A stretch of DNA of 64,000 bases from an uncultured Nitrospirales bacterium (lineage in GTDB: Bacteria > Nitrospirota > Nitrospiria > Nitrospirales > UBA8639): contig OY282373.1 of the NCBI GenBank assembly GCA_958295805.1, positions 963,001 to 1,027,000 on the forward strand, read 5' to 3'. Each line of letters starts with the position of its first letter. Within the stretch, counting starts at the first letter, position 1. Shown here in pieces: positions 1 to 64,000 of this stretch. Made by a program: the position numbers and the translations under genes. The notes beneath the pieces were generated by a model. That model saw nothing but the letters and a program-made list of their open reading frames with translations. It was not told the DNA's origin and made no database searches.

Positions 1-234
1 GTCGGACATGAATTCCACGTGGTCGAGGATTTGCGTCCAGCTTGCTTCATTATTATCGCGAACGCCGAATTGCGCGGCGATGGTCAGGCCACTGGCCCAG
101 ATTCCTTTGAACCCCGCCTCTTCCACAATTCTGGCGCTGAGGCCATTGTGTGCCTCACAAAGAAATTCCACCTCCTTGGAGGACAGCAAATCCTTAAACT
201 GGCGGGTTTTCGAGGGACGCGGTTGAGTCGGCAC
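1..234 (-). CDS. aepX: Phosphoenolpyruvate mutase, N-terminal part (runs off the left edge)
   Basis: PEP mutase rearranges phosphoenolpyruvate to phosphonopyruvate, the committed C-P bond-forming step of phosphonate biosynthesis, in the cytoplasm. The 78 codons visible on the minus strand include [12 protein letters not shown]-like and [20 protein letters not shown] segments and end in [19 protein letters not shown], which match the start of the AepX/isocitrate lyase-type barrel very closely. The start is a GTG at 234, because an in-frame TAG lies three codons upstream. The catalytic EDK loop is outside the window. Downstream genes, where a phosphonopyruvate decarboxylase would be expected, are also outside. 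The identification is by recognised family sequence and is confident despite the truncation. Confidence 0.85.
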
Positions 235-404
235 CGTGGTCTACTCTTGTCAGTTGTCTTGAACGGCCCAGCGTTGTCTGGTGATCTGAGAACGGGCTGA
301 ATCCTTCAAATAGGGGTAAATAGGGCTATTGTGTCAGGTGACGTCCCTGGTCGTGAACCGTGAAGAGAGTACGATCGCTGCTGAACCAATGAGGAGACCA
401 GTCC

Positions 405-965
405 TTAATTCATGTGCGGATCAACGGGCATGTCCGCATAGCATTCAAAGTCTTTGCTCAGTGATCGAAGAATGTTTCCCCATAGTCGACTGGCGTCCGT
501 CTCAAACATGGCGGTCGGGTCCGCTGGCAGCGTGAACCACGACCCGGTCTGCATTTCATGTTCGAGTTGGCCCGGAGCCCAACCCGAATATCCTATGAAG
601 GCGCGAAAATTTTCTAAAGAAGACGGGTTTTGCACAAGATCCTTTACGACGTTCATGTTGCCGCCCAAATAAACGCCGTCAAACACGTGGTGGGTGTCTT
701 CGAGGCCTTCGGGTATCCGATACAAAATCAAAAGATTGTTCTGTTGGACGGGTCCTCCGGCATAGACCATGTGGTGTTGCCCTTCAAGAATGGGAACCTG
801 TGGGAGGACTTCCGTGATATTGATCTTTGTCGGCCGATTGACGACGACCCCGAGTGCGCCTTCCTGTCCATGTTCGCACAAGAGGATGACCGCCTGCCGG
901 AAGTTAGGATCGCGGAGGCTCGGGTTCGCCACGAGAAAGATACCTTTACCAAGCGGGGTTTCCAT
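405..965 (-). CDS. YqgE/AlgH family protein (UPF0301)
   Basis: This 186-residue protein has the family's usual length. It shows the N-terminal pattern GIFLVANPSLRDPNFRQAVILLCEHG, then GALGVVVNRP and the later GYSGWAPGQLEHEM, all hallmarks of YqgE/AlgH. The molecular role of the family is unsettled; AlgH was first linked to alginate regulation in Pseudomonas. It is a soluble cytoplasmic protein with no membrane segment. It lies 133 bp downstream of the YggX-like gene on the same strand, so the two may be co-transcribed. An AGGATC element precedes the ATG. The family assignment is safe, the function is not known. Confidence 0.9.
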   Translation of the reverse strand: METPLGKGIFLVANPSLRDPNFRQAVILLCEHGQEGALGVVVNRPTKINITEVLPQVPILEGQHHMVYAGGPVQQNNLLILYRIPEGLEDTHHVFDGVYLGGNMNVVKDLVQNPSSLENFRAFIGYSGWAPGQLEHEMQTGSWFTLPADPTAMFETDASRLWGNILRSLSKDFECYADMPVDPHMN

Positions 966-1098
966 AGAGTGATCCTACAAGGGAAAAATGGTGGTCGGCA
1001 AGAGGCACCGCGTAGCCAAGAATAGCCGGGTCGTCCGGGATAAGAGCCATAAAGTCTCAAGTGGAACGTGGGCAATCATTGACGTGATCTTGCACCGC

Positions 1099-1371
1099 TC
1101 AGGTTCGATAGTCCTTAAATTCCACCTCCGCGTCAGGCAATTTCAAAAATGCCCGCATTTGTTTTTTGAGAGTGGCCCGGCCATTTTCGTCACCGAGGTT
1201 CAGGTGGTACTCATTAATCACCATGGTTTTGACTCCCCCGGGTTTATTCCATTCGGTCCAACAGGCTTGACAGACGTTATCTTTGACTTCTTCCTCCAGT
1301 TTTCCCAGAAAAAGAGCCTCGGTCATCCTTTCCGCTTTCTGTTCACACTTCAGACAATGAATCTCAGCCAT
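1099..1371 (-). CDS. YggX-like Fe(II)-trafficking/oxidative-damage protein with two CxxC pairs
   Basis: The 90-residue product ends in a segment (WTEWNKPGGVKTMVINEYHL, then an R..L..QM..FL pattern) that closely follows YggX, a small protein implicated in protecting iron-sulfur clusters from oxidative damage. Unlike classical YggX, which has one conserved Cys near its N-terminus, it carries C6-x-x-C9 and C34-x-x-C37, a spacing suited to binding zinc or iron. A GGGAGG ribosome binding site sits eight bases before the ATG. The next gene downstream is YqgE. The family resemblance is inferred by eye from the C-terminal half; the metal-binding role of the Cys pairs is inference. Confidence 0.7.
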   Translation of the reverse strand: MAEIHCLKCEQKAERMTEALFLGKLEEEVKDNVCQACWTEWNKPGGVKTMVINEYHLNLGDENGRATLKKQMRAFLKLPDAEVEFKDYRT

Positions 1372-1515
1372 AAGAAAGCCCTCCCTTCGTCGTGCATGAC
1401 GTATGTCGTTGAAGAGTTATACATGGTGATTGTTTAACGCTCACGGATTCTTGCCGCCAAACAGTACGTGATCTTACCATGCTCTACCGATCCCTGAAAA
1501 GAAGCAGTCCGTTGA

Positions 1516-1544
1516 TTGACGTGGTCCAGGGATCGTGCTAGAAG
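1516..1544 (+). promoter_or_regulatory. Candidate sigma-70 promoter for tRNA-Leu
   Basis: TTGACG at 1516-1521 and TAGAAG at 1539-1544 are separated by exactly 17 bases and would start transcription about 15 bases before the tRNA. This is a pattern match only. Confidence 0.5.
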
Positions 1545-1565
1545 AGGAAACCAAACCGTGCCTAT

Positions 1566-1652
1566 GCCCGGATGGCGGAACTGGCAGACGCGCCAGACTC
1601 AAAATCTGGTTCTCGCAAGAGAGTCCGAGTTCGACCCTCGGTCCGGGCACCA
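1566..1652 (+). tRNA. tRNA-Leu (anticodon CAA)
   Basis: This 87-base tRNA has acceptor stem GCCCGGA/TCCGGGC (1566-1572 with 1642-1648), discriminator A and a genomically encoded CCA (1650-1652). The anticodon stem CCAGA/TCTGG encloses the loop CTCAAAA, giving anticodon CAA, which reads UUG leucine codons. A long variable arm, typical of class II tRNAs such as leucine, precedes the T arm with GTTCGACCC. All the expected arms can be drawn by hand. Confidence 0.97.
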
Positions 1653-1945
1653 TGTGATTGTGCAACGTTTTCACGGGTTACGCCGCGTCTCCTTGGGATT
1701 TTCGGCAAAATGAAAAATTTGATGAGAGAAGGTCCTCCTGTATCTTCGTCGATACCACTCCCTGTGCCACGATCCGGTTACTTCATTTTTGACCGGAATC
1801 CGGTTGAGATTTACCGGAGAAATCCCTTGACACCGTGTAAGGAGATCACTATAGTTAGCAACCTCAGTATTTACGAAAGTTCTTGGTAAAGGTAAAGGTA
1901 TCATACGCTTTGATTATTAACTTACACTTCCTAAGGAGGAGCCAC
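1653..1945. other. Intergenic region between tRNA-Leu and the secreted-protein gene
   Basis: No coding capacity is convincing here. The stretch contains a near-consensus promoter (1827-1855, listed separately) that leaves an untranslated leader of roughly 80-90 bases before the ATG at 1946. No terminator hairpin is obvious directly after the tRNA. Confidence 0.5.
1827..1855 (+). promoter_or_regulatory. Near-consensus sigma-70 promoter
   Basis: TTGACA at 1827-1832 and TATAGT at 1850-1855 are separated by 17 bases. This is the best promoter match seen in the window and predicts strong expression of the secreted protein that starts at 1946. Confidence 0.75.
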
Positions 1946-2701
1946 ATGCGGAAGTTAGGGTATTTTGGAGCAGCTATCATTCTTGTAGGCTCAGTCAGCA
2001 TGGCAATGGCGCAAGAGCGGGCGCCTCAACACTCCGGGTTCGGCACGGGTGTTGGAGAATCACAAGGGTCAGGAACGCGGTCCCGCGTATTTGACCAGGA
2101 CGACATGGAGCGGTATCTTTCCGCACCGGAAACCATTCAGGGCGAAGTTGTTGCCGTTGATTACCCGGCGGGCAAGATGTACATTGACATGGGTGGAAGT
2201 TCACATGATGAACGGCAAACCCTGCGTGGTGGTCTGAACCTGAAGGAATTATGGTTCGATTCCGGGACCAACATGGAAAACTTGAAGGCCATCAACAAGG
2301 GAGATTACGTCGCTATTACCGCCGTGGACGAAACCACCGACCAGAAAAAATTCAGCACGGGTCGGAAGCTGGTTCGCGGGGTGTACGTGATTGAAGGCTC
2401 TCAAGTTTTAGGCGGAGCGAACAACCCGGATTTTGGCGGTGGCTTAGGCCAAAAACCGGATCCCACCAATTTCCGGGGCATTGCGACTCCGACTGCCGGG
2501 TATACCGGAGTGCCTGAAGGAGGAATGCAAGAAGGTGCCGTTGGCGGCGGGATTACCTCGAGCGTGGGCGTGATGACGGGTGCCGCTCCGTGCTGGCAAT
2601 GTGCCCCACAACCGGATACGGTCGAGAAGAGGGTGGACAAGACGATTGCGACGGATTACGGTGACGACCGGAATAACTTCGACAAAGGCACCGTTCAATA
2701 A
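1946..2701 (+). CDS. Secreted protein of unknown function
   Basis: The 251-residue product begins with a clear signal peptide (a basic MRK, a hydrophobic stretch, then SMAMAQ with likely cleavage after AMA), so it is exported. The mature part starts with a Gly/Ser-rich linker, then a compact domain with ETIQGEVVAVDYPAGKMYIDMG that looks like a small beta-barrel (OB-like), and a long Gly/Pro-rich tail with a CWQC pair (about residues 212-215). The ATG at 1946 was chosen over earlier in-frame codons because AAGGAGGA sits just before it and the signal peptide begins there. A strong promoter upstream and a terminator downstream make it a single-gene unit. I do not recognise a named family. Confidence 0.85.
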   Translation: MRKLGYFGAAIILVGSVSMAMAQERAPQHSGFGTGVGESQGSGTRSRVFDQDDMERYLSAPETIQGEVVAVDYPAGKMYIDMGGSSHDERQTLRGGLNLKELWFDSGTNMENLKAINKGDYVAITAVDETTDQKKFSTGRKLVRGVYVIEGSQVLGGANNPDFGGGLGQKPDPTNFRGIATPTAGYTGVPEGGMQEGAVGGGITSSVGVMTGAAPCWQCAPQPDTVEKRVDKTIATDYGDDRNNFDKGTVQ

Positions 2702-2727
2702 GTCACGTATCGCGGTTCGAAGATTGT

Positions 2728-2773
2728 AAAAAATGGAGCGTGTTGACCCATGGTTGACGCGCTCCATTTTTTT
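2728..2773 (+). terminator. Rho-independent terminator after the secreted-protein gene
   Basis: AAAAAATGGAGCG (2728-2740) pairs with CGCTCCATTTTTT (2760-2772), ending in a T run. It lies 27 bases after the stop codon at 2701; the A/T arms may let it work in both directions. Confidence 0.85.
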
Positions 2774-2832
2774 GTGACGGTATTCAGCGTATGACGTCCC
2801 TATTTTCTTGAGCAGAGAATTCAGGCCGGAAC

Positions 2833-3078
2833 ATGAATCAAAAAATTGAATCTCACGCGACTTTAGATCTTCGAGGGGTCATCTGTCCGTACAATTTTGT
2901 CAAAACCAAACTGAGGCTCGATACGATGGTGCCTGGGGAAATCTTAGCGGTCCTGTTGGATGATGGAGAACCCATCAGAAATGTCCCACGAAGCGTTGAA
3001 AATGAAGGCCACACCGTTCTCAGTCGTGAATTGGAAGGCGAGTACCATCGAGTCTGCATTCAAAAGAACCAGGACTAA
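2833..3078 (+). CDS. TusA/YedF-like sulfur-carrier family protein
   Basis: This 81-residue protein has the TusA fold signature near its N-terminus: DLRGVICPYNFVKTKLRLD, in which the Cys before Pro is the residue that carries persulfide in TusA. The rest, with a GE-L-V-DDGEP segment and a central strand-helix pattern, fits the two-layer alpha/beta fold. Family members deliver sulfur for tRNA thiolation, molybdenum cofactor synthesis or dissimilatory sulfur metabolism; which applies here cannot be told. Its stop codon overlaps that of the convergent rsmI by four bases (3075-3078), with no terminator between them. Confidence 0.85.
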   Translation: MNQKIESHATLDLRGVICPYNFVKTKLRLDTMVPGEILAVLLDDGEPIRNVPRSVENEGHTVLSRELEGEYHRVCIQKNQD

Positions 3079-3791
3079 CCTCCTGTTTTTGGTGTCTGTC
3101 TGAGATGCTTCTTCCTCTTCTTTCTTCCCTCAATGAGGAGCGTCATTTCTCCTTTCAACACTCGCGGCGGGTTTGACAACAAAATCTCTTCAGCCGTGCC
3201 GCGAATCATTTCCTCGTGGGTTTTCGTCATTTCCCGTGCGATCGCGACGCGGCGGTCTCCGAAGATTTCCTGGATGGCTGACAGCGTGGTCTTTATCCGG
3301 TGTGGCGTTTCAAACAACACGATCGTTCTGGATTCTTCAAGGAGGCTGTGGAGCAGGGCGATTCGAGCCGCGGATTTTTTGGGGAGAAATCCAATAAACG
3401 TGAAAGCGTCAGTGGGTAATCCTGCCGTGCACAGTGCTGCCATGATGGATGAAGTACCTGGAATCGGAACGATGGGAATATGGCAGTCAATGGCTCGGGT
3501 CACGAGATAGTATCCCGGGTCTGAGATGAGGGGAGTGCCCGCATCGGAAACAAGGGCAATAGATTTTCCTTCTTTGAGCCGCCCCAAAAGAATCGGAGTT
3601 TTTTCTGTTTTGTTGAAATCATGGTAACTCGTCAGAGGCGTATGGATCGTGTAATGCCGACAGAGTGTTTGCGTGTGACGAGTATCCTCCGCCGCGATCA
3701 CCGACACTTCCTGTAAAATTCGGTGGGCACGAAAGGTTAAATCTTCCAGGTTTCCAATGGGGGTACTCACGATATACAACGTTCCATACAT
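3075..3791 (-). CDS. rsmI: 16S rRNA (cytidine(1402)-2'-O)-methyltransferase
   Basis: RsmI uses S-adenosylmethionine to 2'-O-methylate C1402 in the decoding centre of 16S rRNA. The sequence opens with GTLYIVSTPIGNLEDLTFRA and continues with AAEDTRHT and SDAGTPLISDPG, the invariant motifs of this tetrapyrrole-methylase-fold family. The ATG at 3791 gives 238 residues starting right at the family's N-terminus, with GAGAG eight bases upstream. A TTG at 3827 would add a 12-residue extension with no counterpart in the family. The gene faces the TusA-like gene and shares its stop region. Confidence 0.93.
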   Translation of the reverse strand: MYGTLYIVSTPIGNLEDLTFRAHRILQEVSVIAAEDTRHTQTLCRHYTIHTPLTSYHDFNKTEKTPILLGRLKEGKSIALVSDAGTPLISDPGYYLVTRAIDCHIPIVPIPGTSSIMAALCTAGLPTDAFTFIGFLPKKSAARIALLHSLLEESRTIVLFETPHRIKTTLSAIQEIFGDRRVAIAREMTKTHEEMIRGTAEEILLSNPPRVLKGEMTLLIEGRKKRKKHLRQTPKTGG

Positions 3792-3945
3792 AAACGGGAC
3801 TCTCGGCTTGTCTAAAGGCTTGTCCAACCTATGTGTATTGGGTTAGAAGTATGCTTCGAATGTAAAATTTTGTCAGTTCAGCACTCGTTTGAGCAAATAT
3901 TTAGACGTGGATGGACCATGAAGTGAATTGAGGAGGGTTTCGTTG

Positions 3946-4728
3946 ATGTTGCAAAGGCGTGTAGCACTTGTCACGGGGGGAGGTCTCGGAATCGGGAGAG
4001 GCATTGCCTGGGCATTGGCTGAAAAAGGCGTTCACGTTGCGGTATGTGGCCGGCGGCAGGAACTCTTGCAGCAGACCGTCAACCACATACGCGACCACGG
4101 GGGGCAGGCCATGGGGATGACTGCCGACGTGACCAATCGCGATGACATAGAACGACTCGTGGCTGCCGTTGTTGATGAATGGGGGCAAATCGACATTCTG
4201 GTCAATAATGCGGGCGTGTCGGGCAGGACCCCGATGGATGAGCCGGGCGAGACGCGGTGGCTGAATATTCTTCAGGTGAATTTGACGGGTTCGTATTTGT
4301 GTTCAAAATTCGTGTTGCCTCATATGAAAGGCCCTGCCTATGGTCGCATTATCAACCTGTCGTCCGTCCTTGGTCGGTTCGGCGTTCCCGGGTACGCGGC
4401 GTATTGTACGGCCAAACACGGCATCATCGGATTTACGAAAGCACTCGCCCTTGAAGTGGCGGACCGGGGCATTACCGTCAATGCCGTCTGTCCTACCTGG
4501 GTTGATACGGATATGGCTCGCCAGGGGATTGAAGATACGGCCGCGGTGTTGGGGACGTCCGCGGAAGATTTCCGCGCCCGGGCCATTGCCGCGGTTCCCA
4601 TCCAGAGAATGGCGGAGGTTGATGAAGTGGCTGCGTTGACCGTCTTCCTTTGTCAGTCTGAAGCCGCGGCCGTGACGGGGCAAGCCATCAACGTGTGCGG
4701 CGGCGCCACCGCGGGGTCAGGCGGATAG
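3946..4728 (+). CDS. SDR-family NAD(P)-dependent oxidoreductase
   Basis: This 260-residue short-chain dehydrogenase/reductase has the cofactor motif TGGGLGIGRG near residues 10-19, the NNAG structural motif, and catalytic Tyr153 and Lys157 in YCTAK with Ser in the preceding SSVLGRFG stretch. The CPTWVDTDMA segment resembles FabG-like and 3-hydroxyacyl-type dehydrogenases. The ATG at 3946 is preferred over a TTG at 3928 because AGGAGGG lies eight bases before it and the Rossmann strand starts immediately. The substrate is unknown. It precedes the heme genes by about 130 bp on the same strand but no link to heme synthesis is evident. Confidence 0.88.
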   Translation: MLQRRVALVTGGGLGIGRGIAWALAEKGVHVAVCGRRQELLQQTVNHIRDHGGQAMGMTADVTNRDDIERLVAAVVDEWGQIDILVNNAGVSGRTPMDEPGETRWLNILQVNLTGSYLCSKFVLPHMKGPAYGRIINLSSVLGRFGVPGYAAYCTAKHGIIGFTKALALEVADRGITVNAVCPTWVDTDMARQGIEDTAAVLGTSAEDFRARAIAAVPIQRMAEVDEVAALTVFLCQSEAAAVTGQAINVCGGATAGSGG

Positions 4729-4859
4729 AATTTCCTCTGCGCGAAGATCCAATTGTTTGACGACGACCTCATCCTTTCCCTGATTCTTGCTATCTTCAAA
4801 ACGCCCATCTATACTCCGATACGAGTGGCGGGGACGATTTTCAACCTGCGTAAGCAACC

Positions 4860-5669
4860 ATGATGCTTCCCTTCTTGCAACTCACCGCGGGGTTGTACTT
4901 TGCCGGAACGCTCCTCTCTTTGGTGTATCTCCTCCGGCGGTCGCACGTTGTGGCCAAGATCGCTCTTGGCGTGACCTGTGTGGGATTTGCCGTCCATTCC
5001 ATTGTGTTGGCCTCACAAGTGTTTTCCGTGGAAGGATTGAAATGGGTCACGTTCCAGACGGCCTTATCCTTTTTTTCCTGGTCCTTGGTCTGCGTCTTTT
5101 TGCTGGTGGTTCTACGCCAGAGTCTCTACGTGTTGGGTTCGTTTATCCTGCCACTGGCTTTTCTTTCATCGGCGTCAGCCGTCATTGTGCCTTCAGAAAC
5201 CTCTGCTCTCCAACCCGTGGTTCAGGCCGTGTGGGTCCACGTGACGCTCAGTATGTTGGGCACGGTCGGGTTTGCCGTGGCCTTTGTGGCGGGGTTGATG
5301 TATCTCATTCAGGATCGGCTGCTGAAATCCAAACAGTTTAACGTTCTGTCGTTTAAGTTGCCGCCGTTGGACGTGTTGGACACGCTCAACCAACGTTCGA
5401 TTGTATTGGGATTCCCGTTGCTCACCCTGGGGATTTTGACGGGCGCCGTTTCTGCACGACTGACGTTCGGCGAGTACGTCAGTTGGAATTCCGAACAAAT
5501 CTGGGCGCTGGTGACGTGGGTGTTTTATCTCGTGGTCCTGATGGGACGCATCACCGTGGGTTGGAGAGCGAAAAAGGCGGCCTATCTCACGATTGTCGGG
5601 TTTACGGGCGTGTTGTTGACGTTTCTTGGAGTCATGTTGAAAGGAACGACGCCTTCGATCAGCTCATGA
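4860..5669 (+). CDS. Cytochrome c assembly protein of the CcsA/HemX type
   Basis: This 269-residue integral membrane protein has about eight hydrophobic segments and lies directly upstream of hemA, the classic place of HemX. The family (CcsA/CcmF/HemX) handles heme at the membrane during cytochrome c maturation, and HemX is associated with control of glutamyl-tRNA reductase level in Bacillus. The stop codon overlaps the hemA start (ATGA at 5666-5669), so the two are translationally coupled. A tryptophan-rich WNSEQIWALVTW stretch lies near residues 210-220. Whether it works in cytochrome assembly or HemA regulation cannot be decided from sequence. Confidence 0.82.
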   Translation: MMLPFLQLTAGLYFAGTLLSLVYLLRRSHVVAKIALGVTCVGFAVHSIVLASQVFSVEGLKWVTFQTALSFFSWSLVCVFLLVVLRQSLYVLGSFILPLAFLSSASAVIVPSETSALQPVVQAVWVHVTLSMLGTVGFAVAFVAGLMYLIQDRLLKSKQFNVLSFKLPPLDVLDTLNQRSIVLGFPLLTLGILTGAVSARLTFGEYVSWNSEQIWALVTWVFYLVVLMGRITVGWRAKKAAYLTIVGFTGVLLTFLGVMLKGTTPSISS

Positions 5670-7108
5670 AGCACGTCATCGTTGTTGGACTCAGTCACAA
5701 GACCGCCCCCGTGGAGCTTCGAGAACTTCTCGTCGTTCCCGATAGCCGGGTCGGTGAAGCCCTCAATCGGCTCATGGCACACGCCCGTATTTGTGAGGGC
5801 ATGGTCTTGCAGACCTGCAATCGCGTGGAGGTGTATGCGGTTGTCGATCACGTGGATGCCGGATTTTCAGACATTCAACAATTTTTCGTCGACACGCATC
5901 TGTCCGTCTCCGCGGAAATGCTCCTGCCCCATCTGTATCGGCACGCCGGCGACCGAGCCCTTGCCCATCTGTTTCGCGTCACGTCAAGCCTTGATTCCAT
6001 GGTTGTAGGAGAGCCTCAAATCCTGGGACAGGTGAAGGATGCGTTCCGATTGGCGTTGACCCATAATTCCAGCGGCGTGATCCTGAATAAATTGGTAAAG
6101 AAAGCCATCTCCGTCGCCAAGCGGATTCGATCGGAGACGCGGATAGCAGAAAATGCGGTTTCCGTGAGCTATGCGGCGGTTGAACTCGCCAAGAAAGTGT
6201 TCAGTGATTTTTCGGCACGAACCGCCATGTTGGTCGGCGCTGGAGAGATGGCCAAATTAGCAGCGCAACATCTGGTGAAGAACGGCGTTCGTCACGTCTT
6301 GCTGACCACGCGAAACCCTGCCCGGGCTGGAAGTCTGGCTGAGCGGTTTCATGGGACGTCGATCCCCTTTGGAGACTTTCTCGGTGAAATGTCTAAAGCG
6401 GATATTGTTCTGTGTTCGACCGGGGCATCCCACTATTTGATTGGGCCGGCGGACGTCCAGCGGGCCGTTCGTGAACGGTGGAATCGACCGATGTTTCTGA
6501 TTGACGTGTCCGTCCCTCGGAATATCGATCCTGAGGTCCGTCAAGTTGACAATGCGTTTCTGTTTGATATCGATGATCTTGAAGGTCACGTCGAACAGAA
6601 CCGTGACGAGCGCATACGGGAAGCCACGCGCGCCGAGGGCATTGTCAAAGAAGAAGTCGGCGTCATGCTGAAATGGCTTCAGTCTTTGGAGGCGACGCCC
6701 GCCATTGTTGCCTTACGTCAGCGTGCCGATGCCATCAAGTATGCAGAGGTGCAAAAAGCTTTGAGCCGATTCGGCACGCTGACTTCTCAACAACGGGAAG
6801 CCTTGGACGGTCTGGCGTCCGGAATAGTGAATAAACTCCTTCATGGCTCATTGGTGGCGTTAAAATCTGCCGCGCAGTCGTCCAACGGATCGGTCTATAT
6901 TGAAGCGGCTCGACGATTTTATGGCCTGGAGTACCCTTCACCCTTGCCCTCTCCCTCAAGGGGAGAGGGTAAGGGAATGGAGGAGGCAGAGCACGTGGCG
7001 GAACGACAGAAGTTGGAAGCCGACCAATCGGAAACAGAAGGTCCTTCCCACGAACCAGCCGGCGAGTCGGACAAACAGAACGTTGCTCAACGGGCTTCGG
7101 GTTTGTAA
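5666..7108 (+). CDS. hemA: Glutamyl-tRNA reductase with a repeat-derived C-terminal tail
   Basis: HemA reduces glutamyl-tRNA to glutamate-1-semialdehyde with NADPH, the first step of C5 heme synthesis. The N-terminus VVGLSHKTAPVELRE and the catalytic Cys51 in QTCNRVEVY are intact, followed by the VGEPQILGQVK motif, an NADPH-binding MLVGAGEMAKLAAQHL segment and a C-terminal dimerisation helix. The protein has 480 residues, longer than the usual 420-430. The extra tail begins right after FYGLEYPSPLPS and encodes SPSRGEGKG from a palindromic repeat (6934-6975), then a charged, probably disordered stretch. Start and stop overlap place it in one operon with HemX upstream and hemC downstream. Confidence 0.95.
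   Translation: MKHVIVVGLSHKTAPVELRELLVVPDSRVGEALNRLMAHARICEGMVLQTCNRVEVYAVVDHVDAGFSDIQQFFVDTHLSVSAEMLLPHLYRHAGDRALAHLFRVTSSLDSMVVGEPQILGQVKDAFRLALTHNSSGVILNKLVKKAISVAKRIRSETRIAENAVSVSYAAVELAKKVFSDFSARTAMLVGAGEMAKLAAQHLVKNGVRHVLLTTRNPARAGSLAERFHGTSIPFGDFLGEMSKADIVLCSTGASHYLIGPADVQRAVRERWNRPMFLIDVSVPRNIDPEVRQVDNAFLFDIDDLEGHVEQNRDERIREATRAEGIVKEEVGVMLKWLQSLEATPAIVALRQRADAIKYAEVQKALSRFGTLTSQQREALDGLASGIVNKLLHGSLVALKSAAQSSNGSVYIEAARRFYGLEYPSPLPSPSRGEGKGMEEAEHVAERQKLEADQSETEGPSHEPAGESDKQNVAQRASGL
6934..6975. repeat. Palindromic repeat copy inside the hemA 3' end
   Basis: An imperfect palindrome CCCTTcacCCTTg-CCCTCTCCC-tcaag-GGGAGAGGG-tAAGGG, clearly related to the intergenic arrays at 38.6-39.1 kb and 44.8-45.0 kb. 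It lies in frame and is translated as part of the HemA tail. Confidence 0.8.
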
Positions 7109-7191
7109 TTTCAATGCGCACTGTTTGGCCGGCAGTCTTCCTTGAGACGGCAGAGTGCCACGGATGCGTCCATGCCTCGTAGGGAATCAGC

Positions 7192-8139
7192 GTGAATCAC
7201 GGAAAGGGCCGTCGAACGTCTCTCGTCATTGGGACACGCGGCAGCCGGCTGGCTTTATGGCAAGCAGAATGGGTGCAGGCTCGACTACGAGAGCTTGCCC
7301 CGTCCGTTTCCATTCGGCTTCAGCGCATTCGAACGGGCGGCGATAAAATCCTGGACGTGCCCTTAGCCAAAGTCGGGGGGAAAGGATTATTCGTCAAAGA
7401 AATCGAGGAGGCGTTACTCCGAGAAGAGATTGATCTCGCCGTCCACAGCATGAAAGACGTGCCTTCCGCGTTGCCGGAGGGGTTGGCCATTGTCTGTATC
7501 CCCGGACGAGAAGATGCACGGGATGCGTTGTTGGCGCGGGACCATGTGGCTTTCCAGGATCTGCCCGTGGGGGCCACGGTGGGAACGAGTAGTCTTCGGC
7601 GGCAAGCTCAATTATTGGCGCATCGCCCTGATCTTTCCATCACCATGCTTCGAGGAAACGTTGACACGCGGATGCGAAAGCTGCAAGACGGCGACTATGA
7701 TGCGATTGTGCTGGCTGCGGCGGGTCTCACCCGATTGGGACGGGCCGACCGCGTGACGGAATATCTCCCCCGAAGGGTGAGTCTCCCGGCCGTCGGTCAA
7801 GGGGCCCTGGGGATTGAATCGCGCGTGGATGACGTGTTTGTGCAAGAATTGCTTGCCCCCCTCAATGATGCCTCGGCTTCAATCGCGGTGTCGGCCGAGC
7901 GAGCGTTTCTGGATCGATTGGAGGGCGGTTGTCAGGTGCCGATTGCAGGACATGCGGTTGTCGAGAACCAGATGGTGAATCTGGAAGGATTAGTCGCGAG
8001 TCTCGATGGCACACGCCTCATTCGCGATCGGATTGAAGGGCCTTCTGATAAAGCCGTCCAACTCGGCGTCGCGTTAGCCGAGCGTATCCGTGACGCGGGC
8101 GGCACGCGCATTTTAGATGACCTTTACGGGCGGACGTAG
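7192..8139 (+). CDS. hemC: Porphobilinogen deaminase (hydroxymethylbilane synthase)
   Basis: HemC polymerises four porphobilinogens into hydroxymethylbilane on a dipyrromethane cofactor. The 315-residue sequence has VIGTRGSRLALWQA at the start, KDVPSALPEGL, GTSSLRRQAQL and, toward the end, LEGGCQVPIAGHA, whose Cys carries the cofactor. The start is a GTG at 7192 with AGGGAA upstream. The stop codon at 8137-8139 directly abuts the next ATG, indicating coupling with the cobA/hemD fusion. Confidence 0.96.
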   Translation: MNHGKGRRTSLVIGTRGSRLALWQAEWVQARLRELAPSVSIRLQRIRTGGDKILDVPLAKVGGKGLFVKEIEEALLREEIDLAVHSMKDVPSALPEGLAIVCIPGREDARDALLARDHVAFQDLPVGATVGTSSLRRQAQLLAHRPDLSITMLRGNVDTRMRKLQDGDYDAIVLAAAGLTRLGRADRVTEYLPRRVSLPAVGQGALGIESRVDDVFVQELLAPLNDASASIAVSAERAFLDRLEGGCQVPIAGHAVVENQMVNLEGLVASLDGTRLIRDRIEGPSDKAVQLGVALAERIRDAGGTRILDDLYGRT

Positions 8140-9690
8140 ATGACAACGCTTCAACCTGGAGGAAAAGTCTATCTCGTGGGCGGTGGGCCGGGAGATCCAG
8201 GTCTGCTGACGCTTCGGGGCAAGACCTGTCTTCAAGAGGCGGATGTCGTGTTGTATGACCATCTGGCCAATCCGGTGTTGTTGGACTATGCCTCCCCTGA
8301 GGCGGAACGCATTTACGTGGGACGGTGCGGCCGAGGAACCTACCGGCCTCAAGACGAAATCAATCAATTGATGCTTTCGAAAGTGCGTGCGGGAAAATGC
8401 GTGGTGCGGTTGAAAGGCGGAGATCCATTCGTATTCGGACGAGGGGGGGAAGAAGCTGAATGGATCGCGGAGCATCAGATTCCATTTGAAGTGGTGCCGG
8501 GCGTGACCTCGGCGGTGGCGGTGCCGGCGTACGCGGGGATTCCCGTCACGCATCGGACGTTGGCGTCGACCGTGGCCTTTATCACGGGACATGAAGATCC
8601 TGGGAAGGGCGAAACGATGCTGGAATGGCCGCGGTTTGCCTCCGCGGATGGCACCTTAGTGTTTTTAATGGGGGTCAAAAATTTATCCATGATCGTGTCG
8701 CGGTTGATCGAAGAAGGGAAATCCCCGGAAACCCCGATGGCGCTGATTCGGTGGGGGACCTATACCAGACAGCAGACCGTGATTGGCACGGTGGGAAATA
8801 TTTTGGAACGCGCGGAAGCCGTCAACCTTCAGCCGCCGTCGATTGTGGTGGTGGGTGAAGTGGTCCGACTCCGCGATCAACTGAATTGGTTTGAAACCCG
8901 ACCCTTATTTGGAAAACGTGTGTTGGTGACGCGCACGAAGGCTCAGGCGTCGGAATTGTCGAATCTCATTCGGATTCAGGGAGGGGAGCCGATTGAATGT
9001 CCGACGATCGACGTTGTGCCGCCCGACGCGTGGGAGGAGGTTGATGACGCCATTGAGCAACTGGCGACCTATCAGTGGCTTGTCTTCACCAGTGTCAATG
9101 GGGTGAAGGCGTTTATGCAACGGCTTTGGCACCAAGGTCGTGATGCTCGCGCGCTGGCGGGGTTGCGGATTTGTTGTATCGGGCCTCGGACCGCTGATGA
9201 AGTGAGACGATTCGGCGTTCACGCCGATTTCGTGCCGGACGTGTACCAGGCCGAAGGACTCATTGAGGTGATGAGGAGAGCAGGGGTTTCTGAGCAGCGG
9301 GTCTTGATTGCCAGGGCAGCAGAAGCCCGTGCCGTCTTGCCGGATGAATTAGTGCGATTAGGGGCTTGCGTGCAGATCGTCACCGTTTATAAGACGGTGG
9401 CCCCACGAATCGAACGGGAACGCATTGCGCACATGCTTCGGGAACGCGCGATTGACGTCGTCACTTTCTCCAGTTCTTCTACCGTTCGGAATTTTTTTCA
9501 ACTCTTCGATGGAGCAGAGGATTTGAAAAAACGTCTGAATGAAACCATTATTGCGAGTATCGGACCAATTACGGCTCAGACCGTTCGAGAGATGGGCTTG
9601 GACGTTCACGTTGTGGCTCCGCAGCATACGATTCCATCTCTGGTCCAATCTTTGGTCGATTACGTCAAACGTCAGGTGCCCACGTCGTAA
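8140..9690 (+). CDS. cobA-hemD: Fused uroporphyrinogen-III C-methyltransferase and uroporphyrinogen-III synthase
   Basis: The 516 residues combine two enzymes acting on successive intermediates. Residues 1 to about 250 form the SUMT domain, with VYLVGGGPGDPGLLTLRG, RLKGGDPFVFGRGGEE and PGVTSAVAVPAYAGIPVTHR; it methylates uroporphyrinogen III to precorrin-2 for siroheme, cobalamin or heme d1. Residues about 262-516 form the HemD domain (FGKRVLVTRTKAQA, WLVFTSVNGVKAF, CIGPRTADEVRRFG, FSSSSTVRNFF), which closes and inverts ring D of hydroxymethylbilane. Such fusions are known in several phyla. It follows hemC with no gap. Confidence 0.95.
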   Translation: MTTLQPGGKVYLVGGGPGDPGLLTLRGKTCLQEADVVLYDHLANPVLLDYASPEAERIYVGRCGRGTYRPQDEINQLMLSKVRAGKCVVRLKGGDPFVFGRGGEEAEWIAEHQIPFEVVPGVTSAVAVPAYAGIPVTHRTLASTVAFITGHEDPGKGETMLEWPRFASADGTLVFLMGVKNLSMIVSRLIEEGKSPETPMALIRWGTYTRQQTVIGTVGNILERAEAVNLQPPSIVVVGEVVRLRDQLNWFETRPLFGKRVLVTRTKAQASELSNLIRIQGGEPIECPTIDVVPPDAWEEVDDAIEQLATYQWLVFTSVNGVKAFMQRLWHQGRDARALAGLRICCIGPRTADEVRRFGVHADFVPDVYQAEGLIEVMRRAGVSEQRVLIARAAEARAVLPDELVRLGACVQIVTVYKTVAPRIERERIAHMLRERAIDVVTFSSSSTVRNFFQLFDGAEDLKKRLNETIIASIGPITAQTVREMGLDVHVVAPQHTIPSLVQSLVDYVKRQVPTS

Positions 9691-9781
9691 CGAGTCGTGG
9701 AGTGTTGAAGGTTCCGGGGTAAGATAGTAAAGTAGGAAAGATGTTCCATTGATTGACGTGTCTTAACTCAAGGAGAGACTT

Positions 9782-10174
9782 ATGGTCCCTGTGAAATCAT
9801 TCATGGTTCCCGTGGAAAAGTTTATAATCGTTGATCGTGATACCAACGTTCGGCAAGCAGCGGAAATTATGAGCGACAGTGGCGTCGGGAGCGTGTTTGT
9901 CGCGAAGGATAATGAGATCATTGGCATTTTGACCGATACGGATCTTGTTCGGCGGCTGGTGGCGGTTGGATTAGAGCCTTCCCACACGACGGTTGAACAA
10001 ATCATGTCGGCTCCGATTCTCAAAATTGATGAAGACAAGACGCTGTTGGATGCCAATGACTTGATGGCGAGAGAACACGTCCGGCATTTAGGAGTGTCGA
10101 GAGAAGGAAACCTCGTTGGCATGATTTCCGTCAGGGATTTAGTCGTGTTTCTGACGAATCTTCCCAGGAAATAA
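9782..10174 (+). CDS. Two-CBS-domain protein
   Basis: The 130-residue protein consists almost entirely of a CBS pair: the first ends in IIGILTDTDLVRRLV, the second in LVGMISVRDLVVFL, each the usual strand-helix ending of a CBS motif. CBS pairs bind adenosine nucleotides or similar ligands and sense energy state. AAGGAGAGAC lies before the ATG. It sits between cobA/hemD and hemB on the same strand, so it is probably co-expressed with the heme pathway; a regulatory role there is possible but not shown. Confidence 0.9.
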   Translation: MVPVKSFMVPVEKFIIVDRDTNVRQAAEIMSDSGVGSVFVAKDNEIIGILTDTDLVRRLVAVGLEPSHTTVEQIMSAPILKIDEDKTLLDANDLMAREHVRHLGVSREGNLVGMISVRDLVVFLTNLPRK

Positions 10175-10255
10175 GACGGCTTTGGGCGATGCCGCCGCAG
10201 AGCCCTCGGCCTCTCCTTCCCGCGGAACCGCGTTTCATTTTGAGATTGAGGAGCC

Positions 10256-11239
10256 ATGGCCTTCCCTCTTCAACGAATGCGCCGATTGCGTCAATCCGAA
10301 CCTCTCCGGCGGATGGTGCGGGAAACCGCGCTCGCACCAAGTGACCTCATGTATCCCCTTTTTGTACGGGAAGGCACGGACCGGCAGGAAGCCATTCCGT
10401 CAATGCCCGGTCAATGTCGGTGGCCCCTTGACCTTCTCATCAAAGAAGCGGCCGATGCCCATGGGCTTGGCATTCCGGCGGTCATGCTCTTCGGCCTTCC
10501 CGTTCATAAAGATGAACGGGGAACGTCCGCGTATGATCCGAACGGAATTGTCCAACGGGCCGTTCGGGCACTCAAAGATCAGATTCCGGACCTCATCGTG
10601 GTGACGGACGTCTGCATCGATGAATATACCTCACATGGTCATTGCGGCCTGGTGAAAGATGGCCGAATCATCAACGACGAAACCTTGAAATGCTTACGCT
10701 TGATGGCGAAAACCCACGCGGAAGCAGGTGCCGACGTGGTGGCGCCTTCCGACATGATGGATGGGCGAGTGGCTGCCATTCGTGACGAATTGGATCAACG
10801 TGGATTCGAAGACGTTCCCATCATGTCCTATGCCGCGAAATATGCCTCGTGCCTGTATGCGCCGTTCAGGGAAGCGGCTCTTTCAAGTCCCGCCTTCGGT
10901 GATCGTTGCACGTATCAGATGGATCCGGCCAATGCCCGGGAAGCCGTCCGGGAAGTGCAGTTGGACGTGGAAGAAGGAGCCGATATCGTCATGGTCAAAC
11001 CGGCGCTTCCGTACCTCGACGTGATCGCGCGCGCGCGCGCCGAGGTCGGGGTGCCCCTTGCCGCGTATCAGGTCAGCGGTGAATACAGCATGATCAAAGC
11101 GGCTGCTCAACGGGAGTGGCTGGACGAGTCGAAAGTGATACTGGAGACGCTGCTCTCCATCAAACGGGCGGGAGCGGACCTCATTCTCACCTATTTTGCC
11201 AAGGATGCCGCCAAGCTCCTGCACGCTTCAGGCATATGA
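10256..11239 (+). CDS. hemB: Porphobilinogen synthase (delta-aminolevulinate dehydratase)
   Basis: HemB condenses two 5-aminolevulinates into porphobilinogen. The 327-residue sequence has the two Schiff-base lysine contexts SYAAKYAS and MVKPALPYLDV and the allosteric RRLRQSEPLRRMVRE start. The metal loop reads VCIDEYTSHGHCG: Cys120, Asp122 and Cys130 in the positions where the E. coli zinc enzyme has three cysteines, so the site is a Cys-Asp-Cys hybrid. Its stop overlaps the ribF start (ATGA, 11236-11239). Confidence 0.96.
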   Translation: MAFPLQRMRRLRQSEPLRRMVRETALAPSDLMYPLFVREGTDRQEAIPSMPGQCRWPLDLLIKEAADAHGLGIPAVMLFGLPVHKDERGTSAYDPNGIVQRAVRALKDQIPDLIVVTDVCIDEYTSHGHCGLVKDGRIINDETLKCLRLMAKTHAEAGADVVAPSDMMDGRVAAIRDELDQRGFEDVPIMSYAAKYASCLYAPFREAALSSPAFGDRCTYQMDPANAREAVREVQLDVEEGADIVMVKPALPYLDVIARARAEVGVPLAAYQVSGEYSMIKAAAQREWLDESKVILETLLSIKRAGADLILTYFAKDAAKLLHASGI

Positions 11240-12177
11240 AGGTTTTCCGGGGCCTTCCACGTCCGCCCTTGCCTCCCCATCCGGTTCTGACTATCGGCAA
11301 TTTTGACGGTCAGCACGTCGGCCATCGACAATTACTGACCGCGGTGGTCCAATGTGCTCGGGAACGGCGGGGGACACCGATGGTGTTGACGTTTGATCCC
11401 CATCCGGTACTGGTGTTGAATCCGGGAGCGACGTTTCAGTTTTTGACGTCCTCCTCGGAAAAACTGGCGTGGTTTGAGGCGCAAGGCGTTGAACGTCTCG
11501 TGGTGCTCCCGTTTACCGAAGAGTTTGCGGCGTTGAGCCCGGAACAATTCGTGTTTTCGATTTTGCGAGATGGATTAGGGATCAAGGCGCTGTTCGTGGG
11601 AGAACATTTCGTATTTGGAAAAGGTCGTGCAGGGAATACGGAAACCTTACGGGCCTTGGCTGAACGCGCTCACTTCCAGTTGCATCTGGTGGATCCCGTT
11701 CGTTCCCAAACCAAGGTCGTCAGTTCAACCCTGATTCGTCAGTCCATCCGCAAGGGACAGATGGAGGAAGCGATGCAATGGTTGGGGCGTCCCTATTCCT
11801 TGGGAGGGACGGTGGTTGAAGGCGACCGTCGTGGGCAGACGTTAGGGTATCGGACGACCAATCTTCGGCTTCCCAAAGAGCGAGTGGCCCCGCCTGACGG
11901 CGTCTACGTGACGAAAATGGCGTGGCGGAACGAGACCTTTCCATCAGTCAGCTATATCGGAACGCGCCCGACGTTTGGACCAGGCGAACGATTGCTGGAA
12001 GTCCACGTCTTGGATGAAACCGTCACGCTGTACGGGGAATACATTGAGGTGCAATTTTTTCAATACATTCGTGGCGATGCCGTCTTTGAAACCTCCGATG
12101 AGTTGACGGCGCGCATTGCTGAAGACGTTCAATTGGCTCGACGGGTATTCGCCGAAGCAGTCAAGACGTCCACGTAA
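11236..12177 (+). CDS. ribF: Bifunctional riboflavin kinase/FAD synthetase
   Basis: RibF phosphorylates riboflavin to FMN and adenylates FMN to FAD. The 313-residue protein has an N-terminal nucleotidyltransferase domain with TIGNFDGQHVGHRQLL and FDPHPVLVLNP, and a C-terminal flavokinase domain with GRRGQTLGYRTTN-like and PPDGVYVTKM segments, ending in an EVHVLDE...YGEYIEVQF pattern. Translation probably starts at the ATG inside the hemB stop, coupling the two genes. Standard length for the family. Confidence 0.95.
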   Translation: MKVFRGLPRPPLPPHPVLTIGNFDGQHVGHRQLLTAVVQCARERRGTPMVLTFDPHPVLVLNPGATFQFLTSSSEKLAWFEAQGVERLVVLPFTEEFAALSPEQFVFSILRDGLGIKALFVGEHFVFGKGRAGNTETLRALAERAHFQLHLVDPVRSQTKVVSSTLIRQSIRKGQMEEAMQWLGRPYSLGGTVVEGDRRGQTLGYRTTNLRLPKERVAPPDGVYVTKMAWRNETFPSVSYIGTRPTFGPGERLLEVHVLDETVTLYGEYIEVQFFQYIRGDAVFETSDELTARIAEDVQLARRVFAEAVKTST

Positions 12178-12196
12178 CGAATGAGTGGTGGTGACA

Positions 12197-13612
12197 ATGC
12201 CGGCACTGTTGGCGTTTGAACACAAATTGCTGAAGCACGTGAGGCAGGACGGTTTGGTGGTGCCTGAAGACCGGGTGGCCGTTGCCGTGTCCGGTGGACC
12301 GGATTCCGTTGCCCTTTTGCAGGTGCTCTCCACGTGGCGGGACGCGCTCAAACTCGAATTGATCGTGGTACACGTGAATCATGGGTTGCGGGGACGGGAA
12401 TCCACGGACGACGCGGCCTTTGTTGAACAGCTTGCACGGCAGTTGGACGTACCCTTTTGTCTCAAACGCCTCAATCTCCAACGACTGCTTCGGGAACGGA
12501 AAGGGGAATCACGCCAAGCCGTTGCGCGTGAGAAGCGATACGAACTGTTATGGGAGGCGTCCCGGGAGTGGGGGGGCACGAAAGTGGCCTTGGGACATAC
12601 GCAGGATGACCAAGCGGAAACCATACTGATGTGCACGTTGCGCGGCGCCGGTCTCGCGGGGCTTTCAGGTATGCCGGCGCAGCGACCACCGTGCGTGATC
12701 CGCCCCTTCCTTCACGTGAGTCGCGCAGAGCTTTTGCAATATCTGAATCGCAAGCAGTGTGGATTTCGACTTGATTCGAGCAATGAAAGTCCAAAATACC
12801 TGCGAAATCGCATTCGCCACGAATTGATCCCACTGCTCCAGACGTTCAATCCCAAAGTCGTGCGCGTGCTTTCCCGTCAAGCCGACATTGTTCGTCAGGA
12901 GCACCAGTTGTTGGACGACGCGGCCAAGGCTTCCCTGGAATCGGTCAGGATTGACGACGCGCTGGATGGCATTGTGTTGAGTCGGTCCCGATTCCTCACC
13001 CATCCCGTGCCCATTCAACGGAGAATGATCCTCTTAACAGTGAAAAAACTCCCGCATAACCCTAGGCACCTGCGGTATGAGGCAGTGGAAACGATTCTTC
13101 AGCACGTCGTTCAAGGGACCTCCGGTGCAGCCGCTCGTTTCCATAACTTGAAGGTTGAGAGAGACTATGGCAGAGTCATTTTCTCAGGAATTCCGAGGAA
13201 CGGGGAGCGGGTCTTGAACCGGGAAGGGCGTCGTCCCTGGTCTTTTCCCGGTTCGATCCTTTGGCCGTTAACCAGCCAGATCCTTGAGGGCACGGTCCAA
13301 AACGTGGGCACCGTCGCGATCCGGCAGAAAGGCACCGTCGCCTATTTAGACGCGGATCGATTCAGTCATGACTTGGTTGTCCGATCCTGGGAACGGGGTG
13401 ATTATTTTTTCCCATACGGAATGGCCGGCAAGCGAAAAAAAATCCAGGACTTTTTTTCAGATCTGAAGGTTCGCCGAGCCGACCGAAACAACGTCCCTCT
13501 TATTGTGGCCGCGGAGGGGATTCTGTGGGTTGGGGGCTATCGGTCAGACCATCGATTTCGAGTCACCGGGAAGACGCGGCGGGTGGCCGTCATCCGGATT
13601 CGTCAGGAATGA
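12197..13612 (+). CDS. tilS: tRNA(Ile)-lysidine synthase
   Basis: TilS attaches lysine to C34 of the CAU-anticodon tRNA-Ile, changing its decoding to AUA. The ATP-pyrophosphatase signature VAVSGGPDSVALL is near residues 27-39, followed by HVNHGLRG and GHTQDDQAET; the C-terminal part carries the TilS tRNA-binding domains, including RSWERGDYFFPYGMAGKRKKIQDFFSD. The start is either ATG 12197 (471 residues) or GTG 12185 four codons earlier; no clear ribosome binding site decides. In many bacteria tilS is followed closely by ftsH; here about 12.5 kb of other genes separates them. Confidence 0.95.
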   Translation: MPALLAFEHKLLKHVRQDGLVVPEDRVAVAVSGGPDSVALLQVLSTWRDALKLELIVVHVNHGLRGRESTDDAAFVEQLARQLDVPFCLKRLNLQRLLRERKGESRQAVAREKRYELLWEASREWGGTKVALGHTQDDQAETILMCTLRGAGLAGLSGMPAQRPPCVIRPFLHVSRAELLQYLNRKQCGFRLDSSNESPKYLRNRIRHELIPLLQTFNPKVVRVLSRQADIVRQEHQLLDDAAKASLESVRIDDALDGIVLSRSRFLTHPVPIQRRMILLTVKKLPHNPRHLRYEAVETILQHVVQGTSGAAARFHNLKVERDYGRVIFSGIPRNGERVLNREGRRPWSFPGSILWPLTSQILEGTVQNVGTVAIRQKGTVAYLDADRFSHDLVVRSWERGDYFFPYGMAGKRKKIQDFFSDLKVRRADRNNVPLIVAAEGILWVGGYRSDHRFRVTGKTRRVAVIRIRQE

Positions 13613-13652
13613 AGTTGGCAGGTGTGAGCGGATAAAGCTGGGCTGACGAAGT

Positions 13653-14207
13653 ATGCGTCATCCTACGGAAAAACAGCATCGCCCGCGGGCCAACTCCGCG
13701 GTGGTCTTGCGCAACCCGACCGTGGCGGACGCCGCCGCGATATGGCGGTTGGCTGGCGATGGAGAGGAACTCGACCTGAACTCACCCTACTGTTATTTGC
13801 TCCTGTGCCAGCACTTTGCCGATACCTGCCTGGTCGCGGAGCGTGACGGCGACATCGTCGGCTTTCAGACGACCTATCGGCTGCCTTGTGCGCCCCACCG
13901 TCTGTTTTTGTGGCAAGTGCGAGTCGCACAATCCATGCGGCGGAGGGGCCTCGCTGCTTCCATGTTGGACGGCGTGATTCGCTTGCCGGCCTGTGCAGGC
14001 GTGACCTATCTGACCGGAACGACCACTCGCTCCAACCTTGGCATGCGAGCGTTGGCCCGTCGTTTTGCCCGAAAACTGAAAGCCCCGTATGCCGAAGAGC
14101 CGTGTTTTCCTGAGCATCTCTTTCCCAACGAGGGACATGAGGCCGAGCACTTGTTCCAAGTTGGTCCTTTTGATCTTCGTCATCTTCAGGAGGAAGGCGT
14201 GGATTGA
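13653..14207 (+). CDS. ectA: L-2,4-diaminobutyrate acetyltransferase
   Basis: EctA is the GNAT acetyltransferase that makes N-gamma-acetyl-diaminobutyrate, the precursor cyclised to ectoine. The 184-residue sequence contains the characteristic LDLNSPYCYLLLCQHFADTC segment, the acetyl-CoA-binding VAQSMRRRGLAASML (R-R-x-G-L/A-type motif) and a TTTRSNLGMRALARRFAR acceptor region. The start follows tilS by 40 bases without an evident promoter. The stop TGA overlaps the ectB ATG by one base (14205-14209). A damaged second copy of its middle part lies at 19569-19814. Confidence 0.93.
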   Translation: MRHPTEKQHRPRANSAVVLRNPTVADAAAIWRLAGDGEELDLNSPYCYLLLCQHFADTCLVAERDGDIVGFQTTYRLPCAPHRLFLWQVRVAQSMRRRGLAASMLDGVIRLPACAGVTYLTGTTTRSNLGMRALARRFARKLKAPYAEEPCFPEHLFPNEGHEAEHLFQVGPFDLRHLQEEGVD

Positions 14208-15529
14208 TGGACGTCATTGAACGATTGGAATCCAACGTCCGTAGGTATTGCCGAATGTTTCCGGTGACGTTCGCCACCGCCGAAGGCTGCCATCTGTTTG
14301 ACGATTCGGGGAACAGGTATCTTGACTTCTTCAGCGGGGCCGGTGCCCTGAACTACGGCCACAACAATCCCCACCTTCGTTCCAAGCTGATTGAGTACAT
14401 TCAGGGCGCCGGCGTTGTTCACGGCCTCGACATGACGACCACCGCCAAGATTCGCCTGCTCGAACGGTTCGAATCCGTCATCCTCAAGCCGCGCGGGCTT
14501 GACTACAAGGTTCAGTTCACCGGCCCGACCGGGACGGACGCTGTTGAAAGCGCGTTGAGGTTGGCCCGGAAAGTCACGAATCGCAACAAGGTGCTGTCCT
14601 TCACCAACGCCTTTCACGGCATGACGCTTGGCTCGCGGACGGTCTCAGACAACGCCCTCGAACGGCTGAGAACGCCGTCGGACGCTCCCAGCCGGGGGGA
14701 CAGTTCCTCGTGCTCCCCCGCTGAGGGCTCCGCGGTCACTATGCCGTTTGACGGCCATGTGGGCGAAGGCGTGGACGGTATTGATTGCATTGATCGTTGG
14801 CTGACGGACAAGGGTGGCGACGTGGACGCGCCGGCGGCCACCATCATCGAAACGGTTCAGGCCGAAGGCGGCGTTCACGTCGCGAGTTACGAATGGCTTC
14901 GGCGGCTCGAGGCCCTGTGCCGTAAATACGGCATGTTGCTCATCGTCGATGACGTTCAAGTTGGCTGCGGGCGAACCGGCCCATTCTTCAGCTTCGAGCC
15001 GGCCGGCATTTATCCGGATTTGGTCTGCCTGTCCAAGTCGTTGAGCGGCTATGGACTGCCGCTTGCCTTCACCCTGATTCGCAGAGAGCTGGATCAGTGG
15101 TGGCCGGGCGAGCACAGCGGGACGTTTCGCGGCAACAACGTGGCTTTCGTGACAGCGGCGGCGGCGCTGGATTATTGGCAGGACGACGGCTTGTGCCGGG
15201 AGGTTCAGCGAAAAGGGCGCGTCCTTGGCTCGGCGCTGGAGTCCTTGGTCCGAAGATTCCCGAACGTGCTCGTCAGCGTCCGCGGCCAAGGCCTCATCCA
15301 AGGCCTCGAGTGCGCGTCGACAAGCATGGCTGACCGGATCCGCACGGCGGCGTTCGAGCGCGGCTTGATCGTGGAGACCGCCGGCCCAGGAAATGAAGTG
15401 CTCAAACTGCTGCCGCCGCTCGTCATTGAGAACGCGGAGTTGACGGACGGCCTGAAGATCATTGAGGAAGCGGTCGCGGAAGCCACGGGCAATCGCGGAG
15501 CCAATGAACAAGGAGGACAAGGTTCATGA
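14207..15529 (+). CDS. ectB: Diaminobutyrate-2-oxoglutarate transaminase
   Basis: EctB converts aspartate semialdehyde plus glutamate to 2,4-diaminobutyrate using PLP, the first step of ectoine synthesis. The 440 residues show YLDFFSGAGALNYGHNNP, the PLP pocket GPTGTDAVESALRLAR, IVDDVQVGCGRTG, and LSKSLSGYGLPLA containing the Schiff-base lysine. Compared with familiar EctB sequences there appears to be an extra stretch of about 15 residues (around SRGDSSSCSPAEGS), which is encoded by an imperfect inverted repeat. An AGGAGGA lies before the ATG, and the stop overlaps ectC by four bases. Confidence 0.94.
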   Translation: MDVIERLESNVRRYCRMFPVTFATAEGCHLFDDSGNRYLDFFSGAGALNYGHNNPHLRSKLIEYIQGAGVVHGLDMTTTAKIRLLERFESVILKPRGLDYKVQFTGPTGTDAVESALRLARKVTNRNKVLSFTNAFHGMTLGSRTVSDNALERLRTPSDAPSRGDSSSCSPAEGSAVTMPFDGHVGEGVDGIDCIDRWLTDKGGDVDAPAATIIETVQAEGGVHVASYEWLRRLEALCRKYGMLLIVDDVQVGCGRTGPFFSFEPAGIYPDLVCLSKSLSGYGLPLAFTLIRRELDQWWPGEHSGTFRGNNVAFVTAAAALDYWQDDGLCREVQRKGRVLGSALESLVRRFPNVLVSVRGQGLIQGLECASTSMADRIRTAAFERGLIVETAGPGNEVLKLLPPLVIENAELTDGLKIIEEAVAEATGNRGANEQGGQGS

Positions 15530-15921
15530 TCGTGCGAACCGTCAAGGACGTGGAAAGCACGAAAGGGGACGTGCAGAACCCCAGCTTCTTCTCCAAACGC
15601 CTGCTTCTGAGGAAAGACGGCATGGGATTCTCGCTGCACGACACCACCGTGTACGCCGGCAGGTGCATCATCATCTGGTACAAGCATCACGTGGAAGCGG
15701 TGTACTGCATCGAAGGCGAAGCCGACGTGGAAGTTCTTCCGGACGGTCCCACGCATCGCATCGTTCCCGGCACGCTGTACGCCTTGGATGGCCATGAGAA
15801 ACATCGCTTGAAGGTGGGCCCGAATCGGGATTTTCGGGCCATCTGCGTGTTCCGTCCCGCCCTGACCGGGCAGGAAGTCCACGACGAAGAGGGTGCGTAC
15901 CCGCTACTTGAAGAAGAGTGA
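15526..15921 (+). CDS. ectC: L-ectoine synthase
   Basis: EctC is the cupin enzyme that cyclises N-gamma-acetyl-diaminobutyrate to ectoine, a compatible solute. The 131-residue sequence has the family's usual length and segments: MIVRTVKDVESTKGDV, FSLHDTTVYAG, WYKHHVEAVYCIEGE with cupin metal ligands, HRIVPGTLYALDGHEKH, and RAICVFRPALTGQEVHDEEG. It starts inside the ectB stop (ATGA) with a GGAGGACAAGG ribosome binding site, completing an ectABC operon. The sulP gene runs convergently 53 bases downstream. No ectD or ask_ect gene of recognisable type follows. Confidence 0.95.
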   Translation: MIVRTVKDVESTKGDVQNPSFFSKRLLLRKDGMGFSLHDTTVYAGRCIIIWYKHHVEAVYCIEGEADVEVLPDGPTHRIVPGTLYALDGHEKHRLKVGPNRDFRAICVFRPALTGQEVHDEEGAYPLLEEE

Positions 15922-17642
15922 CCGCTCGTTCATGCCAGGGGTGCCCCCTCGCGCTCCTAGGCTGAAGGCTCCGCTCAAGCCTCGGTGCCGCGTTCCCGCT
16001 TTTTGAGGAGGGCGAGTGCCAGCTTCTTCGCCTCGTCCATGCCGGTGACGAAGCGATCGTTCGGCAGGCATCTGAACACGTCTAGAGAGTTGAGCGTTTG
16101 GGCCACGGAGCCGGATGGATTGATGACGATGCACTCCGTGTTATTTTCGCCGGCGGAGTCGAGCAGTTTCTCCATGACCAAGGCGGCGCTGAGGTCCATG
16201 TCCGTGGTGTGGGAGAAGTTGAAGATGACGACGTCGTGGTACTGAATATCCTTCTTGACCATCCAAACCATACCTCTGGCCGAGGCGACGGAATAGGAGC
16301 CGCGCAGGTCCACGAGGCCAACACGGGTCAGGAACGGGTCAGCGTCGGCAACGCCTTCTTCGTCGAGAAGCGTCCGGTCCAGGAGCGGCACGGACAGCAC
16401 GCTGTGCATCTCCGTCCTTTCCTGTTCTTTTGCTCGCGCCAGGACGGCGATGATGTACCCCAAGCCCACGGCGACGAGCAGGTCCGCGAACAGGGTGAGG
16501 ATGAGCGTGGCCAGCATCGGGACGGCGAAGTCGAGCCGCAAGTAGCGAACGCGAGCGAGCAGGCGCCAGTCCATGATGTCCCAGCCGCCCTTGATCATGA
16601 TGCCGGACAGCACGGCGTAGGGAACGGGCTCGGCTATCTTCCCTCCGCCCAGCACCAGCGCCAGCAGGATGATTGAGCGCAACACGCTGGCGACCGGGGT
16701 GCGTCCCCCCGCCCGGATGTTGATGATCGTGCCCGAAGCGGACGCGGAGCCGGGTAGCACGCCTAACAGTCCGTTGGCGACGTTGCTGAGTCCTTGCCCC
16801 ACCAGTTCCCGGTCCGAATTATGGCGTGTGCCGGTCAGGGAGTCGTGCAGATTCGAGCAGATGAGGCTGTTCACCGAGCCGATGATCGCGAGAATGACGG
16901 CCGGGTGTATGGCGTCCATCAAGAAGTCGAGGGACAACACCGGCCATTGCAGGACGGGAAGGCCGGTCGGGAACTTGCCGATGATCGGCACGTCGTTGAA
17001 CCCGATGAACGTCATGAGCGTGCCGACGATCAAGGCCACTACGTACCCGGACAGGATTTTATCGGCTTTCGCCGGCCACAGGGCGCAGACGGCGAGCGAG
17101 ACCGTGCCGAGAACCACGGCGTTCGGGTTGAGATTCGCCACGGCGTTGGGTAAGGCGTGGATGACGTCGAGTGGTCCTCCCGTCTCGAAATCGGTGCCGA
17201 GCAAAGGCAGAACCGAGATAACCATGATGACGACGCCAATGCCGGACATGAATCCAGAGATCACGGAGTACGGCGTGTAGACGACGAAGCGGCCGATTCC
17301 CAAGGCACCAAAGGCGACTTGCAGCAGGCCGGCGAGCATAACGATGGTAAACGCCCTGTTGGGGCCACTCACGTGTTCCATGACGTTGGGGTTGCCCGCG
17401 TATTCCATGAGGATGACCGTCATGGCGACCAACATGGGTGCGCTGGGGTCGGACATCTGGGCGCGTGTCCCGCCGAACACCGCGGCGAAAAAGCCGATCG
17501 TAATGGTACAGTAAAGGCCGGCCAACGGCCCCAGCCCCGACGCGACACCATAGGCCAACGCCCACGGCAACACGATAATTGTCGACACAACGGCGCCGGA
17601 GACGTCCCCGAAAAGATCTTGTAAGCCGTAGCGAAAACGCAC
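15919..17642. repeat. Duplicated block A: ectC stop plus the whole first sulP gene
   Basis: This 1724-bp block and 19838-21561 are diverged copies in the same orientation with no net insertion or deletion. They share the short non-coding stretch beginning TGACCGCTCGTTCATGCCAG and the complete sulP coding sequence. Identity is high by eye. Confidence 0.9.
15975..17642 (-). CDS. SulP (SLC26-type) anion transporter with STAS domain, copy 1
   Basis: This 555-residue inner-membrane protein has the SulP arrangement: about 10-14 hydrophobic segments over residues 15-410, then a cytoplasmic STAS domain (about 430-545) with FSHTTDMDLSAALVMEKLL. SulP proteins carry sulfate, bicarbonate or dicarboxylates, often with sodium or protons; the substrate cannot be read from sequence. 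The GTG at 17642 is chosen because it aligns exactly with the start of the second copy and gives the same length. A longer reading frame to 17759 exists but lacks family resemblance. It converges on ectABC and is a close paralogue of the gene at 19894-21561. Confidence 0.9.
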   Translation of the reverse strand: MRFRYGLQDLFGDVSGAVVSTIIVLPWALAYGVASGLGPLAGLYCTITIGFFAAVFGGTRAQMSDPSAPMLVAMTVILMEYAGNPNVMEHVSGPNRAFTIVMLAGLLQVAFGALGIGRFVVYTPYSVISGFMSGIGVVIMVISVLPLLGTDFETGGPLDVIHALPNAVANLNPNAVVLGTVSLAVCALWPAKADKILSGYVVALIVGTLMTFIGFNDVPIIGKFPTGLPVLQWPVLSLDFLMDAIHPAVILAIIGSVNSLICSNLHDSLTGTRHNSDRELVGQGLSNVANGLLGVLPGSASASGTIINIRAGGRTPVASVLRSIILLALVLGGGKIAEPVPYAVLSGIMIKGGWDIMDWRLLARVRYLRLDFAVPMLATLILTLFADLLVAVGLGYIIAVLARAKEQERTEMHSVLSVPLLDRTLLDEEGVADADPFLTRVGLVDLRGSYSVASARGMVWMVKKDIQYHDVVIFNFSHTTDMDLSAALVMEKLLDSAGENNTECIVINPSGSVAQTLNSLDVFRCLPNDRFVTGMDEAKKLALALLKKRERGTEA

Positions 17643-17929
17643 CGCTCCCTCTTCTCCGTCTATTAGCCGCGCAAGCCGCCGAGGCACCCGAACGTCGCTG
17701 TGAGAATCCACTCCATGCCTTTGCCCCTGGCGCCTTGGCGCACGAAAGGGGTCCTGCATGGCAAGCGATGTCCTCGGCAGATGACCGTGTCAATGTGAAG
17801 GCTTGGTGGAAAGTCCTTGGTGGTGTCAGTTCCATGCGAGGGGTATTCCCTCGCTCCCCGGCTGAAGGCTCTCGAACGGGACCGACAACGTTGAACGGCC
17901 GCGATTCGCCCACTCGTCTCCATTAACCG

Positions 17930-18928
17930 TTAACCGTACAACAAAAACGGGCGAGGCGGTTGAACGTCTTCGCTGGCGTGGACGCCCTTGCCGCCTCTGG
18001 CCTTGGCGTAGGCGAGGGCGTACTTCGCCGCCCGCTTGCCGCGCTCCACGGAATCCTTCGCGTCGGTGTAGCCGTAGGCGATGGCCTGTTGGGTAAGGAT
18101 GGCGAAACGCGGCGAGTTGCGATCAAGCATTTGCTGCGGAACCTTGCCAATCAAGTCCTCCTGGGTGCGGATGAAGGGCCGCGCCATGTACAAGGCTAGG
18201 TTCACCCGCAATCCCGGCGCCGTGCGATTGAACGCGCCGTGCCAGACGTTGCCGTGTATGCAGAGCAGTGAACCGGCCTCCGCTTCCACCGGCACGACGT
18301 GCGGATTGCCGTGCGCGCCGCCGACGATGCGCTCGGCGCCGACCGGCTCCCGGCACCACCGGTGGCTGCCGGGGACGAAGCACGTCGTGCCATTGGCGAG
18401 GTCAAAGTCAGTGAGCACCCAGATGCAGTTGCACGTCAGGGATTGCGGAGGCAGCGGCGACGGCAGCGGCGTGTCGGCGTGCAGGGCTAACGAGCTTTTG
18501 TTTGGCCCCTTCATCTGGCAAATCATGCTGGACAACACGACGCTGTACCCGCACAACCAAGTCGCCATCGCCAGCAGCACCGGATTCATCATCGCTTCCT
18601 CGAACACTGGGTCCTCGAACAGCATGGACTGCATCGCGTCGCCGAAGGGCGAGTCCTCGGCGCCCGGCTCCACCGTGCTCAGGCGGTCCGTGAAGTCGGC
18701 GTGGGTGGCGCCGGTGTCCAGGTCCGGCCGGACGCCGGTGCGGCGCTCCGCCGCATCGAGTGCTGCCGCCAGTATGCGTTCCGACAGGCCGTCGGGGGCG
18801 GCGACCCTCGGCGGAATGACCGTATACCCGTGGGCATCAAGCTCGGCGACGTATGGTTCCAGCCCATGCTCCTGGATCTCGGCCCAAGCGAGATCCAAAG
18901 GGTCGTGAATGGCTTGTGGGTTGGTCAT
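17930..18928 (-). CDS. Phytanoyl-CoA dioxygenase (PhyH) family Fe(II)/2-oxoglutarate oxygenase
   Basis: The 332-residue protein has the PhyH iron site: His-x-Asp in LHADTPLP (about residue 150), the distal His in VWHGAFNRTAPGLR (about residue 229) and the Arg shortly after that would bind 2-oxoglutarate. These enzymes hydroxylate small molecules at the expense of 2-oxoglutarate and oxygen. The start is ATG 18928 with GGAGG upstream. Although EctD also belongs to the PhyH superfamily, the EctD-specific sequence is absent. Lying in the ectoine island it is a candidate tailoring enzyme, but the substrate is unknown. Confidence 0.82.
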   Translation of the reverse strand: MTNPQAIHDPLDLAWAEIQEHGLEPYVAELDAHGYTVIPPRVAAPDGLSERILAAALDAAERRTGVRPDLDTGATHADFTDRLSTVEPGAEDSPFGDAMQSMLFEDPVFEEAMMNPVLLAMATWLCGYSVVLSSMICQMKGPNKSSLALHADTPLPSPLPPQSLTCNCIWVLTDFDLANGTTCFVPGSHRWCREPVGAERIVGGAHGNPHVVPVEAEAGSLLCIHGNVWHGAFNRTAPGLRVNLALYMARPFIRTQEDLIGKVPQQMLDRNSPRFAILTQQAIAYGYTDAKDSVERGKRAAKYALAYAKARGGKGVHASEDVQPPRPFLLYG

Positions 18929-18986
18929 GTCGTCCTCCCGGGTGAGAGATTGAGGGCAAGGCATGTATAGAGGATATGTATAGAAT

Positions 18987-19015
18987 AGAATAACATTCTG
19001 CAGCGCAGACCGCAA
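18987..19015 (-). promoter_or_regulatory. Candidate promoter for the PhyH gene
   Basis: On the minus strand TTGCGG (19015-19010) and TATTCT (18992-18987) are separated by 17 bases in an AT-rich patch about 60 bases before the start codon. The match is moderate. Confidence 0.4.
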
Positions 19016-19073
19016 TTCTGATTCCCGCATACACGCGAAGGGAGTCGGACGGAAGGACGCACCCTGCTGGCAC

Positions 19074-19237
19074 GGCTTGCCTGTTGATCGTTCAGGCCGC
19101 GCTGGGGGCGGCCAAGATGCTGAAAGAAACCGGCGCAGACGCGGCGGCCTTGAGAAAGCAGATGACCACGCCGACGGGGGCGACGGAACAGGCAATGCAG
19201 GTGTTTCAGGATGGGAGGTTGGAACCACTGTTTCGAC
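19074..19237 (+). pseudogene. proC remnant: 164-bp fragment of pyrroline-5-carboxylate reductase
   Basis: This stretch aligns without gaps to 25745-25908 inside the intact proC, encoding LIVQAALGAAKMLKETGADAAALRKQ and on to QDGRLEPLF. It lacks about the first 80 percent of the gene and the last 18 codons. Homology breaks abruptly at 19237; what follows codes for nothing recognisable. It marks the end of the first unit of a tandem duplication. Confidence 0.93.
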
Positions 19238-19568
19238 CCGGGAAAATTCTGATTGTGCTGCCGCACTCGCGGGACCTCTCGTCGGTGGACGCCTCTTTCT
19301 TTGGGTTGGCACACGCCAAGCGTAAAAAGGGGTCTCTTCAATTCATTGACCCCACTCGTGATTGGAATCGGTAGAGACTGTGGCGGTATTCAAAAATGCT
19401 AAGTCAGGCAAAATCGTCTTACCGTAGGGATATAACCCAGATCGAAACCTGGATAAAGATTGTTTTGCCTGGATTCCCGCTAAAAACTGCGGGAATGACA
19501 GAAAGGGGCCGGCGGGAATGACAGGAAGGGCCCTTGTGGGCATGACGGGAAGACCCATGTGGGCATGA
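19238..19568. other. Junction region between the two duplicated units
   Basis: This 331-base stretch lies between the proC remnant and the ectA remnant. It contains one 31-bp palindromic repeat (19470-19500) and several short direct variants of GGGCATGACGG/GGGAATGACAG. An open frame continues from the proC remnant to about 19374 but resembles nothing known to me. Confidence 0.6.
19470..19500. repeat. ATTCCCGC palindromic repeat, copy 1
   Basis: The palindrome TGGATTCCCGC-taaaaact-GCGGGAATGACA is identical over all 31 bases to 33527-33557, and related to 33430-33459 and 44731-44754. It is a REP-like dispersed intergenic element. Confidence 0.88.
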
Positions 19569-19814
19569 CGGTTGGCTGGCGATGAAGGGGAACTTCACCA
19601 GAACTCACCCTACTGTTATTTGCTCCTGTGCCAACACTTTGCCGATACCTGCCTGGTCGCGGAGCGTGGCGGCGACATCGTCGGGTTTCAGACGACCTAT
19701 CGGCTGCCTCTTGCGCCCCATCGTCTGTTTTTGTGGCAAGTGCGAGTCGAACAATCCATGCGGCGGAGGGGCCTCGCTGCTTCCACGTTGGACAGCGTGA
19801 TTCGCCTGGCGGCC
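19569..19814 (+). pseudogene. ectA remnant: 246-bp internal fragment
   Basis: It aligns gaplessly to 13746-13991 in the intact ectA and encodes SPYCYLLLCQHFADTC, VGFQTTYRLPLAPHRLFLW and EQSMRRRGLAAS. Both the N-terminal 31 codons and the acceptor-binding C-terminus are missing, so it cannot be a working acetyltransferase. Only 23 bases separate it from the second sulP block, showing that ectB and ectC were deleted from this unit. Confidence 0.93.
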
Positions 19815-19837
19815 ATGATTGCCTGGAGCCTCTGGGA

Positions 19838-21561
19838 TGACCGCTCGTTCATGCCAGGGGTGCCCCCTCGCGCTCCTAGGCTGAAGGCTCCGCTCAAGCC
19901 TCGGTGCCGCGGTCCCGCTTTCTGAGGAGGGCGAGTGCCAGCTTCTTCGCCTCGTCCATGCCGGTGACGAAGCGATCGTTCGGCAGGCACCTGAACACGT
20001 CTAGAGAGTCGAGCGTTTGGGCCACGGACCCTGAGGGCTTGATGACGATGCACTCCGTGTTCTTTTCGCCGGCGAAGGCAACCAGATTCTCCATGGCCAA
20101 GGCGGCACTGTAGTCCATGTACGTGGTGTGGGAGAAGTTGAAGATGACGACCTCGTGGTACTGAATGTCCTTCTCGATTATCCAGACCAGATCCCTGGCC
20201 GAGGCGATGGAATAGGAGCCGCGCAGGTCCACGAGGCCAACGTGGGTCAGGAACGGATCGGCCTCGGCAACGGCTTCTTCCCCGAGAAACGTCCGGTCCA
20301 GGAGCGGCACGGACAGCACGCCGTGCATTTCCGCCCGGCCCTGTTCTTTGGCGCGCGCCAGGACGGCGATGATGTACCCCAAGCCCACGGCGACGAGCAG
20401 GTCCGCGAGCAGGGTGAGGATGAGCGTGGCCAGCATTGGGACGGCGAAGTCGAGCCGCAAGTAGCGGACGCGTGTGAGCAGGCGCCAGTCCATGATGTCC
20501 CAGCCGCCCTTAATCATGATGCCGGCGAGCACGGCGTAGGGAATGGGTTCGGCTATCGTCCCGCCCTCCAGCACCAGGACCAGCAGGAGGACCGAGCGCA
20601 ACACGCTGGCGACCGGGGTGCGCCCGCCGGCTCGGATGTTGATGACGGTGCCGGAAGCGGACCCTGAGCCGGGCAGCGCGCCCAACAGGCCGGCAGCGAC
20701 GTTGCCGAGTCCCTGCCCGACCAGTTCCCGGTCCGAATTGTGGCGCGTGCCGGTCAGGGAGTCATGCACGTGCGAGGAGAGGAGGCTGGCAAGGGAACCA
20801 ATGAGCGCGAGAATGAACGCCGGTTGCACGGCGTCTACCAGAAAGTCGAGGGACAGCACCGGCCATTGCAGCACGGGAAGGCCGGTCGGGAACTCGCCGA
20901 TGATCGGCACGCCGCCGAACCCCGTGAGTGCCAGGAGCATGCCAACGATCAAGGCCACCCCGTATGCAGGCAGGATTCTGTTGGCTTTCGCCGGCCACAG
21001 GACGCATACGGCAAGCGAGGTCATGCCGAGAACGACGGCGTTCAGGTTGACGTTCTCCACGGCGTCGGGGAAGGCGCGGAGGATGATGAGCGGCCCTCCC
21101 GTCTCGAAGCTGGCGCCGAGCAACGGCAGAAGCGAGACTACCATGAGGATGACGCCGATGCCGGACGTGAAACCGGAGATCACGGAGTACGGCGTATAGA
21201 TGATGAAGCGGCCGATGCGCGAAACGCCAAAGACGATTTGCAGCAGGCCGGCGAGCATGACGATGGTAAACGCCTTCGCGGGGCCGCTCGCGTGTTCCAT
21301 GACGTCGGGGTTGCCCATGTATTTCATGAGGATGACCGTCGTGGCAACCAGCATGGGGGCGCTGACGTGGGAGACCTGGGCGCGGGTGCCGCCGAACACC
21401 GCGGCGAAAAAGCCAACGACAATGACGCTGTAAAAGCCGGCCATGGGGCCCAATCCCGACGCCAGACCATAGGCCAGGGCCCAGGGCAATATGATAATCG
21501 TTGACACAACGGCGCCGGAGACGTCCTGGCCAAGCGTCCGGAAATCGTAGCGAATACTCAC
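19838..21561. repeat. Duplicated block B: ectC-stop flank plus the second sulP gene
   Basis: The partner of 15919-17642: same length (1724 bp), same orientation, and the shared non-coding edge begins with the bases of the former ectC stop codon although no ectC is present here. Confidence 0.9.
19894..21561 (-). CDS. SulP (SLC26-type) anion transporter with STAS domain, copy 2
   Basis: This 555-residue paralogue of the gene at 15975-17642 has the same length, with roughly four of five residues identical by eye. Transmembrane segments run to about residue 410, then a STAS domain with FSHTTYMDYSAALAMENLV. Differences cluster in the STAS loop and in a few membrane segments (FYSVIVVGFF versus LYCTITIGFF), so substrate or regulation may have diverged. 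The GTG start at 21561 overlaps the stop of the E1 beta gene (GTGA), so unlike copy 1 it is the last gene of an E1alpha-E1beta-sulP operon. The anion is not determinable. Confidence 0.9.
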   Translation of the reverse strand: MSIRYDFRTLGQDVSGAVVSTIIILPWALAYGLASGLGPMAGFYSVIVVGFFAAVFGGTRAQVSHVSAPMLVATTVILMKYMGNPDVMEHASGPAKAFTIVMLAGLLQIVFGVSRIGRFIIYTPYSVISGFTSGIGVILMVVSLLPLLGASFETGGPLIILRAFPDAVENVNLNAVVLGMTSLAVCVLWPAKANRILPAYGVALIVGMLLALTGFGGVPIIGEFPTGLPVLQWPVLSLDFLVDAVQPAFILALIGSLASLLSSHVHDSLTGTRHNSDRELVGQGLGNVAAGLLGALPGSGSASGTVINIRAGGRTPVASVLRSVLLLVLVLEGGTIAEPIPYAVLAGIMIKGGWDIMDWRLLTRVRYLRLDFAVPMLATLILTLLADLLVAVGLGYIIAVLARAKEQGRAEMHGVLSVPLLDRTFLGEEAVAEADPFLTHVGLVDLRGSYSIASARDLVWIIEKDIQYHEVVIFNFSHTTYMDYSAALAMENLVAFAGEKNTECIVIKPSGSVAQTLDSLDVFRCLPNDRFVTGMDEAKKLALALLRKRDRGTEA

Positions 21562-22541
21562 TCCAGGTTCACTAGGCGTTTGACGTTGTCAACGATCCGG
21601 TCCGGTCCGGGCAGGACGGCGTCCTCCAGCGCGGCGGCCGAGGGCAGCGGGATGTGCGGGGTGGTGACGCGCACGATCGGCCCGCGGAGTGCCCGGAACG
21701 CCTCCTCCGCCACGATGGACGCAAGCTCCGCGCCCCAACCGCACAGCCGTGGATTTTCCTCCACGGTGACGAACCGACCCGTGCGGGACACGGACTCCAA
21801 CAGGGCACTGGCGTCCAGCGGCACCAGGCAGCGAAGGTCGATGATTTCGGCGGACACGCCGTACCGGTCTTGTAGCGTCTCCGCCGCCAGCAGGGCGCGC
21901 GGCACCATGGCCGCCAACGTTGCGATGGTGACGTCCGTGCCGGAACGGACGACGCTGGCGACGCCCAAGGGTTCCACGTGCTCGCCATCCGGGACCTCTC
22001 CTCTGGTCTCGTAGAGAGACTTCTGCTCGAAGAATATCACGGGGTCGGGGTCCCGGATGGAAGCGGCCAACAGGCCCATGACGTCGGCCGGGGTGGACGG
22101 GGCCACCACCTTCAACCCGGGAATCGCCATGGCCCAGTTCTCCGGGCTTTGGGAGTGTTGTGCGCCGAGCCGGAGGCCGGCGCCGCTGGCGCACCGCAAC
22201 ACCAGCGGAAAGGCGCATTGACCGTCGGTCATGTACCGGGTTTTCGCCACCTGGTTAGCCACGAGGTCCCAGCAGACGGCGAAAAAATCAGCGTACATGA
22301 TCTCGGCGACGGGACGAAGACCGGTCATGGCTGCGCCCATGGCCGCGCCGACGATGGCCTGCTCGGAGATCGGCGTATCCTTGACCCGTTCCGGACCGAA
22401 TTCATCCAGCAGGCCGGTGGTGGCCTTGTAGATGCCTCCCGGCGCGGCGACGTCCTCGCCGAAAAAGACCACGGCGTCGTCGCGCCGCATTTCCTGGGCG
22501 ACGGCGGCGCCCACCGCTTCCCGATAGGTCAGTTCCGCCAT
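21558..22541 (-). CDS. Thiamine-dependent 2-oxoacid dehydrogenase E1, beta subunit
   Basis: The 327-residue protein follows the PdhB/AcoB pattern: AVAQEMRRDDAVVFFGEDVA, a VKDTPISEQAIVGAAMGAAMTGLRPV segment and, at the C-terminal transketolase domain, EIIDLRCLVPLDASALLESV. With the alpha subunit it would decarboxylate a 2-oxoacid or acetoin on thiamine diphosphate and pass the acyl group to a lipoyl E2. No E2 or E3 gene is adjacent. It overlaps the alpha gene by 13 bases and the sulP gene by four, a tight operon. The substrate could be pyruvate, acetoin or something else. Confidence 0.9.
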   Translation of the reverse strand: MAELTYREAVGAAVAQEMRRDDAVVFFGEDVAAPGGIYKATTGLLDEFGPERVKDTPISEQAIVGAAMGAAMTGLRPVAEIMYADFFAVCWDLVANQVAKTRYMTDGQCAFPLVLRCASGAGLRLGAQHSQSPENWAMAIPGLKVVAPSTPADVMGLLAASIRDPDPVIFFEQKSLYETRGEVPDGEHVEPLGVASVVRSGTDVTIATLAAMVPRALLAAETLQDRYGVSAEIIDLRCLVPLDASALLESVSRTGRFVTVEENPRLCGWGAELASIVAEEAFRALRGPIVRVTTPHIPLPSAAALEDAVLPGPDRIVDNVKRLVNLE

Positions 22542-23503
22542 GCCGCTCCACCGTCAGCCCACACGTCAACGTAAGCAACGTCAGCCGGGGAAGCGGGACT
22601 GTTGCGGGCCTCTTCCATGGCTTGGTCGGCCGCCGCTTTGCTCTCGGCCTCGATCTTCTCCAGGTCTGCCGCGTTGATTCCCAGGGAAACCAACCGTTCC
22701 CGGTACAAGGGAATCGGATCCTTCGCGAGCCATGCCTCCAATTCTCCGGGCGGGCGGTATTTGCAGGGGTCGGCCCGGGAGTGCCCGCTGTGGCGGTAGG
22801 TCTGCGCCTCAATCAGACTCGGCCTCCCCTCCCGCGCCCGGCTCAGGGCGGTGGCGGCAGTCTGGTACACCACGTCCACGTCGTTGCCATTGATGAGAAT
22901 AGGCTCCAGCCCATAGGCGGGTGCGCGGTCCGCGGCCGGGTTCTCCACCGCGGTGACCTTCCGCGTGGGAGTAAACTCCGCGTAGAGATTGTTTTCGCAG
23001 ACGAAGACCACGGGCAGTTTCCAGACCACTGCAAGGTTTAATGCCTCGTGGAACGCGCCGATATTGGGGGTGCCGTCGCCAAAGAAGCACACCACCGCCT
23101 GACCGGTGCGCCGGTATTGCGCGGACCACGCCGCTCCCACGGCCACCGGCAAATGGGCACCGACGACGGCGTAGGACCCCATCATCCCGTGCTTGACGCT
23201 GGTCAGGTGCATGGAACCGCCTTTGCCGCGCAGGAGTCCGCACTGCCGGCCCATGAGTTCGCCTAGGATGGCCGTCATGGAGACTCCGCGAACGTAAGTA
23301 TGGGTGTGCCCACGGTAGGTGCAAAACGTGTAATCTTCGGCGCGCAGGGCCGCGCCAAAACCAGCGGCGACGGCCTCCTGTCCCAGTGCCAAGTGGCTGG
23401 TTCCATTAAGCAGGTTCTGCTTGAAGACGTCGTACGCGCGTTGCTCCAGCGCCCGACACTCGGACATGGTGCGGTAGAGCTTCAACCGGGTTTGCGTGTC
23501 CAT
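22529..23503 (-). CDS. Thiamine-dependent 2-oxoacid dehydrogenase E1, alpha subunit
   Basis: This 324-residue subunit contains the thiamine diphosphate motif GDGTPNIGAFHEALNLAVVWKLPVVFVCENN, preceded by GKGGSMHLTSVKHGMMGSYAVVGAHLPVAVG, and the YRHSGHSRADPCKYR segment matching the usual YRxxGHS loop of AcoA/PdhA. Its length is that of acetoin dehydrogenase-type alpha subunits. It is the first gene of a leftward operon (E1alpha, E1beta, sulP) and is divergent from the 2-hydroxyacid dehydrogenase gene, whose product could supply a 2-oxoacid. That pairing is inference. Confidence 0.9.
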   Translation of the reverse strand: MDTQTRLKLYRTMSECRALEQRAYDVFKQNLLNGTSHLALGQEAVAAGFGAALRAEDYTFCTYRGHTHTYVRGVSMTAILGELMGRQCGLLRGKGGSMHLTSVKHGMMGSYAVVGAHLPVAVGAAWSAQYRRTGQAVVCFFGDGTPNIGAFHEALNLAVVWKLPVVFVCENNLYAEFTPTRKVTAVENPAADRAPAYGLEPILINGNDVDVVYQTAATALSRAREGRPSLIEAQTYRHSGHSRADPCKYRPPGELEAWLAKDPIPLYRERLVSLGINAADLEKIEAESKAAADQAMEEARNSPASPADVAYVDVWADGGAAWRN

Positions 23504-23733
23504 GCAACCCTCCTATCCGGCGGGACTCCTGAGACAGTAAAGACGCCGCCTTGACTTGAACCAATCGCACGAGTTGTCAACCTTCTTATATGGAAATCTC
23601 ATCGTGACGCCGTCTGAAGCAGCCTTCCAATGGTATTCCCTTTTCACGGGAAAAACAATTCCGTCATGGGGGTCGTGCACGGCAATCCGCAGTTGGGTTA
23701 TACTGCCCTCAACCCACAACCGTAGGGAGAGAA

Positions 23734-24891
23734 ATGATGAGCAAGCGTTTGTCCAGGTGTTATTCCATCGCCGATTTGCGTTGCGCGGCAAAACGGCGTC
23801 TGCCCCGGGCCGTGTTCGATTACATGGACGGCGCGGCGGAGGATGAAGTCACGCTGCACCGAAACCAGGCTGATTTCAGCCGGTATGAATTGATCCCGCG
23901 CTGTTTCACGGACGTCAAGGACGTGGATTTACACGTCACCGTATTGGGTTCCCGCGTAGACGTCCCCGTTGTGCTGGCGCCGACGGCCGTGTCCCGCTTG
24001 TTTCACCACACCGGGGAGGCTGCGGCCGCCAGTGCCGCGCAAAAAGCCGGCATGATTTATTCTCTGTCTTCCATGTCCACCCTGTCCATTGAGGAGGTAG
24101 CCGAGGCAAGCGACGGTCCCAAGATGTTCCAAATCTGCGTCTGGCGCGACCGCGAGTTGTTGAAGCAGTTTATCGACCGGACCCGGGCGGCCGGTTACAG
24201 CGCCTTGTGCCTGACGGTGGTGCCCACCCCGGGGCAGCGGGAGCGGGAACTCAGGAGTGGCTTCACGGTGCCGCCGGAAATACGGCTGGCCAACGTCATC
24301 GACACCTTGAAGTGCCCGAACTGGCTGTGGCATTTCCTGACCCGTCCGCGCCTGTCGCTGGCGAACGTGCGCGGTCACGCCGGCGCCGCCCAGGACCTGT
24401 TCTCCGTCATCGAGTACGCCGCGTCGCAGTTCGACCCGTCGGTGACCTGGGAAGACGCGGCCTGGATGATCCGGGAGTGGGGCGGCCCCTTCGCCATCAA
24501 GGGGATCTTGAGCGCCGCCGACGCCCGGCGCGCCGTGGAAATCGGTGCCACCGCGGTCATCATCTCCAACCACGGCGGCCGCCAGCTTGATCATACGCCT
24601 TCCCCCCTGTCCCTGTTGCCTGAAATCGCCGCCGCGGTGGGCGATAAGGCCGAGGTGATCCTGGACGGCGGCGTCCGCCGGGGCACCGACGTCATCAAGG
24701 CCCTCAGCCTGGGGGCCAGGGCCGTGATGATCGGCCGGGCTTACTTGTACGGCTTGGGCGCCGGGGGCGAGGCGGGAGTGGATCGGGCCCTGCAACTGCT
24801 CACCGAAGAAATCAAACGCGACTTGATGCTCATGGGCTGCCGGTCAGTGCAAGACCTGGACGGCAGTTGCGTGCGCCGGGTTCCAACGTAA
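23734..24891 (+). CDS. FMN-dependent 2-hydroxyacid dehydrogenase/oxidase (LldD/glycolate oxidase family)
   Basis: The 385-residue TIM-barrel enzyme oxidises L-2-hydroxyacids (lactate, glycolate, mandelate types) to 2-oxoacids with FMN. Visible are the active-site Tyr30 in AVFDYMDGAAEDE, PVVLAPTAVSRLFH, the catalytic His (about residue 279) in ISNHGGRQLDH, and the FMN phosphate site LDGGVRRGTDVIKALSLGARAVMIGR. No membrane-binding insertion is seen, so it is probably soluble. The usual TVD of the fourth strand reads TVVPTPGQRERELR. The ATG at 23734 has GGGAGAG upstream. It is divergent from the E1 operon over a 230-bp shared intergenic region. Confidence 0.9.
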   Translation: MMSKRLSRCYSIADLRCAAKRRLPRAVFDYMDGAAEDEVTLHRNQADFSRYELIPRCFTDVKDVDLHVTVLGSRVDVPVVLAPTAVSRLFHHTGEAAAASAAQKAGMIYSLSSMSTLSIEEVAEASDGPKMFQICVWRDRELLKQFIDRTRAAGYSALCLTVVPTPGQRERELRSGFTVPPEIRLANVIDTLKCPNWLWHFLTRPRLSLANVRGHAGAAQDLFSVIEYAASQFDPSVTWEDAAWMIREWGGPFAIKGILSAADARRAVEIGATAVIISNHGGRQLDHTPSPLSLLPEIAAAVGDKAEVILDGGVRRGTDVIKALSLGARAVMIGRAYLYGLGAGGEAGVDRALQLLTEEIKRDLMLMGCRSVQDLDGSCVRRVPT

Positions 24892-25010
24892 GACGAGACG
24901 ACAGGAGGTTGTTCCCTATTTTTCAAAAGCCCTGCCCTAAGCCGTCACCTCACGCCCACCCTGCCGCCTGTCACGGTTTCATCTGCTGCCCGATTCCGGT
25001 ATGATACCGG

Positions 25011-25964
25011 ATGGATTTCAGTATTGCTCGAACGCAACTCAACCGGGTCATGCAACGAACGCAACCATCTTCGGTATCGGCCGGGCCGGCGAAGCAGCCT
25101 GCAGGCGGCGTGCCGGCCACGGCAGCGGAGAAAATCGCTTTTATCGGGTGCGGCAACATGGGAATGAGTCTCATCGGCGGTCTTATTGCCGCCGGGTATC
25201 CTGCCGCTGCCCTGTCCGGCGTGCAATCGAGCAAGGAGCAACGGCGCAAGGTGGAAACCCGGTTCGGCATTCGGGTCAGCGCGGAGCTGGCCGAGGGCAT
25301 TGCCGGCGCGGCGGCACTCATTCTGGCGGTCAAGCCGCACATCGTGCCGGCGGTGCTGGATGACGTTCTGGCTGCCGTCAAGTCGTCGCGGAAAACCGAA
25401 GTCCCCCTGGTGATTTCCGTCGCGGCGGGCCTGCGCGTCGCTGCCATCGCAAAAAGGCTTGACGGCCTTTGCCCCGTGGTGCGGGCCATGCCCAGCACGC
25501 CGGCCCTGGTGGGTGCCGGCGCGACGGCCCTGTACGTCGACCCGGATGCGGCACGGCGCGTCACGGCGGCGCAGCGACGGCTGGCAACCCGACTCATGCA
25601 GGCCTTCGGCGTCGCGGTCTGGCTGGACGATGAGTCCCTAATGGACGCGGTGACCGCCGTCTCCAGCACCGGCCCGGCCTATTTTTTCCTGGTCGTCGAA
25701 TTATTGGAGAACATTGCCGTTGACATGGGCCTGGAGCGGGAACAGGCTCGGCTGCTGATCGTTCAGGCCGCGTTGGGGGCGGGCAGAATGCTGAAAGAAA
25801 CCGGCGCAGACGCGGCGGCCTTGAGAAAGCAGATGACCACGCCGGCGGGGGCGACGGAACAGGCAATGCAGGTGTTTCAGGACGGGGGGTTGGAACCACT
25901 GTTTCGACGGGCGCTGAGTGCCTGTCGTGCGCGCTCGGTGGAGCTGGCGGGGGCGGGCGAATAA
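25011..25964 (+). CDS. proC: Pyrroline-5-carboxylate reductase
   Basis: ProC reduces pyrroline-5-carboxylate to proline, the last step of proline synthesis; proline is also an osmolyte. The NADPH-binding motif AFIGCGNMGMSLIGGLI begins only at about residue 43, so a roughly 40-residue Gln/Ala/Pro-rich extension precedes the normal fold. The MPSTPALVGAGATALYV and AVSSTGPAYFFLVVELL segments and the C-terminal ALGAGRMLKETGADAAALRKQ dimerisation part are typical. An internal start could be used, but none close to the motif is well placed. A 164-bp second copy of its 3' part lies at 19074-19237. Confidence 0.92.
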   Translation: MDFSIARTQLNRVMQRTQPSSVSAGPAKQPAGGVPATAAEKIAFIGCGNMGMSLIGGLIAAGYPAAALSGVQSSKEQRRKVETRFGIRVSAELAEGIAGAAALILAVKPHIVPAVLDDVLAAVKSSRKTEVPLVISVAAGLRVAAIAKRLDGLCPVVRAMPSTPALVGAGATALYVDPDAARRVTAAQRRLATRLMQAFGVAVWLDDESLMDAVTAVSSTGPAYFFLVVELLENIAVDMGLEREQARLLIVQAALGAGRMLKETGADAAALRKQMTTPAGATEQAMQVFQDGGLEPLFRRALSACRARSVELAGAGE

Positions 25965-26091
25965 GCAGGGCGTGAAGAATGCCAACGGTGGTGATTCAGT
26001 TGCAGAGCCTTCAACGCCATGGTAAGATTTCAAAGATTTTCTTCACGAAACCTACGGATGCTGTAGCTGGAAAGAGAAACAGAGACGTCGC

Positions 26092-27909
26092 ATGAACTCT
26101 CGAGTGAAAAATTTACTGTTTTGGGTCGTGGTTGGACTCTTTATGATTCTATTGTTCAACCTCTTCACGGTGCCCTCCCATCCGCCGGAAGAGGAAGTGA
26201 TGTTCAGTGACTTTATGACCCATCTCGAGCGGGGAGAGATTTCCAAAGTCACCATGAAAGACAGCCACATCAGTGCGATTTTGAAAGACGGTCAGCGGAT
26301 TCGGACCTATACGGTGGAATATCCTGATTTAGTGAAAGCCCTCAGAGAACAATCCGTCCAGATTGAAGCCAAACCGCCGGATGAAAGTCCATGGTACCTC
26401 ACGTTTCTTGTGACCTGGGGGCCGTTTATTTTGTTCCTGGGATTGTGGTTTTTCCTTATGCGACAAATGCAGATCGGCGGGAATCGTGCACTTTCCTTTG
26501 GGAAAAGCAGGGCGCGACTTCTCACCGAGGAAAAGAAAAAAGTGACCTTTGCCGACGTGGCCGGCGTGGAAGAGGCAAAGGAAGAAGTGGTCGAAATCAT
26601 CGAATTCTTAAAAGATCCTCAAAAATTTCAGAAACTGGGTGGCCGCATTCCCAAGGGAGTTCTGATCGTGGGACCGCCGGGAACGGGAAAAACCCTGTTG
26701 GCGAAAGCCATTGCCGGTGAAGCAGGGGTGCCGTTTTTCAGCATCAGCGGCTCTGATTTTGTCGAGATGTTCGTCGGAGTCGGTGCGTCTCGCGTGCGGG
26801 ACTTATTTGAACAGGGGAAAAAACACGCGCCCTGCATTATCTTCGTGGACGAAATCGACGCGGTGGGTCGGTTGCGCGGAGCGGGCTTGGGCGGCGGTCA
26901 CGACGAACGGGAACAAACGTTGAATCAACTGCTCGTTGAGATGGATGGCTTCGACACCACCGAAGGCGTCATTCTGGTCGCAGCCACGAACCGACCGGAC
27001 GTGCTTGATCCTGCCCTCTTACGTCCCGGCCGGTTTGATCGACAGGTGGTGGTCAATCGTCCTGACGTGCGGGGCCGCGTGGAGATTCTCAAAGTCCACA
27101 CCAAAAAAGTGCCGGTGGCCACCGACGTGAACCTTGAGCAGATTGCCCGAGGCACGCCCGGGTTTTCAGGTGCCGATTTGGAAAATCTCGTCAATGAAGC
27201 CGCACTGTGGGCCGCTCGATTGAGCAAGAAAGTGGTCGAACTCATTGACTTTGAAAATGCCAAAGATAAAGTCATGATGGGAGCGGAGCGCAAGAGCCTG
27301 GTCCTCAGCGAAGAGGAAAAGCGCACGACTGCCTATCACGAGGCAGGCCATGCACTGATGGCGAAATTATTGCCGGGAGCCGATCCGGTCCACAAAGTGA
27401 CGATTATTCCAAGAGGACGGGCCATGGGCATGACCATGCAACTCCCCATTGATGATCGGCACAGTTACTCGGAAGAATTCTTGTACAACACGTTGTCGAT
27501 TTTACTGGGCGGGCGCGTGGCCGAAGAACTGATTCTCAAAAACGTCACGACCGGTGCCGGAAACGACATTGAACGAGCCACCGAACTCGCCAGGAAAATG
27601 GTGTGTGAATGGGGGATGAGTGCCAAATTGGGTCCGCTGGCCTTCGGCAAAAAGGATGAGGAAATTTTCCTGGGCCGAGAAATTACGGCACGGCGAGACT
27701 TCAGTGAGCAAGTGGCTATCGAGATCGATTATGAAGTGAAACGATTGATCGTGGAAGCTTATCAACGCACCAGGCGAATGCTCACGGAACACATTCATAC
27801 CCTTCGGGCCTTAGCCGAGGCTCTCCTCGAAAAAGAAGTCCTGGACTCCTTGGAAATCGACCGGATCATCAACCGAGAAGTGATTGTTCAAGAACCAGCA
27901 CAAGTTTGA
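26092..27909 (+). CDS. ftsH: ATP-dependent zinc metalloprotease FtsH
   Basis: FtsH is the membrane-anchored AAA+ protease that degrades misassembled membrane proteins and regulatory targets. The 605 residues include two N-terminal membrane helices (about 7-25 and 102-122) flanking a periplasmic domain, Walker A GPPGTGKT (about 196), Walker [12 protein letters not shown], the second region of homology [20 protein letters not shown], and the zinc motif HEAGH (about 417). The order tilS-ftsH-folP-glmM is common in bacteria; here ftsH is cut off from tilS by the ectoine island. Confidence 0.97.
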
Positions 27910-28024
27910 CGAGACCGCGTCCGTGCTGATTCATAAAAGACCCACGCCAGTTCATTTCGTTGATAATTGGGGAAACCCGAGTTTTCTTCCCCGGTGTTGA
28001 CGAGAGTCGCGAGCGGATGGTTCG

Positions 28025-28876
28025 ATGGATGGGCCAAATCCCGCTTACATTCAAGCCTGCCACGTCAAGATTCCCTGTTCTCAGCACGTTTTGATTATGG
28101 GAATATTAAACGTGACCCCGGACTCGTTTTCCGACGGAGGTTCCTTTATGGACCCTCAGCGTGCTTTGTCCCAGTTCGACCGGATGGTGAGTGAAGGAGC
28201 AGACCTGATAGATATTGGGGCTGAATCGACGCGTCCGGGTTCAAAGGGTATTGATGAACGGGAGGAACTCCGTCGATTGACGCCGGTCCTTGAAGTCATC
28301 GGCAAACGTGCGACGGTTCCGATTTCGGTCGATACCCGCAAAGCCGGCGTTGCGGAGCGCGTGCTTGACTTGGGTGCCGTGATCATCAACGACGTCAGTG
28401 CATTGACATACGATCCGAACGTGGGACCGGTTGTCGCACGACGTAAGGCCGGCTTGGTGTTGATGCACATGCGCGGAACACCGCAAACGATGCAGCAGTT
28501 CTGCGAATATGAAAACGTGGTCAAGGAAGTCGGGAGTTATTTAGGCGATCGCGTGAAACACGCGGAGCGCGTCGGTATCGCGCGTGAGCAGATGATCGTT
28601 GATCCGGGCATCGGGTTTGCGAAACATCCTCAACACAATCTCGCGTTGCTGCACGGGCTCCGGGCGTTTCAGCAGTTGGGCCGGCCAGTGGTCGTTGGCG
28701 TCTCGAACAAGTCCTTTATTGGAACGGTCACGGATGCACCTGTCCACAAGCGGACCATGGGAACGGCGGCTGCCGTGACGGCGGCGGTCCTGGGTGGAGC
28801 ACAGATGGTCCGCGTGCATGACGTCCGATTGATGCGTGACGTGGTTCGCATGTCGGAAGCCATTGTCCGAGCCTGA
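28025..28876 (+). CDS. folP: Dihydropteroate synthase
   Basis: FolP joins p-aminobenzoate to 6-hydroxymethyl-dihydropterin pyrophosphate in folate synthesis and is the target of sulfonamides. The 283-residue protein has the signatures IMGILNVTPDSFSDGG and DLIDIGAESTRPGS, then IINDVSALTYDP, VLMHMRGTPQTMQ and VGVSNKSFIG. About 24 residues precede the first conserved strand, so the exact start is a little uncertain. It lies between ftsH and glmM on the same strand. Confidence 0.95.
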   Translation: MDGPNPAYIQACHVKIPCSQHVLIMGILNVTPDSFSDGGSFMDPQRALSQFDRMVSEGADLIDIGAESTRPGSKGIDEREELRRLTPVLEVIGKRATVPISVDTRKAGVAERVLDLGAVIINDVSALTYDPNVGPVVARRKAGLVLMHMRGTPQTMQQFCEYENVVKEVGSYLGDRVKHAERVGIAREQMIVDPGIGFAKHPQHNLALLHGLRAFQQLGRPVVVGVSNKSFIGTVTDAPVHKRTMGTAAAVTAAVLGGAQMVRVHDVRLMRDVVRMSEAIVRA

Positions 28877-28943
28877 TGGGTTGGTGAAGAGCACGATCGT
28901 GTTCCGGCGATGATCTCGCCCGGTTGATGGTCAAGGAGGGACT

Positions 28944-30293
28944 ATGCAGAAATTGTTCGGAACTGACGGGGTGAGGGGAGTGGCCAATTTAGAACCCATG
29001 AATAGTGAAACGGCGTTGAAGTTGGGAAGGGCCGTGGCATACGTGTTCAAAGGAAGGGTGGGACGTCATCAAATTGCGATCGGGAAAGACACCCGACTTT
29101 CCGGATACATGTTGGAATCAGCCTTGACCTCCGGCATTTGTTCCATGGGGGTTGACGTGTTGATGGCGGGGCCGATTCCGACGCCCGGCTTGGCGTTTTT
29201 GACGTGTCACCTGCAAGCCGACGCCGGCGTGATGATTTCCGCTTCTCACAATCCGTACCAGGATAACGGCATCAAGTTTTTTTCGCGTGATGGTCTCAAA
29301 CTTCCCGACGAACTTGAGGCGCGAATTGAGGAATTGATTCTGACCGACGAGATCAAACATCTTCGCCCGACTGCAAATGAAGTCGGCAAAGCGTTTCGTA
29401 TCGACGACGCCGAGGATGACTACGTTGAATTTGTGAAGCGGTCCCTGCCGCGCGGCGTGAATTTTGAAGGAATCAGAGTCGTCTTGGACTGTGCCCATGG
29501 TGCCGCTTATTCCGTCTTTCCCAGAGTGATGCGGGAACTGGGCGCTGACGTGTCCGTGATTGGAAATCAACCGAACGGCACGAACATTAACGCAGGCTAT
29601 GGAGTCATGTCCCCGGACCGCTTACAGGAGGCCGTGCGAGCCCGTCAAGCGCACGTCGGCATTGCGGTGGACGGAGATGCCGATCGTGCCGTGTTTGTCA
29701 CGGAACAAGGCGACGTCATCAGTGGAGACCACGCCTTGGCAGCCTTTGCCTTGGATCTGCAACGCCAAAAGAAACTCAACCACCGGACGGTGGTTGGGAC
29801 GGTCATGAGCAACTTCGGATTTGAACTGGCGATGAAGAAGGCGGGGATCAACGTCCTGAGAACGCCCGTTGGAGATCGGCACATTCTGAAGCGCATGTTG
29901 ACGGATGGCTACAATCTTGGCGGTGAACCGTCGGGACACATCGTGTTTCTTGACCACCATACCACCGGTGACGGCCTGATTGCCGGCCTCCAACTGCTCA
30001 CGGTGGTCAAACGGTCTGGGCTTCCCGTGTCTGAGCTGACCCGATGTATGGATGCCGTGCCGCAAGTCTTAGTGGACGTGCCGGTCAAGCGAATGCCCGA
30101 TTTGCAATCCGTTCCGGAAGTGCGGCACGTGATGCAGTCGTGTGAAGAACGGCTCAACGGGACGGGACGCATGCTGGTTCGGTATTCGGGAACCGAACCG
30201 TTGGTCCGGGTCATGGTTGAAGGATCAGATGATTTGAGAATCAGAGATCTCGCGGATGAAATAGCCGGGGTGCTCAAAACCACGCTCGGATAG
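28944..30293 (+). CDS. glmM: Phosphoglucosamine mutase
   Basis: GlmM interconverts glucosamine-6-phosphate and glucosamine-1-phosphate for UDP-GlcNAc and thus peptidoglycan and lipopolysaccharide. The 449-residue protein has LFGTDGVRGVAN, the phosphoserine loop ISASHNPYQDNGIKFF, the metal loop VDGDADRAVFV, the sugar loop GGEPSGHIVF and the C-terminal phosphate loop RYSGTEPLVRVMVEG. AAGGAGGGACT precedes the ATG. comEC follows after five bases. Confidence 0.97.
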   Translation: MQKLFGTDGVRGVANLEPMNSETALKLGRAVAYVFKGRVGRHQIAIGKDTRLSGYMLESALTSGICSMGVDVLMAGPIPTPGLAFLTCHLQADAGVMISASHNPYQDNGIKFFSRDGLKLPDELEARIEELILTDEIKHLRPTANEVGKAFRIDDAEDDYVEFVKRSLPRGVNFEGIRVVLDCAHGAAYSVFPRVMRELGADVSVIGNQPNGTNINAGYGVMSPDRLQEAVRARQAHVGIAVDGDADRAVFVTEQGDVISGDHALAAFALDLQRQKKLNHRTVVGTVMSNFGFELAMKKAGINVLRTPVGDRHILKRMLTDGYNLGGEPSGHIVFLDHHTTGDGLIAGLQLLTVVKRSGLPVSELTRCMDAVPQVLVDVPVKRMPDLQSVPEVRHVMQSCEERLNGTGRMLVRYSGTEPLVRVMVEGSDDLRIRDLADEIAGVLKTTLG

Positions 30294-30298
30294 TTTGG

Positions 30299-32871
30299 AT
30301 GGCGATTGGCGCCGTTTCGTTCACCTTCCTGTTCAGCATTCTTGCCTTTGTATTCGGACTGTTTTTAGGGTCCTACCTTCCCTTCATTCCTCTCACCATT
30401 GTTTTCATACTGGTTGTCCTGGCGGGCGTTCTGACTTGGTGCGAACGGAAGGCACCACTGTCCCGGCGTCGAGGGCTCATTCTCTATGCCGGGCTCGTAT
30501 TGGGCGTGGGATACTGGTTTCTCGGAGACTGGAACACGGACGCCGCCGAGTTGACGGCCTACGCGGGTTCCCACGTTATGCTGTCCGGCACGGTCGTGAC
30601 GCCGGTTGCGCACAGTCCGGATCGAAGGACAATGGAGGTAGCCGTAGAATGGGTACAGAAGCAGAACATCCGTCGGTCAGTACAGGGCCGTCTTCGTTTA
30701 ACGTGGCGCGAACCTGATCCTGATACGGACGTGTTTCGAGGGGACACGATTACCGTGCGCACCCGGTTGCGTCGTCCCTTCGGCACGCGGAATCCGGGCG
30801 GGTTTGATTATGGAGCCTATCTGCGTGATCGCGGCATTCACGTTGTCGCGACCGTGAAGGGTCCAAAGCAAGTGCAGGTACAACCGCCCGAGGCCGTCGA
30901 CGTCGGCCCATGGGTATGGCACAAGATCGATCAATGGAGAAATCAGGTTCGTCAAGCCGTAATCGGCACGCCGCTGCAACAGCCGGCCCGCGGTTTATTT
31001 TTGGGAGTGATCGTCGGAGAGCAACGGGACATTCCCGTAGACGTGAGAGACGATTTCGCGACGACCGGGACGGTCCACATTATTTCCATTTCAGGCTCAC
31101 ATTTGGGGCTGTTGGCCTTTTTCTCGTTTTTCGGTGTGAAGGGGGGGGGCGGCTCTTACCGGCGTCCTGGCTGGAGAAAATTTCGTGCGTCCTGCTCCCA
31201 AGGCAACTCGCCGTCTTGGCCACGATACCGCTCGTCATCTTCTATACGCTGTTGTCGGGGTGCCACGATGCCACGGTCAGGTCGTTGATAATGATCCTGT
31301 TATATCTTATGGCGATGTGGATAGGTCATGCGCGATACCTTGTGATTCCCTTGGCGCTGGCGGCGTTGTTCACCACCTTGGCCGACCCGATGGCGATCTA
31401 TGATCTTTCGTGTCAATTTTCGTATGTGGCAGTCCTCGCCATTGCCCTCGTGCTTCAGTGGAACGGAAGAGACGCCCGGGAAAATCACGTCCCTCAAACC
31501 TTCTTGGCGAAACTCAAAAATTGGGGAAAGCAATACGTGCTGGTTACCCTTGCCGTCACGGTGGCGACCCTTCCCCTCGTCGCCTACTATTTCAATCAAG
31601 TGGCCTGGTTTGGAATCTTTGCCAATGCGATCGTCGTGCCCTTCGTCGGCTTCCTCGTGGTGCCGTTGGGTCTTGGTGCCTCCATTTTGGTCTTGCTCGG
31701 AGGACTGGAGCACTTGCCCTTTGCTTGGGTGCATCAGGCAATCATCACGGTCTTGACGGATGTCGTAGAGAAGATGGCTGCGATTCCCGGCGTCAGATTG
31801 CACGTGGCATCTCCGTCCATGTTTGCCGTTGCAGGTTTTTATTGTTGTCTGCTGATCGTCTTGCTCAGTCGGAACCACATCCGACGGTGGATGAATCTCG
31901 GTGTTCTGACCCTGTGCCTCGTCTGGTGGGTCTGGTCGCCACGGCACGTGGGTGAAGAGAACGTCGTTCGCGTGACGTTTCTTGACGTCGGACAAGGAGA
32001 TGCCACGGTGATTGAATTGCCTGACCAAACGATCTTAGTAGATGGGGGAGTAGCCTATGAGCGTTGGGATATAGGACGAATGGTCGTGGCCCCGTATCTA
32101 TGGGATCAAGGCATTCGACGCATTGATCACGTTATTGCCACGCACCCCCAATTGGATCACGTCGGAGGCCTGCCCTGGATCATCAAACGTTTTGAGGTTG
32201 GTCATTACTGGAGCAATGGGGCGAGACGAAGCCAAGCCATTTTTTACAGAAGACTCACGGGTGCGGTTAAAGAAAAAGGTCTGAAGGAGCAGGTGGCATC
32301 GGAAGGAAAAGAAATTATCAGCGAAGGACCGTGTCGCCTCATTTCCCTGAATCCGCCATTAACGGAGCCCACTCCCAGCGCACAGACTCGTGACCATCCC
32401 TCCGGCGGAACGAACCTGAATAATCGGTCCGTGGTTCTGAGTTTGACGTGTGGAGCACACTCGATTTTGCTGACGGCCGATGCAGAAGTTGAAGCATTAA
32501 ACCGGCTGCTGGATCACCCAGGCGTGCAATCCGCAGCAGTTGTGAAAATTCCTCATCATGGAGCGAAGAGTTCGCTGAATCATCAATGGATTCAGCAATT
32601 ACGGGCAAAAACCGCCGTGGTCTCCGCCGGCAAGGGAAATCGGTACGGACATCCGGCTCAAACCGTGTTACGAGCTTACCGGCACATGGACATTTACCGA
32701 ACGGATTCGGACGGGGCGATTGTGCTGTCCATGGATCTGAACGATGGAGAGCAGACGATTCAACGCACGACAGATCGCAGCCCCGTTCTTCTCAATCCGG
32801 GCAATTACTCGCTCGGCCGTGAGTGGAAAAACGTGTCGCGTCTGTGGAAGAACTGGTCATCGAACGGCTAA
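30299..32871 (+). pseudogene. comEC: ComEC/Rec2 DNA-uptake channel, frameshifted at a G9 run
   Basis: ComEC is the inner-membrane channel that brings transforming DNA into the cytoplasm. Frame 1 (from 30299) encodes the N-terminal membrane segments, a soluble DUF4131-like domain and the competence-domain start SISGSHLGLLAFFSFF. Immediately after, at nine consecutive G (31141-31149), the frame must shift to continue with LLPASWLEK, LSGCHDATVRSLIMILLYLMAM and the metallo-beta-lactamase-like part (TFLDVGQGDATVIELP, THPQLDHVGG, KIPHHGAKSSLN) up to 32871. Ten or seven G would restore one protein of about 857 residues. The rest is intact, so a sequencing error, a recent lesion or phase variation are all possible. 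Confidence 0.88.
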
Positions 32872-33000
32872 CTTCTCTTCATCGCTATCCCGAGAGTCAA
32901 AGGTGATGGACTCTACGCAACGTCTTGACTGTCAACCAGGCTTCTGCTATGGAGCCTTGATAACGAAATAACGGAGCGATGGAGAAAGGAATCCTGATTG

Positions 33001-33246
33001 ATGGCCTACACGATTGACACGCACGCGACGATCCGCGAACTCGAAACCGCGGGGATTGAACACGCACACGCGGAAGCCATTGTCACCGCGATCAGCCGGG
33101 CTGATTCCAACCTCGCCACGAAAGCCGACCTTGCCGCGCTCGAAGCCAACTTCAAAGCCGCGCTCGAATCTGTCAAAATCTCGATATTGATTGCCCTGAT
33201 CGCCGTTGCCGGCGTGCTGTTTACGGCCATCAAACTGTTCGGCTAA
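33001..33246 (+). CDS. Small coiled-coil membrane protein (DUF1640/CCDC90-like)
   Basis: The 81-residue product has an N-terminal FDTH-like start (YTIDTHATIRELETAGIEHAHAEAI), a coiled-coil middle (LATKADLAALEANFKAALES) and a single C-terminal membrane helix (ILIALIAVAGVLFTAIKLF). This is the layout of bacterial DUF1640 proteins, which are often found near toxin-antitoxin or mobile regions and have no agreed function. GGAGAAAGGA lies upstream of ATG 33001. It borders a repeat-rich stretch. Confidence 0.75.
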   Translation: MAYTIDTHATIRELETAGIEHAHAEAIVTAISRADSNLATKADLAALEANFKAALESVKISILIALIAVAGVLFTAIKLFG

Positions 33247-33429
33247 GAAGGTCCCGACGTTGCCGGTAATGGCCGTCGGTTTACGCCTTCGACTAACCAC
33301 TTCTACGCCACCCACCCCAGACCTGGGCGCCAGCCCCCACGGAAGTGGTGATGGTGCCTCGCCGCTTCTTTTCGTTCCCCCCGTGTCATGACCGGGTCTC
33401 TCCCTGTGTCATGCTTGGGCCTCCCCTCT

Positions 33430-33459
33430 GTCATTCCCGTGCAAAACGGGAATCCAGAG
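33430..33459. repeat. ATTCCCGC palindromic repeat, inverted copy
   Basis: GTCATTCCCG-tgcaaaa-CGGGAATCCAGAG lies in the orientation opposite to 33527-33557. Confidence 0.8.
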
Positions 33460-33526
33460 TCTTTTCCCCATCCGCCACGCGGTGGGGAGGGGCGGGGCGG
33501 GTGTCGGGAGTCCTGGTCCCCTCCTC

Positions 33527-33557
33527 TGGATTCCCGCTAAAAACTGCGGGAATGACA
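33527..33557. repeat. ATTCCCGC palindromic repeat, copy 2
   Basis: A 31-bp copy identical to 19470-19500. Confidence 0.88.
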
Positions 33558-33660
33558 GGAGGATCTGCGCCATCTCATGGCGCTCAGGTTGTCTCGCAAG
33601 AGACGCGATAAGATCGCGCAGCTCCGACGTCAGGTCGGCTTTCCGTCATCCTGAGCACAA

Positions 33661-36600
33661 TCATTGTGAGTGCAGATGCTCAAAAATGGAATGGGTTCGT
33701 GGAAGGGCTTTCCATCTCAGGACGGTCAACGAATCCTCAACGTAATCCGACGTGCGGATGCCGTTCAGGACGCACGTGACGCCGGGCGTACTGACCAGAC
33801 TCCACAGGGCTTTTCTGGAGAGCGGTTCTCCGCGTTTCTCTTCAGGCAAAAAGGGATCAAGAGCGTCGGTGATTGATTGCAGACGGCGTTGACTTTTTTC
33901 CGCGGCTTCTTGTCTCAGGATTTTGAGAAACGTGAGCAGTTCGGGGATATACCGATTTTGCCAACGTTGCCATGCCGTGGCATGTTCCCGTGGAAGGCGT
34001 GTGGCGACGGCCTGAAGCACGTGATTGACGTGGGGCGACACCATCTGCGTTTCCATCTGCTCCCACTGCTCCAGATTCTGAACGCGTGATCGCACCTGAC
34101 TCAGTTCGTCAGCCAAGGTAAAGAAATTTTTCGGCTCCAGTCCCGTTCCCGAGTAAGGAAGATGGGGAGCGAATTCCTTCCGAAATTCCTCTTCCAGTGT
34201 GGCGACCGCGTGCTGCTGAATTTCAAAGGAGGTCTCCACGGTTTCAAATCGCGGGTCCGCGAGACGGATCATGCCCCGATGGTCAGCCGGCATCGCGTTG
34301 AGTGGTCGGTTCACGAGGACGGCAACGTCATGGGCTTGTGCCAGCTCCATCGCCGTGGTTTTCTGCTCGGGACCGGTATTCGGCGTGAGCAACGCTCCGG
34401 ATTCAAACAGGTTCATCGGTAATTGAAGCACGCGAAACCCGTGGTGCGTCTTGCCCGTCAGTCGTGCCGCGGCCTGGGCGGCGTCAAGCATCCGTGACAG
34501 CGAGGTCGCTTCAGGATCATTGGGTTTTGCCGTACTGGTGTTGGAGGAAACGCCATACCATTGCAGACGGCCCGCGTCGATTTGGCTCTCGAAATAGGCA
34601 AAAGCCTGCTGAAGGCGACGGTAAAATTCAGTGCGCCACTCGTCCAAGGCGGAGGCTTCAACGAGCAACTTGCGGTTCTTGGCGTCGGAAAGAAAATATT
34701 CGGGGTTGTGCAACAGGCAGATATCCAGCGTCGCAAGTCCGAGACGATCCAGTGACAGGGTGAGTTGATCCGCTAAAAACTCCGGGTGGATGCAGTGCCA
34801 GAGCCCGTCTCCATATTTGACCATTTCCGGGTAGGGGCGACCGGCTCGGTCCTTGGCCTGGGCCTGGGTCAGATTGTGACCTTGGACGTAACCGATTTTG
34901 GAAACCACAATTACCTGTTCCCGCGAGATTTCTTTTCTGGTCATCAATTCGTTGAGCACGCTCCCCACGAGGCGTTCACTCCCGCCGTCCGCATAGTTGG
35001 TTGAGGTATCGATGAGATTGCAGCCTTTGCGGATCGCCTGCGTGAGTGCGGATCGATGGTCGGTTTGGCCAACGTCGATCCGGTAGCAGCCAAACCCGAT
35101 TCTGGACGTCGTGAGGCCGGTGGATCCCAACGTGGTGTAGCCGTCGGCAGTGGGCATGGAAACGGAACCATCGGCGAGTATCCGGGAAACGTAGGTCGCG
35201 GTGCCGCCGGCCGTGGCTGCTCCCGAGATTCCAGTTGAAGTCAGGGCGTGAGACGGTGAACCCGTATCCGTTGGAAGCGGGTGCGTGAGAGCCTGGGTAA
35301 CGTCTTCGGAACGTGTGACGGGTGCTTGGCACGAAAAATTGCGACACACGTACAACGCGGCTCGTCCATGGACTCGTGTTTTGCCGCGGAGAAGCGGGTG
35401 CGGAGAGTCGAGGGCATCGTCAGTCCAATGCCCGATGATTCGATGAGGAAGAAAATGACGGGCGACCTCCTGCACAAGCTGGTCATATCCCGGGTCTGCC
35501 GCGGAGCCGATAAATGCCAATTCCAGCGGACCGTTCAACAGGAAATCGGCGGCCATCAACGTCTTGGCAAATCCGCGAGGAACGCGACTGATTTGCTGTC
35601 CATAAGCCCGAATGGCTCGCGTGGTAGCCTCATGGAAATCATCGCGGTCCTGGTGAAACGAGAGCCGAGCCAAGGCCATCGCCGCGACGGCGTTGCCGCT
35701 CGGCGTCGCACCATCCGGCCCTTCCCGCCCTCGCAGGATGAGCGTTTCGTGATCGTTGGCCGTGGTAAAGAAGCCGCCCTGCTCCTCATCAAGAAAATCC
35801 GTGAGCAGTCGTTCGCCCAACCGGACGGCTTCCGTGAGATATCGTGCCTGCCCGCCGGCTTCATACAGGTCGATCAGGGCTTCGATGAAACAGGCATAAT
35901 CTTCAAGGTACGCCGGCAAATGGGCTTTCTCCGCACGATAGGTTCGATAGAGTCCTCCATCGGGACGAGAGAGCCTGCCGAGCAGAAAATCCGCGGCCCG
36001 CGACGCGGATTCCAGATAAGGCGACGCGCCCAACACTCTGGCCGCTTCGGCCAGGGCACTGATCATCATGCCGTTCCAGGCCGTGATGATTTTATCGTCC
36101 AACCCGGGAGGCACGCGCTTGAGCCGCGCCTGATACACGAGCGGCTTCACCCGATCAATCGTCCGTTGCAGTTCTTCAGGAGAACAGTGGAGTTCCTTGG
36201 CCACGTGTTCAAGAGCGTAGGGAGTATTGGGAATACTGTGATGCTCCCAATTACCGTCAGGGGTGACGTCGTAATACGCACAGAATCGAGTCGCGTCTTC
36301 CTCCGAGGGGACCACGGCCCGGATTTGTTCAGGGTCCCATACGAAAAATTTTCCTTCGACGCCCTCTGAATCGGCATCGGTGGCGGAGTAATAGCCGCCT
36401 TCGGGAGACGTCATTTCTCGAATAACGTAGTCCAGAATTTCGCGGGTCACGCGCTTGTATTGGAGGTTGCCCGTCACCTGGAAGGCGGCAAGATAGGTTT
36501 TCGCGAGCAACGCGTTGTCATAGAGCATTTTCTCAAAATGAGGGACCAACCAGCGTTCATCCGTGGAATATCGGGCAAACCCGCCCCCAACGTGGTCGTA

Positions 36601-37350
36601 CATGCCGCCCGCGGCCATGGCGTCCAACGTTTTGCACACCACGTGAAGCGTGTGCTCCGCCCGGGTTCGGTGGTATTGACCAAGGAGAAAAGACAAGCCG
36701 GTGGCCGGCGGGAATTTGGGGGCTTGACCAAACCCGCCGTACACCGGGTCGAAATCCGCGGAAAATTGTTCAACGGCAGTTTCGATTTCCTGTTGCCCCA
36801 CCGTCGTGGGAGTCGGGGCGCGCATGGACGTTTGCAGTCGCGTCGTCAAGCGGGAAGCACGGTCAACGATATCGGCCCGATCCCGTGCCCATCCTTCCGC
36901 AATGTGCCGAAGGAGCGTGGCGAATCCGGGTCTTCCCCATTTATCCGTCGGTGGAAAGTAGGTTCCGGCAAAAATGGGCTGCTGCTCCGGCGTCAGGAAC
37001 ACCGTCATGGGCCAGCCGCCGTGGCCCTGATTCATCGCCAGCGTCGCCTGCATGTAAATTTCATCCAGATCGGGACGTTCTTCGCGGTCAACTTTGATGC
37101 ACACGAAGGAGGCGTTCATCATCTCCGCGATGGATTCGTTTTCAAACGATTCCCGCTCCATCACGTGGCACCAGTGGCAGGCAGAATATCCAATGGACAA
37201 CAGAATGGGTTGATCCCGTTCCTTGGCGAGGGTGAGGGCGGCTTCTCCCCAGGGAAACCAATCCACTGGATTGTAAGCGTGTTGCAGCAAATAAGGACTG
37301 GTTTCGTGAATCAGACGGTTGGGATGACGAGTGGACTGAGCCTCAGACAT
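33661..37350 (-). CDS. Fusion of a DUF255 thioredoxin-like/six-hairpin protein with an aldo-keto reductase
   Basis: A single 1229-residue frame joins two enzymes. Residues 1 to about 690 are a YyaL/SPATA20-type DUF255 protein: [20 protein letters not shown], then a thioredoxin-like site [15 protein letters not shown], then the helical barrel half ([31 protein letters not shown]). After a Ser/Thr/Gly-rich linker, residues about 735-1229 are an aldo-keto reductase: [18 protein letters not shown], catalytic Asp and Tyr in [14 protein letters not shown], Lys in VVSKIGYVQ and His in [11 protein letters not shown]255 proteins have unclear function. No frameshift or stop interrupts the junction. It is divergent from the bacterioferritin gene. 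Confidence 0.88.
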
Positions 37351-37514
37351 AAATCAGACCGTAACACCGGTCAAGAAGATTGGTCAACGTCAAGAACCAT
37401 GAATCCACGCCTCTTGCAACGCTTCCCGCGACAACGAGAAGTGAAGTTGAAAATTTAAGTCTACGAAGTTGAGAAAGAGAATCATGAATAAGTAAAAATA
37501 TCTAAAGATTTCTA

Positions 37515-37544
37515 TTGACATCACCAGAAAACGAGGAATAGAAT
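37515..37544 (+). promoter_or_regulatory. Candidate promoter for bacterioferritin
   Basis: TTGACA at 37515-37520 and TAGAAT at 37539-37544, spacing 18, in a strongly AT-rich stretch (37440-37620) that contrasts with its surroundings. No convincing Fur box was found. Confidence 0.5.
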
Positions 37545-37632
37545 GAAAACAGGATGATGATCGAAATTCAATGAAATACATTGAAGAAAAAAGCAGAAAG
37601 ACTATCCATTCTCAAAAAAGAAGGAGGCCGCT

Positions 37633-38109
37633 ATGAAAGCCAAACAAGGAGTCGTCGATCTTCTCAATAAGATCTTGACTGAGGAGTTGACGGTCATCAA
37701 TCAGTATTTTTTGCACGCCAAAATGTGCAAGAACTGGGGATATGATCGATTGCACGATCACGTGTTGGATCGAAGCTACGGGGAAATGAAAGACGCGAAG
37801 GCCGTGATCGATCACATCCTCTATCTGGAGGGTCTTCCCAACATGCAGCGGCTCGGAACGGTCCAAATCGGCGAAACCGTCCCCGAGCAACTGAAGTCGG
37901 ATCTGGCAAAGGAAAAAGCCATGGTCAAAATGCTCACCGACGGCATTGAGCATTGCACGAAGGCCCGGGATTTTACGACGCGCCACATGCTTGAAGACAT
38001 GGTGAAAGATGAAGAAGAACACATCGATTGGATCGAAACGCAGCTAGAAACCATCAGCCAGGTCGGGCTGCAAAATTATCTGAGCGAACAGATCAAGGAC
38101 AACAGTTAA
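37633..38109 (+). CDS. bfr: Bacterioferritin with an altered ferroxidase ligand
   Basis: Bacterioferritin forms a 24-subunit heme-containing shell that oxidises and stores iron. The 158-residue sequence aligns without gaps to E. coli Bfr: Glu18, heme-ligand Met52, Glu51, a Glu at the position of Glu94, and Glu127/His130 in DEEEHIDW. Where E. coli has His54 (EMKH), this protein has Asp (EMKDA). AAGGAGG precedes the ATG, and a strong terminator follows at 38131-38177. It stands alone next to the divergent DUF255-AKR gene. Confidence 0.95.
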   Translation: MKAKQGVVDLLNKILTEELTVINQYFLHAKMCKNWGYDRLHDHVLDRSYGEMKDAKAVIDHILYLEGLPNMQRLGTVQIGETVPEQLKSDLAKEKAMVKMLTDGIEHCTKARDFTTRHMLEDMVKDEEEHIDWIETQLETISQVGLQNYLSEQIKDNS

Positions 38110-38130
38110 GCACCCGCTGTTCAGCGGAAG

Positions 38131-38177
38131 GCCCTGAAGGGAAAACCAGTTTCTGGTTTTTCCTTCAGGGCTTTTTT
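38131..38177 (+). terminator. Strong rho-independent terminator after bfr
   Basis: GCCCTGAAGGGAAAAACCAG-like left arm (38131-38149) pairs with TGGTTTTTCCTTCAGGGC, followed by seven T. The stem is about 18 bp with a short loop. Confidence 0.93.
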
Positions 38178-38378
38178 TGAAATTGACAATCGTGCCGAGA
38201 ACCGTTCGCGTGCAAGGAAGGATTTTCTAGAGTGCCCCCCATCCCCAACGGCGTTCTCTTGTCCATCAGGTCATAATCGCGGTCGTGGGTATTGCTACTC
38301 TCTCATGTTTACCGCCGCACGGTCAGGGAAGGGACCTGAATTCACAAACGACGTGCACCACCTTGCTAAGGTGGTGTC

Positions 38379-38535
38379 ATGGGCACTCACTCTCACCACC
38401 TCACCCTTGAAGACCGATGTGACCTGGCCCACCTACACGCCGCCGGGCTCTCGCTCCGGCACATCGCGGCCACGCTGGATTGCCTGCCATCACCCGTGGC
38501 TTGCGAGATGCAACGCACTCGCTCCCGCCCCCAGA
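38379..38535 (+). pseudogene. IS30-family transposase remnant (N-terminal helix-turn-helix)
   Basis: The fragment encodes HLTLEDRCDLAHLHAAGLSL followed by RHIAATLDCLPSPVACEMQR, which matches the DNA-binding helix-turn-helix that opens IS30-type transposases (typically ...GLSLRQIAxxLGRSPSTISRE). The catalytic DDE part is absent and the frame runs into repeat sequence. No terminal inverted repeats were found. Confidence 0.6.
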
Positions 38536-39137
38536 TTCTTCGCTACACCCTTCGCGGCTCAGAGTGGGGACGGCGCATGAGATGCGCCGCTACCTGGGTT
38601 TCCACGTACCTGGGCATGACGGTGTGAGCGTGCTCCCTCTCCCCTTGCGGGAGAGGGCGGGGGTGAGGGGTCCCTCCTCTAGGATGTTCCACCTACCACT
38701 ACCCCCCAACCGAACCGAGACGCCGTAGGAGGTCGCCTAGCTCCCTCTCCCCTTGCGGGAGAGGGCCGGGGTGAGGGGTCTCTCCTCTAGGATGTTCCAC
38801 CTACCACTACCCCCCCAACCGAACCGAGACGCCGTAGGAGGTCGCCTAGCTCCCTCTCCCCTTGCGGGAGAGGGCTGGGGTGAGGGGAAGAACTGCCCGC
38901 ACTCGCTCCTCTGTTCCGCGCCCCCGGCTTCATGCCCGGGCAACCGGGAAGGCAGATTCTTCGCGACGCCCTTCAAGGCTCAGGGCAAGTGAATGGAGCG
39001 CCATGAGGGGGGGACGGCGCATGAGATGCGCCGCTACCTGGGTTTCCACGTGCATGGACATGACGGTGGGAGCGTGCTCCCTCTCCCCTTGCGGGAGAGG
39101 GTTGGGGTGAGGGGGCTCTACTCCCCGGATGTTTCAA
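38531..39137. repeat. Modular palindromic repeat array, left of the autotransporter gene
   Basis: Three kinds of module recur: a hairpin GGCGCATGAGATGCGCC (38573-38589, 39011-39027); the palindrome CCCTCTCCCCTTGCGGGAGA with GGG and GGGGTGAGGGG behind it (near 38634, 38742, 38852, 39080); and a spacer of about 60 bp with GGATGTTCCACCTACCACTA. One 108-bp unit is repeated in tandem at 38632-38850. A segment with CAGATTCTTCGC also occurs twice (38531, 38951). Confidence 0.88.
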
Positions 39138-42100
39138 CTACCACTGCGAGCCTAGACGAACCGAGACACCGTGCGCGGTTTTCTGCCCGGGCTGTTCCGC
39201 CCGTTCGCCCTCAAGGGTCACGTCCAGTGACGAACTCAACGCTAGGCGGCTCCCTAGCCGGTAGCGGGAGGAGCCGGGGCCGGCCAAGGCCAAGCCGCCA
39301 TATGGAGTCACCAAGCCGCGCCCGTCGGCCAGGGCCAGGCCGTAGCCCAAGTCTACCTCCAGCCGGTGCGGCTGCCAGCCTGTGGCGGGTCGCGAGGTGC
39401 CGCTGGTTTGCGACAAGGCCGTCGCCGGGGACCAGAGTTGATCCACCCCGCTGCTCGCTTGCCCCCACACCGGCGCCACCGTCAGATAGGCGCCTTCGCC
39501 CGCCACCCCCGGATCCAGCCGCACACTCATACTCGCTCCCCAGTCCTCAAACGCCCCGTCCTCGTGCAGCAGCAGATACCGCCCTTGCGCGTCCACGCTC
39601 AATCCCCAATCCGTCCGCGTGTACGCCACCCCGCCGCCCAGTTCCGCGCCGAGGCCCTGCTCCGCGGTGCCGTTGTCCCACCGGCCGCCTAGCTCCAGGC
39701 GCGGCTCCAGCCGGGACACCGAGGAGACCTCCACCGCGGTCCGGCCTTCCACCAAGAGCCGCACCCGCTGCGCGTGCCCCCGCGCCGCCGGCAGATTCGT
39801 CTTGCCCGCCGACCGCACCGTCGTCAGGAACGCATCCGTCTTCGCCGCCAGATCAATCCCCTGCCACGTGGTCAGGGCTTGCCGCCCGCCCACGGCCCCC
39901 AGCCACGAGGTCAACCCCGTGGTGTACATCTGCGGGTCTCCCACCAGCTTCAGGTCCATCTCACCCCAGCCCACGCCTGCCAGGCCCCACACGCCCAACC
40001 CGGGGCGCGGTTGCCAGTGCGCATACGGCAGCACGCTCGTCAACTCGACGTCCGCCCCGGCCTTCGTCGCCCCGGTGCGTTCATAGCTCACGTCGCCGGT
40101 GCTGTGCGCCAGGGCCAAGCCCAGGAGCATCGTGGCTTGAGGCCGGTAGTCTACGCCGACGTAGCCGCTGTAGAGCGTGCCGTCCATCGTAAACCCGGCT
40201 TCGGGCTGACCGGAGAAGCCGGCGGCGGAGCCGCGGCCCCAGAGGGTCCAGGCGGGGACGCCGGCGTCCCCCGTGCGGGTCAGGGGCAACTCGAAAGCGC
40301 TGCGGGCCAGGAGGTCTTTGCCTGAGACGGACTGGAGGCGGAAGGGGCTTGAGGTGGTGGTTCGTCTGAGGTCGGTGGGAAGGCGGCCCGGGAGGTTGGT
40401 CTCATTTTGGAGAATTCCCCCCTCACCCCGGCCCTCTCCCGCAAGGGGAGAGGGGGAAGTGTCCAGATTGACGCCTAGGGCGCGGGCGACGCTGAGGGCC
40501 AGGCCGGTGGCTTGTTGCCAGGGGCTGGAGCCAACGGGGACGGCGCGGGTCTCACCTTGGAGCATACTTCCCTCACCTTGGAGAACTTCCCCCTCACCCT
40601 GGCCCTCTCCCGCGAGGGGAGAGGGAGGAGACGAGGGGGAAGGAGATTGGGGATTGGTGAGGCGGAGGACTTGGCCGCCTAGGGTCACTTGGAGGCGGGA
40701 CGCCGGGGCGGAGCCGAAGCGGCCGCCCAGAATCTCGACGGCGTCGCTGGCCAGGGTCCGGCCGACGCCCGCCAGAACCAGGCCCAGGTCGCGGCTTTGA
40801 ATGCCGGGTTTGACTTCGATGGTCAATATCATGCTATCCATGTCCCCGTCACCGTCCGTCGCGGTCAGCGTGTACGTCTGCTGGGCCTTGGGCGTCGTCG
40901 GCGTGCCCGTGATCGTGCCGCCGTGCTCCGCCCCGGCCTTCGGTTTATCGTATTTCAGCCCGAACCCGGCCGCTGAGAGGTTCGGCGTCAACTCGTAGGT
41001 GACTGGCGTGTCCCCGCCGGCGAACGGCAACGTCTCGTTCACTTCCTTGCCCGTGAAGTACGAGGGCAGCGACTTCATGGCTTCCGGGAACTTCGGTTTC
41101 TCGTCCCGATACCCCACCGCGAACGGCGCGAAGGCCTTCACCGTGGCGCAGAGCAGCACGCCCTGGTCATCCAGATCCTCCACCACCTCCGTCCACGCGC
41201 CGGTCTGGTAATGCAGGAATCGCAACTCCCGCTTCCCTCCCTCTATGTTCTCTGCCTCGGCCCGGAACGCGTCCCGCACCGGCAGGCAGATTTCCAGCCC
41301 CGCGGTCTGCACCGCGTCACGGCCCTCCCCACTCACCAAAATGTCCACCACCGTCTCCTCGTCCAGGGTAAACCGCGTACTCTCCCGCGGCACGGTCACG
41401 GCCACCGGCCGAATCATCTCCTCATAGGGCCCATCCAAGGTGGCCGCCAAGGCGGGCGTCTCACTCACTGTCACTGCCGCCGGCGTGTCGCGCTTTGTCA
41501 CTGTCGTCACAAGGAACCCATTGACCGTTCTCGTAGACGGCGGCACGTCATCTTGAAGCGTAAAGGGACTCACCTCAATGGTGAACGTGAGGCTCCCCGT
41601 GTCGCCGTCCACGTCCGTCGCGGTCAGCGTGTACGTCTGCGGGGCCGTGCGCGTCGTCGGCGTGCCCGTGATGCTCCCATCGTGCTCCGACCCCAGCTTG
41701 TCCCCCGGGAGCGTGGGGGTCAACCCGACCGGCAGGGTCGCCGGCGTCAGCGTGTAGCTGATCGGCGAATCCCCGCTCACGACCGCCGGCAGGTTGTCGC
41801 GCACATCCGTGCCCGTGTAGTACACCCGCTCCCGCCTCGCGTTCTCTGCAAACTCCGGCGTCATGTCCAGATACCCCACCGCAAACGGGGAGAAGGCCGT
41901 CACCGTGGCACAGAGCCGCCCGTTCCGGTACGCCAGATTCTCCACCTCCGTCCACTTGCCGTTCTGGTAATGCAGGATTTTCAACTCCCGCCCTAGTTCC
42001 TGTGCCTCCTCCCGCAACTCGTTCCTCACCGGCAGACAGATTTCCAGCCCCGCGATCCGCACCGTGTCAAGACCCGCCCCACTCACCGCAATGTCCACCA

Positions 42101-44504
42101 CCGTGCGATGCGTCGCCTCGGCCCCCAAGGCAAACCGCGTACTCGCCCGCGGCACGGTCTCGTCCGCCGGGGTAATCGCCACCGTAAGGGCCCCATCCAA
42201 GTCGGCCGGCGGGGTCACCGTCACCGCCGGGGGCTCGCCCGTACTCGTCACCCTCACCGTGTACCCGTTGATCGTGGTGTCCGGGCCCGGCCCCAGCATG
42301 GGTGGCTCCTCGTCCTTCACGGTCACGATCACGGTCACGGCAGACAGCGACATATAACTGGTATCGAGACTGCTGACCGTGTGCGTCAGCCTGACCTCCT
42401 CGTTCCGGTAGTCGCCCACGTCCACGACCGCGGTCACCGTCACCGGCTGCGCCGTGGCCCAGTCGGTCGTCGTGAACGTCAGGGTGGTCGGGGCGACCAT
42501 CACCGCGCCGGAGTCAGAGTTCGCCACCGTCACCGTCACATCCGCCGTCGGCTGCGACTCCAGCTTCACCGTGTATGTCTTCATGTGCGTCGTCGGGTCC
42601 GTCGTCGTCTCCTCCAGCGCCAACTCGGTCGGGGCAATCTCCAGCCCCAAGGTGTCGTCGTCGCTGACGGTCAGCGTCACGCTCGACGGGGCCGCCACGT
42701 TGTTGCCGCCCGTGGCCGTGGCCGAGATCGTCACCGCCTTGTCCGCCGCGTCCACGGCGTTGTCCACCGCCGTGACTGTCACCAGCCCCGTGCTCGTCGT
42801 CTGCTCCGCCGCAATGGTCAGCGTCGTCCCGCTCCGCGTGAAGTCGCCCGCCACCGCCGGGGCCACCGGTGTCGTCGCCACCGTCAGCGTCACCGCTTGG
42901 CTCGATTTGCCCGACAGCGTCGCCGTCACTGTCGCCACGCCGCCGGCCTCCGTGATCGTCGCCGGCGTCACGGCCAGTGTCACCGTCGGTTGCGCGTCGT
43001 CGTCCGTCGTCGTCACCGACACGGTCTCGCTACGGCCGTGGTAGTTGAGATCCCCGCTGGACGCGTCAAGCATGACGGTATAGGTCTGGTCCCCGTCGTC
43101 CACGTCGTCGTCCACTCCCGTCACCACCACCGACTGGGCCGTGTTCCAGGTCGCCATGGTGAACACCAGCACAGGCGGCGCCACCGTGCCCTCACTGGGA
43201 TTCTGGCTCGTCACCGTCACCGTCACGGCCGCCGCCGGTTGCGTCAGCAGGGCCACCGGGAAGGTTGACGTCCCGCCCGCTTCCCTGGCTTGCCCCGTCA
43301 CCGAGCCCACATCCAGGCCGTACTCGTTGTCCGCGTTGACCGCGTAGACCGTGATGGCGGAAAAGGCGTTGTAGATGGGGTCCGCCGTGCTCACCGTCAG
43401 GGTGACGGTGTAGTCTTGGTTGCCGTCGGCCACGGCCGGGGAATCGTTCACGCCGGTCAGCGTCACCGGCTGCGCCGTGTTCCACGTCGTTGCCGTGAAG
43501 GTCAGGGCCGCCGGCAATGCCGTGCCTTCCGCCGTGTCCGAACTCACCACGCCGAGCACCACGTCCCCCGTCGGCTCGCTCGCCAGCGTCACCGTGAAGG
43601 TGGCCGTGTCGCCCGACTCCGTTGTCCGCAATCGGGAGGTTGTCGTCGTCGCCGGGGACGTCGCGATCCCCGCGTCGTCGTCGTCGGTGATGGTCAGCGT
43701 TACGTCGGGCGGCGCGTTGGTCACGCTGTCGGAGGCGGTTCCCGAAACGGTCACCGCCTTGTCCGCCGCATCGATCGCGTTGTCCACCGCGGTGAGCGTC
43801 ACCGTCCCTGTGCTCGTCGTGGCGTTCGCCGCGAAGGTCAGCGTCATCGCGCTCGACGGCGTGAAGTCGGCCGACACCGCCGGGGCCACCGCCGAAGCCG
43901 ACACTGTGATCGTCACCGCGTCGGACCACTGCCGGTCGAGCGTCGCCGTCACCGTCGAAACCCCGCCAGCCTCCGAGATCGAGGCGGGCATGAGGACCAG
44001 CGCCGCACTCGGAGGCGCTACAAGAGGAACCCACTCGGTCATGCCAACGTTCCCCCCGGCAGGGCTGTTGTAGTTTTGCCACCTAAGTCTGATGACGACC
44101 CCGCCGTTGTCGATCATGGCTTGGGTCGGAACGAAATTCGTCACCGTCAAAGGGAGGTTCCGGAAACTAGGTACACTCGCTCCATAGCCCCTGAGTGACT
44201 GACACGAGGTAGATGGGAGCGGCGGATCCACCTTCGTCCAGGGACAAGCGTCAATCGCAACGCTATCCCAGACCATACTTCCTCCGGTGATTATGACTGA
44301 CTGCTGAAGCATCAGCTTGCCTATGAGGCTCGTCGTGGTCACATCATGAGTCCAGGCACCGCCCGGCGTCCATCTAGCTGGGTCCGGCGTCGTCTGAGCG
44401 AACGCCCGCGGCGCGAGCGCCGCGACGCCTGCGACCATCACCAGGATCAGCAGCACCGCCCGCCGCCGGAAGACCTCGGCCCGACCCGCGGTCATCGCAG
44501 CCAT
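39138..44504 (-). CDS. Giant autotransporter-like surface protein with Calx-beta-type repeats
   Basis: The 1788-residue frame starts with a signal peptide (RRRAVLLILVMVAGVAALAP, then RAFAQ). Residues about 165-760 are repeats of the kind PASISEAGGVSTVTATLDRQ...TVTLTAVDNAIDAADKAVTVSG...TLTITDDDDAG, similar to Calx-beta modules. Two or three larger units follow with GLEICLPVRN, FSPFAVGYLD and He_PIG/cadherin-like TYTLTATDVDGDTGSLTFTIEV. Residues about 1395-1788 look like an outer-membrane beta-barrel ending in an aromatic residue (GSQW). Two palindromic repeat copies are translated in frame as PSPLAGEGQGEGE-like segments. Such proteins are usually adhesins. Directly before the ATG lies a G19 tract (minus strand), and a better-equipped ATG is at 44598, one base out of frame. 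Confidence 0.85.
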   Translation of the reverse strand: MAAMTAGRAEVFRRRAVLLILVMVAGVAALAPRAFAQTTPDPARWTPGGAWTHDVTTTSLIGKLMLQQSVIITGGSMVWDSVAIDACPWTKVDPPLPSTSCQSLRGYGASVPSFRNLPLTVTNFVPTQAMIDNGGVVIRLRWQNYNSPAGGNVGMTEWVPLVAPPSAALVLMPASISEAGGVSTVTATLDRQWSDAVTITVSASAVAPAVSADFTPSSAMTLTFAANATTSTGTVTLTAVDNAIDAADKAVTVSGTASDSVTNAPPDVTLTITDDDDAGIATSPATTTTSRLRTTESGDTATFTVTLASEPTGDVVLGVVSSDTAEGTALPAALTFTATTWNTAQPVTLTGVNDSPAVADGNQDYTVTLTVSTADPIYNAFSAITVYAVNADNEYGLDVGSVTGQAREAGGTSTFPVALLTQPAAAVTVTVTSQNPSEGTVAPPVLVFTMATWNTAQSVVVTGVDDDVDDGDQTYTVMLDASSGDLNYHGRSETVSVTTTDDDAQPTVTLAVTPATITEAGGVATVTATLSGKSSQAVTLTVATTPVAPAVAGDFTRSGTTLTIAAEQTTSTGLVTVTAVDNAVDAADKAVTISATATGGNNVAAPSSVTLTVSDDDTLGLEIAPTELALEETTTDPTTHMKTYTVKLESQPTADVTVTVANSDSGAVMVAPTTLTFTTTDWATAQPVTVTAVVDVGDYRNEEVRLTHTVSSLDTSYMSLSAVTVIVTVKDEEPPMLGPGPDTTINGYTVRVTSTGEPPAVTVTPPADLDGALTVAITPADETVPRASTRFALGAEATHRTVVDIAVSGAGLDTVRIAGLEICLPVRNELREEAQELGRELKILHYQNGKWTEVENLAYRNGRLCATVTAFSPFAVGYLDMTPEFAENARRERVYYTGTDVRDNLPAVVSGDSPISYTLTPATLPVGLTPTLPGDKLGSEHDGSITGTPTTRTAPQTYTLTATDVDGDTGSLTFTIEVSPFTLQDDVPPSTRTVNGFLVTTVTKRDTPAAVTVSETPALAATLDGPYEEMIRPVAVTVPRESTRFTLDEETVVDILVSGEGRDAVQTAGLEICLPVRDAFRAEAENIEGGKRELRFLHYQTGAWTEVVEDLDDQGVLLCATVKAFAPFAVGYRDEKPKFPEAMKSLPSYFTGKEVNETLPFAGGDTPVTYELTPNLSAAGFGLKYDKPKAGAEHGGTITGTPTTPKAQQTYTLTATDGDGDMDSMILTIEVKPGIQSRDLGLVLAGVGRTLASDAVEILGGRFGSAPASRLQVTLGGQVLRLTNPQSPSPSSPPSPLAGEGQGEGEVLQGEGSMLQGETRAVPVGSSPWQQATGLALSVARALGVNLDTSPSPLAGEGRGEGGILQNETNLPGRLPTDLRRTTTSSPFRLQSVSGKDLLARSAFELPLTRTGDAGVPAWTLWGRGSAAGFSGQPEAGFTMDGTLYSGYVGVDYRPQATMLLGLALAHSTGDVSYERTGATKAGADVELTSVLPYAHWQPRPGLGVWGLAGVGWGEMDLKLVGDPQMYTTGLTSWLGAVGGRQALTTWQGIDLAAKTDAFLTTVRSAGKTNLPAARGHAQRVRLLVEGRTAVEVSSVSRLEPRLELGGRWDNGTAEQGLGAELGGGVAYTRTDWGLSVDAQGRYLLLHEDGAFEDWGASMSVRLDPGVAGEGAYLTVAPVWGQASSGVDQLWSPATALSQTSGTSRPATGWQPHRLEVDLGYGLALADGRGLVTPYGGLALAGPGSSRYRLGSRLALSSSLDVTLEGERAEQPGQKTAHGVSVRLGSQW
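40415..40457. repeat. Palindromic repeat copy inside the autotransporter gene (1)
   Basis: CCCCTCACCCCGGCCCTCTC...GGGGAGAGGGGG, the same family as the intergenic arrays, translated in frame (NLDTSPSPLAGEGRGEGGIL). Confidence 0.88.
40587..40627. repeat. Palindromic repeat copy inside the autotransporter gene (2)
   Basis: CCCCTCACCCTGGCCCTCTC...GGGGAGAGGG, translated in frame as PSPLAGEGQGEGEVLQ. It lies about 130 bp from copy 1; the two may have come from one duplicated insertion. Confidence 0.88.
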
Positions 44505-44505
44505 A

Positions 44506-44524
44506 CCCCCCCCCCCCCCCCCCC
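44506..44524 (-). promoter_or_regulatory. G19 homopolymer at the autotransporter start: putative phase-variation switch
   Basis: Nineteen consecutive C on the plus strand (G on the coding strand) lie one base before the ATG at 44504. From the upstream ATG at 44598 the present length leads out of frame; 18 or 21 G would join it to the signal peptide. Slipped-strand mispairing at such tracts is a known on/off mechanism for surface proteins in other bacteria. The exact count in this assembly is uncertain. Confidence 0.7.
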
Positions 44525-44595
44525 ACCCCCACAGGATCGGGTAAGGGAAGTGGTGAACGGGAGATGCGCGTATCAGTCTGAGTGTCCACGGTAGA

Positions 44596-44611
44596 CATCG
44601 GATGTTCTCCT
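44596..44611 (-). promoter_or_regulatory. Upstream ATG and ribosome binding site before the poly-G tract
   Basis: On the minus strand AAGGAGAACATCCG-ATG (ATG at 44598-44596) would start a leader MSTVDTQTDTRISRSPLPLP that runs through DPVGV into the poly-glycine tract. This signal is much better than anything next to the ATG at 44504. Confidence 0.6.
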
Positions 44612-44663
44612 TCTGCGTTGTTCAGTCGTTGGAGTCGGTCTTTTGGGTGCTGCGTGGGGAGAC

Positions 44664-44692
44664 ATATTAGGCTAAACCTCAACATAATTCAA
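44664..44692 (-). promoter_or_regulatory. Candidate promoter for the autotransporter gene
   Basis: On the minus strand TTGAAT (44692-44687) and TAATAT (44669-44664) are spaced by 17 bases in an AT-rich patch about 65 bases before the ATG at 44598. Confidence 0.45.
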
Positions 44693-44730
44693 GATAGTTG
44701 ATTTTTTCTCAACAGTGGTTGAGTTTCCTA

Positions 44731-45030
44731 GATTCCCGCGGGTGCGGGAATGACCCTAGCTCCCTCTCCCCTTGAGGGAGAGGGTCGGGGTGAGGGGGGA
44801 GGGCGCATGAGATGCGCCGCTACCGGGATTGCCGTGCATGGGCATGACGGTGGGAGTTTGCTCCCTCTCCCCTTCCGGGAGAGGGCTGGGGTGAGGGGGG
44901 GACGGCGCATGAGATGCGCCGCTACCGGGGTTCCCGTGCATGGGCATGACGGTGGGAGCGTGCTCCCTCTCCCCTTGCGGGAGAGGGTCGGGGTGAGGGG
45001 TCCCTCCTCCTGGATGTTCCACCTACCGCT
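44731..45030. repeat. Modular palindromic repeat array, right of the autotransporter gene
   Basis: It begins with an ATTCCCGC-type palindrome (44731-44754). Then follow three CCCTCTCCCC palindromes (near 44762, 44864, 44966), two GGCGCATGAGATGCGCC-type hairpins (near 44805 and 44903) and the GGATGTTCCACCTACC spacer, in the same order and orientation as the left array at 38.57-38.70 kb. Confidence 0.88.
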
Positions 45031-45300
45031 GGCACCTTGAATGTGTCGGACAGGCGATTCATTATGGGAGCATGACGGGCAAAAAGTCAGGGTGCATTCT
45101 GATTCAACGTTCTGATATTTCAGAGGAGACGTTTCAGCGTGCCGTCAGGAAAGCTCACAGTGCCGTGATTTTTTGTGGAATTTCTTTGCGGTGTATGAAT
45201 CATGAGGGCGCGATTGTTTCATGTCCTTTGCTTCCGTCACGATGAGTGGCGACTTAAGTGAGAAGCGGTCGTGCAACCTTCCAGGGAAAGGAGTCGGTCC
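45031..45300. other. Intergenic region before the redoxin gene
   Basis: About 270 bases with no credible gene or repeat; more AT-rich toward 45150-45250, which probably holds the promoter of the next gene, but no clear -35/-10 pair stands out. Confidence 0.4.
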
Positions 45301-45861
45301 ATGGCGTTGACCCATTCAACTATGCTGGCACTGGGAACATCCGTTCCCGGTTTTCAATTACCGGACGTGGTGTCCGGCAAGATGATAGACCCCGGACAAT
45401 TCTCTGATCGAAAGGGATTGTTGGTCATGTTTATCTGTCGGCATTGTCCCTATGTCGTCCACGTTCAGAATGAACTGGCCCGTTTGGGAAACGATTGTGC
45501 CGAAAAGTCGCTCGGCGTTATCGCGATCAGCAGCAACGACGCGGCCAACTACCCGGATGATGCTCCGGAGCAATTGAACGCCATGGCGCGGAAACTGGGG
45601 TTCACGTTTCCCTATTGCTACGACGAAAGCCAGGACGTGGCCAGGGCCTTTACCGCGGCGTGTACCCCTGATTTCTTTTTGTTCGACGAGGCTCAGAGGT
45701 TAGTCTATCGAGGGCAGTTGGATGACAGCCGTCCTGGAAACGGCAAGCCCGTGACGGGAAAAGATTTACGCGCGGCGATTGACGCAATGCTGGCAGGGCA
45801 ATCCGTGAGTCAGGACCAACGCCCCAGTGCCGGCTGCAACATTAAATGGAAGCCCGGGTGA
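45301..45861 (+). CDS. Thioredoxin-fold peroxiredoxin-like (redoxin) protein
   Basis: The 186-residue protein belongs to the AhpC/TSA-redoxin group found as single-domain cytosolic proteins. It has the active-site motif FICRHCPYVVHVQNELARLG (Cys-x-x-Cys, the family's usual FxCNHCPYV), ending in AACTPDFFLFDEAQRLVYRG with the cis-Pro region and a final AGCNIKWKPG containing another Cys. It probably acts as a thiol-dependent reductase or peroxidase. ATG 45301 is preferred because AAAGGAG lies seven bases before it. It converges on the merA-like gene. Confidence 0.9.
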   Translation: MALTHSTMLALGTSVPGFQLPDVVSGKMIDPGQFSDRKGLLVMFICRHCPYVVHVQNELARLGNDCAEKSLGVIAISSNDAANYPDDAPEQLNAMARKLGFTFPYCYDESQDVARAFTAACTPDFFLFDEAQRLVYRGQLDDSRPGNGKPVTGKDLRAAIDAMLAGQSVSQDQRPSAGCNIKWKPG

Positions 45862-45897
45862 ATCTCGAACGCCGCGTTGCACGAACGTCCGCACCGG

Positions 45898-47451
45898 TTA
45901 TCGCATCCAGGTAAACAATCTGCTCAGCAGGCGTTTCTTGCTCTCGGTGAACGTGGTCTTTCTCCAGGCATTGGCGACCTTTTTTATGACTTCGGCTTGG
46001 GTGGGGTAGGGATGGATCGTGCCGGTGATCGTACTCAAGCCGAGTCTGCCCTTCATGGCGAGCGCAAATTCCCCGATCATGTCTCCGGCGTGGCCGGCAA
46101 CGATGGTGGCGCCCAGAATGGCATCGGTTCCTTTTTTCACGTGGACGCGGGCAAACCCGGCGTCTTCCCCGTCAAGAATGGCTCGATCCACTTCGTCGAG
46201 TGGAAAGGTAAACGTCTCAACCTCCATGCCCTTGTTTTTCGCGTCCGCTTCCGACAGCCCGACGTGCGCCAATTCCGGCTCCGTAAAGGTGGTCCAGGGA
46301 ATAATGAGCGAATCCGTGCTCGCGTACCCGAGTCCGAAAGGATGAGGGAATAAAGCATTCTGGATGACGATCTGGGCCATCGCGTCGGCCGTGTGCGTAA
46401 ATTTGAACGAAGAACACACGTCGCCGGCCGCGTACACGTGCGTATTGGTCGTTTGCAGTCGAGCATTCACCTTCACGCCGACCCTTGCATCATACTCGAC
46501 CCCGACCGTTTCAAGCCCCAGCTCTTCCACGTTGGGTGCTCGCCCGATCCCGATGAGAATCTCATCAACGACGAGTTCGTCGTCCTTCCCGCTCACGGCG
46601 TAATGCACGACTTTTTCCCGGCCGCGTAATTCCACGCGGGTGACGTTGGCGTGAAAGACAAAACTCACGCCGTCGTTGCCCATTTGCGTCTGAACGATTT
46701 CGGCGGCATCGGCGTCTTCCCGAGGCAGGACGTGGCCGGTTCGTTCGAACACACACACCCGACTGCCGAATCTGGCGAACGTTTGAGCCATTTCGCACCC
46801 GATCGGGCCGGCGCCGATGATCGCGAGGCGCGGGGGAAGTCGGGTCAACGAGAACAGGGTTTCATTCGTGAGATAGCCGGTTTCCGTCAGTCCTTGAATC
46901 GGTGGGGCGGCGGCCCGGGCACCGGTACAGACTACGGCTTTCGCAAACGCCAGCGTCGCGTCATCCACTTGGACGGTGTGGGCTCCGGAAAACCGGCCCT
47001 CACCGATGAACACGTCAACGCCTAAGCGTTGGTAGCGATGGGCAGAATCCATGCGGCTGATGCGGGCTCGAAGTTTGCGCATTCTCGCCATTGCCGCCCC
47101 GAAATCGGTCTGGATGCCGTCCGGGACGGTCAGCCCGAATTCCTGAGCCTTTTTCACGTCGGCCCACGCGCGAGACGCGCGAATGATGCCTTTGGAGGGC
47201 ACGCACCCGACGTTCAAACAATCCCCGCCCATCAAATGCCGTTCAATCAACGCCACCTTGGCCCCCAAGGCGGCTGAGACCGCGGCCGTAATCAGTCCGG
47301 CGGTGCCTGCTCCAATGACCACCAGATTGTATCGGCCGGTGGGCGTCGGGTTGATCCAGTCCGGCGGATGGACGTTATTCACCAGTTGCTGGTTGAATTC
47401 ATCCATCGGGTCAACGACGACGGGTTTACGTTGGAGACGTTCAGTCTGCAT
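45898..47451 (-). CDS. FAD-dependent pyridine nucleotide-disulfide oxidoreductase (mercuric reductase-like)
   Basis: The 517-residue flavoprotein has the FAD motif NLVVIGAGTAGLITAAVSAALG, the redox-active disulfide GGDCLNVGCVPSKG, a second dinucleotide motif RLAIIGAGPIGCEMAQTF, the FAD-ribityl segment YAAGDVCSSFKFTH and the C-terminal IHPYPTQAEVIKK. The vicinal C-terminal Cys pair of true mercuric reductase is absent, so Hg(II) reduction is unlikely; the electron acceptor is unknown. The ATG at 47451 has GGGAGGG upstream and gives a normal N-terminus. It is the last of three genes in an operon with TVP38 and another such enzyme. Confidence 0.9.
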   Translation of the reverse strand: MQTERLQRKPVVVDPMDEFNQQLVNNVHPPDWINPTPTGRYNLVVIGAGTAGLITAAVSAALGAKVALIERHLMGGDCLNVGCVPSKGIIRASRAWADVKKAQEFGLTVPDGIQTDFGAAMARMRKLRARISRMDSAHRYQRLGVDVFIGEGRFSGAHTVQVDDATLAFAKAVVCTGARAAAPPIQGLTETGYLTNETLFSLTRLPPRLAIIGAGPIGCEMAQTFARFGSRVCVFERTGHVLPREDADAAEIVQTQMGNDGVSFVFHANVTRVELRGREKVVHYAVSGKDDELVVDEILIGIGRAPNVEELGLETVGVEYDARVGVKVNARLQTTNTHVYAAGDVCSSFKFTHTADAMAQIVIQNALFPHPFGLGYASTDSLIIPWTTFTEPELAHVGLSEADAKNKGMEVETFTFPLDEVDRAILDGEDAGFARVHVKKGTDAILGATIVAGHAGDMIGEFALAMKGRLGLSTITGTIHPYPTQAEVIKKVANAWRKTTFTESKKRLLSRLFTWMR

Positions 47452-47533
47452 GATGGGTCCCTCCCTTCGGGACAATGGTTCAGAGCCTCCCCCGGTCATG
47501 CGTGGGAGATTTGATTGGCGTTGCGCGCGTCTG

Positions 47534-48244
47534 TCACGACGCGTTCTTTTTCGCAAACTTGCGATAGGCAATCGGCATCAGAGCCAGCAGGCCCAGGAGC
47601 GTAAACGCCGTCAGCACGGGCGGCGAAGCAATTTCCGTCAACGAGTTGATTGAGCCCAGTTGTTGGCCGGCGAACGTGTAGACAAAGCTGCCGGGGATAA
47701 TGCCGAGGGACGTCGCGCCTATAAAGGTGCCCGGACTGACCCGGGTTAACCCGGACACGAGATTGACCAGAAAGAAAGGAAACGCGGGGATCAACCGTAA
47801 GGTCAGAAGGTAGCTGAACGCGTTCTGTGCAAATCCGGCCTGAATCGTTTCAAGGCGGTCCCCGAATTTCTTTTCAACCCAATCGCGCAGGACGTATCGT
47901 GCCGCGAGAAAAGCCAAGGTCGCACCGGTGGTGGCCCCGACGTTGACGAAGAGGGTGCCCATGACGCTGCCGAACAAAAAACCGCCGGTGAGAGTCATAA
48001 TGGTTGCCCCTGGCAACGAAAATCCCGTTTGCGCAATGTAGACGAGAATAAAAATAGCGGCAGCGGCAACGCCGTTCTCGTTGGTATAAGCCCGTAAGCT
48101 GTCCCTGTTGGCTTTCAGGGTTTCAAGAGAAAAGTAGTGTCCAAGATCAAAATAGAAAAACGCCCCGATCCCGATTCCCAGGATCACAAGAATGACAATT
48201 CTCACGAGAGGCGGGGAGGATTGAGGAGAAGTCGAATCGCTCAT
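47534..48244 (-). CDS. TVP38/TMEM64 (DedA-like) membrane protein
   Basis: The 236-residue inner-membrane protein has five or six hydrophobic segments and the family's core: AQTGFSLPGATIMTLTGGFLFG, VNVGATTGATLAFLAARYVLRDW, and FLVNLVSGLTRVSPGTFIGATSLGIIPGSFVYTFAGQQL, which contains the conserved re-entrant-loop residues. Related proteins act as lipid scramblases or in membrane homeostasis. The start overlaps the stop of the upstream oxidoreductase by four bases, and the mercuric reductase-like gene follows after 82 bases, so redox enzyme and membrane protein are co-expressed. Confidence 0.9.
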   Translation of the reverse strand: MSDSTSPQSSPPLVRIVILVILGIGIGAFFYFDLGHYFSLETLKANRDSLRAYTNENGVAAAAIFILVYIAQTGFSLPGATIMTLTGGFLFGSVMGTLFVNVGATTGATLAFLAARYVLRDWVEKKFGDRLETIQAGFAQNAFSYLLTLRLIPAFPFFLVNLVSGLTRVSPGTFIGATSLGIIPGSFVYTFAGQQLGSINSLTEIASPPVLTAFTLLGLLALMPIAYRKFAKKNAS

Positions 48245-49707
48245 TGAGGACTCCGTTGTTTCTGTGTGTATGGGTGAACGGACTCACGTGGCACGGTCGT
48301 GATTGGTTGAACGGTCGCATTGACAAGACGTGACGACGTAGTCCTGCCGGCCAATTCCTCGGCGGGATACGTGATGATTTCTGACAGGGTGGGGTGATAG
48401 TGGGGCATCCGAACAAGATCATGGACGGTTCCGTGATAGTACATCACCGCAATCAACTCGTGAATCAATTCCGCGGCTTCAGGGCCGACGACGTGGGCGC
48501 CTAGAATCTTACCGTCTTCAGGCGACGCGAGGAGTTTGACGTGGCCGTGGGTCTCGCCCATGGTCATGGATTTTCCATGGTCGTCGAACGGATATGAGGC
48601 ACGATGATAGGGAATCCCTCGGTCGAGACATTCTTTTTCACTCAACCCGACGCTGGCGATTTGCGGGTCCGTAAACACGACTTGCGTTTTGAGACGATCA
48701 TCATAGCGGCGCGAGGCTGCCCGCGGACGGCAAGCGTTCCATCCCGCAATTTCGCCCTGCTGAATTGCGATGTGTACGATTTCGTGGAGCCCGTTGACGT
48801 CGCCCACGGCATAGACGTGGGGCTGGCTGGTTCGCATGGCGTCATCAACCACCACGTTGCCCTGCTGAACCTCCACCTGAGCCGCTTCTAAATTCAATCC
48901 GTCGATATTGGGCCGTCGTCCGAGTGCCAGGAGAATCATCTCCGCGGAAACGTCTTTCTCCTCTCCTTCATGGGTGAAATGAGCGATTTTTTGTGCGCCG
49001 TTCAGGGCAAACCGATGCAATCGGGTATTGGTTAACACCGTCATGCCTTCTTCGCGGAATCGCGCCTCTACCGGTCGAGCCAAGTCTTCATCACCTTGTG
49101 ACATGACGTGCGCGCTCCGTTGCATCAAGGTGACTTGGGTGCCGAGACGATGGAAGAATTGCGCCAATTCCAAAGCTACGGCCCCCCCTCCCAGCACGAG
49201 CATGGATTGCGGGAGGTCGCGGAGTTCCAGTGCGTCGTCGCTGGTGAGGTAGCCCACCTCTTCGAGTCCGGGGACCGGCGGACGAGACACGATCGAGCCC
49301 GTGGCAATAATAAACGCCTTCGCGGTCAACGCGTGAGCACCAGCCTGGACTTCGTATGGAGAGCGGAACGCGGCACGCTCCTCGTACAATGTAAAACGGG
49401 CGTCGTGCAGCGCACGAATGCGGTCATCGGCAAACTCCCTGATGAGGCGAGCCTTGCGATCGATAATCGCGGAGAGATCGGCTTGTGCGGAAACCGGGTG
49501 CAACCCGAATTCTTCCGCGCGTTTCATGAGCGACATCACGTCGGAAGACCGCAAAATCGTCTTCGTCGGCATACAGCCGCGCAAGATGCACAGACCGCCT
49601 AACGGGCCATGGTCAATGATGCCGACGTTTGCCCCTTCCGCGCGTGCCGTGCGGGCCGCGGCGTAGCCGGCTGAGCCGCCCCCGATGATGACAACGTCAT
49701 GTGTCAT
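48241..49707 (-). CDS. FAD-dependent disulfide oxidoreductase (dihydrolipoyl dehydrogenase-like)
   Basis: The 488-residue flavoprotein starts VVIIGGGSAGYAAARTARAEG and has the active-site disulfide in GGLCILRGCMPTK, a second nucleotide motif SMLVLGGGAVALELAQFF, YAVGDVNGLHEIVH and a C-terminal dimer interface with MYYHGTVHDLVRMPHYHPTLSE that provides the His-Glu catalytic pair. It resembles dihydrolipoyl dehydrogenase and mercuric reductase, but the CxxxxC surroundings (CILRGC) are those of a distinct subgroup. It may start at 49707 (chosen, with the FAD motif directly after) or ten codons earlier. It is the first gene of the three-gene operon. Confidence 0.88.
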   Translation of the reverse strand: MTHDVVIIGGGSAGYAAARTARAEGANVGIIDHGPLGGLCILRGCMPTKTILRSSDVMSLMKRAEEFGLHPVSAQADLSAIIDRKARLIREFADDRIRALHDARFTLYEERAAFRSPYEVQAGAHALTAKAFIIATGSIVSRPPVPGLEEVGYLTSDDALELRDLPQSMLVLGGGAVALELAQFFHRLGTQVTLMQRSAHVMSQGDEDLARPVEARFREEGMTVLTNTRLHRFALNGAQKIAHFTHEGEEKDVSAEMILLALGRRPNIDGLNLEAAQVEVQQGNVVVDDAMRTSQPHVYAVGDVNGLHEIVHIAIQQGEIAGWNACRPRAASRRYDDRLKTQVVFTDPQIASVGLSEKECLDRGIPYHRASYPFDDHGKSMTMGETHGHVKLLASPEDGKILGAHVVGPEAAELIHELIAVMYYHGTVHDLVRMPHYHPTLSEIITYPAEELAGRTTSSRLVNATVQPITTVPRESVHPYTQKQRSPQ

Positions 49708-49864
49708 GTGCTGACAAGCCGTGATGGATCGAATCAATCAGACGCCATGGTAGCGGAATTGTCTTTCGTCTACAATCATGACAGGATGAACGTGCGCGGT
49801 GAACGACGACGCCGGACTGAGCGAACCGGAAAATAAAGAACACGTGAGGCGTGGAGGAAAAGCA

Positions 49865-50284
49865 ATGAAAAGCGGCATGAAACCGGGATTGATTCTTCTC
49901 GGATGTTTGGCGTCGGGACTCTTGGCTCTTGCCACGGGGTGCGTCACCAAGGCGGGACCCCTGGCCATCCTGCCCATGACGAGCCCTGGAGCAGCACAAC
50001 GGAATCTCGAAGGGATCAAGTCGTACAACGACGGCGACTGGCAAACGGCGCGAACACGTTTTGAATTGGCGATTCAAACCGATCCTCATTTACCTGAGGC
50101 TCATTTCAATCTGGCGTTGACGCTTCACAAGCTCGGTGAACATGAACAAGCCAGGACTCATTTCCGGATCGCCGGTGAACTGGCGCCGGACAATACGGAG
50201 ATCGTGAGGACGTCCGTCTATCGGAATCACCTTGGTTTGTCGTCAACCTTTGAACGCCACGTCAGTGGCGGGTACAAGTATTAG
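49865..50284 (+). CDS. TPR-containing lipoprotein
   Basis: The 139-residue product has a lipoprotein signal peptide (LILLGCLASGLLALATGC, with Cys26 as likely lipidation site), then about two tetratricopeptide repeats (NLEGIKSYNDGDWQTARTRF, then EAHFNLALTLHKLGEHEQAR). TPRs bind protein partners; the lipidated protein would sit at the inner face of the outer membrane or on the inner membrane. GGAGG precedes the ATG at 49865. The stop abuts the ATG of the next gene without a gap. Confidence 0.85.
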   Translation: MKSGMKPGLILLGCLASGLLALATGCVTKAGPLAILPMTSPGAAQRNLEGIKSYNDGDWQTARTRFELAIQTDPHLPEAHFNLALTLHKLGEHEQARTHFRIAGELAPDNTEIVRTSVYRNHLGLSSTFERHVSGGYKY

Positions 50285-50731
50285 ATGCCCCAAAACCGTC
50301 CGGTGAAGCCCTTTGTCCTGGTGGCCGTGCAATTGGCCTGTATGTCGGCGATTCTGATGCCCGGTCCATGGGTGGCCACGCAAGCGGGTTTCTTCGCGTT
50401 GGAGTTGGTGGGAGTCCTCTTGGGAACGTGGGCGGTGATGACCATGAACGTGAAAAATCTGGCGGTCCTCCCCGAAGTCAAGTCGGGAGCACGTCTGGTC
50501 ACGCACGGACCGTATCGATGGATTCGTCATCCGATGTACGCGGCGATGCTCCTGGTCACGCTGGCGTTGGTGAGCGAGGCCTTTTCGTATGGGCGCGGAA
50601 CGTGCTGGTTGATTTTGCTCGCGGATCTCGTGGCTAAGCTGTCCTATGAAGAAACCGTATTAAGGAAGGCATTCCCGGATTATGACCGCTATCGATTGCG
50701 AACTTGGCGTCTGATTCCCTGGGTCTTTTAA
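50285..50731 (+). CDS. Isoprenylcysteine carboxyl methyltransferase (ICMT/PEMT-like) family protein
   Basis: The 148-residue membrane protein has three or four hydrophobic helices and the family signature THGPYRWIRHPMYAAMLLVT followed by EETVLRKAFPDYDRYRLRTWRLIPW, the SAM-binding C-terminal motif (RHPxY ... EE..L...FG..Y..Y). Bacterial members methylate unknown small or lipid substrates. It directly follows the TPR lipoprotein gene, with the stop and start codons adjacent. Confidence 0.87.
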   Translation: MPQNRPVKPFVLVAVQLACMSAILMPGPWVATQAGFFALELVGVLLGTWAVMTMNVKNLAVLPEVKSGARLVTHGPYRWIRHPMYAAMLLVTLALVSEAFSYGRGTCWLILLADLVAKLSYEETVLRKAFPDYDRYRLRTWRLIPWVF

Positions 50732-50932
50732 CGGCGTGCAGGCGGCTCTGCGGACAAAGAGCAATGAAGATGGCAATCAGCGCATGAGGCCACAAACTGC
50801 GCGCCGTCACGGGCTTCAAATCCTCGTCATCCGCCAGGAGGAGAGGATAGATGACACCTGGGACGGGATTCTTGACCGGTACCAGATGATGTGATAGCGT
50901 GCCTGCCTTTGTAGGCAACCGAGGAGTCGTTT

Positions 50933-52018
50933 GTGTCGCGTATTTATAACTTCAGTGCCGGGCCGGCGATGTTGCCGGAAGCGGTGTTGCTCCAAGCTCA
51001 GGCGGAATTGCCGGATTGGCACGGAGCCGGGGCTTCCATTATGGAGATGAGCCACCGGGGGAAAGAGTTTGTGTCGGTTCACGCTAGGGCCGAGCAGGAT
51101 GTCCGGGATTTATTGGGGGTGCCGGATGATTATCACGTGCTTTTTTTGCAGGGCGGCGCCACGACGCAGTTCGCAGCCGTTTGCATGAATCTGTTACATG
51201 GGAAAACCCGGGCCGATTATATTTTGACCGGGTCATGGGGCAAAAAAGCCATTAGCGAAGCGAAGAAGTATTGCGACGTGAACGTTGCGGCGGCGCCGAA
51301 GGGCGAAACCTTTACGAGTATTCCCGCGGTTGATACGTGGTCCTTGGGCCCGGATGCCGCTTACGTGCATTACACGCCGAATGAAACCATTGACGGCGTG
51401 GAATTCCACTGGGTGCCGGACACCGGCGACGTGCCGTTGGTCGCGGACGTTTCCTCCACCATCCTTTCGCGTCCCATTGACGTGCGTCGTTTCGGGTTGC
51501 TGTACGCCGGCGCGCAGAAAAACATCGGGCCGGCGGGCGTGACCCTGGTCATCGTGCGCAAGGACTTATGCGGCGAGGCGTTGCCGCTGACGCCGAGTGC
51601 GGTTGATTACGCTCAACAGGCCAAAGCCGATTCCATGCTGAATACTCCTCCCACCTACACCGTGTATCTCGCGGGGCTGGTCTTTCAATGGTTGAAGGCA
51701 CAAGGGGGGCTTTCGGCCATGGCGAGCGTGAATGAACGGAAGGCCGCGAAACTGTACGCGGCGATTGATGCGTCGAATTTTTACAGGAATTCCGTTGAGA
51801 AGGCGTGCCGTTCATGGATGAACGTGCCCTTTGTCCTGGCCGATGCCGATCTGGATCAGGAGTTTCTGGACGGGGCGGAGGCGGCCGGGTTGACCACGCT
51901 CAAGGGACATCGGTCGGTGGGCGGTATGCGAGCGAGTATCTATAATGCCATGCCCGAAGCCGGCGTTGATGCGTTGATCGACTACATGGCGGATTTTGAA
52001 AAACGGGTCGGCAGATAG
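50933..52018 (+). CDS. serC: Phosphoserine aminotransferase
   Basis: SerC transfers an amino group from glutamate to 3-phosphohydroxypyruvate, the second step of serine synthesis, and also acts in PLP synthesis. The 361-residue sequence has YNFSAGPAMLPEAVL, MEMSHRGKEF, LFLQGGATTQFAAVCMNLL and the PLP lysine in LLYAGAQKNIGPAGVTLVI. The start is a GTG with a GAGGAG ribosome binding site. serA follows after 44 bases. Confidence 0.96.
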   Translation: MSRIYNFSAGPAMLPEAVLLQAQAELPDWHGAGASIMEMSHRGKEFVSVHARAEQDVRDLLGVPDDYHVLFLQGGATTQFAAVCMNLLHGKTRADYILTGSWGKKAISEAKKYCDVNVAAAPKGETFTSIPAVDTWSLGPDAAYVHYTPNETIDGVEFHWVPDTGDVPLVADVSSTILSRPIDVRRFGLLYAGAQKNIGPAGVTLVIVRKDLCGEALPLTPSAVDYAQQAKADSMLNTPPTYTVYLAGLVFQWLKAQGGLSAMASVNERKAAKLYAAIDASNFYRNSVEKACRSWMNVPFVLADADLDQEFLDGAEAAGLTTLKGHRSVGGMRASIYNAMPEAGVDALIDYMADFEKRVGR

Positions 52019-52062
52019 GACGTCTGCGTTCGTCTGCGGGAACGAAAACAGAGGAACGATCA

Positions 52063-53655
52063 ATGAAGATTCTGATCAGCGATAGCCTGTCCTCGCGGGG
52101 CGTTGACGTGCTGCAACAGGCAGGCTTTACCGCGGACGTGAAAACCAAGCTGTCCAAAGAGCAACTACTGGACACCATCAAGGACTATGACGCCATCATC
52201 GTGCGGTCCGGGACCAAGGTGACGGCCGACGTGATCGAGGCGGGGACTCGTCTGAAGATTATCGGGCGCGCCGGGACGGGTCTGGACAACGTGGATCGGG
52301 ACGTTGCCACCCGTCGGGGCATCGTCGTGATGAATACTCCCGGCGGCAACACGATTACCACCGCGGAGCACACGATTGCCATGATCGTGGCCATGAGTCG
52401 AAAAATTCCCCAAGCCACGGTGTCCACGAAAGCCGGCTCGTGGGAGAAGGGCAAATTCATGGGGACCGAGTTGTACAACAAAACTCTGGGACTCGTGGGC
52501 CTCGGGCAGATCGGCACGTACGTGACGAAGCTGGCGCAGGGCCTGGCCATGCACGTGATCGGTCATGATCCGTATTTAGCCCCTGAACGTGCGCGGGACC
52601 TTGGGATTGAGGCCGTGGAATTGGAAGAGTTGTTCCGCCGCGCCGATTTCATCTCGGTGCATACCCCCTTGACTCCCGAGACGCGGTCTTTGATCAACGC
52701 GCATGCCATTGGCAAGATGAAGGACGGAGTGATGATCGTCAACTGCGCGCGGGGGGGGATCGTCAATGAACGTGACGTGTACGAGGCGCTGAAAAGCAAC
52801 AAAGTCGCGGCCGCGGCCTTCGACGTGTTTGAAAAGGAGCCGGTTCAGTCGGATCATCCCTTGCTGGCCTTGGATAACTTTATCTGTACGCCGCACATCG
52901 GCGCGTCCACCGAAGAGGCGCAGGAAAACGTGGCCGTCGCGATTGCCGAGCAGTTTGTGGATTATTTCAAGAAGGGCGTGGCTCGCGGCGCGGTGAACGT
53001 TCCTTCGGTGCCGCCTGAAATTCTTCCTCACATCCAACCCTATCTGGGGTTGGCCTCACGCATGGGGTTCTTTCAAGCGCAACTGATTGACGGCGGGATT
53101 GAAGAGGTGACCGTCGAGTATCGGGGCGAGGTGGCGCAGCTCTCCCTGGCGCCCGTGACGGTCGCAGTGTTGAAGGGGTTGCTCTCGTCGATCCTGGAAG
53201 ACGTGGTGAACGCCGTCAATGCACCCGTGCTGGCGAAAAAACGGGGCATCGAGGTCAAGGAAATCAAAGGCAGCGACGCGGGTGACTATACGAGTTTGAT
53301 TCGCCTTCACGTCAAAGCCGGCAAGCAGACGCATCAATTAGCCGGGACCTTGTATCACAAAAAGGATCCGCGAATCGTCGAGAGCAACGCCTACGCGGTT
53401 GAAGTGATTCCGGAAGGCCACATGCTGTTGGTCCATAACGTGGACCGTCCGGGCGTCATCGGGACCGTCGGGCGCATTCTCGGGGAGCACGATATCAACA
53501 TTGCCCGGATGCAATGCTCTCGTGCGCAGAAAGGGAGCGAGGCGTTGTTGATTATCGGGTTGGACGGGCCGCCGCCCGTTTCGGTGATGGACACCATCAA
53601 GCGTGAACGGGACATTCTGTCCGTTCGCCACGTGGATCTGTCACGAGTGTCGTAG
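52063..53655 (+). CDS. serA: D-3-phosphoglycerate dehydrogenase
   Basis: SerA oxidises 3-phosphoglycerate to 3-phosphohydroxypyruvate, the first step of serine synthesis. The 530-residue long form has IVRSGTKVTADVIEAG, the NAD motif GLVGLGQIGTYVTKLAQGL, catalytic Arg in VNCARGGIVNERDVYEAL, Glu and His in FEKEPVQSDHPLL and FICTPHIGASTEEAQ, then an ASB domain and a C-terminal ACT domain (MLLVHNVDRPGVIGTVGRIL) that usually gives serine feedback control. It forms a pair with serC. Confidence 0.97.
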   Translation: MKILISDSLSSRGVDVLQQAGFTADVKTKLSKEQLLDTIKDYDAIIVRSGTKVTADVIEAGTRLKIIGRAGTGLDNVDRDVATRRGIVVMNTPGGNTITTAEHTIAMIVAMSRKIPQATVSTKAGSWEKGKFMGTELYNKTLGLVGLGQIGTYVTKLAQGLAMHVIGHDPYLAPERARDLGIEAVELEELFRRADFISVHTPLTPETRSLINAHAIGKMKDGVMIVNCARGGIVNERDVYEALKSNKVAAAAFDVFEKEPVQSDHPLLALDNFICTPHIGASTEEAQENVAVAIAEQFVDYFKKGVARGAVNVPSVPPEILPHIQPYLGLASRMGFFQAQLIDGGIEEVTVEYRGEVAQLSLAPVTVAVLKGLLSSILEDVVNAVNAPVLAKKRGIEVKEIKGSDAGDYTSLIRLHVKAGKQTHQLAGTLYHKKDPRIVESNAYAVEVIPEGHMLLVHNVDRPGVIGTVGRILGEHDINIARMQCSRAQKGSEALLIIGLDGPPPVSVMDTIKRERDILSVRHVDLSRVS

Positions 53656-53790
53656 CGTCGCCGGCGCGTGGAGACGTTCGGTCATTCGCTGACGGATGAA
53701 GCGTTGCCCACCCTTTCTGCTGAAGTCTAAAACCTGAAAGCCCGTCTCCACGTCAATGCCTGCCATCGAACGCATGACCACGGACAAGCG

Positions 53791-55146
53791 ATGACCCGTC
53801 TTCAATCCACGGCCCGGTCGCTGATTCCGATTGGGATGACCACGCTGTTGCCTGACGCGGCGCAGCGCGTTCGTCATCTGGAACACGTGCTGTTCGACGG
53901 GTTCGCCCGATGGGGATATCGTGAAATTATTCCGCCTTCCTTTGAATACCTGGACGTTCTGTCCGCCGGGTTGCCGGCTGAAATTCTGGAAAAGTGTTAC
54001 AAGGTGGCTGATTGGACAACCGGACGTATTTTAGTCCTTCGCCCGGACGTGACCGCGCAGATCGCGAAGATTGTCGCAATGGGGATGGCCGGGCAACACC
54101 TTCCCCTTCGGTTGAGTTATCGTTCCACGGTGTATCGGTATGAGCCGGAACACGCGGGCCGCGAACGAGAAGTGTTTCAACTGGGGGTCGAACTCATTGG
54201 CGCGGATGACGCATCAATGGACGCTGAAATCCTGACGTTGCTCATTGAGTCGCTGAAAGCCGTCGGTTTGTCGGATTTCAAGATTTCTCTCGGCCACGTT
54301 GGTTTTTACCAGACCCTGCTCGCGCAGTCGGGCTTGTCGGATCAGGGACGCAAGCAGGCCGAACTGGCGGCCGCGCGGAAAGACCTCCCGCAACTCGAAC
54401 GTATCTTGAAAACTGAACGCGTGTCGGCCAAACGGTCTCGGGCGATTCTGGAAGCCCCGGGACGATACGGACGTGAAGAAGTCTTGCAATGGGGACGAGT
54501 CGTTGCCGAACGTAATCCGCGTCTGTTGGCGCCTCTTGACCGTCTGGCCACGGTGTACGGCCTGCTCGAGACCGCGGGCGTCAAGGATCATCTGCTTTTG
54601 GACCTGGGAGAGTTTCGGGGCTTTGATTACTATGACGGCGTCGTGTTTGACGTGTTTTCCGGCAACGTCGGTTGTGAACTGGGCGGAGGCGGACGCTATA
54701 ACCATTTGATCGGCCAATTCGGCCGCGATCTGCCTTCCACGGGATTTGCCTTGGATATTGACCGATTATTCAGTGCCTTTCCTTCTCCCGCGACGGAAGC
54801 GTGCCAAGGTGAGAATGACCACCGCAGCGTGTTGGTGGTTGCGCCTTCTTCTCACTTTGGACGGGCGTTTGCCGTGAGTCAACTCCTGCGGTCGCACGGG
54901 TTGGTGGTGTGTCAAGAAACCGTGCCTCAAGGGGCGGGCACCGGGCAACGGATGATTCGGAAACGTGTGCAAGCATTGCGGGCTTCCTGTGCCGTGATGG
55001 TCGGCGTGTCCCTTCGAGGCTCAGGGCAGGCTTCCGTTTCCGACGAGGAAGCCGTGTTGATCGCCCGACGGGCCAGAGGATCGACTGCCCGGACGGTCCG
55101 CATTCAGGACCTCCCTCACCTTATCGTTCCTGCAAACGTTCACTGA
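53791..55146 (+). CDS. hisZ: ATP phosphoribosyltransferase regulatory subunit
   Basis: HisZ is the HisRS-like subunit that, with short-form HisG, catalyses and regulates the first step of histidine synthesis. The 451 residues show IPIGMTTLLPDAAQRVRHLE, the class II aaRS-type motif FEYLDVLSAGLPAEILEKCYKV, LRPDVTAQIAKIV and FRGFDYYDGVVFDVFSG, without the full set of aminoacylation residues. hisG is not in the window. The C-terminal part resembles an anticodon-binding-type domain, which makes a divergent HisRS the alternative. Confidence 0.87.
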   Translation: MTRLQSTARSLIPIGMTTLLPDAAQRVRHLEHVLFDGFARWGYREIIPPSFEYLDVLSAGLPAEILEKCYKVADWTTGRILVLRPDVTAQIAKIVAMGMAGQHLPLRLSYRSTVYRYEPEHAGREREVFQLGVELIGADDASMDAEILTLLIESLKAVGLSDFKISLGHVGFYQTLLAQSGLSDQGRKQAELAAARKDLPQLERILKTERVSAKRSRAILEAPGRYGREEVLQWGRVVAERNPRLLAPLDRLATVYGLLETAGVKDHLLLDLGEFRGFDYYDGVVFDVFSGNVGCELGGGGRYNHLIGQFGRDLPSTGFALDIDRLFSAFPSPATEACQGENDHRSVLVVAPSSHFGRAFAVSQLLRSHGLVVCQETVPQGAGTGQRMIRKRVQALRASCAVMVGVSLRGSGQASVSDEEAVLIARRARGSTARTVRIQDLPHLIVPANVH

Positions 55147-55164
55147 GTCGCGAGAGGGTGCCGC

Positions 55165-56517
55165 GTGCCAACCTCCGACGTTTCCAACCTTCGTCTTCCT
55201 CCTCAAAATCTTGACGCCGAGCAATCGATTCTCGGGGCCATCCTGTTGGAAAATGGTGCCCTCAATAAGGCTCTGGAAGTGTTGACGGAGGACGACTTTT
55301 ATCAACGGAGTCATCGAGTCATTTATTTGGCGATGCTGGATATGAGCGAACGCAGTCAGGTGATCGATCAGATCACCTTGACGGATTGGCTTAAAACCAA
55401 CGGGCAATTGGAACACGTGGGCGGTGCGGCCTACGTGGCTGAATTAGTGCAGGCGGTCTTCAGCGCCTCCAACGTCGGATACCATTGCAAGATCGTGCGT
55501 GAAAAAGCCCTGTTGCGGGGATTGATTCGGACGGCGACGGAGGTGGTGACGAAGGGGTATGACGGGCTGGGGGAGGCGGAAGACCTCCTGGAATTTGCGG
55601 AACGGGAAATCTTTAAACTCGCCCAGGGCCGGTTGGATCGATCGTTTGTCCCCATGAAGCAGATCGTTCAGGAAAGCGTGGAGATTGTGGATCGGTTGTT
55701 CAGCCAAAAGGAACGCATTACGGGCGTGCCGACCGGGTATCAGGTGATTGACGATCTGACGGCCGGGCTTCAGCCGTCCGATCTCATCATTATCGCCGGT
55801 CGTCCGAGCATGGGCAAAACCGGGCTTGCTTTGGGCATGGCCGAATATGCCGCCATTCGCGCCGATTGCACCGTGGGCATTTTCAGTCTGGAAATGTCGA
55901 AATCGCAACTGGTGCTGAGGATGTTGAGTTCTCAGGCGTGTCTGGATTCTCACGCCTTGCGGACCGGTCAACTGCATTCCGGTGATTGGGAGGCATTGTG
56001 TGCCGCGGCCGGTCGCTTGGAAGAGGCTAACATTTTCATTGATGATTCCGGCGGGCTCACCGTTCAGCAGATGCGGGGTAAGGCGCGTCGCCTCAAGGCG
56101 GAGCGGGGACTGGATCTCCTGATTATCGATTATCTCCAACTCATGGAAGGGCGGGTCGGGACGGAATCCCGACAGCAGGAAATCTCGGATATCAGCCGAG
56201 CCTTGAAAGCCTTGGCGAAGGAATTGGATATTCCGGTCGTGGCGCTCTCCCAGTTGAGCCGGGCGGTGGAAAACAGGACGGATAAACGCCCCGTTCTCTC
56301 TGATCTCCGGGAATCCGGGGCGATTGAGCAGGACGCGGATATTGTGATGTTCATTTATCGTGAAGAGCTTTATAATCCTGATACAGAGGACCACAAAGGC
56401 ATTGCCGATATTCTGATTCGGAAACATCGCAATGGACCGACGGGAGATCGGCAACTGTCCTTTCAGGAACGGTACGCGAAATTTGCCGATCTTGAGACGC
56501 GGCACAGTCAACCCTGA
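55165..56517 (+). CDS. dnaB: Replicative DNA helicase
   Basis: DnaB is the hexameric helicase that unwinds DNA ahead of the replication fork. The 450-residue protein has the N-terminal LPPQNLDAEQSILGAILLEN, the Walker A motif IIAGRPSMGKTGLALGMA (about residue 210), SLEMSKSQLVLRMLSSQA, Walker B LDLLIIDYLQLM and SDLRESGAIEQDADIVMFIYR. No intein is present. The start is a GTG. It follows hisZ by 18 bases. Confidence 0.97.
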   Translation: MPTSDVSNLRLPPQNLDAEQSILGAILLENGALNKALEVLTEDDFYQRSHRVIYLAMLDMSERSQVIDQITLTDWLKTNGQLEHVGGAAYVAELVQAVFSASNVGYHCKIVREKALLRGLIRTATEVVTKGYDGLGEAEDLLEFAEREIFKLAQGRLDRSFVPMKQIVQESVEIVDRLFSQKERITGVPTGYQVIDDLTAGLQPSDLIIIAGRPSMGKTGLALGMAEYAAIRADCTVGIFSLEMSKSQLVLRMLSSQACLDSHALRTGQLHSGDWEALCAAAGRLEEANIFIDDSGGLTVQQMRGKARRLKAERGLDLLIIDYLQLMEGRVGTESRQQEISDISRALKALAKELDIPVVALSQLSRAVENRTDKRPVLSDLRESGAIEQDADIVMFIYREELYNPDTEDHKGIADILIRKHRNGPTGDRQLSFQERYAKFADLETRHSQP

Positions 56518-56539
56518 TGCCGTCGTACAGGGAGCCTTG

Positions 56540-58414
56540 ATGATTGACGAGAAGAAATTGCACCCTGACCTGGACCATCCTCACCACGGCACTCTCCCGC
56601 CAAGAGAGAAGAACGTCTTCCCAAAAAGGCGGCAGGAATGGGTGTTGGTCACGTTCCTGCTCATTCCCCTTGTGGCGGTCTCATGTGCCGCGGTGTCCGA
56701 GAGTGCAACCGGGCCTGCCCTGAGCCTCGAAGGGTCCGGCGCACAAGAGGCCGTCCATTCACTCCTCCCCGCGCCGGCCTCTTATCATTTTTTACAAGGC
56801 TACATGGCGGAATTGTCCAACGACCTCCCGAAGGCCATGTTGGAGTATCGCGCTGCCCTGCAATATGACCCGGAGTCGGCCTTTTTGCGCGTGCGGCTGG
56901 CGGCCCTTTACTTTTCATCGGGAAACATGCGGCGAGCCGTGGAGTCGTTGGATCACATCCGTGACGATCTCGTGCAGGATGCGGCCGTGCTGACGCAGAT
57001 GGCGAACATGTACGCAGGGGCCGGCAATCACACCCGCGCGTTGGCATTATATGACGGGGCCGTCCGCGTGAATCCGAAACGAGCGCAGACCTATTTTGAT
57101 AAAGGAGTGGTGTTGCTCAATCTCAAAAGAAACATTGAGGCGGAAGAAACCTTCACCCAGGGGATGGCCCATGCTCCACGGTCGCATCTGGGGTTTTTCT
57201 ATCGAGGTAAAGCCCTTGAGGCTCAGGGAAAAACAGCCGAGGCCAAAGAAGCCTACCGTCAAGCCGTCGCCATGACCGAACAATTTGAGCCGGCCTATCG
57301 AGCTCTGATCCGGTTGTATGAGGCCGATGGGGACGTGCCGCGGATCATTGAGCTGTCCGAGCAGTTTTTGTCATCGGGCACTCTGCGCGTCGCGGCCTTT
57401 CGGAAGGATTTTGTGCGGTTTTTGCTGAAGCATAAACACTATGACCGAGCGATGGATCTTCTGGATAACATGATTCTGGATGATCCGACGGACCTGAACG
57501 CGCAGATTCGAAAGGCGCTGGTCTACGCCGAGAGGAACGATTCCCATCGGGCGATCGAGGATTTGAAACGGATTATCCAGGCACATCCGTCGGCGCTTCG
57601 GGTGCGTGATTATCTGGGGTTGCTGTACGAGCAGATCGACGACGTGGAGCAGGCGATTGACGCGTATCGCACGAACGTCAACGTGGACGCGACCTTCTAC
57701 GACAGCCGCGTTCACTTGGGGTATCTGTTGTATCGACTCACGCGGTATGAAGAGGCGGTGCCGCATTTGACCGAAGCCGTGGCCCTGAATCCCGACAATC
57801 CAGAAACGCACCTGTTATTGGGCTTGGCGTATCTCCAGGCGAAGCAATTTGACCAAGCCGCCTCGGCGCTTGAAGAGGGCCTGAATGTTTCTCCCACGGA
57901 TACGGACTTGCGGTTTAATCTGGGCGCTGCTTACGACAAGCTGAACCGGTTTTCCGACGTGGTTCGAGAAATGGAGGCGGTGTTGACGCACGATCCCGAT
58001 CACGCCGACGCGCTCAATTACCTGGGCTACAGTTACGCCGATCGAGGCATCAACGGGCAGGAAGCCGTAGAACTCACGCAACGCGCGGTTGCGCTCAAGC
58101 CGAACAACGGCTATTATATCGACAGCTTGGGATGGGCGTTGTTCAAAGTCGGACGGGTGGACGAAGCACTTCAAACCATTCAACGAGCCGCCGATCTGGT
58201 CAAAGATGATCCCGTGATTTTTGAGCACTTGGGAGAAATTTATCTGACTCAAGATCATCACGAACAAGCAAAAGACGCATGGATCCGGTCACTGACGTTG
58301 GATCCGAAAAACGAAAAATTAATCAGACGATTTCAAGAGGTAGGGTTCGGGGATCCTGCTGAATCGGAATGGGCCAAGCGCCGAGAGTCAGGCACGGGTG
58401 AGCCGACGTTCTGA
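56540..58414 (+). CDS. Large tetratricopeptide-repeat protein
   Basis: The 624-residue protein has a hydrophobic segment near residues 35-52 (WVLVTFLLIPLVAVSCAAVS), probably a signal anchor or an atypical lipoprotein signal, then about twelve to fourteen TPR units across residues 75-600 (for example YMAELSNDLPKAMLEYRAAL and LGYSYADRGINGQEAVELTQ). The C-terminal NYLGYSYAD and NNGYYIDSLGWALFKVGRVDEALQ segments are typical of bacterial outer-membrane-associated TPR proteins. ATG 56540 has AGGGAG upstream. Its partners are unknown; it precedes the pilin gene. Confidence 0.85.
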   Translation: MIDEKKLHPDLDHPHHGTLPPREKNVFPKRRQEWVLVTFLLIPLVAVSCAAVSESATGPALSLEGSGAQEAVHSLLPAPASYHFLQGYMAELSNDLPKAMLEYRAALQYDPESAFLRVRLAALYFSSGNMRRAVESLDHIRDDLVQDAAVLTQMANMYAGAGNHTRALALYDGAVRVNPKRAQTYFDKGVVLLNLKRNIEAEETFTQGMAHAPRSHLGFFYRGKALEAQGKTAEAKEAYRQAVAMTEQFEPAYRALIRLYEADGDVPRIIELSEQFLSSGTLRVAAFRKDFVRFLLKHKHYDRAMDLLDNMILDDPTDLNAQIRKALVYAERNDSHRAIEDLKRIIQAHPSALRVRDYLGLLYEQIDDVEQAIDAYRTNVNVDATFYDSRVHLGYLLYRLTRYEEAVPHLTEAVALNPDNPETHLLLGLAYLQAKQFDQAASALEEGLNVSPTDTDLRFNLGAAYDKLNRFSDVVREMEAVLTHDPDHADALNYLGYSYADRGINGQEAVELTQRAVALKPNNGYYIDSLGWALFKVGRVDEALQTIQRAADLVKDDPVIFEHLGEIYLTQDHHEQAKDAWIRSLTLDPKNEKLIRRFQEVGFGDPAESEWAKRRESGTGEPTF

Positions 58415-58560
58415 TTTAGTGATGGGGCGGACCTTTATGCCTCGGTTGGAATTCAATAAGAAACTCAATAATGCTGCGGTCGACTGATTCGACACGTCTT
58501 CAAATGAGCGACGTCCTTCTTTCTTTTCGAGACCGTTGCAACACGATCGTTTCCGTCTAC

Positions 58561-58611
58561 CCCCCTCATCCCGGCCTTCTTCCGTCAAGGGAGAGTCACG
58601 GGATGAGGGGG
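58561..58611 (+). promoter_or_regulatory. Inverted repeat enclosing the pilin ribosome binding site and start codon
   Basis: CCCCCTCATCCCG (58561-58573) and CGGGATGAGGGGG (58599-58611) are perfect 13-bp inverted arms. The Shine-Dalgarno GGGAG (58589-58593) lies in the loop and the ATG (58603) in the right arm. The whole is a diverged copy of the palindromic repeat family seen elsewhere in the window. In mRNA it would hide the start codon. Confidence 0.8.
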
Positions 58612-59049
58612 AACGGTCGACATCAGCGAGGGTTCAGTTTGACCGAACTGATGATCGTCGTGGCCATCATCGGCATTCTGGCTGCCATTGCCATTCCCAA
58701 TTTTCTCAAATATCAGGCTCGGGCCAAACAAGCAGAAGCCAAAAACAATCTCGTGGCGATTCACGCGGGCGAACTGGCCTATTTTGCCGAAAACAACAAA
58801 TATAGTGACGATTTCAATGCGATCGGGTTTGGCGTGACCGGGTCTTCGCAACGGTATTACTACGAGTTGGGAAAGAGCAGTGCCGGGACCCTGCCTTCGG
58901 GGTGTACGGCGTCCAACTTGGATAAGGTGTCCGACAACGCCTTTACGGCCGTGGCGATTGCCAACATCGACAACGATGCGACCTGTGACGTGTGGAGCAT
59001 CAACGAAAAGAAAACCTTGATGAACGTCACGAACGACGTGGCGTCCTAG
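58603..59049 (+). CDS. Type IV pilin-like protein (type IVa prepilin)
   Basis: The 148-residue product has a short basic leader ([10 protein letters not shown]) and the type III prepilin signal [28 protein letters not shown], with cleavage expected after Gly10 to leave an N-methylated Phe, and Glu5 of the mature protein present. A typical alpha-1 helix ([21 protein letters not shown]) and a variable C-terminal domain with two Cys follow. It would be a major or minor pilin or a type II secretion pseudopilin. A longer frame from 58471 lacks resemblance. The start lies in a hairpin described separately. Confidence 0.9.
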
Positions 59050-59070
59050 CCCCCGACGACGATTTCAGAC

Positions 59071-61224
59071 ATGGAACGGCTCAGAAATTTTTTGGGACGA
59101 TTGTCCGAGAATTTTTTCCCCTCTTACGGGTTACCTCATCCTCACAAACGGCATACCCCCTCATTGAAACTCGTCTCGAATAATCCGGCAGTGATTGGTG
59201 ATCCCGCCCTCACGCACGGTGCCCAAACGACCGTTGGCCATGCCGAAGCCTTGGAAGAAGCCTTGGCGCGGAGTGAGGCCTGGTTGCTTCAACGACAACA
59301 TCATCAAGAAGGGTATTGGGTTGAGGAGTTGGAAGCAGATACCACGTTGACCTCGGAGTACGTGATGTTGCGCCGATACATCGGCGCGGTCGACGACGAG
59401 CGGGAAGCGAACATGGTCCGCTATCTTCAAGGTGCCCAACTCGAAAACGGCGGGTGGCCGATTTATTTCGGCGGTCCGATGGACGTCAGTGCCTCGGTCA
59501 AAGCCTACTTTGCTCTGAAGTTGGCCGGAATTCCGCAGGATGATCCAGACATGCGTCGAGCCAGACGAGCCATACTTGATGCAGGGGGCGTGATGTCGGC
59601 CAACGTGTTTACGAAAATTGTGTTGGCGTTGTTCGGGCAATACGATTGGCGCGGCGTTCCCAGTATGCCTCCCGAAATCATGCTCATGCCCCAAGGGTTT
59701 TATTTTCATCTGCACGCCGTGTCGTATTGGTCCCGGGCCGTGATCGTTCCCCTGCTCATTGTTTTTGCCCATCGTCGAGAATGCCGGATTCCTGCGGAGC
59801 AGGGGATTGCAGAATTGTTCCGCGTGCCTCGTGATCGCGTGAACTATCGAAAGTCGCCGCCGTTTCAAAAAGATCGTGGCGTCCTCAGTTGGCGCAACGT
59901 GTTTGTGTGGATTGACGGCCTTCTCAAAGTCTATGAGAAATATCCCCTTCGTTTTCTTCGCACCAAGGCAGTGAAGAAAGCCGAGGCGTGGTTGCTGGAT
60001 CGGATGCAGGGTGAAGGAGGGCTGGGGGCCATCTACCCGGCCATGGCCAATTCGATCTATGCTCTGGTTGCGCTTGGCTATCCGGCGACGCATCCGTTGA
60101 TTCAGAAGGCATTACGGGAAATCGAGGCCCTGGAGATTGAAACACCAGGGTCAGCCGATGGATACGTCCCGCCGACTCTTCACCTGCAACCGTGCCATTC
60201 CCCCGTGTGGGATACGGCGTTGATCGTGAACGTACTTACTGAAAAAGGTCTTGCCGTTGACCATGAGGCGCTTGTTCGTGCCGCGTCATGGCTTCGGTCC
60301 CGGCAAACGCAACGGGTCGGCGATTGGATCGTGTCCGCTCCCGAGGCCAAACCCGGCGGATGGTATTTTCAGTTTGAAAATGAATGGTACCCCGACGTTG
60401 ATGATAGTGCCGTAGTGGTAACGGCTTTAGCCAAGGTCTCTCCGTTTCAGCCCCCTGATCGAGAGGAAGTGATTCGGCGGGGGAGTGAATGGACGGTGGC
60501 CATGCAAAGCTCGAACGGAGGCTGGGCGGCCTATGACCGGGATAATAATCGACTGATTTTCAACAAGATCCCCTTTGCGGATCATCAATCCCTGCTTGAT
60601 CCTCCTACGGCGGATTTAACGGGACGATGTCTGGAGATGCTCGGTGCCCTGGGCTATGACCGATCCCATCCCGCCGTGGCGCCGGCCCTCGAATTTCTTC
60701 GACGGGAACAGGAAGCGGACGGCAGTTGGTATGGGCGATGGGGCATCAATTATCTCTATGGGACGTGGTGCGTTCTGGTGGGACTTCAGGCCATTGGCGA
60801 AGATATGACGGCTCCCTGGATTCAACGTGCGGTCGGCTGGGTCGAATCCAAACAACACCTTGACGGCGGATGGGGAGAATCCTGCCTGTCGTATGCGGAT
60901 CGGGCATGGGCCGGGGAAGGCGACAGCACACCGTCACAAACGGCTTGGGCGCTTATGGCCTTATTGTCCGCGGGCGTCTCGGATTCCTTGAGCGTGGCGC
61001 GCGGGGTGAACTTCCTGCTGCGACGTCAGTTGAGCAACGGCACGTGGGTGGAGCCCCACCATACTGGCACGGGATTTCCTCGAGTCTTCTATCTTCGATA
61101 TCATGGGTATCGTCACTATTTCCCCATGTGGGCTCTGGCCATGTATCGGAACGTGTGCAGTCACGGGCGGACGAAGGCTGAAGAATTGCAACACGCCGTC
61201 CAATTAGCCAGGACCCGGCAATAG
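59071..61224 (+). CDS. shc: Squalene-hopene cyclase
   Basis: This class II terpene cyclase folds squalene to hopene, the hopanoid skeleton, at the inner membrane. The 717-residue protein shows several QW repeats (such as QLENGGWPIYFGG and QSSNGGWAAYDRDN), the catalytic acid motif WYPDVDDSAVVV (about residue 441) and the C-terminal FPRVFYLRYHGYRHYFPMWAL. Its two alpha/alpha-barrel halves are complete. It starts 21 bases after the pilin and opens a hopanoid block with hpnG, hpnM and dxs. Confidence 0.96.
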   Translation: MERLRNFLGRLSENFFPSYGLPHPHKRHTPSLKLVSNNPAVIGDPALTHGAQTTVGHAEALEEALARSEAWLLQRQHHQEGYWVEELEADTTLTSEYVMLRRYIGAVDDEREANMVRYLQGAQLENGGWPIYFGGPMDVSASVKAYFALKLAGIPQDDPDMRRARRAILDAGGVMSANVFTKIVLALFGQYDWRGVPSMPPEIMLMPQGFYFHLHAVSYWSRAVIVPLLIVFAHRRECRIPAEQGIAELFRVPRDRVNYRKSPPFQKDRGVLSWRNVFVWIDGLLKVYEKYPLRFLRTKAVKKAEAWLLDRMQGEGGLGAIYPAMANSIYALVALGYPATHPLIQKALREIEALEIETPGSADGYVPPTLHLQPCHSPVWDTALIVNVLTEKGLAVDHEALVRAASWLRSRQTQRVGDWIVSAPEAKPGGWYFQFENEWYPDVDDSAVVVTALAKVSPFQPPDREEVIRRGSEWTVAMQSSNGGWAAYDRDNNRLIFNKIPFADHQSLLDPPTADLTGRCLEMLGALGYDRSHPAVAPALEFLRREQEADGSWYGRWGINYLYGTWCVLVGLQAIGEDMTAPWIQRAVGWVESKQHLDGGWGESCLSYADRAWAGEGDSTPSQTAWALMALLSAGVSDSLSVARGVNFLLRRQLSNGTWVEPHHTGTGFPRVFYLRYHGYRHYFPMWALAMYRNVCSHGRTKAEELQHAVQLARTRQ

Positions 61225-61277
61225 CCTTCGGCGATTGGTCATCGCTTTGCCGATCTCACCCTTTTCCGGAGCGTTTC

Positions 61278-62054
61278 CTGGAGCACATCGTCGTCTTTGC
61301 CGCGACACCTTGGGAGTTTCACGCCGTTGCGCGTGCGTTGCCCGCGGGCCGCGTGGAACGGATTGAGGGGTTCAAATGGTGGAAATGGGAACGTCCGTCC
61401 TGTTCCGTGGCGGCTATCCAGACCGGCGTCGGACCGACGCACGCTCAGGCCGCTTCCCAAGTCGTGTTCGCCAAGGGACCCTGGACCGCGGTGATCTCTT
61501 CGGGATTTGCCGGTGCCTTGATTCCATCACGGGTCGGCGATCTCGTGATTCCTGAAGAAGTGGTCCCTCGTGCTTCGGACGTGGGGGCGTTTGTTTCGAC
61601 GGCCTCGATCTCGTGCAGCGCGTTTTATCGACGGAAGGCGCGGGATGTCGCCCAACGTTCCCGGAGTCCTCTCGTTGAGGGACGATTAGTGACCGTCGGG
61701 AAGATGGTATGGCTGGCCGAGGAGAAGCAGTTGGTCGGGCGTGCCTGTGACGCGAGCAGTCTGGACATGGAAAGCGCCGTGATCGGGGCGGCGGCGATGC
61801 ACTACCACGTTCCTTTCGTCGTGGTACGAGCGATTTCAGATCTGGTTGATGAAACGTTGCCCCTTGACCTGAATCTGTTTTGCCGTCCGGCGACGTTCCT
61901 GCTCGGAACGTGGACCGTCCTCACGACTCCTCGAACGTGGCCGGCTCTGTACCGCCTTCACCGGCAACAAAACGTAGCCTCGTTCCGGTTGACGCGATTT
62001 TTCAGCATGTTTTTCCAGAGTGCATCGGAAAACACGCAAGCCGAAGCCCCCTGA
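61278..62054 (+). CDS. hpnG: Hopanoid-associated nucleosidase/phosphorylase (HpnG-like), start uncertain
   Basis: HpnG removes adenine from adenosylhopane to give ribosylhopane. Homology begins with HIVVFAATPWEFHAVARALP, which lies upstream of the first TTG (61338), so translation must start earlier. The only nearby candidate is CTG 61278 with GGAG upstream, giving 258 residues; no ATG, GTG or TTG is in frame in the short gap after shc. Later segments VISSGFAGALIPSRVGDLVIPE, LDMESAVIGAAAMHYHVPFV and VRAISDLVDE are those of PNP/MTA-type nucleosidases. The role is inferred from position. Confidence 0.82.
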   Translation: MEHIVVFAATPWEFHAVARALPAGRVERIEGFKWWKWERPSCSVAAIQTGVGPTHAQAASQVVFAKGPWTAVISSGFAGALIPSRVGDLVIPEEVVPRASDVGAFVSTASISCSAFYRRKARDVAQRSRSPLVEGRLVTVGKMVWLAEEKQLVGRACDASSLDMESAVIGAAAMHYHVPFVVVRAISDLVDETLPLDLNLFCRPATFLLGTWTVLTTPRTWPALYRLHRQQNVASFRLTRFFSMFFQSASENTQAEAP

Positions 62055-62174
62055 TCGTCGTCAGAAATTGAAAGAACGAGGCCAATGGTTCTCTCTTTAT
62101 TCGAGAAACTTGTCCCGTGCAAACGTGATAAGATTCAGAACAAAGCCGACAGTGTTTTGCCATGGAGGGAAAGA

Positions 62175-62834
62175 ATGATGACGCAGGTTTCTTCAGGCAT
62201 CGGAAGGTCGCTGGGATTAACGTGCCGTGTATTGCTCAACGTGCTGATTCTTGGATTGTTGACGTGGGGATTTTCTTCAAACCTCTTCGCCCAGGACGCG
62301 GCGAGGTCCGCCACTGAAGCCATCAAAGAGACGGTCGATCAGGTGTTCACGGTGCTTGACGACGATGAACTGAACGCGCCGGACAGAGCCAAGGAACGAT
62401 TGAATTTTCTGGAAGAAATCGTGGCACGGCGCTTCGACTTTGAGGAGATGGGCAAACGCACCTTGGGGGCCCATTGGCGGACGTTGAACGCCGGTCAACA
62501 AAAAGAATTCGTGCGACTCTTTCAGCACTTTCTCTCCGGCACCTACGCCGGAAGCATTGACGGGTACGTTGGTGGACACGTTGAATACGTCAAAGAACGG
62601 AGAAAGGGAGAGTTTGCCGAAGTGCAAACGAAAATCGTCACGAAAACATTAACCGTGCCCGTCGATTATCGTTTGTTGAAACGGTCAAACACGTGGCGCG
62701 TGTATGACGTGGTGATTGACGGCATCAGTTTAGTGAAAAATTATCGAGGCCAATTCGGCCGCATCATCAAAACCGACTCGTTCGAAACTCTGCTTGAGAA
62801 ATTGCAAAACAAGATTGCACAACCGTCGCGTTAA
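62175..62834 (+). CDS. hpnM: Toluene-tolerance/MlaC-like periplasmic protein (HpnM-type)
   Basis: The 219-residue protein has a signal peptide (LLNVLILGLLTWGFSSNLFAQ) and then an MlaC/Ttg2 domain: AIKETVDQVFTVLDDDEL, ARRFDFEEMGKRTLGAHWR, FVRLFQHFLSGTY and KTLTVPVDYRLLKRSNTWRVYDVVIDGISLVKNYRGQF. MlaC proteins ferry lipids across the periplasm; in hopanoid clusters the relative HpnM is thought to move hopanoids. The ATG at 62175 is chosen because of the GGAGGGA ribosome binding site; an upstream start at 62085 would bury the signal peptide. Family safe, substrate inferred. Confidence 0.88.
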   Translation: MMTQVSSGIGRSLGLTCRVLLNVLILGLLTWGFSSNLFAQDAARSATEAIKETVDQVFTVLDDDELNAPDRAKERLNFLEEIVARRFDFEEMGKRTLGAHWRTLNAGQQKEFVRLFQHFLSGTYAGSIDGYVGGHVEYVKERRKGEFAEVQTKIVTKTLTVPVDYRLLKRSNTWRVYDVVIDGISLVKNYRGQFGRIIKTDSFETLLEKLQNKIAQPSR

Positions 62835-63021
62835 GGAGACCTTTGCAACACCGTCAGGCCCCCCAACCACACTCATCTTGGCCCCTGACTTCGGTCCGGC
62901 GGTTGAGTTGGACTTGCCGCGTTGATTTCTTGACAGTCTCTCGCAGGTTTGCGAAAATTTTTCTTCCTCATGAATTTTCTATCCGATACGCGGCGTCCAT
63001 TCCCGGTGAGAGGAGACCCCT

Positions 63022-64000
63022 ATGACTCTCCTGCAACGGATTGAAAGTCCGGCCGATCTCAAAAAATTATCTCCCGACCAGTTTCCACAAATCTGCGAAG
63101 AAATTCGTGAACAGATTGTTTCCGTCATCTCGAACGTGGGCGGACATCTGGCCTCTAACCTGGGCGTCGTTGAATTGACGGTGACGCTCCATTACTTGCT
63201 CCAGACTCCTGAGGATCTGATCGTGTGGGACACCGGCAATCAAGCCTATGCGCATAAACTGTTGACCGGACGGCAGGCGCGATTTCAGACGATTCGGCAA
63301 TTCGGCGGCTTGAGCGGGTTTTGTAAACGCGAAGAAAGCGTGTACGACACGTTTAACGCGGGGCACGCGGGGACGGGTGTGTCTGCTGCCGTGGGATTCG
63401 TGGAAGCCCGTGCCCAACTCAAACAATCGCACAAGATCGTCTGCGTCGTCGGCGACGGGGCGTTGACGTCGGGCTTGACCTTGGAGGGATTGCAGCAAGC
63501 CGGTGATTCGCAGAAAGACCTCCTCGTGATTTTGAACGATAATCAAATGTCGATTTCGAAAAACGTCGGGGCCCTTTCCGCCTATCTGAACCGGACCATT
63601 ACCGGTAAGTTCTGTACTCGCCTCAAGGCGGAAACGGATTACATCCTGGAAACCATTCCTCAGATCGGGCAGCCCGTCAAAAGAATGGCGAACAGGGCTC
63701 AAGAGTTGGCTAAAGGCCTGTTGTTGCCGGGATTGCTGTTTGAGGAATTGGGGTTTCGGTACATCGGTCCCATTGACGGCCACAACTTCGAGCATCTGTT
63801 ACCCACCATGGAAAACGTGCTCAAACTGAACGGTCCCACGTTGTTACACGTGGTGACGAAAAAGGGCTTGGGCTATGAACCGGCGATGAAGAATCCCGTG
63901 TGGTTTCACGCGAGTGCTCCCTTTGACCTTGACACCGGCAAGCCCAGGAACAAAGCCACAAAACCGTCTTACAGCGCCGTCGCCGTGAAGACCTTGATTC
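63022..64000 (+). CDS. dxs: 1-deoxy-D-xylulose-5-phosphate synthase, N-terminal half (runs off the right edge)
   Basis: Dxs condenses pyruvate with glyceraldehyde-3-phosphate on thiamine diphosphate to start the MEP isoprenoid pathway, feeding squalene and hopanoid synthesis. About 326 residues are visible from ATG 63022. GGHLASNLGVVELTVTLHYLL contains the catalytic His of the first motif; the TPP motif VGDGALTSGLTLEGLQQAGD and the ILNDNQMSISKNVGAL, FEELGFRYIGPIDGHN and LLHVVTKKGLGYEPA segments are clear. The usual WDVGHQAYPHK reads WDTGNQAYAHK and GHSSTS reads GHAGTG, so it belongs to a divergent subgroup. The C-terminal half is outside the window. Confidence 0.92.
   Translation, partial: MTLLQRIESPADLKKLSPDQFPQICEEIREQIVSVISNVGGHLASNLGVVELTVTLHYLLQTPEDLIVWDTGNQAYAHKLLTGRQARFQTIRQFGGLSGFCKREESVYDTFNAGHAGTGVSAAVGFVEARAQLKQSHKIVCVVGDGALTSGLTLEGLQQAGDSQKDLLVILNDNQMSISKNVGALSAYLNRTITGKFCTRLKAETDYILETIPQIGQPVKRMANRAQELAKGLLLPGLLFEELGFRYIGPIDGHNFEHLLPTMENVLKLNGPTLLHVVTKKGLGYEPAMKNPVWFHASAPFDLDTGKPRNKATKPSYSAVAVKTLI

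Follow-up and report, generated by a model that had tools for sequence, protein, structure and literature searches.

The autotransporter gene and the sequence at its 5' end

In the window, that is, the whole stretch of 64,000 nucleotides that was analyzed, an open reading frame encoding 1788 residues is preceded by an uninterrupted run of 19 G, with a single T between the tract and the ATG at 44504 (Table 1). Read along the minus strand, the order of elements is AAGGAGAACATCCG-ATG(44598)-...-GTGGGGGT-G19-T-ATG(44504). The first-pass annotation had recognized this arrangement and had proposed ATG 44598 as a better start than ATG 44504; both points are borne out, the run occupying 44524–44506 with T at 44505, and AAGGAG standing 8 nt in front of the upstream ATG. 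Runs of at least 19 are expected only about 6e-6 times in the window under a first-order Markov model, and 2e-7 times under a third-order model. The candidate leader has no detectable homologue, as a DNA search across the genus matched poly-G alone. A model in which the tract acts as a promoter spacer between −35 and −10 elements was rejected at this locus, since the flanks contain no −35 element and the tract lies 3' of a good Shine–Dalgarno (SD)–ATG combination.

Table 1. Features at the autotransporter locus (window positions), and poly-G tracts and giant paralogous frames (positions in the closed genome, G000)
Feature	Position	Strand	Remarks
Autotransporter ORF, 1788 aa	39138..44504	minus	Ig/Calx-like repeat passenger
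C-terminal autotransporter beta-barrel, PF03797	39141..40187	minus	31.7 bits, cutoff 26; predicted ~14–18 strands
Sec-type signal peptide (MAAMTAGRAEVFRRRAVLLILVMVAGVAALAPRAFAQ)	44394..44504	minus	by inspection: RRR, hydrophobic core, AFAQ
Second post-tract ATG	44493..44495	minus	overlaps TGA (ATGA)
Poly-G tract (T-G19-TA)	44506..44524	minus	T at 44505, then ATG 44504
Candidate leader ORF (MSTVDTQTDTRISRSPLPLPDPVGV...)	44525..44598	minus	from ATG 44598, running into G19
Shine–Dalgarno AAGGAG	44607..44612	minus	spacing 8 nt to ATG 44598; 16S-tail duplex −9.3 kcal/mol
Weak sigma-70-like promoter, TTGAAT-17-TAATAT	44664..44692	minus	5' of leader; by eye, 4/6 + 4/6, under scan threshold
Second weak promoter match	44684–44712		promoter scan
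Three REP-like repeats, CCCTCACCCC..CCCTCTCCC..GGGGAGAGGG	44762..44999	minus	5' of leader
G13	55080		5' of 6251-aa giant-family frame; ~400 bp before likely signal-peptide start; in gene remnant
G19	1007506		tract of the 1788-aa autotransporter
G15	1134716		3' end of sugar-transferase-like gene (named by inspection)
G19	1665844		inside IS30-like transposase
G19	1986154		splits membrane-protein gene
G22	2221239		3' end of radical-SAM-like gene (named by inspection)
G22	2307090		poly-C on gene strand after SD-ATG; in frame, 281 aa
G16	2308378		poly-C on gene strand after SD-ATG; out of frame, 336 aa, secreted
G18	2500042		directly 5' of 12,361-aa giant-family frame
9184-aa stop-to-stop frame, autotransporter family	639342–666893	plus
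9287-aa stop-to-stop frame, autotransporter family	1446536–1474396	plus
13,364-aa stop-to-stop frame, autotransporter family	2109086–2149177	minus
12,361-aa stop-to-stop frame, autotransporter family	2462968–2500038	minus

Scans of the entire protein with Pfam and NCBIfam returned Ig-like repeats alone and missed the barrel, with He_PIG (residues 910–979) falling slightly under its cutoff. PF03797 was matched once the last 349 residues were scanned alone, and this domain is found in eight of 13 homologues. The AlphaFold2 model of the C-terminal domain is all-beta and barrel-like (pLDDT 71, pTM 0.59), and its Foldseek neighbours are outer-membrane barrels, including the autotransporters AaaA and EspP, at low TM-scores; a profile search against PDB sequences gave chance matches alone. 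Taking this evidence for a barrel together with the signal peptide recognized by inspection, we conclude from sequence and predicted structure that the protein is an autotransporter, as the first-pass annotation had supposed, and that its passenger is predicted to be exposed at the cell surface.

REP-like repeats are found not only 5' of the leader, but also inside the adhesin gene (40420–40454 and 40590–40622), where the in-frame reading is SPLAGEGRGEG. Elsewhere in the window, a minus-strand ORF of 1229 aa (33661–37350) appears to be a fusion, with DUF255/thioredoxin first and an aldo/keto reductase further on.

When the product of the 44598 start was computed for each tract length, three outcomes were obtained: (i) with 18 or 21 G, the leader frame continues without a stop into the 1788-residue protein; (ii) with 17 or 20 G, it stops after ...VWLR at the TGA of the ATGA (44495), 11 nt past the tract; and (iii) with 19 or 22 G, it reaches a TAG stop 129 nt 3' of the tract. 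The frame arithmetic of the first-pass annotation, in which the leader is out of frame at 19 G and joined at 18 or 21 G, is thus correct. Since homopolymers of this length are miscounted by every sequencing method, the recorded 19 may deviate from the true length by one or two, and the recorded phase would shift with it.

Poly-G tracts across the genome

The genome is closed, as a single contig of 2,904,372 bases, and was searched for homopolymer runs by pattern. It contains 25 G-runs of at least 9; nine reach at least 13 (13–22 long), compared with a Markov expectation of 0.05–0.5, while no A-run of at least 13 was found anywhere in the genome. The autotransporter belongs to a large paralog family with stop-to-stop frames of up to 13,364 aa, and three of the nine tracts (1007506, 55080 and 2500042) lie within 500 bp of the start of a giant paralog (P ~1e-6). 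Two of the giant frames, of 9184 and 9287 aa, are near-identical over the parts compared.

Within coding regions, the tracts would act on the reading frame. The membrane-protein gene at 1986154 is divided into segments of 215 and 441 aa, which are joined at 18 G and separated by a stop at the recorded 19. Although no similar Pfam family was found for this protein, an intact paralog (2237581–2239314), a 770-aa frame that is 52% identical, crosses the site without a tract and has its own G10 at another position. The genes at 2307090 and 2308378 are neighbouring but unrelated, yet their 150-bp 5' regions are similar (131 of 150 identical), and they share a layout in which AGGAGGAG or GGAGGAG is followed by ATG, three to five codons, and then C22 or C16, respectively.

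The surroundings of the runs are also biased. T immediately precedes the G-run in all nine tracts (background 32%), and TA immediately follows it in six of nine (background 4%); the same flank pattern was seen at L038, L042, L067, L088, L090 and L093. In two tracts (L012 and L015), the last codon is directly followed by the run, and the run by the stop. The T-Gn-TA flanks, which suggest a sequence-driven origin, the genus-wide spread of poly-G tracts, and the location of several tracts at the ends of genes (1134716, 2221239), within an IS30-like transposase (1665844) or within a gene remnant (55080) would all suit a neutral, hypermutable run, expanded by a mutation bias of the genus and near the autotransporter start by accident, without effect on expression. 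We consider this improbable, as such a bias would not account for the enrichment of tracts next to giant adhesins, nor for tracts that stand straight after an SD-ATG in several secreted-protein genes of three species. The idea that the tracts arose through loss of MutS was rejected: a MutS match was obtained in 60 of 60 relatives, exceeding the curated cut-off in 57, this genome included. Judged on MutS alone, general loss of mismatch repair is therefore not the cause.

Not every tract can work by frame. The giants at 55080 and 2500042 show the arrangements G13-TAAGCG-ATG and G18-TAAAAA-TTG, respectively, both in frame, while the closest full-length paralog of the autotransporter (L167) has a G7 six bases 5' of its ATG. 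As no length would fuse the 2500042 tract to its gene, frame is not the working mode of every tract. At the autotransporter gene itself, translation might start at 44504 or 44495, with the G-run in the 5' UTR serving as an SD-like, spacing or G-quadruplex element that tunes expression by its length, comparable to Moraxella UspA1, in which a G-tract 5' of the ORF alters the transcript level (PMC7302503). The G-run is predicted to pair with the 16S tail at −10.6 to −10.8 kcal/mol, compared with −9.3 kcal/mol for the leader SD, and the post-tract ATGs have a usable signal peptide, so that initiation independent of the tract is possible; the paralog arrangements just described, including the unfusable 2500042 tract, point the same way. 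However, the single nucleotide between the tract and ATG 44504 is poor spacing, the textbook SD and start of the leader would send ribosomes over the site, and the tracts at 1986154, 2307090 and 2308378 act, by sequence, on frame. We therefore hold length-dependent tuning to be unlikely here, though it deserves more weight than neutral expansion.

Tracts in relatives and in gammaproteobacterial MAGs

Among 60 relatives, long G-runs are present in 12 of the 14 genomes of the same genus, compared with 8 of 46 outside it. In one congener (L093), AAGGAGG-ATG is followed by MKKAVDSC, C14 and a lipoprotein with a PEGA domain, 15 being needed for frame; in another (L080), ATG, leader, C18 and the signal peptide of a long secreted protein are connected in frame.

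That the poly-G is false or mis-sized, as an artefact of sequencing or assembly, might be suspected given that long homopolymers are error-prone and that some short-read contigs of the genus terminate in poly-G. We regard this as very improbable, since the tracts are internal to a closed chromosome with ordinary coding flanks, consist of G alone and never of A, and show an architecture common to independent MAGs, in which they are contig-internal. The short-read MAGs with contigs ending at or near poly-G are G003, G007, G008, G011, G012 and G013, all of the same genus; because contigs break there, tract-bearing genes are probably under-annotated in the genus.

A 490-bp stretch of the adhesin gene (43901–44391), beginning just 3' of the signal peptide, is about 90% identical in DNA to positions 2991–3481 of both L063 and L064, which belong to two MAGs of uncultured Pseudomonadales, OY282455 (G060) and OY282379 (G061). 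As the 16S identity of the genus to these two MAGs, and likewise to Escherichia coli, is only 76–78%, this similarity suggests that the adhesin module has likely spread horizontally, across phyla. The same 16S values led us to reject a gammaproteobacterial identity of the host, which the L063/L064 match had first brought to mind.

G060 contains 34 G-runs of at least 13, some of them in repeated genes. One set of three tandem copies, identical over their 150-bp flanks, carries 17, 13 and 19 C; a pair of copies with identical flanks carries 25 and 33; and in a further set, made up of three copies of the 5' region of one giant gene, the runs are 8, 31 and 22, the upstream flank of the copy with 8 C being different. 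Among the data at hand, these repeats argue most strongly that such tracts change faster than their flanks, albeit in another organism and with homopolymer miscalls possible.

The same contig (OY282455.1) also encodes genes of about 50–60 aa that share a (K/R)xWxKP motif and have poly-C close to their start (L098, L100, L104, L105, L114, L115, L118 and L119), some of which adjoin GT8, 2OG-oxygenase or HprK-related genes. These short genes match no family, and look like phase-variable peptide (RiPP-like) precursors. At L117 of this contig, a GPP34 (GOLPH3-like) gene has C16 after its ATG, a run length that leaves it out of frame.

A candidate contingency locus in a probable sponge symbiont

We think it reasonably probable, from the sequence evidence, that the tract is a slippage contingency locus, in which gain or loss of G at replication would change the product made from the start at 44598. 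The G-run would lie in the transcribed, and probably translated, 5' end of the autotransporter gene, where a change by a single G would yield a different product from this strong start. With 18 or 21 G, the leader would be fused in frame, placing a Gly-rich extension ahead of the signal peptide. With 17 or 20 G, termination in the ATGA that overlaps a signal-peptide ATG would allow coupled restart, and at 20 G the G-run would stand where an SD for re-initiation at 44495 is expected. With 19 or 22 G, ribosomes would pass 129 nt beyond the 44495 start, which would be occluded, and expression would drop. We infer variation in length between cells, 44598 as the main start, and an output with three states.

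The contingency reading draws on the non-random tract, the frame outcomes, the genome- and genus-wide tracts, the enrichment at giant paralogs, the split membrane gene and the length differences among the G060 repeats. Against it stand the post-tract ATGs with their good signal peptide and SD-like G-run, owing to which the leader may not matter; the failure to detect a homologue of the leader; the 2500042 tract, for which no fusion is possible; the 55080 tract, 400 bp before the likely start; and homopolymer miscalls, which could account for some of the repeat differences. The first-pass annotation had seen a poly-G on/off device. Its notion of a contingency locus is supported by the tracts in genome and genus, the giant-paralog enrichment, the split gene and the repeat lengths elsewhere, while a simple on/off switch from 44598 is less certain, given the usable post-tract ATGs and the pairing of the G-run with the 16S tail. 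Frame switching and tuning from the 5' side are both contingency models, differing in their readout alone, and both are more probable than neutral expansion or artefact.

The first-pass annotation had also called the genome environmental, which should probably be revised to host-associated. With probe letters checked against PMC6593226, the 16S of a same-genus genome (G001) matches Ntspa712, a probe for Nitrospirota, and Ntspa662, a probe for Nitrospira, with a single mismatch each. The GTDB genus bin75 corresponds to Ca. Nitrosymbion, nitrite oxidisers chiefly of sponges (PMC11812461), and the genome sizes in our genus (1.9–3.0 Mb) and the GC content of the window (58.2%) are consistent with that description, so that the genus looks like this sponge symbiont.

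G-tract phase-variable autotransporter genes have already been described (PMC7302503, PMC6321876). In Moraxella catarrhalis, the autotransporter adhesin genes mid/hag and uspA1 likewise have 5' poly-G tracts; mid/hag is switched on and off, and uspA1 is tuned from 5' of the ORF (PMC7302503). However, those tracts are of about 6–13 G, in trimeric adhesins of a human pathogen, and their length variation has been measured, whereas for the tract described here it is predicted. The Campylobacter poly-G phasome likewise extends over the genome, with autotransporter and surface-modification genes among those that carry contingency tracts (PMC6321876), but typical tracts there have 9–10 G, and those of 13–15 are rare. 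Here, tract lengths are 13–22, reaching 33 in G060, the number of loci per genome is far lower, and MutS is present. Listeria monocytogenes inlA, which encodes a surface protein, also has a homopolymer close to its 5' end, where a frameshift leaves a short peptide, although that tract is a poly-A of 6–7, unlike the G19 here; Orsi et al. reported G/C tracts of more than 2 bases to be generally underrepresented in prokaryote genes (PMC2831843). In a search of openly accessible papers, we found no report of poly-G phase variation in Nitrospirota/Nitrospira or sponge symbionts. Since the known poly-G switches are shorter, and given this literature, we see here a probable case of a known type of switch in an unexpected lineage and with unusually long tracts.

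More speculatively, and with little confidence, we suggest that a lineage-specific process inserts long G-runs at T|TA sites in otherwise intact genes, which would create slippage switches of adhesins and the envelope in a sponge-associated nitrite oxidiser; at this locus, the result would be a translational switch with three states, namely fusion, coupled restart and an occluded start.

The tracts may explain the poly-G breaks in short-read MAGs of the genus, which would hide adhesin starts from annotation. Most known cases of poly-G phase variation come from mucosal pathogens. Should the mechanism also operate in an apparently sponge-dwelling member of the Nitrospirota and in a gammaproteobacterium that shares adhesin DNA with it, surface switching would serve long-term symbionts as well, and sponge tissue would be a natural place for measuring slippage with long reads.
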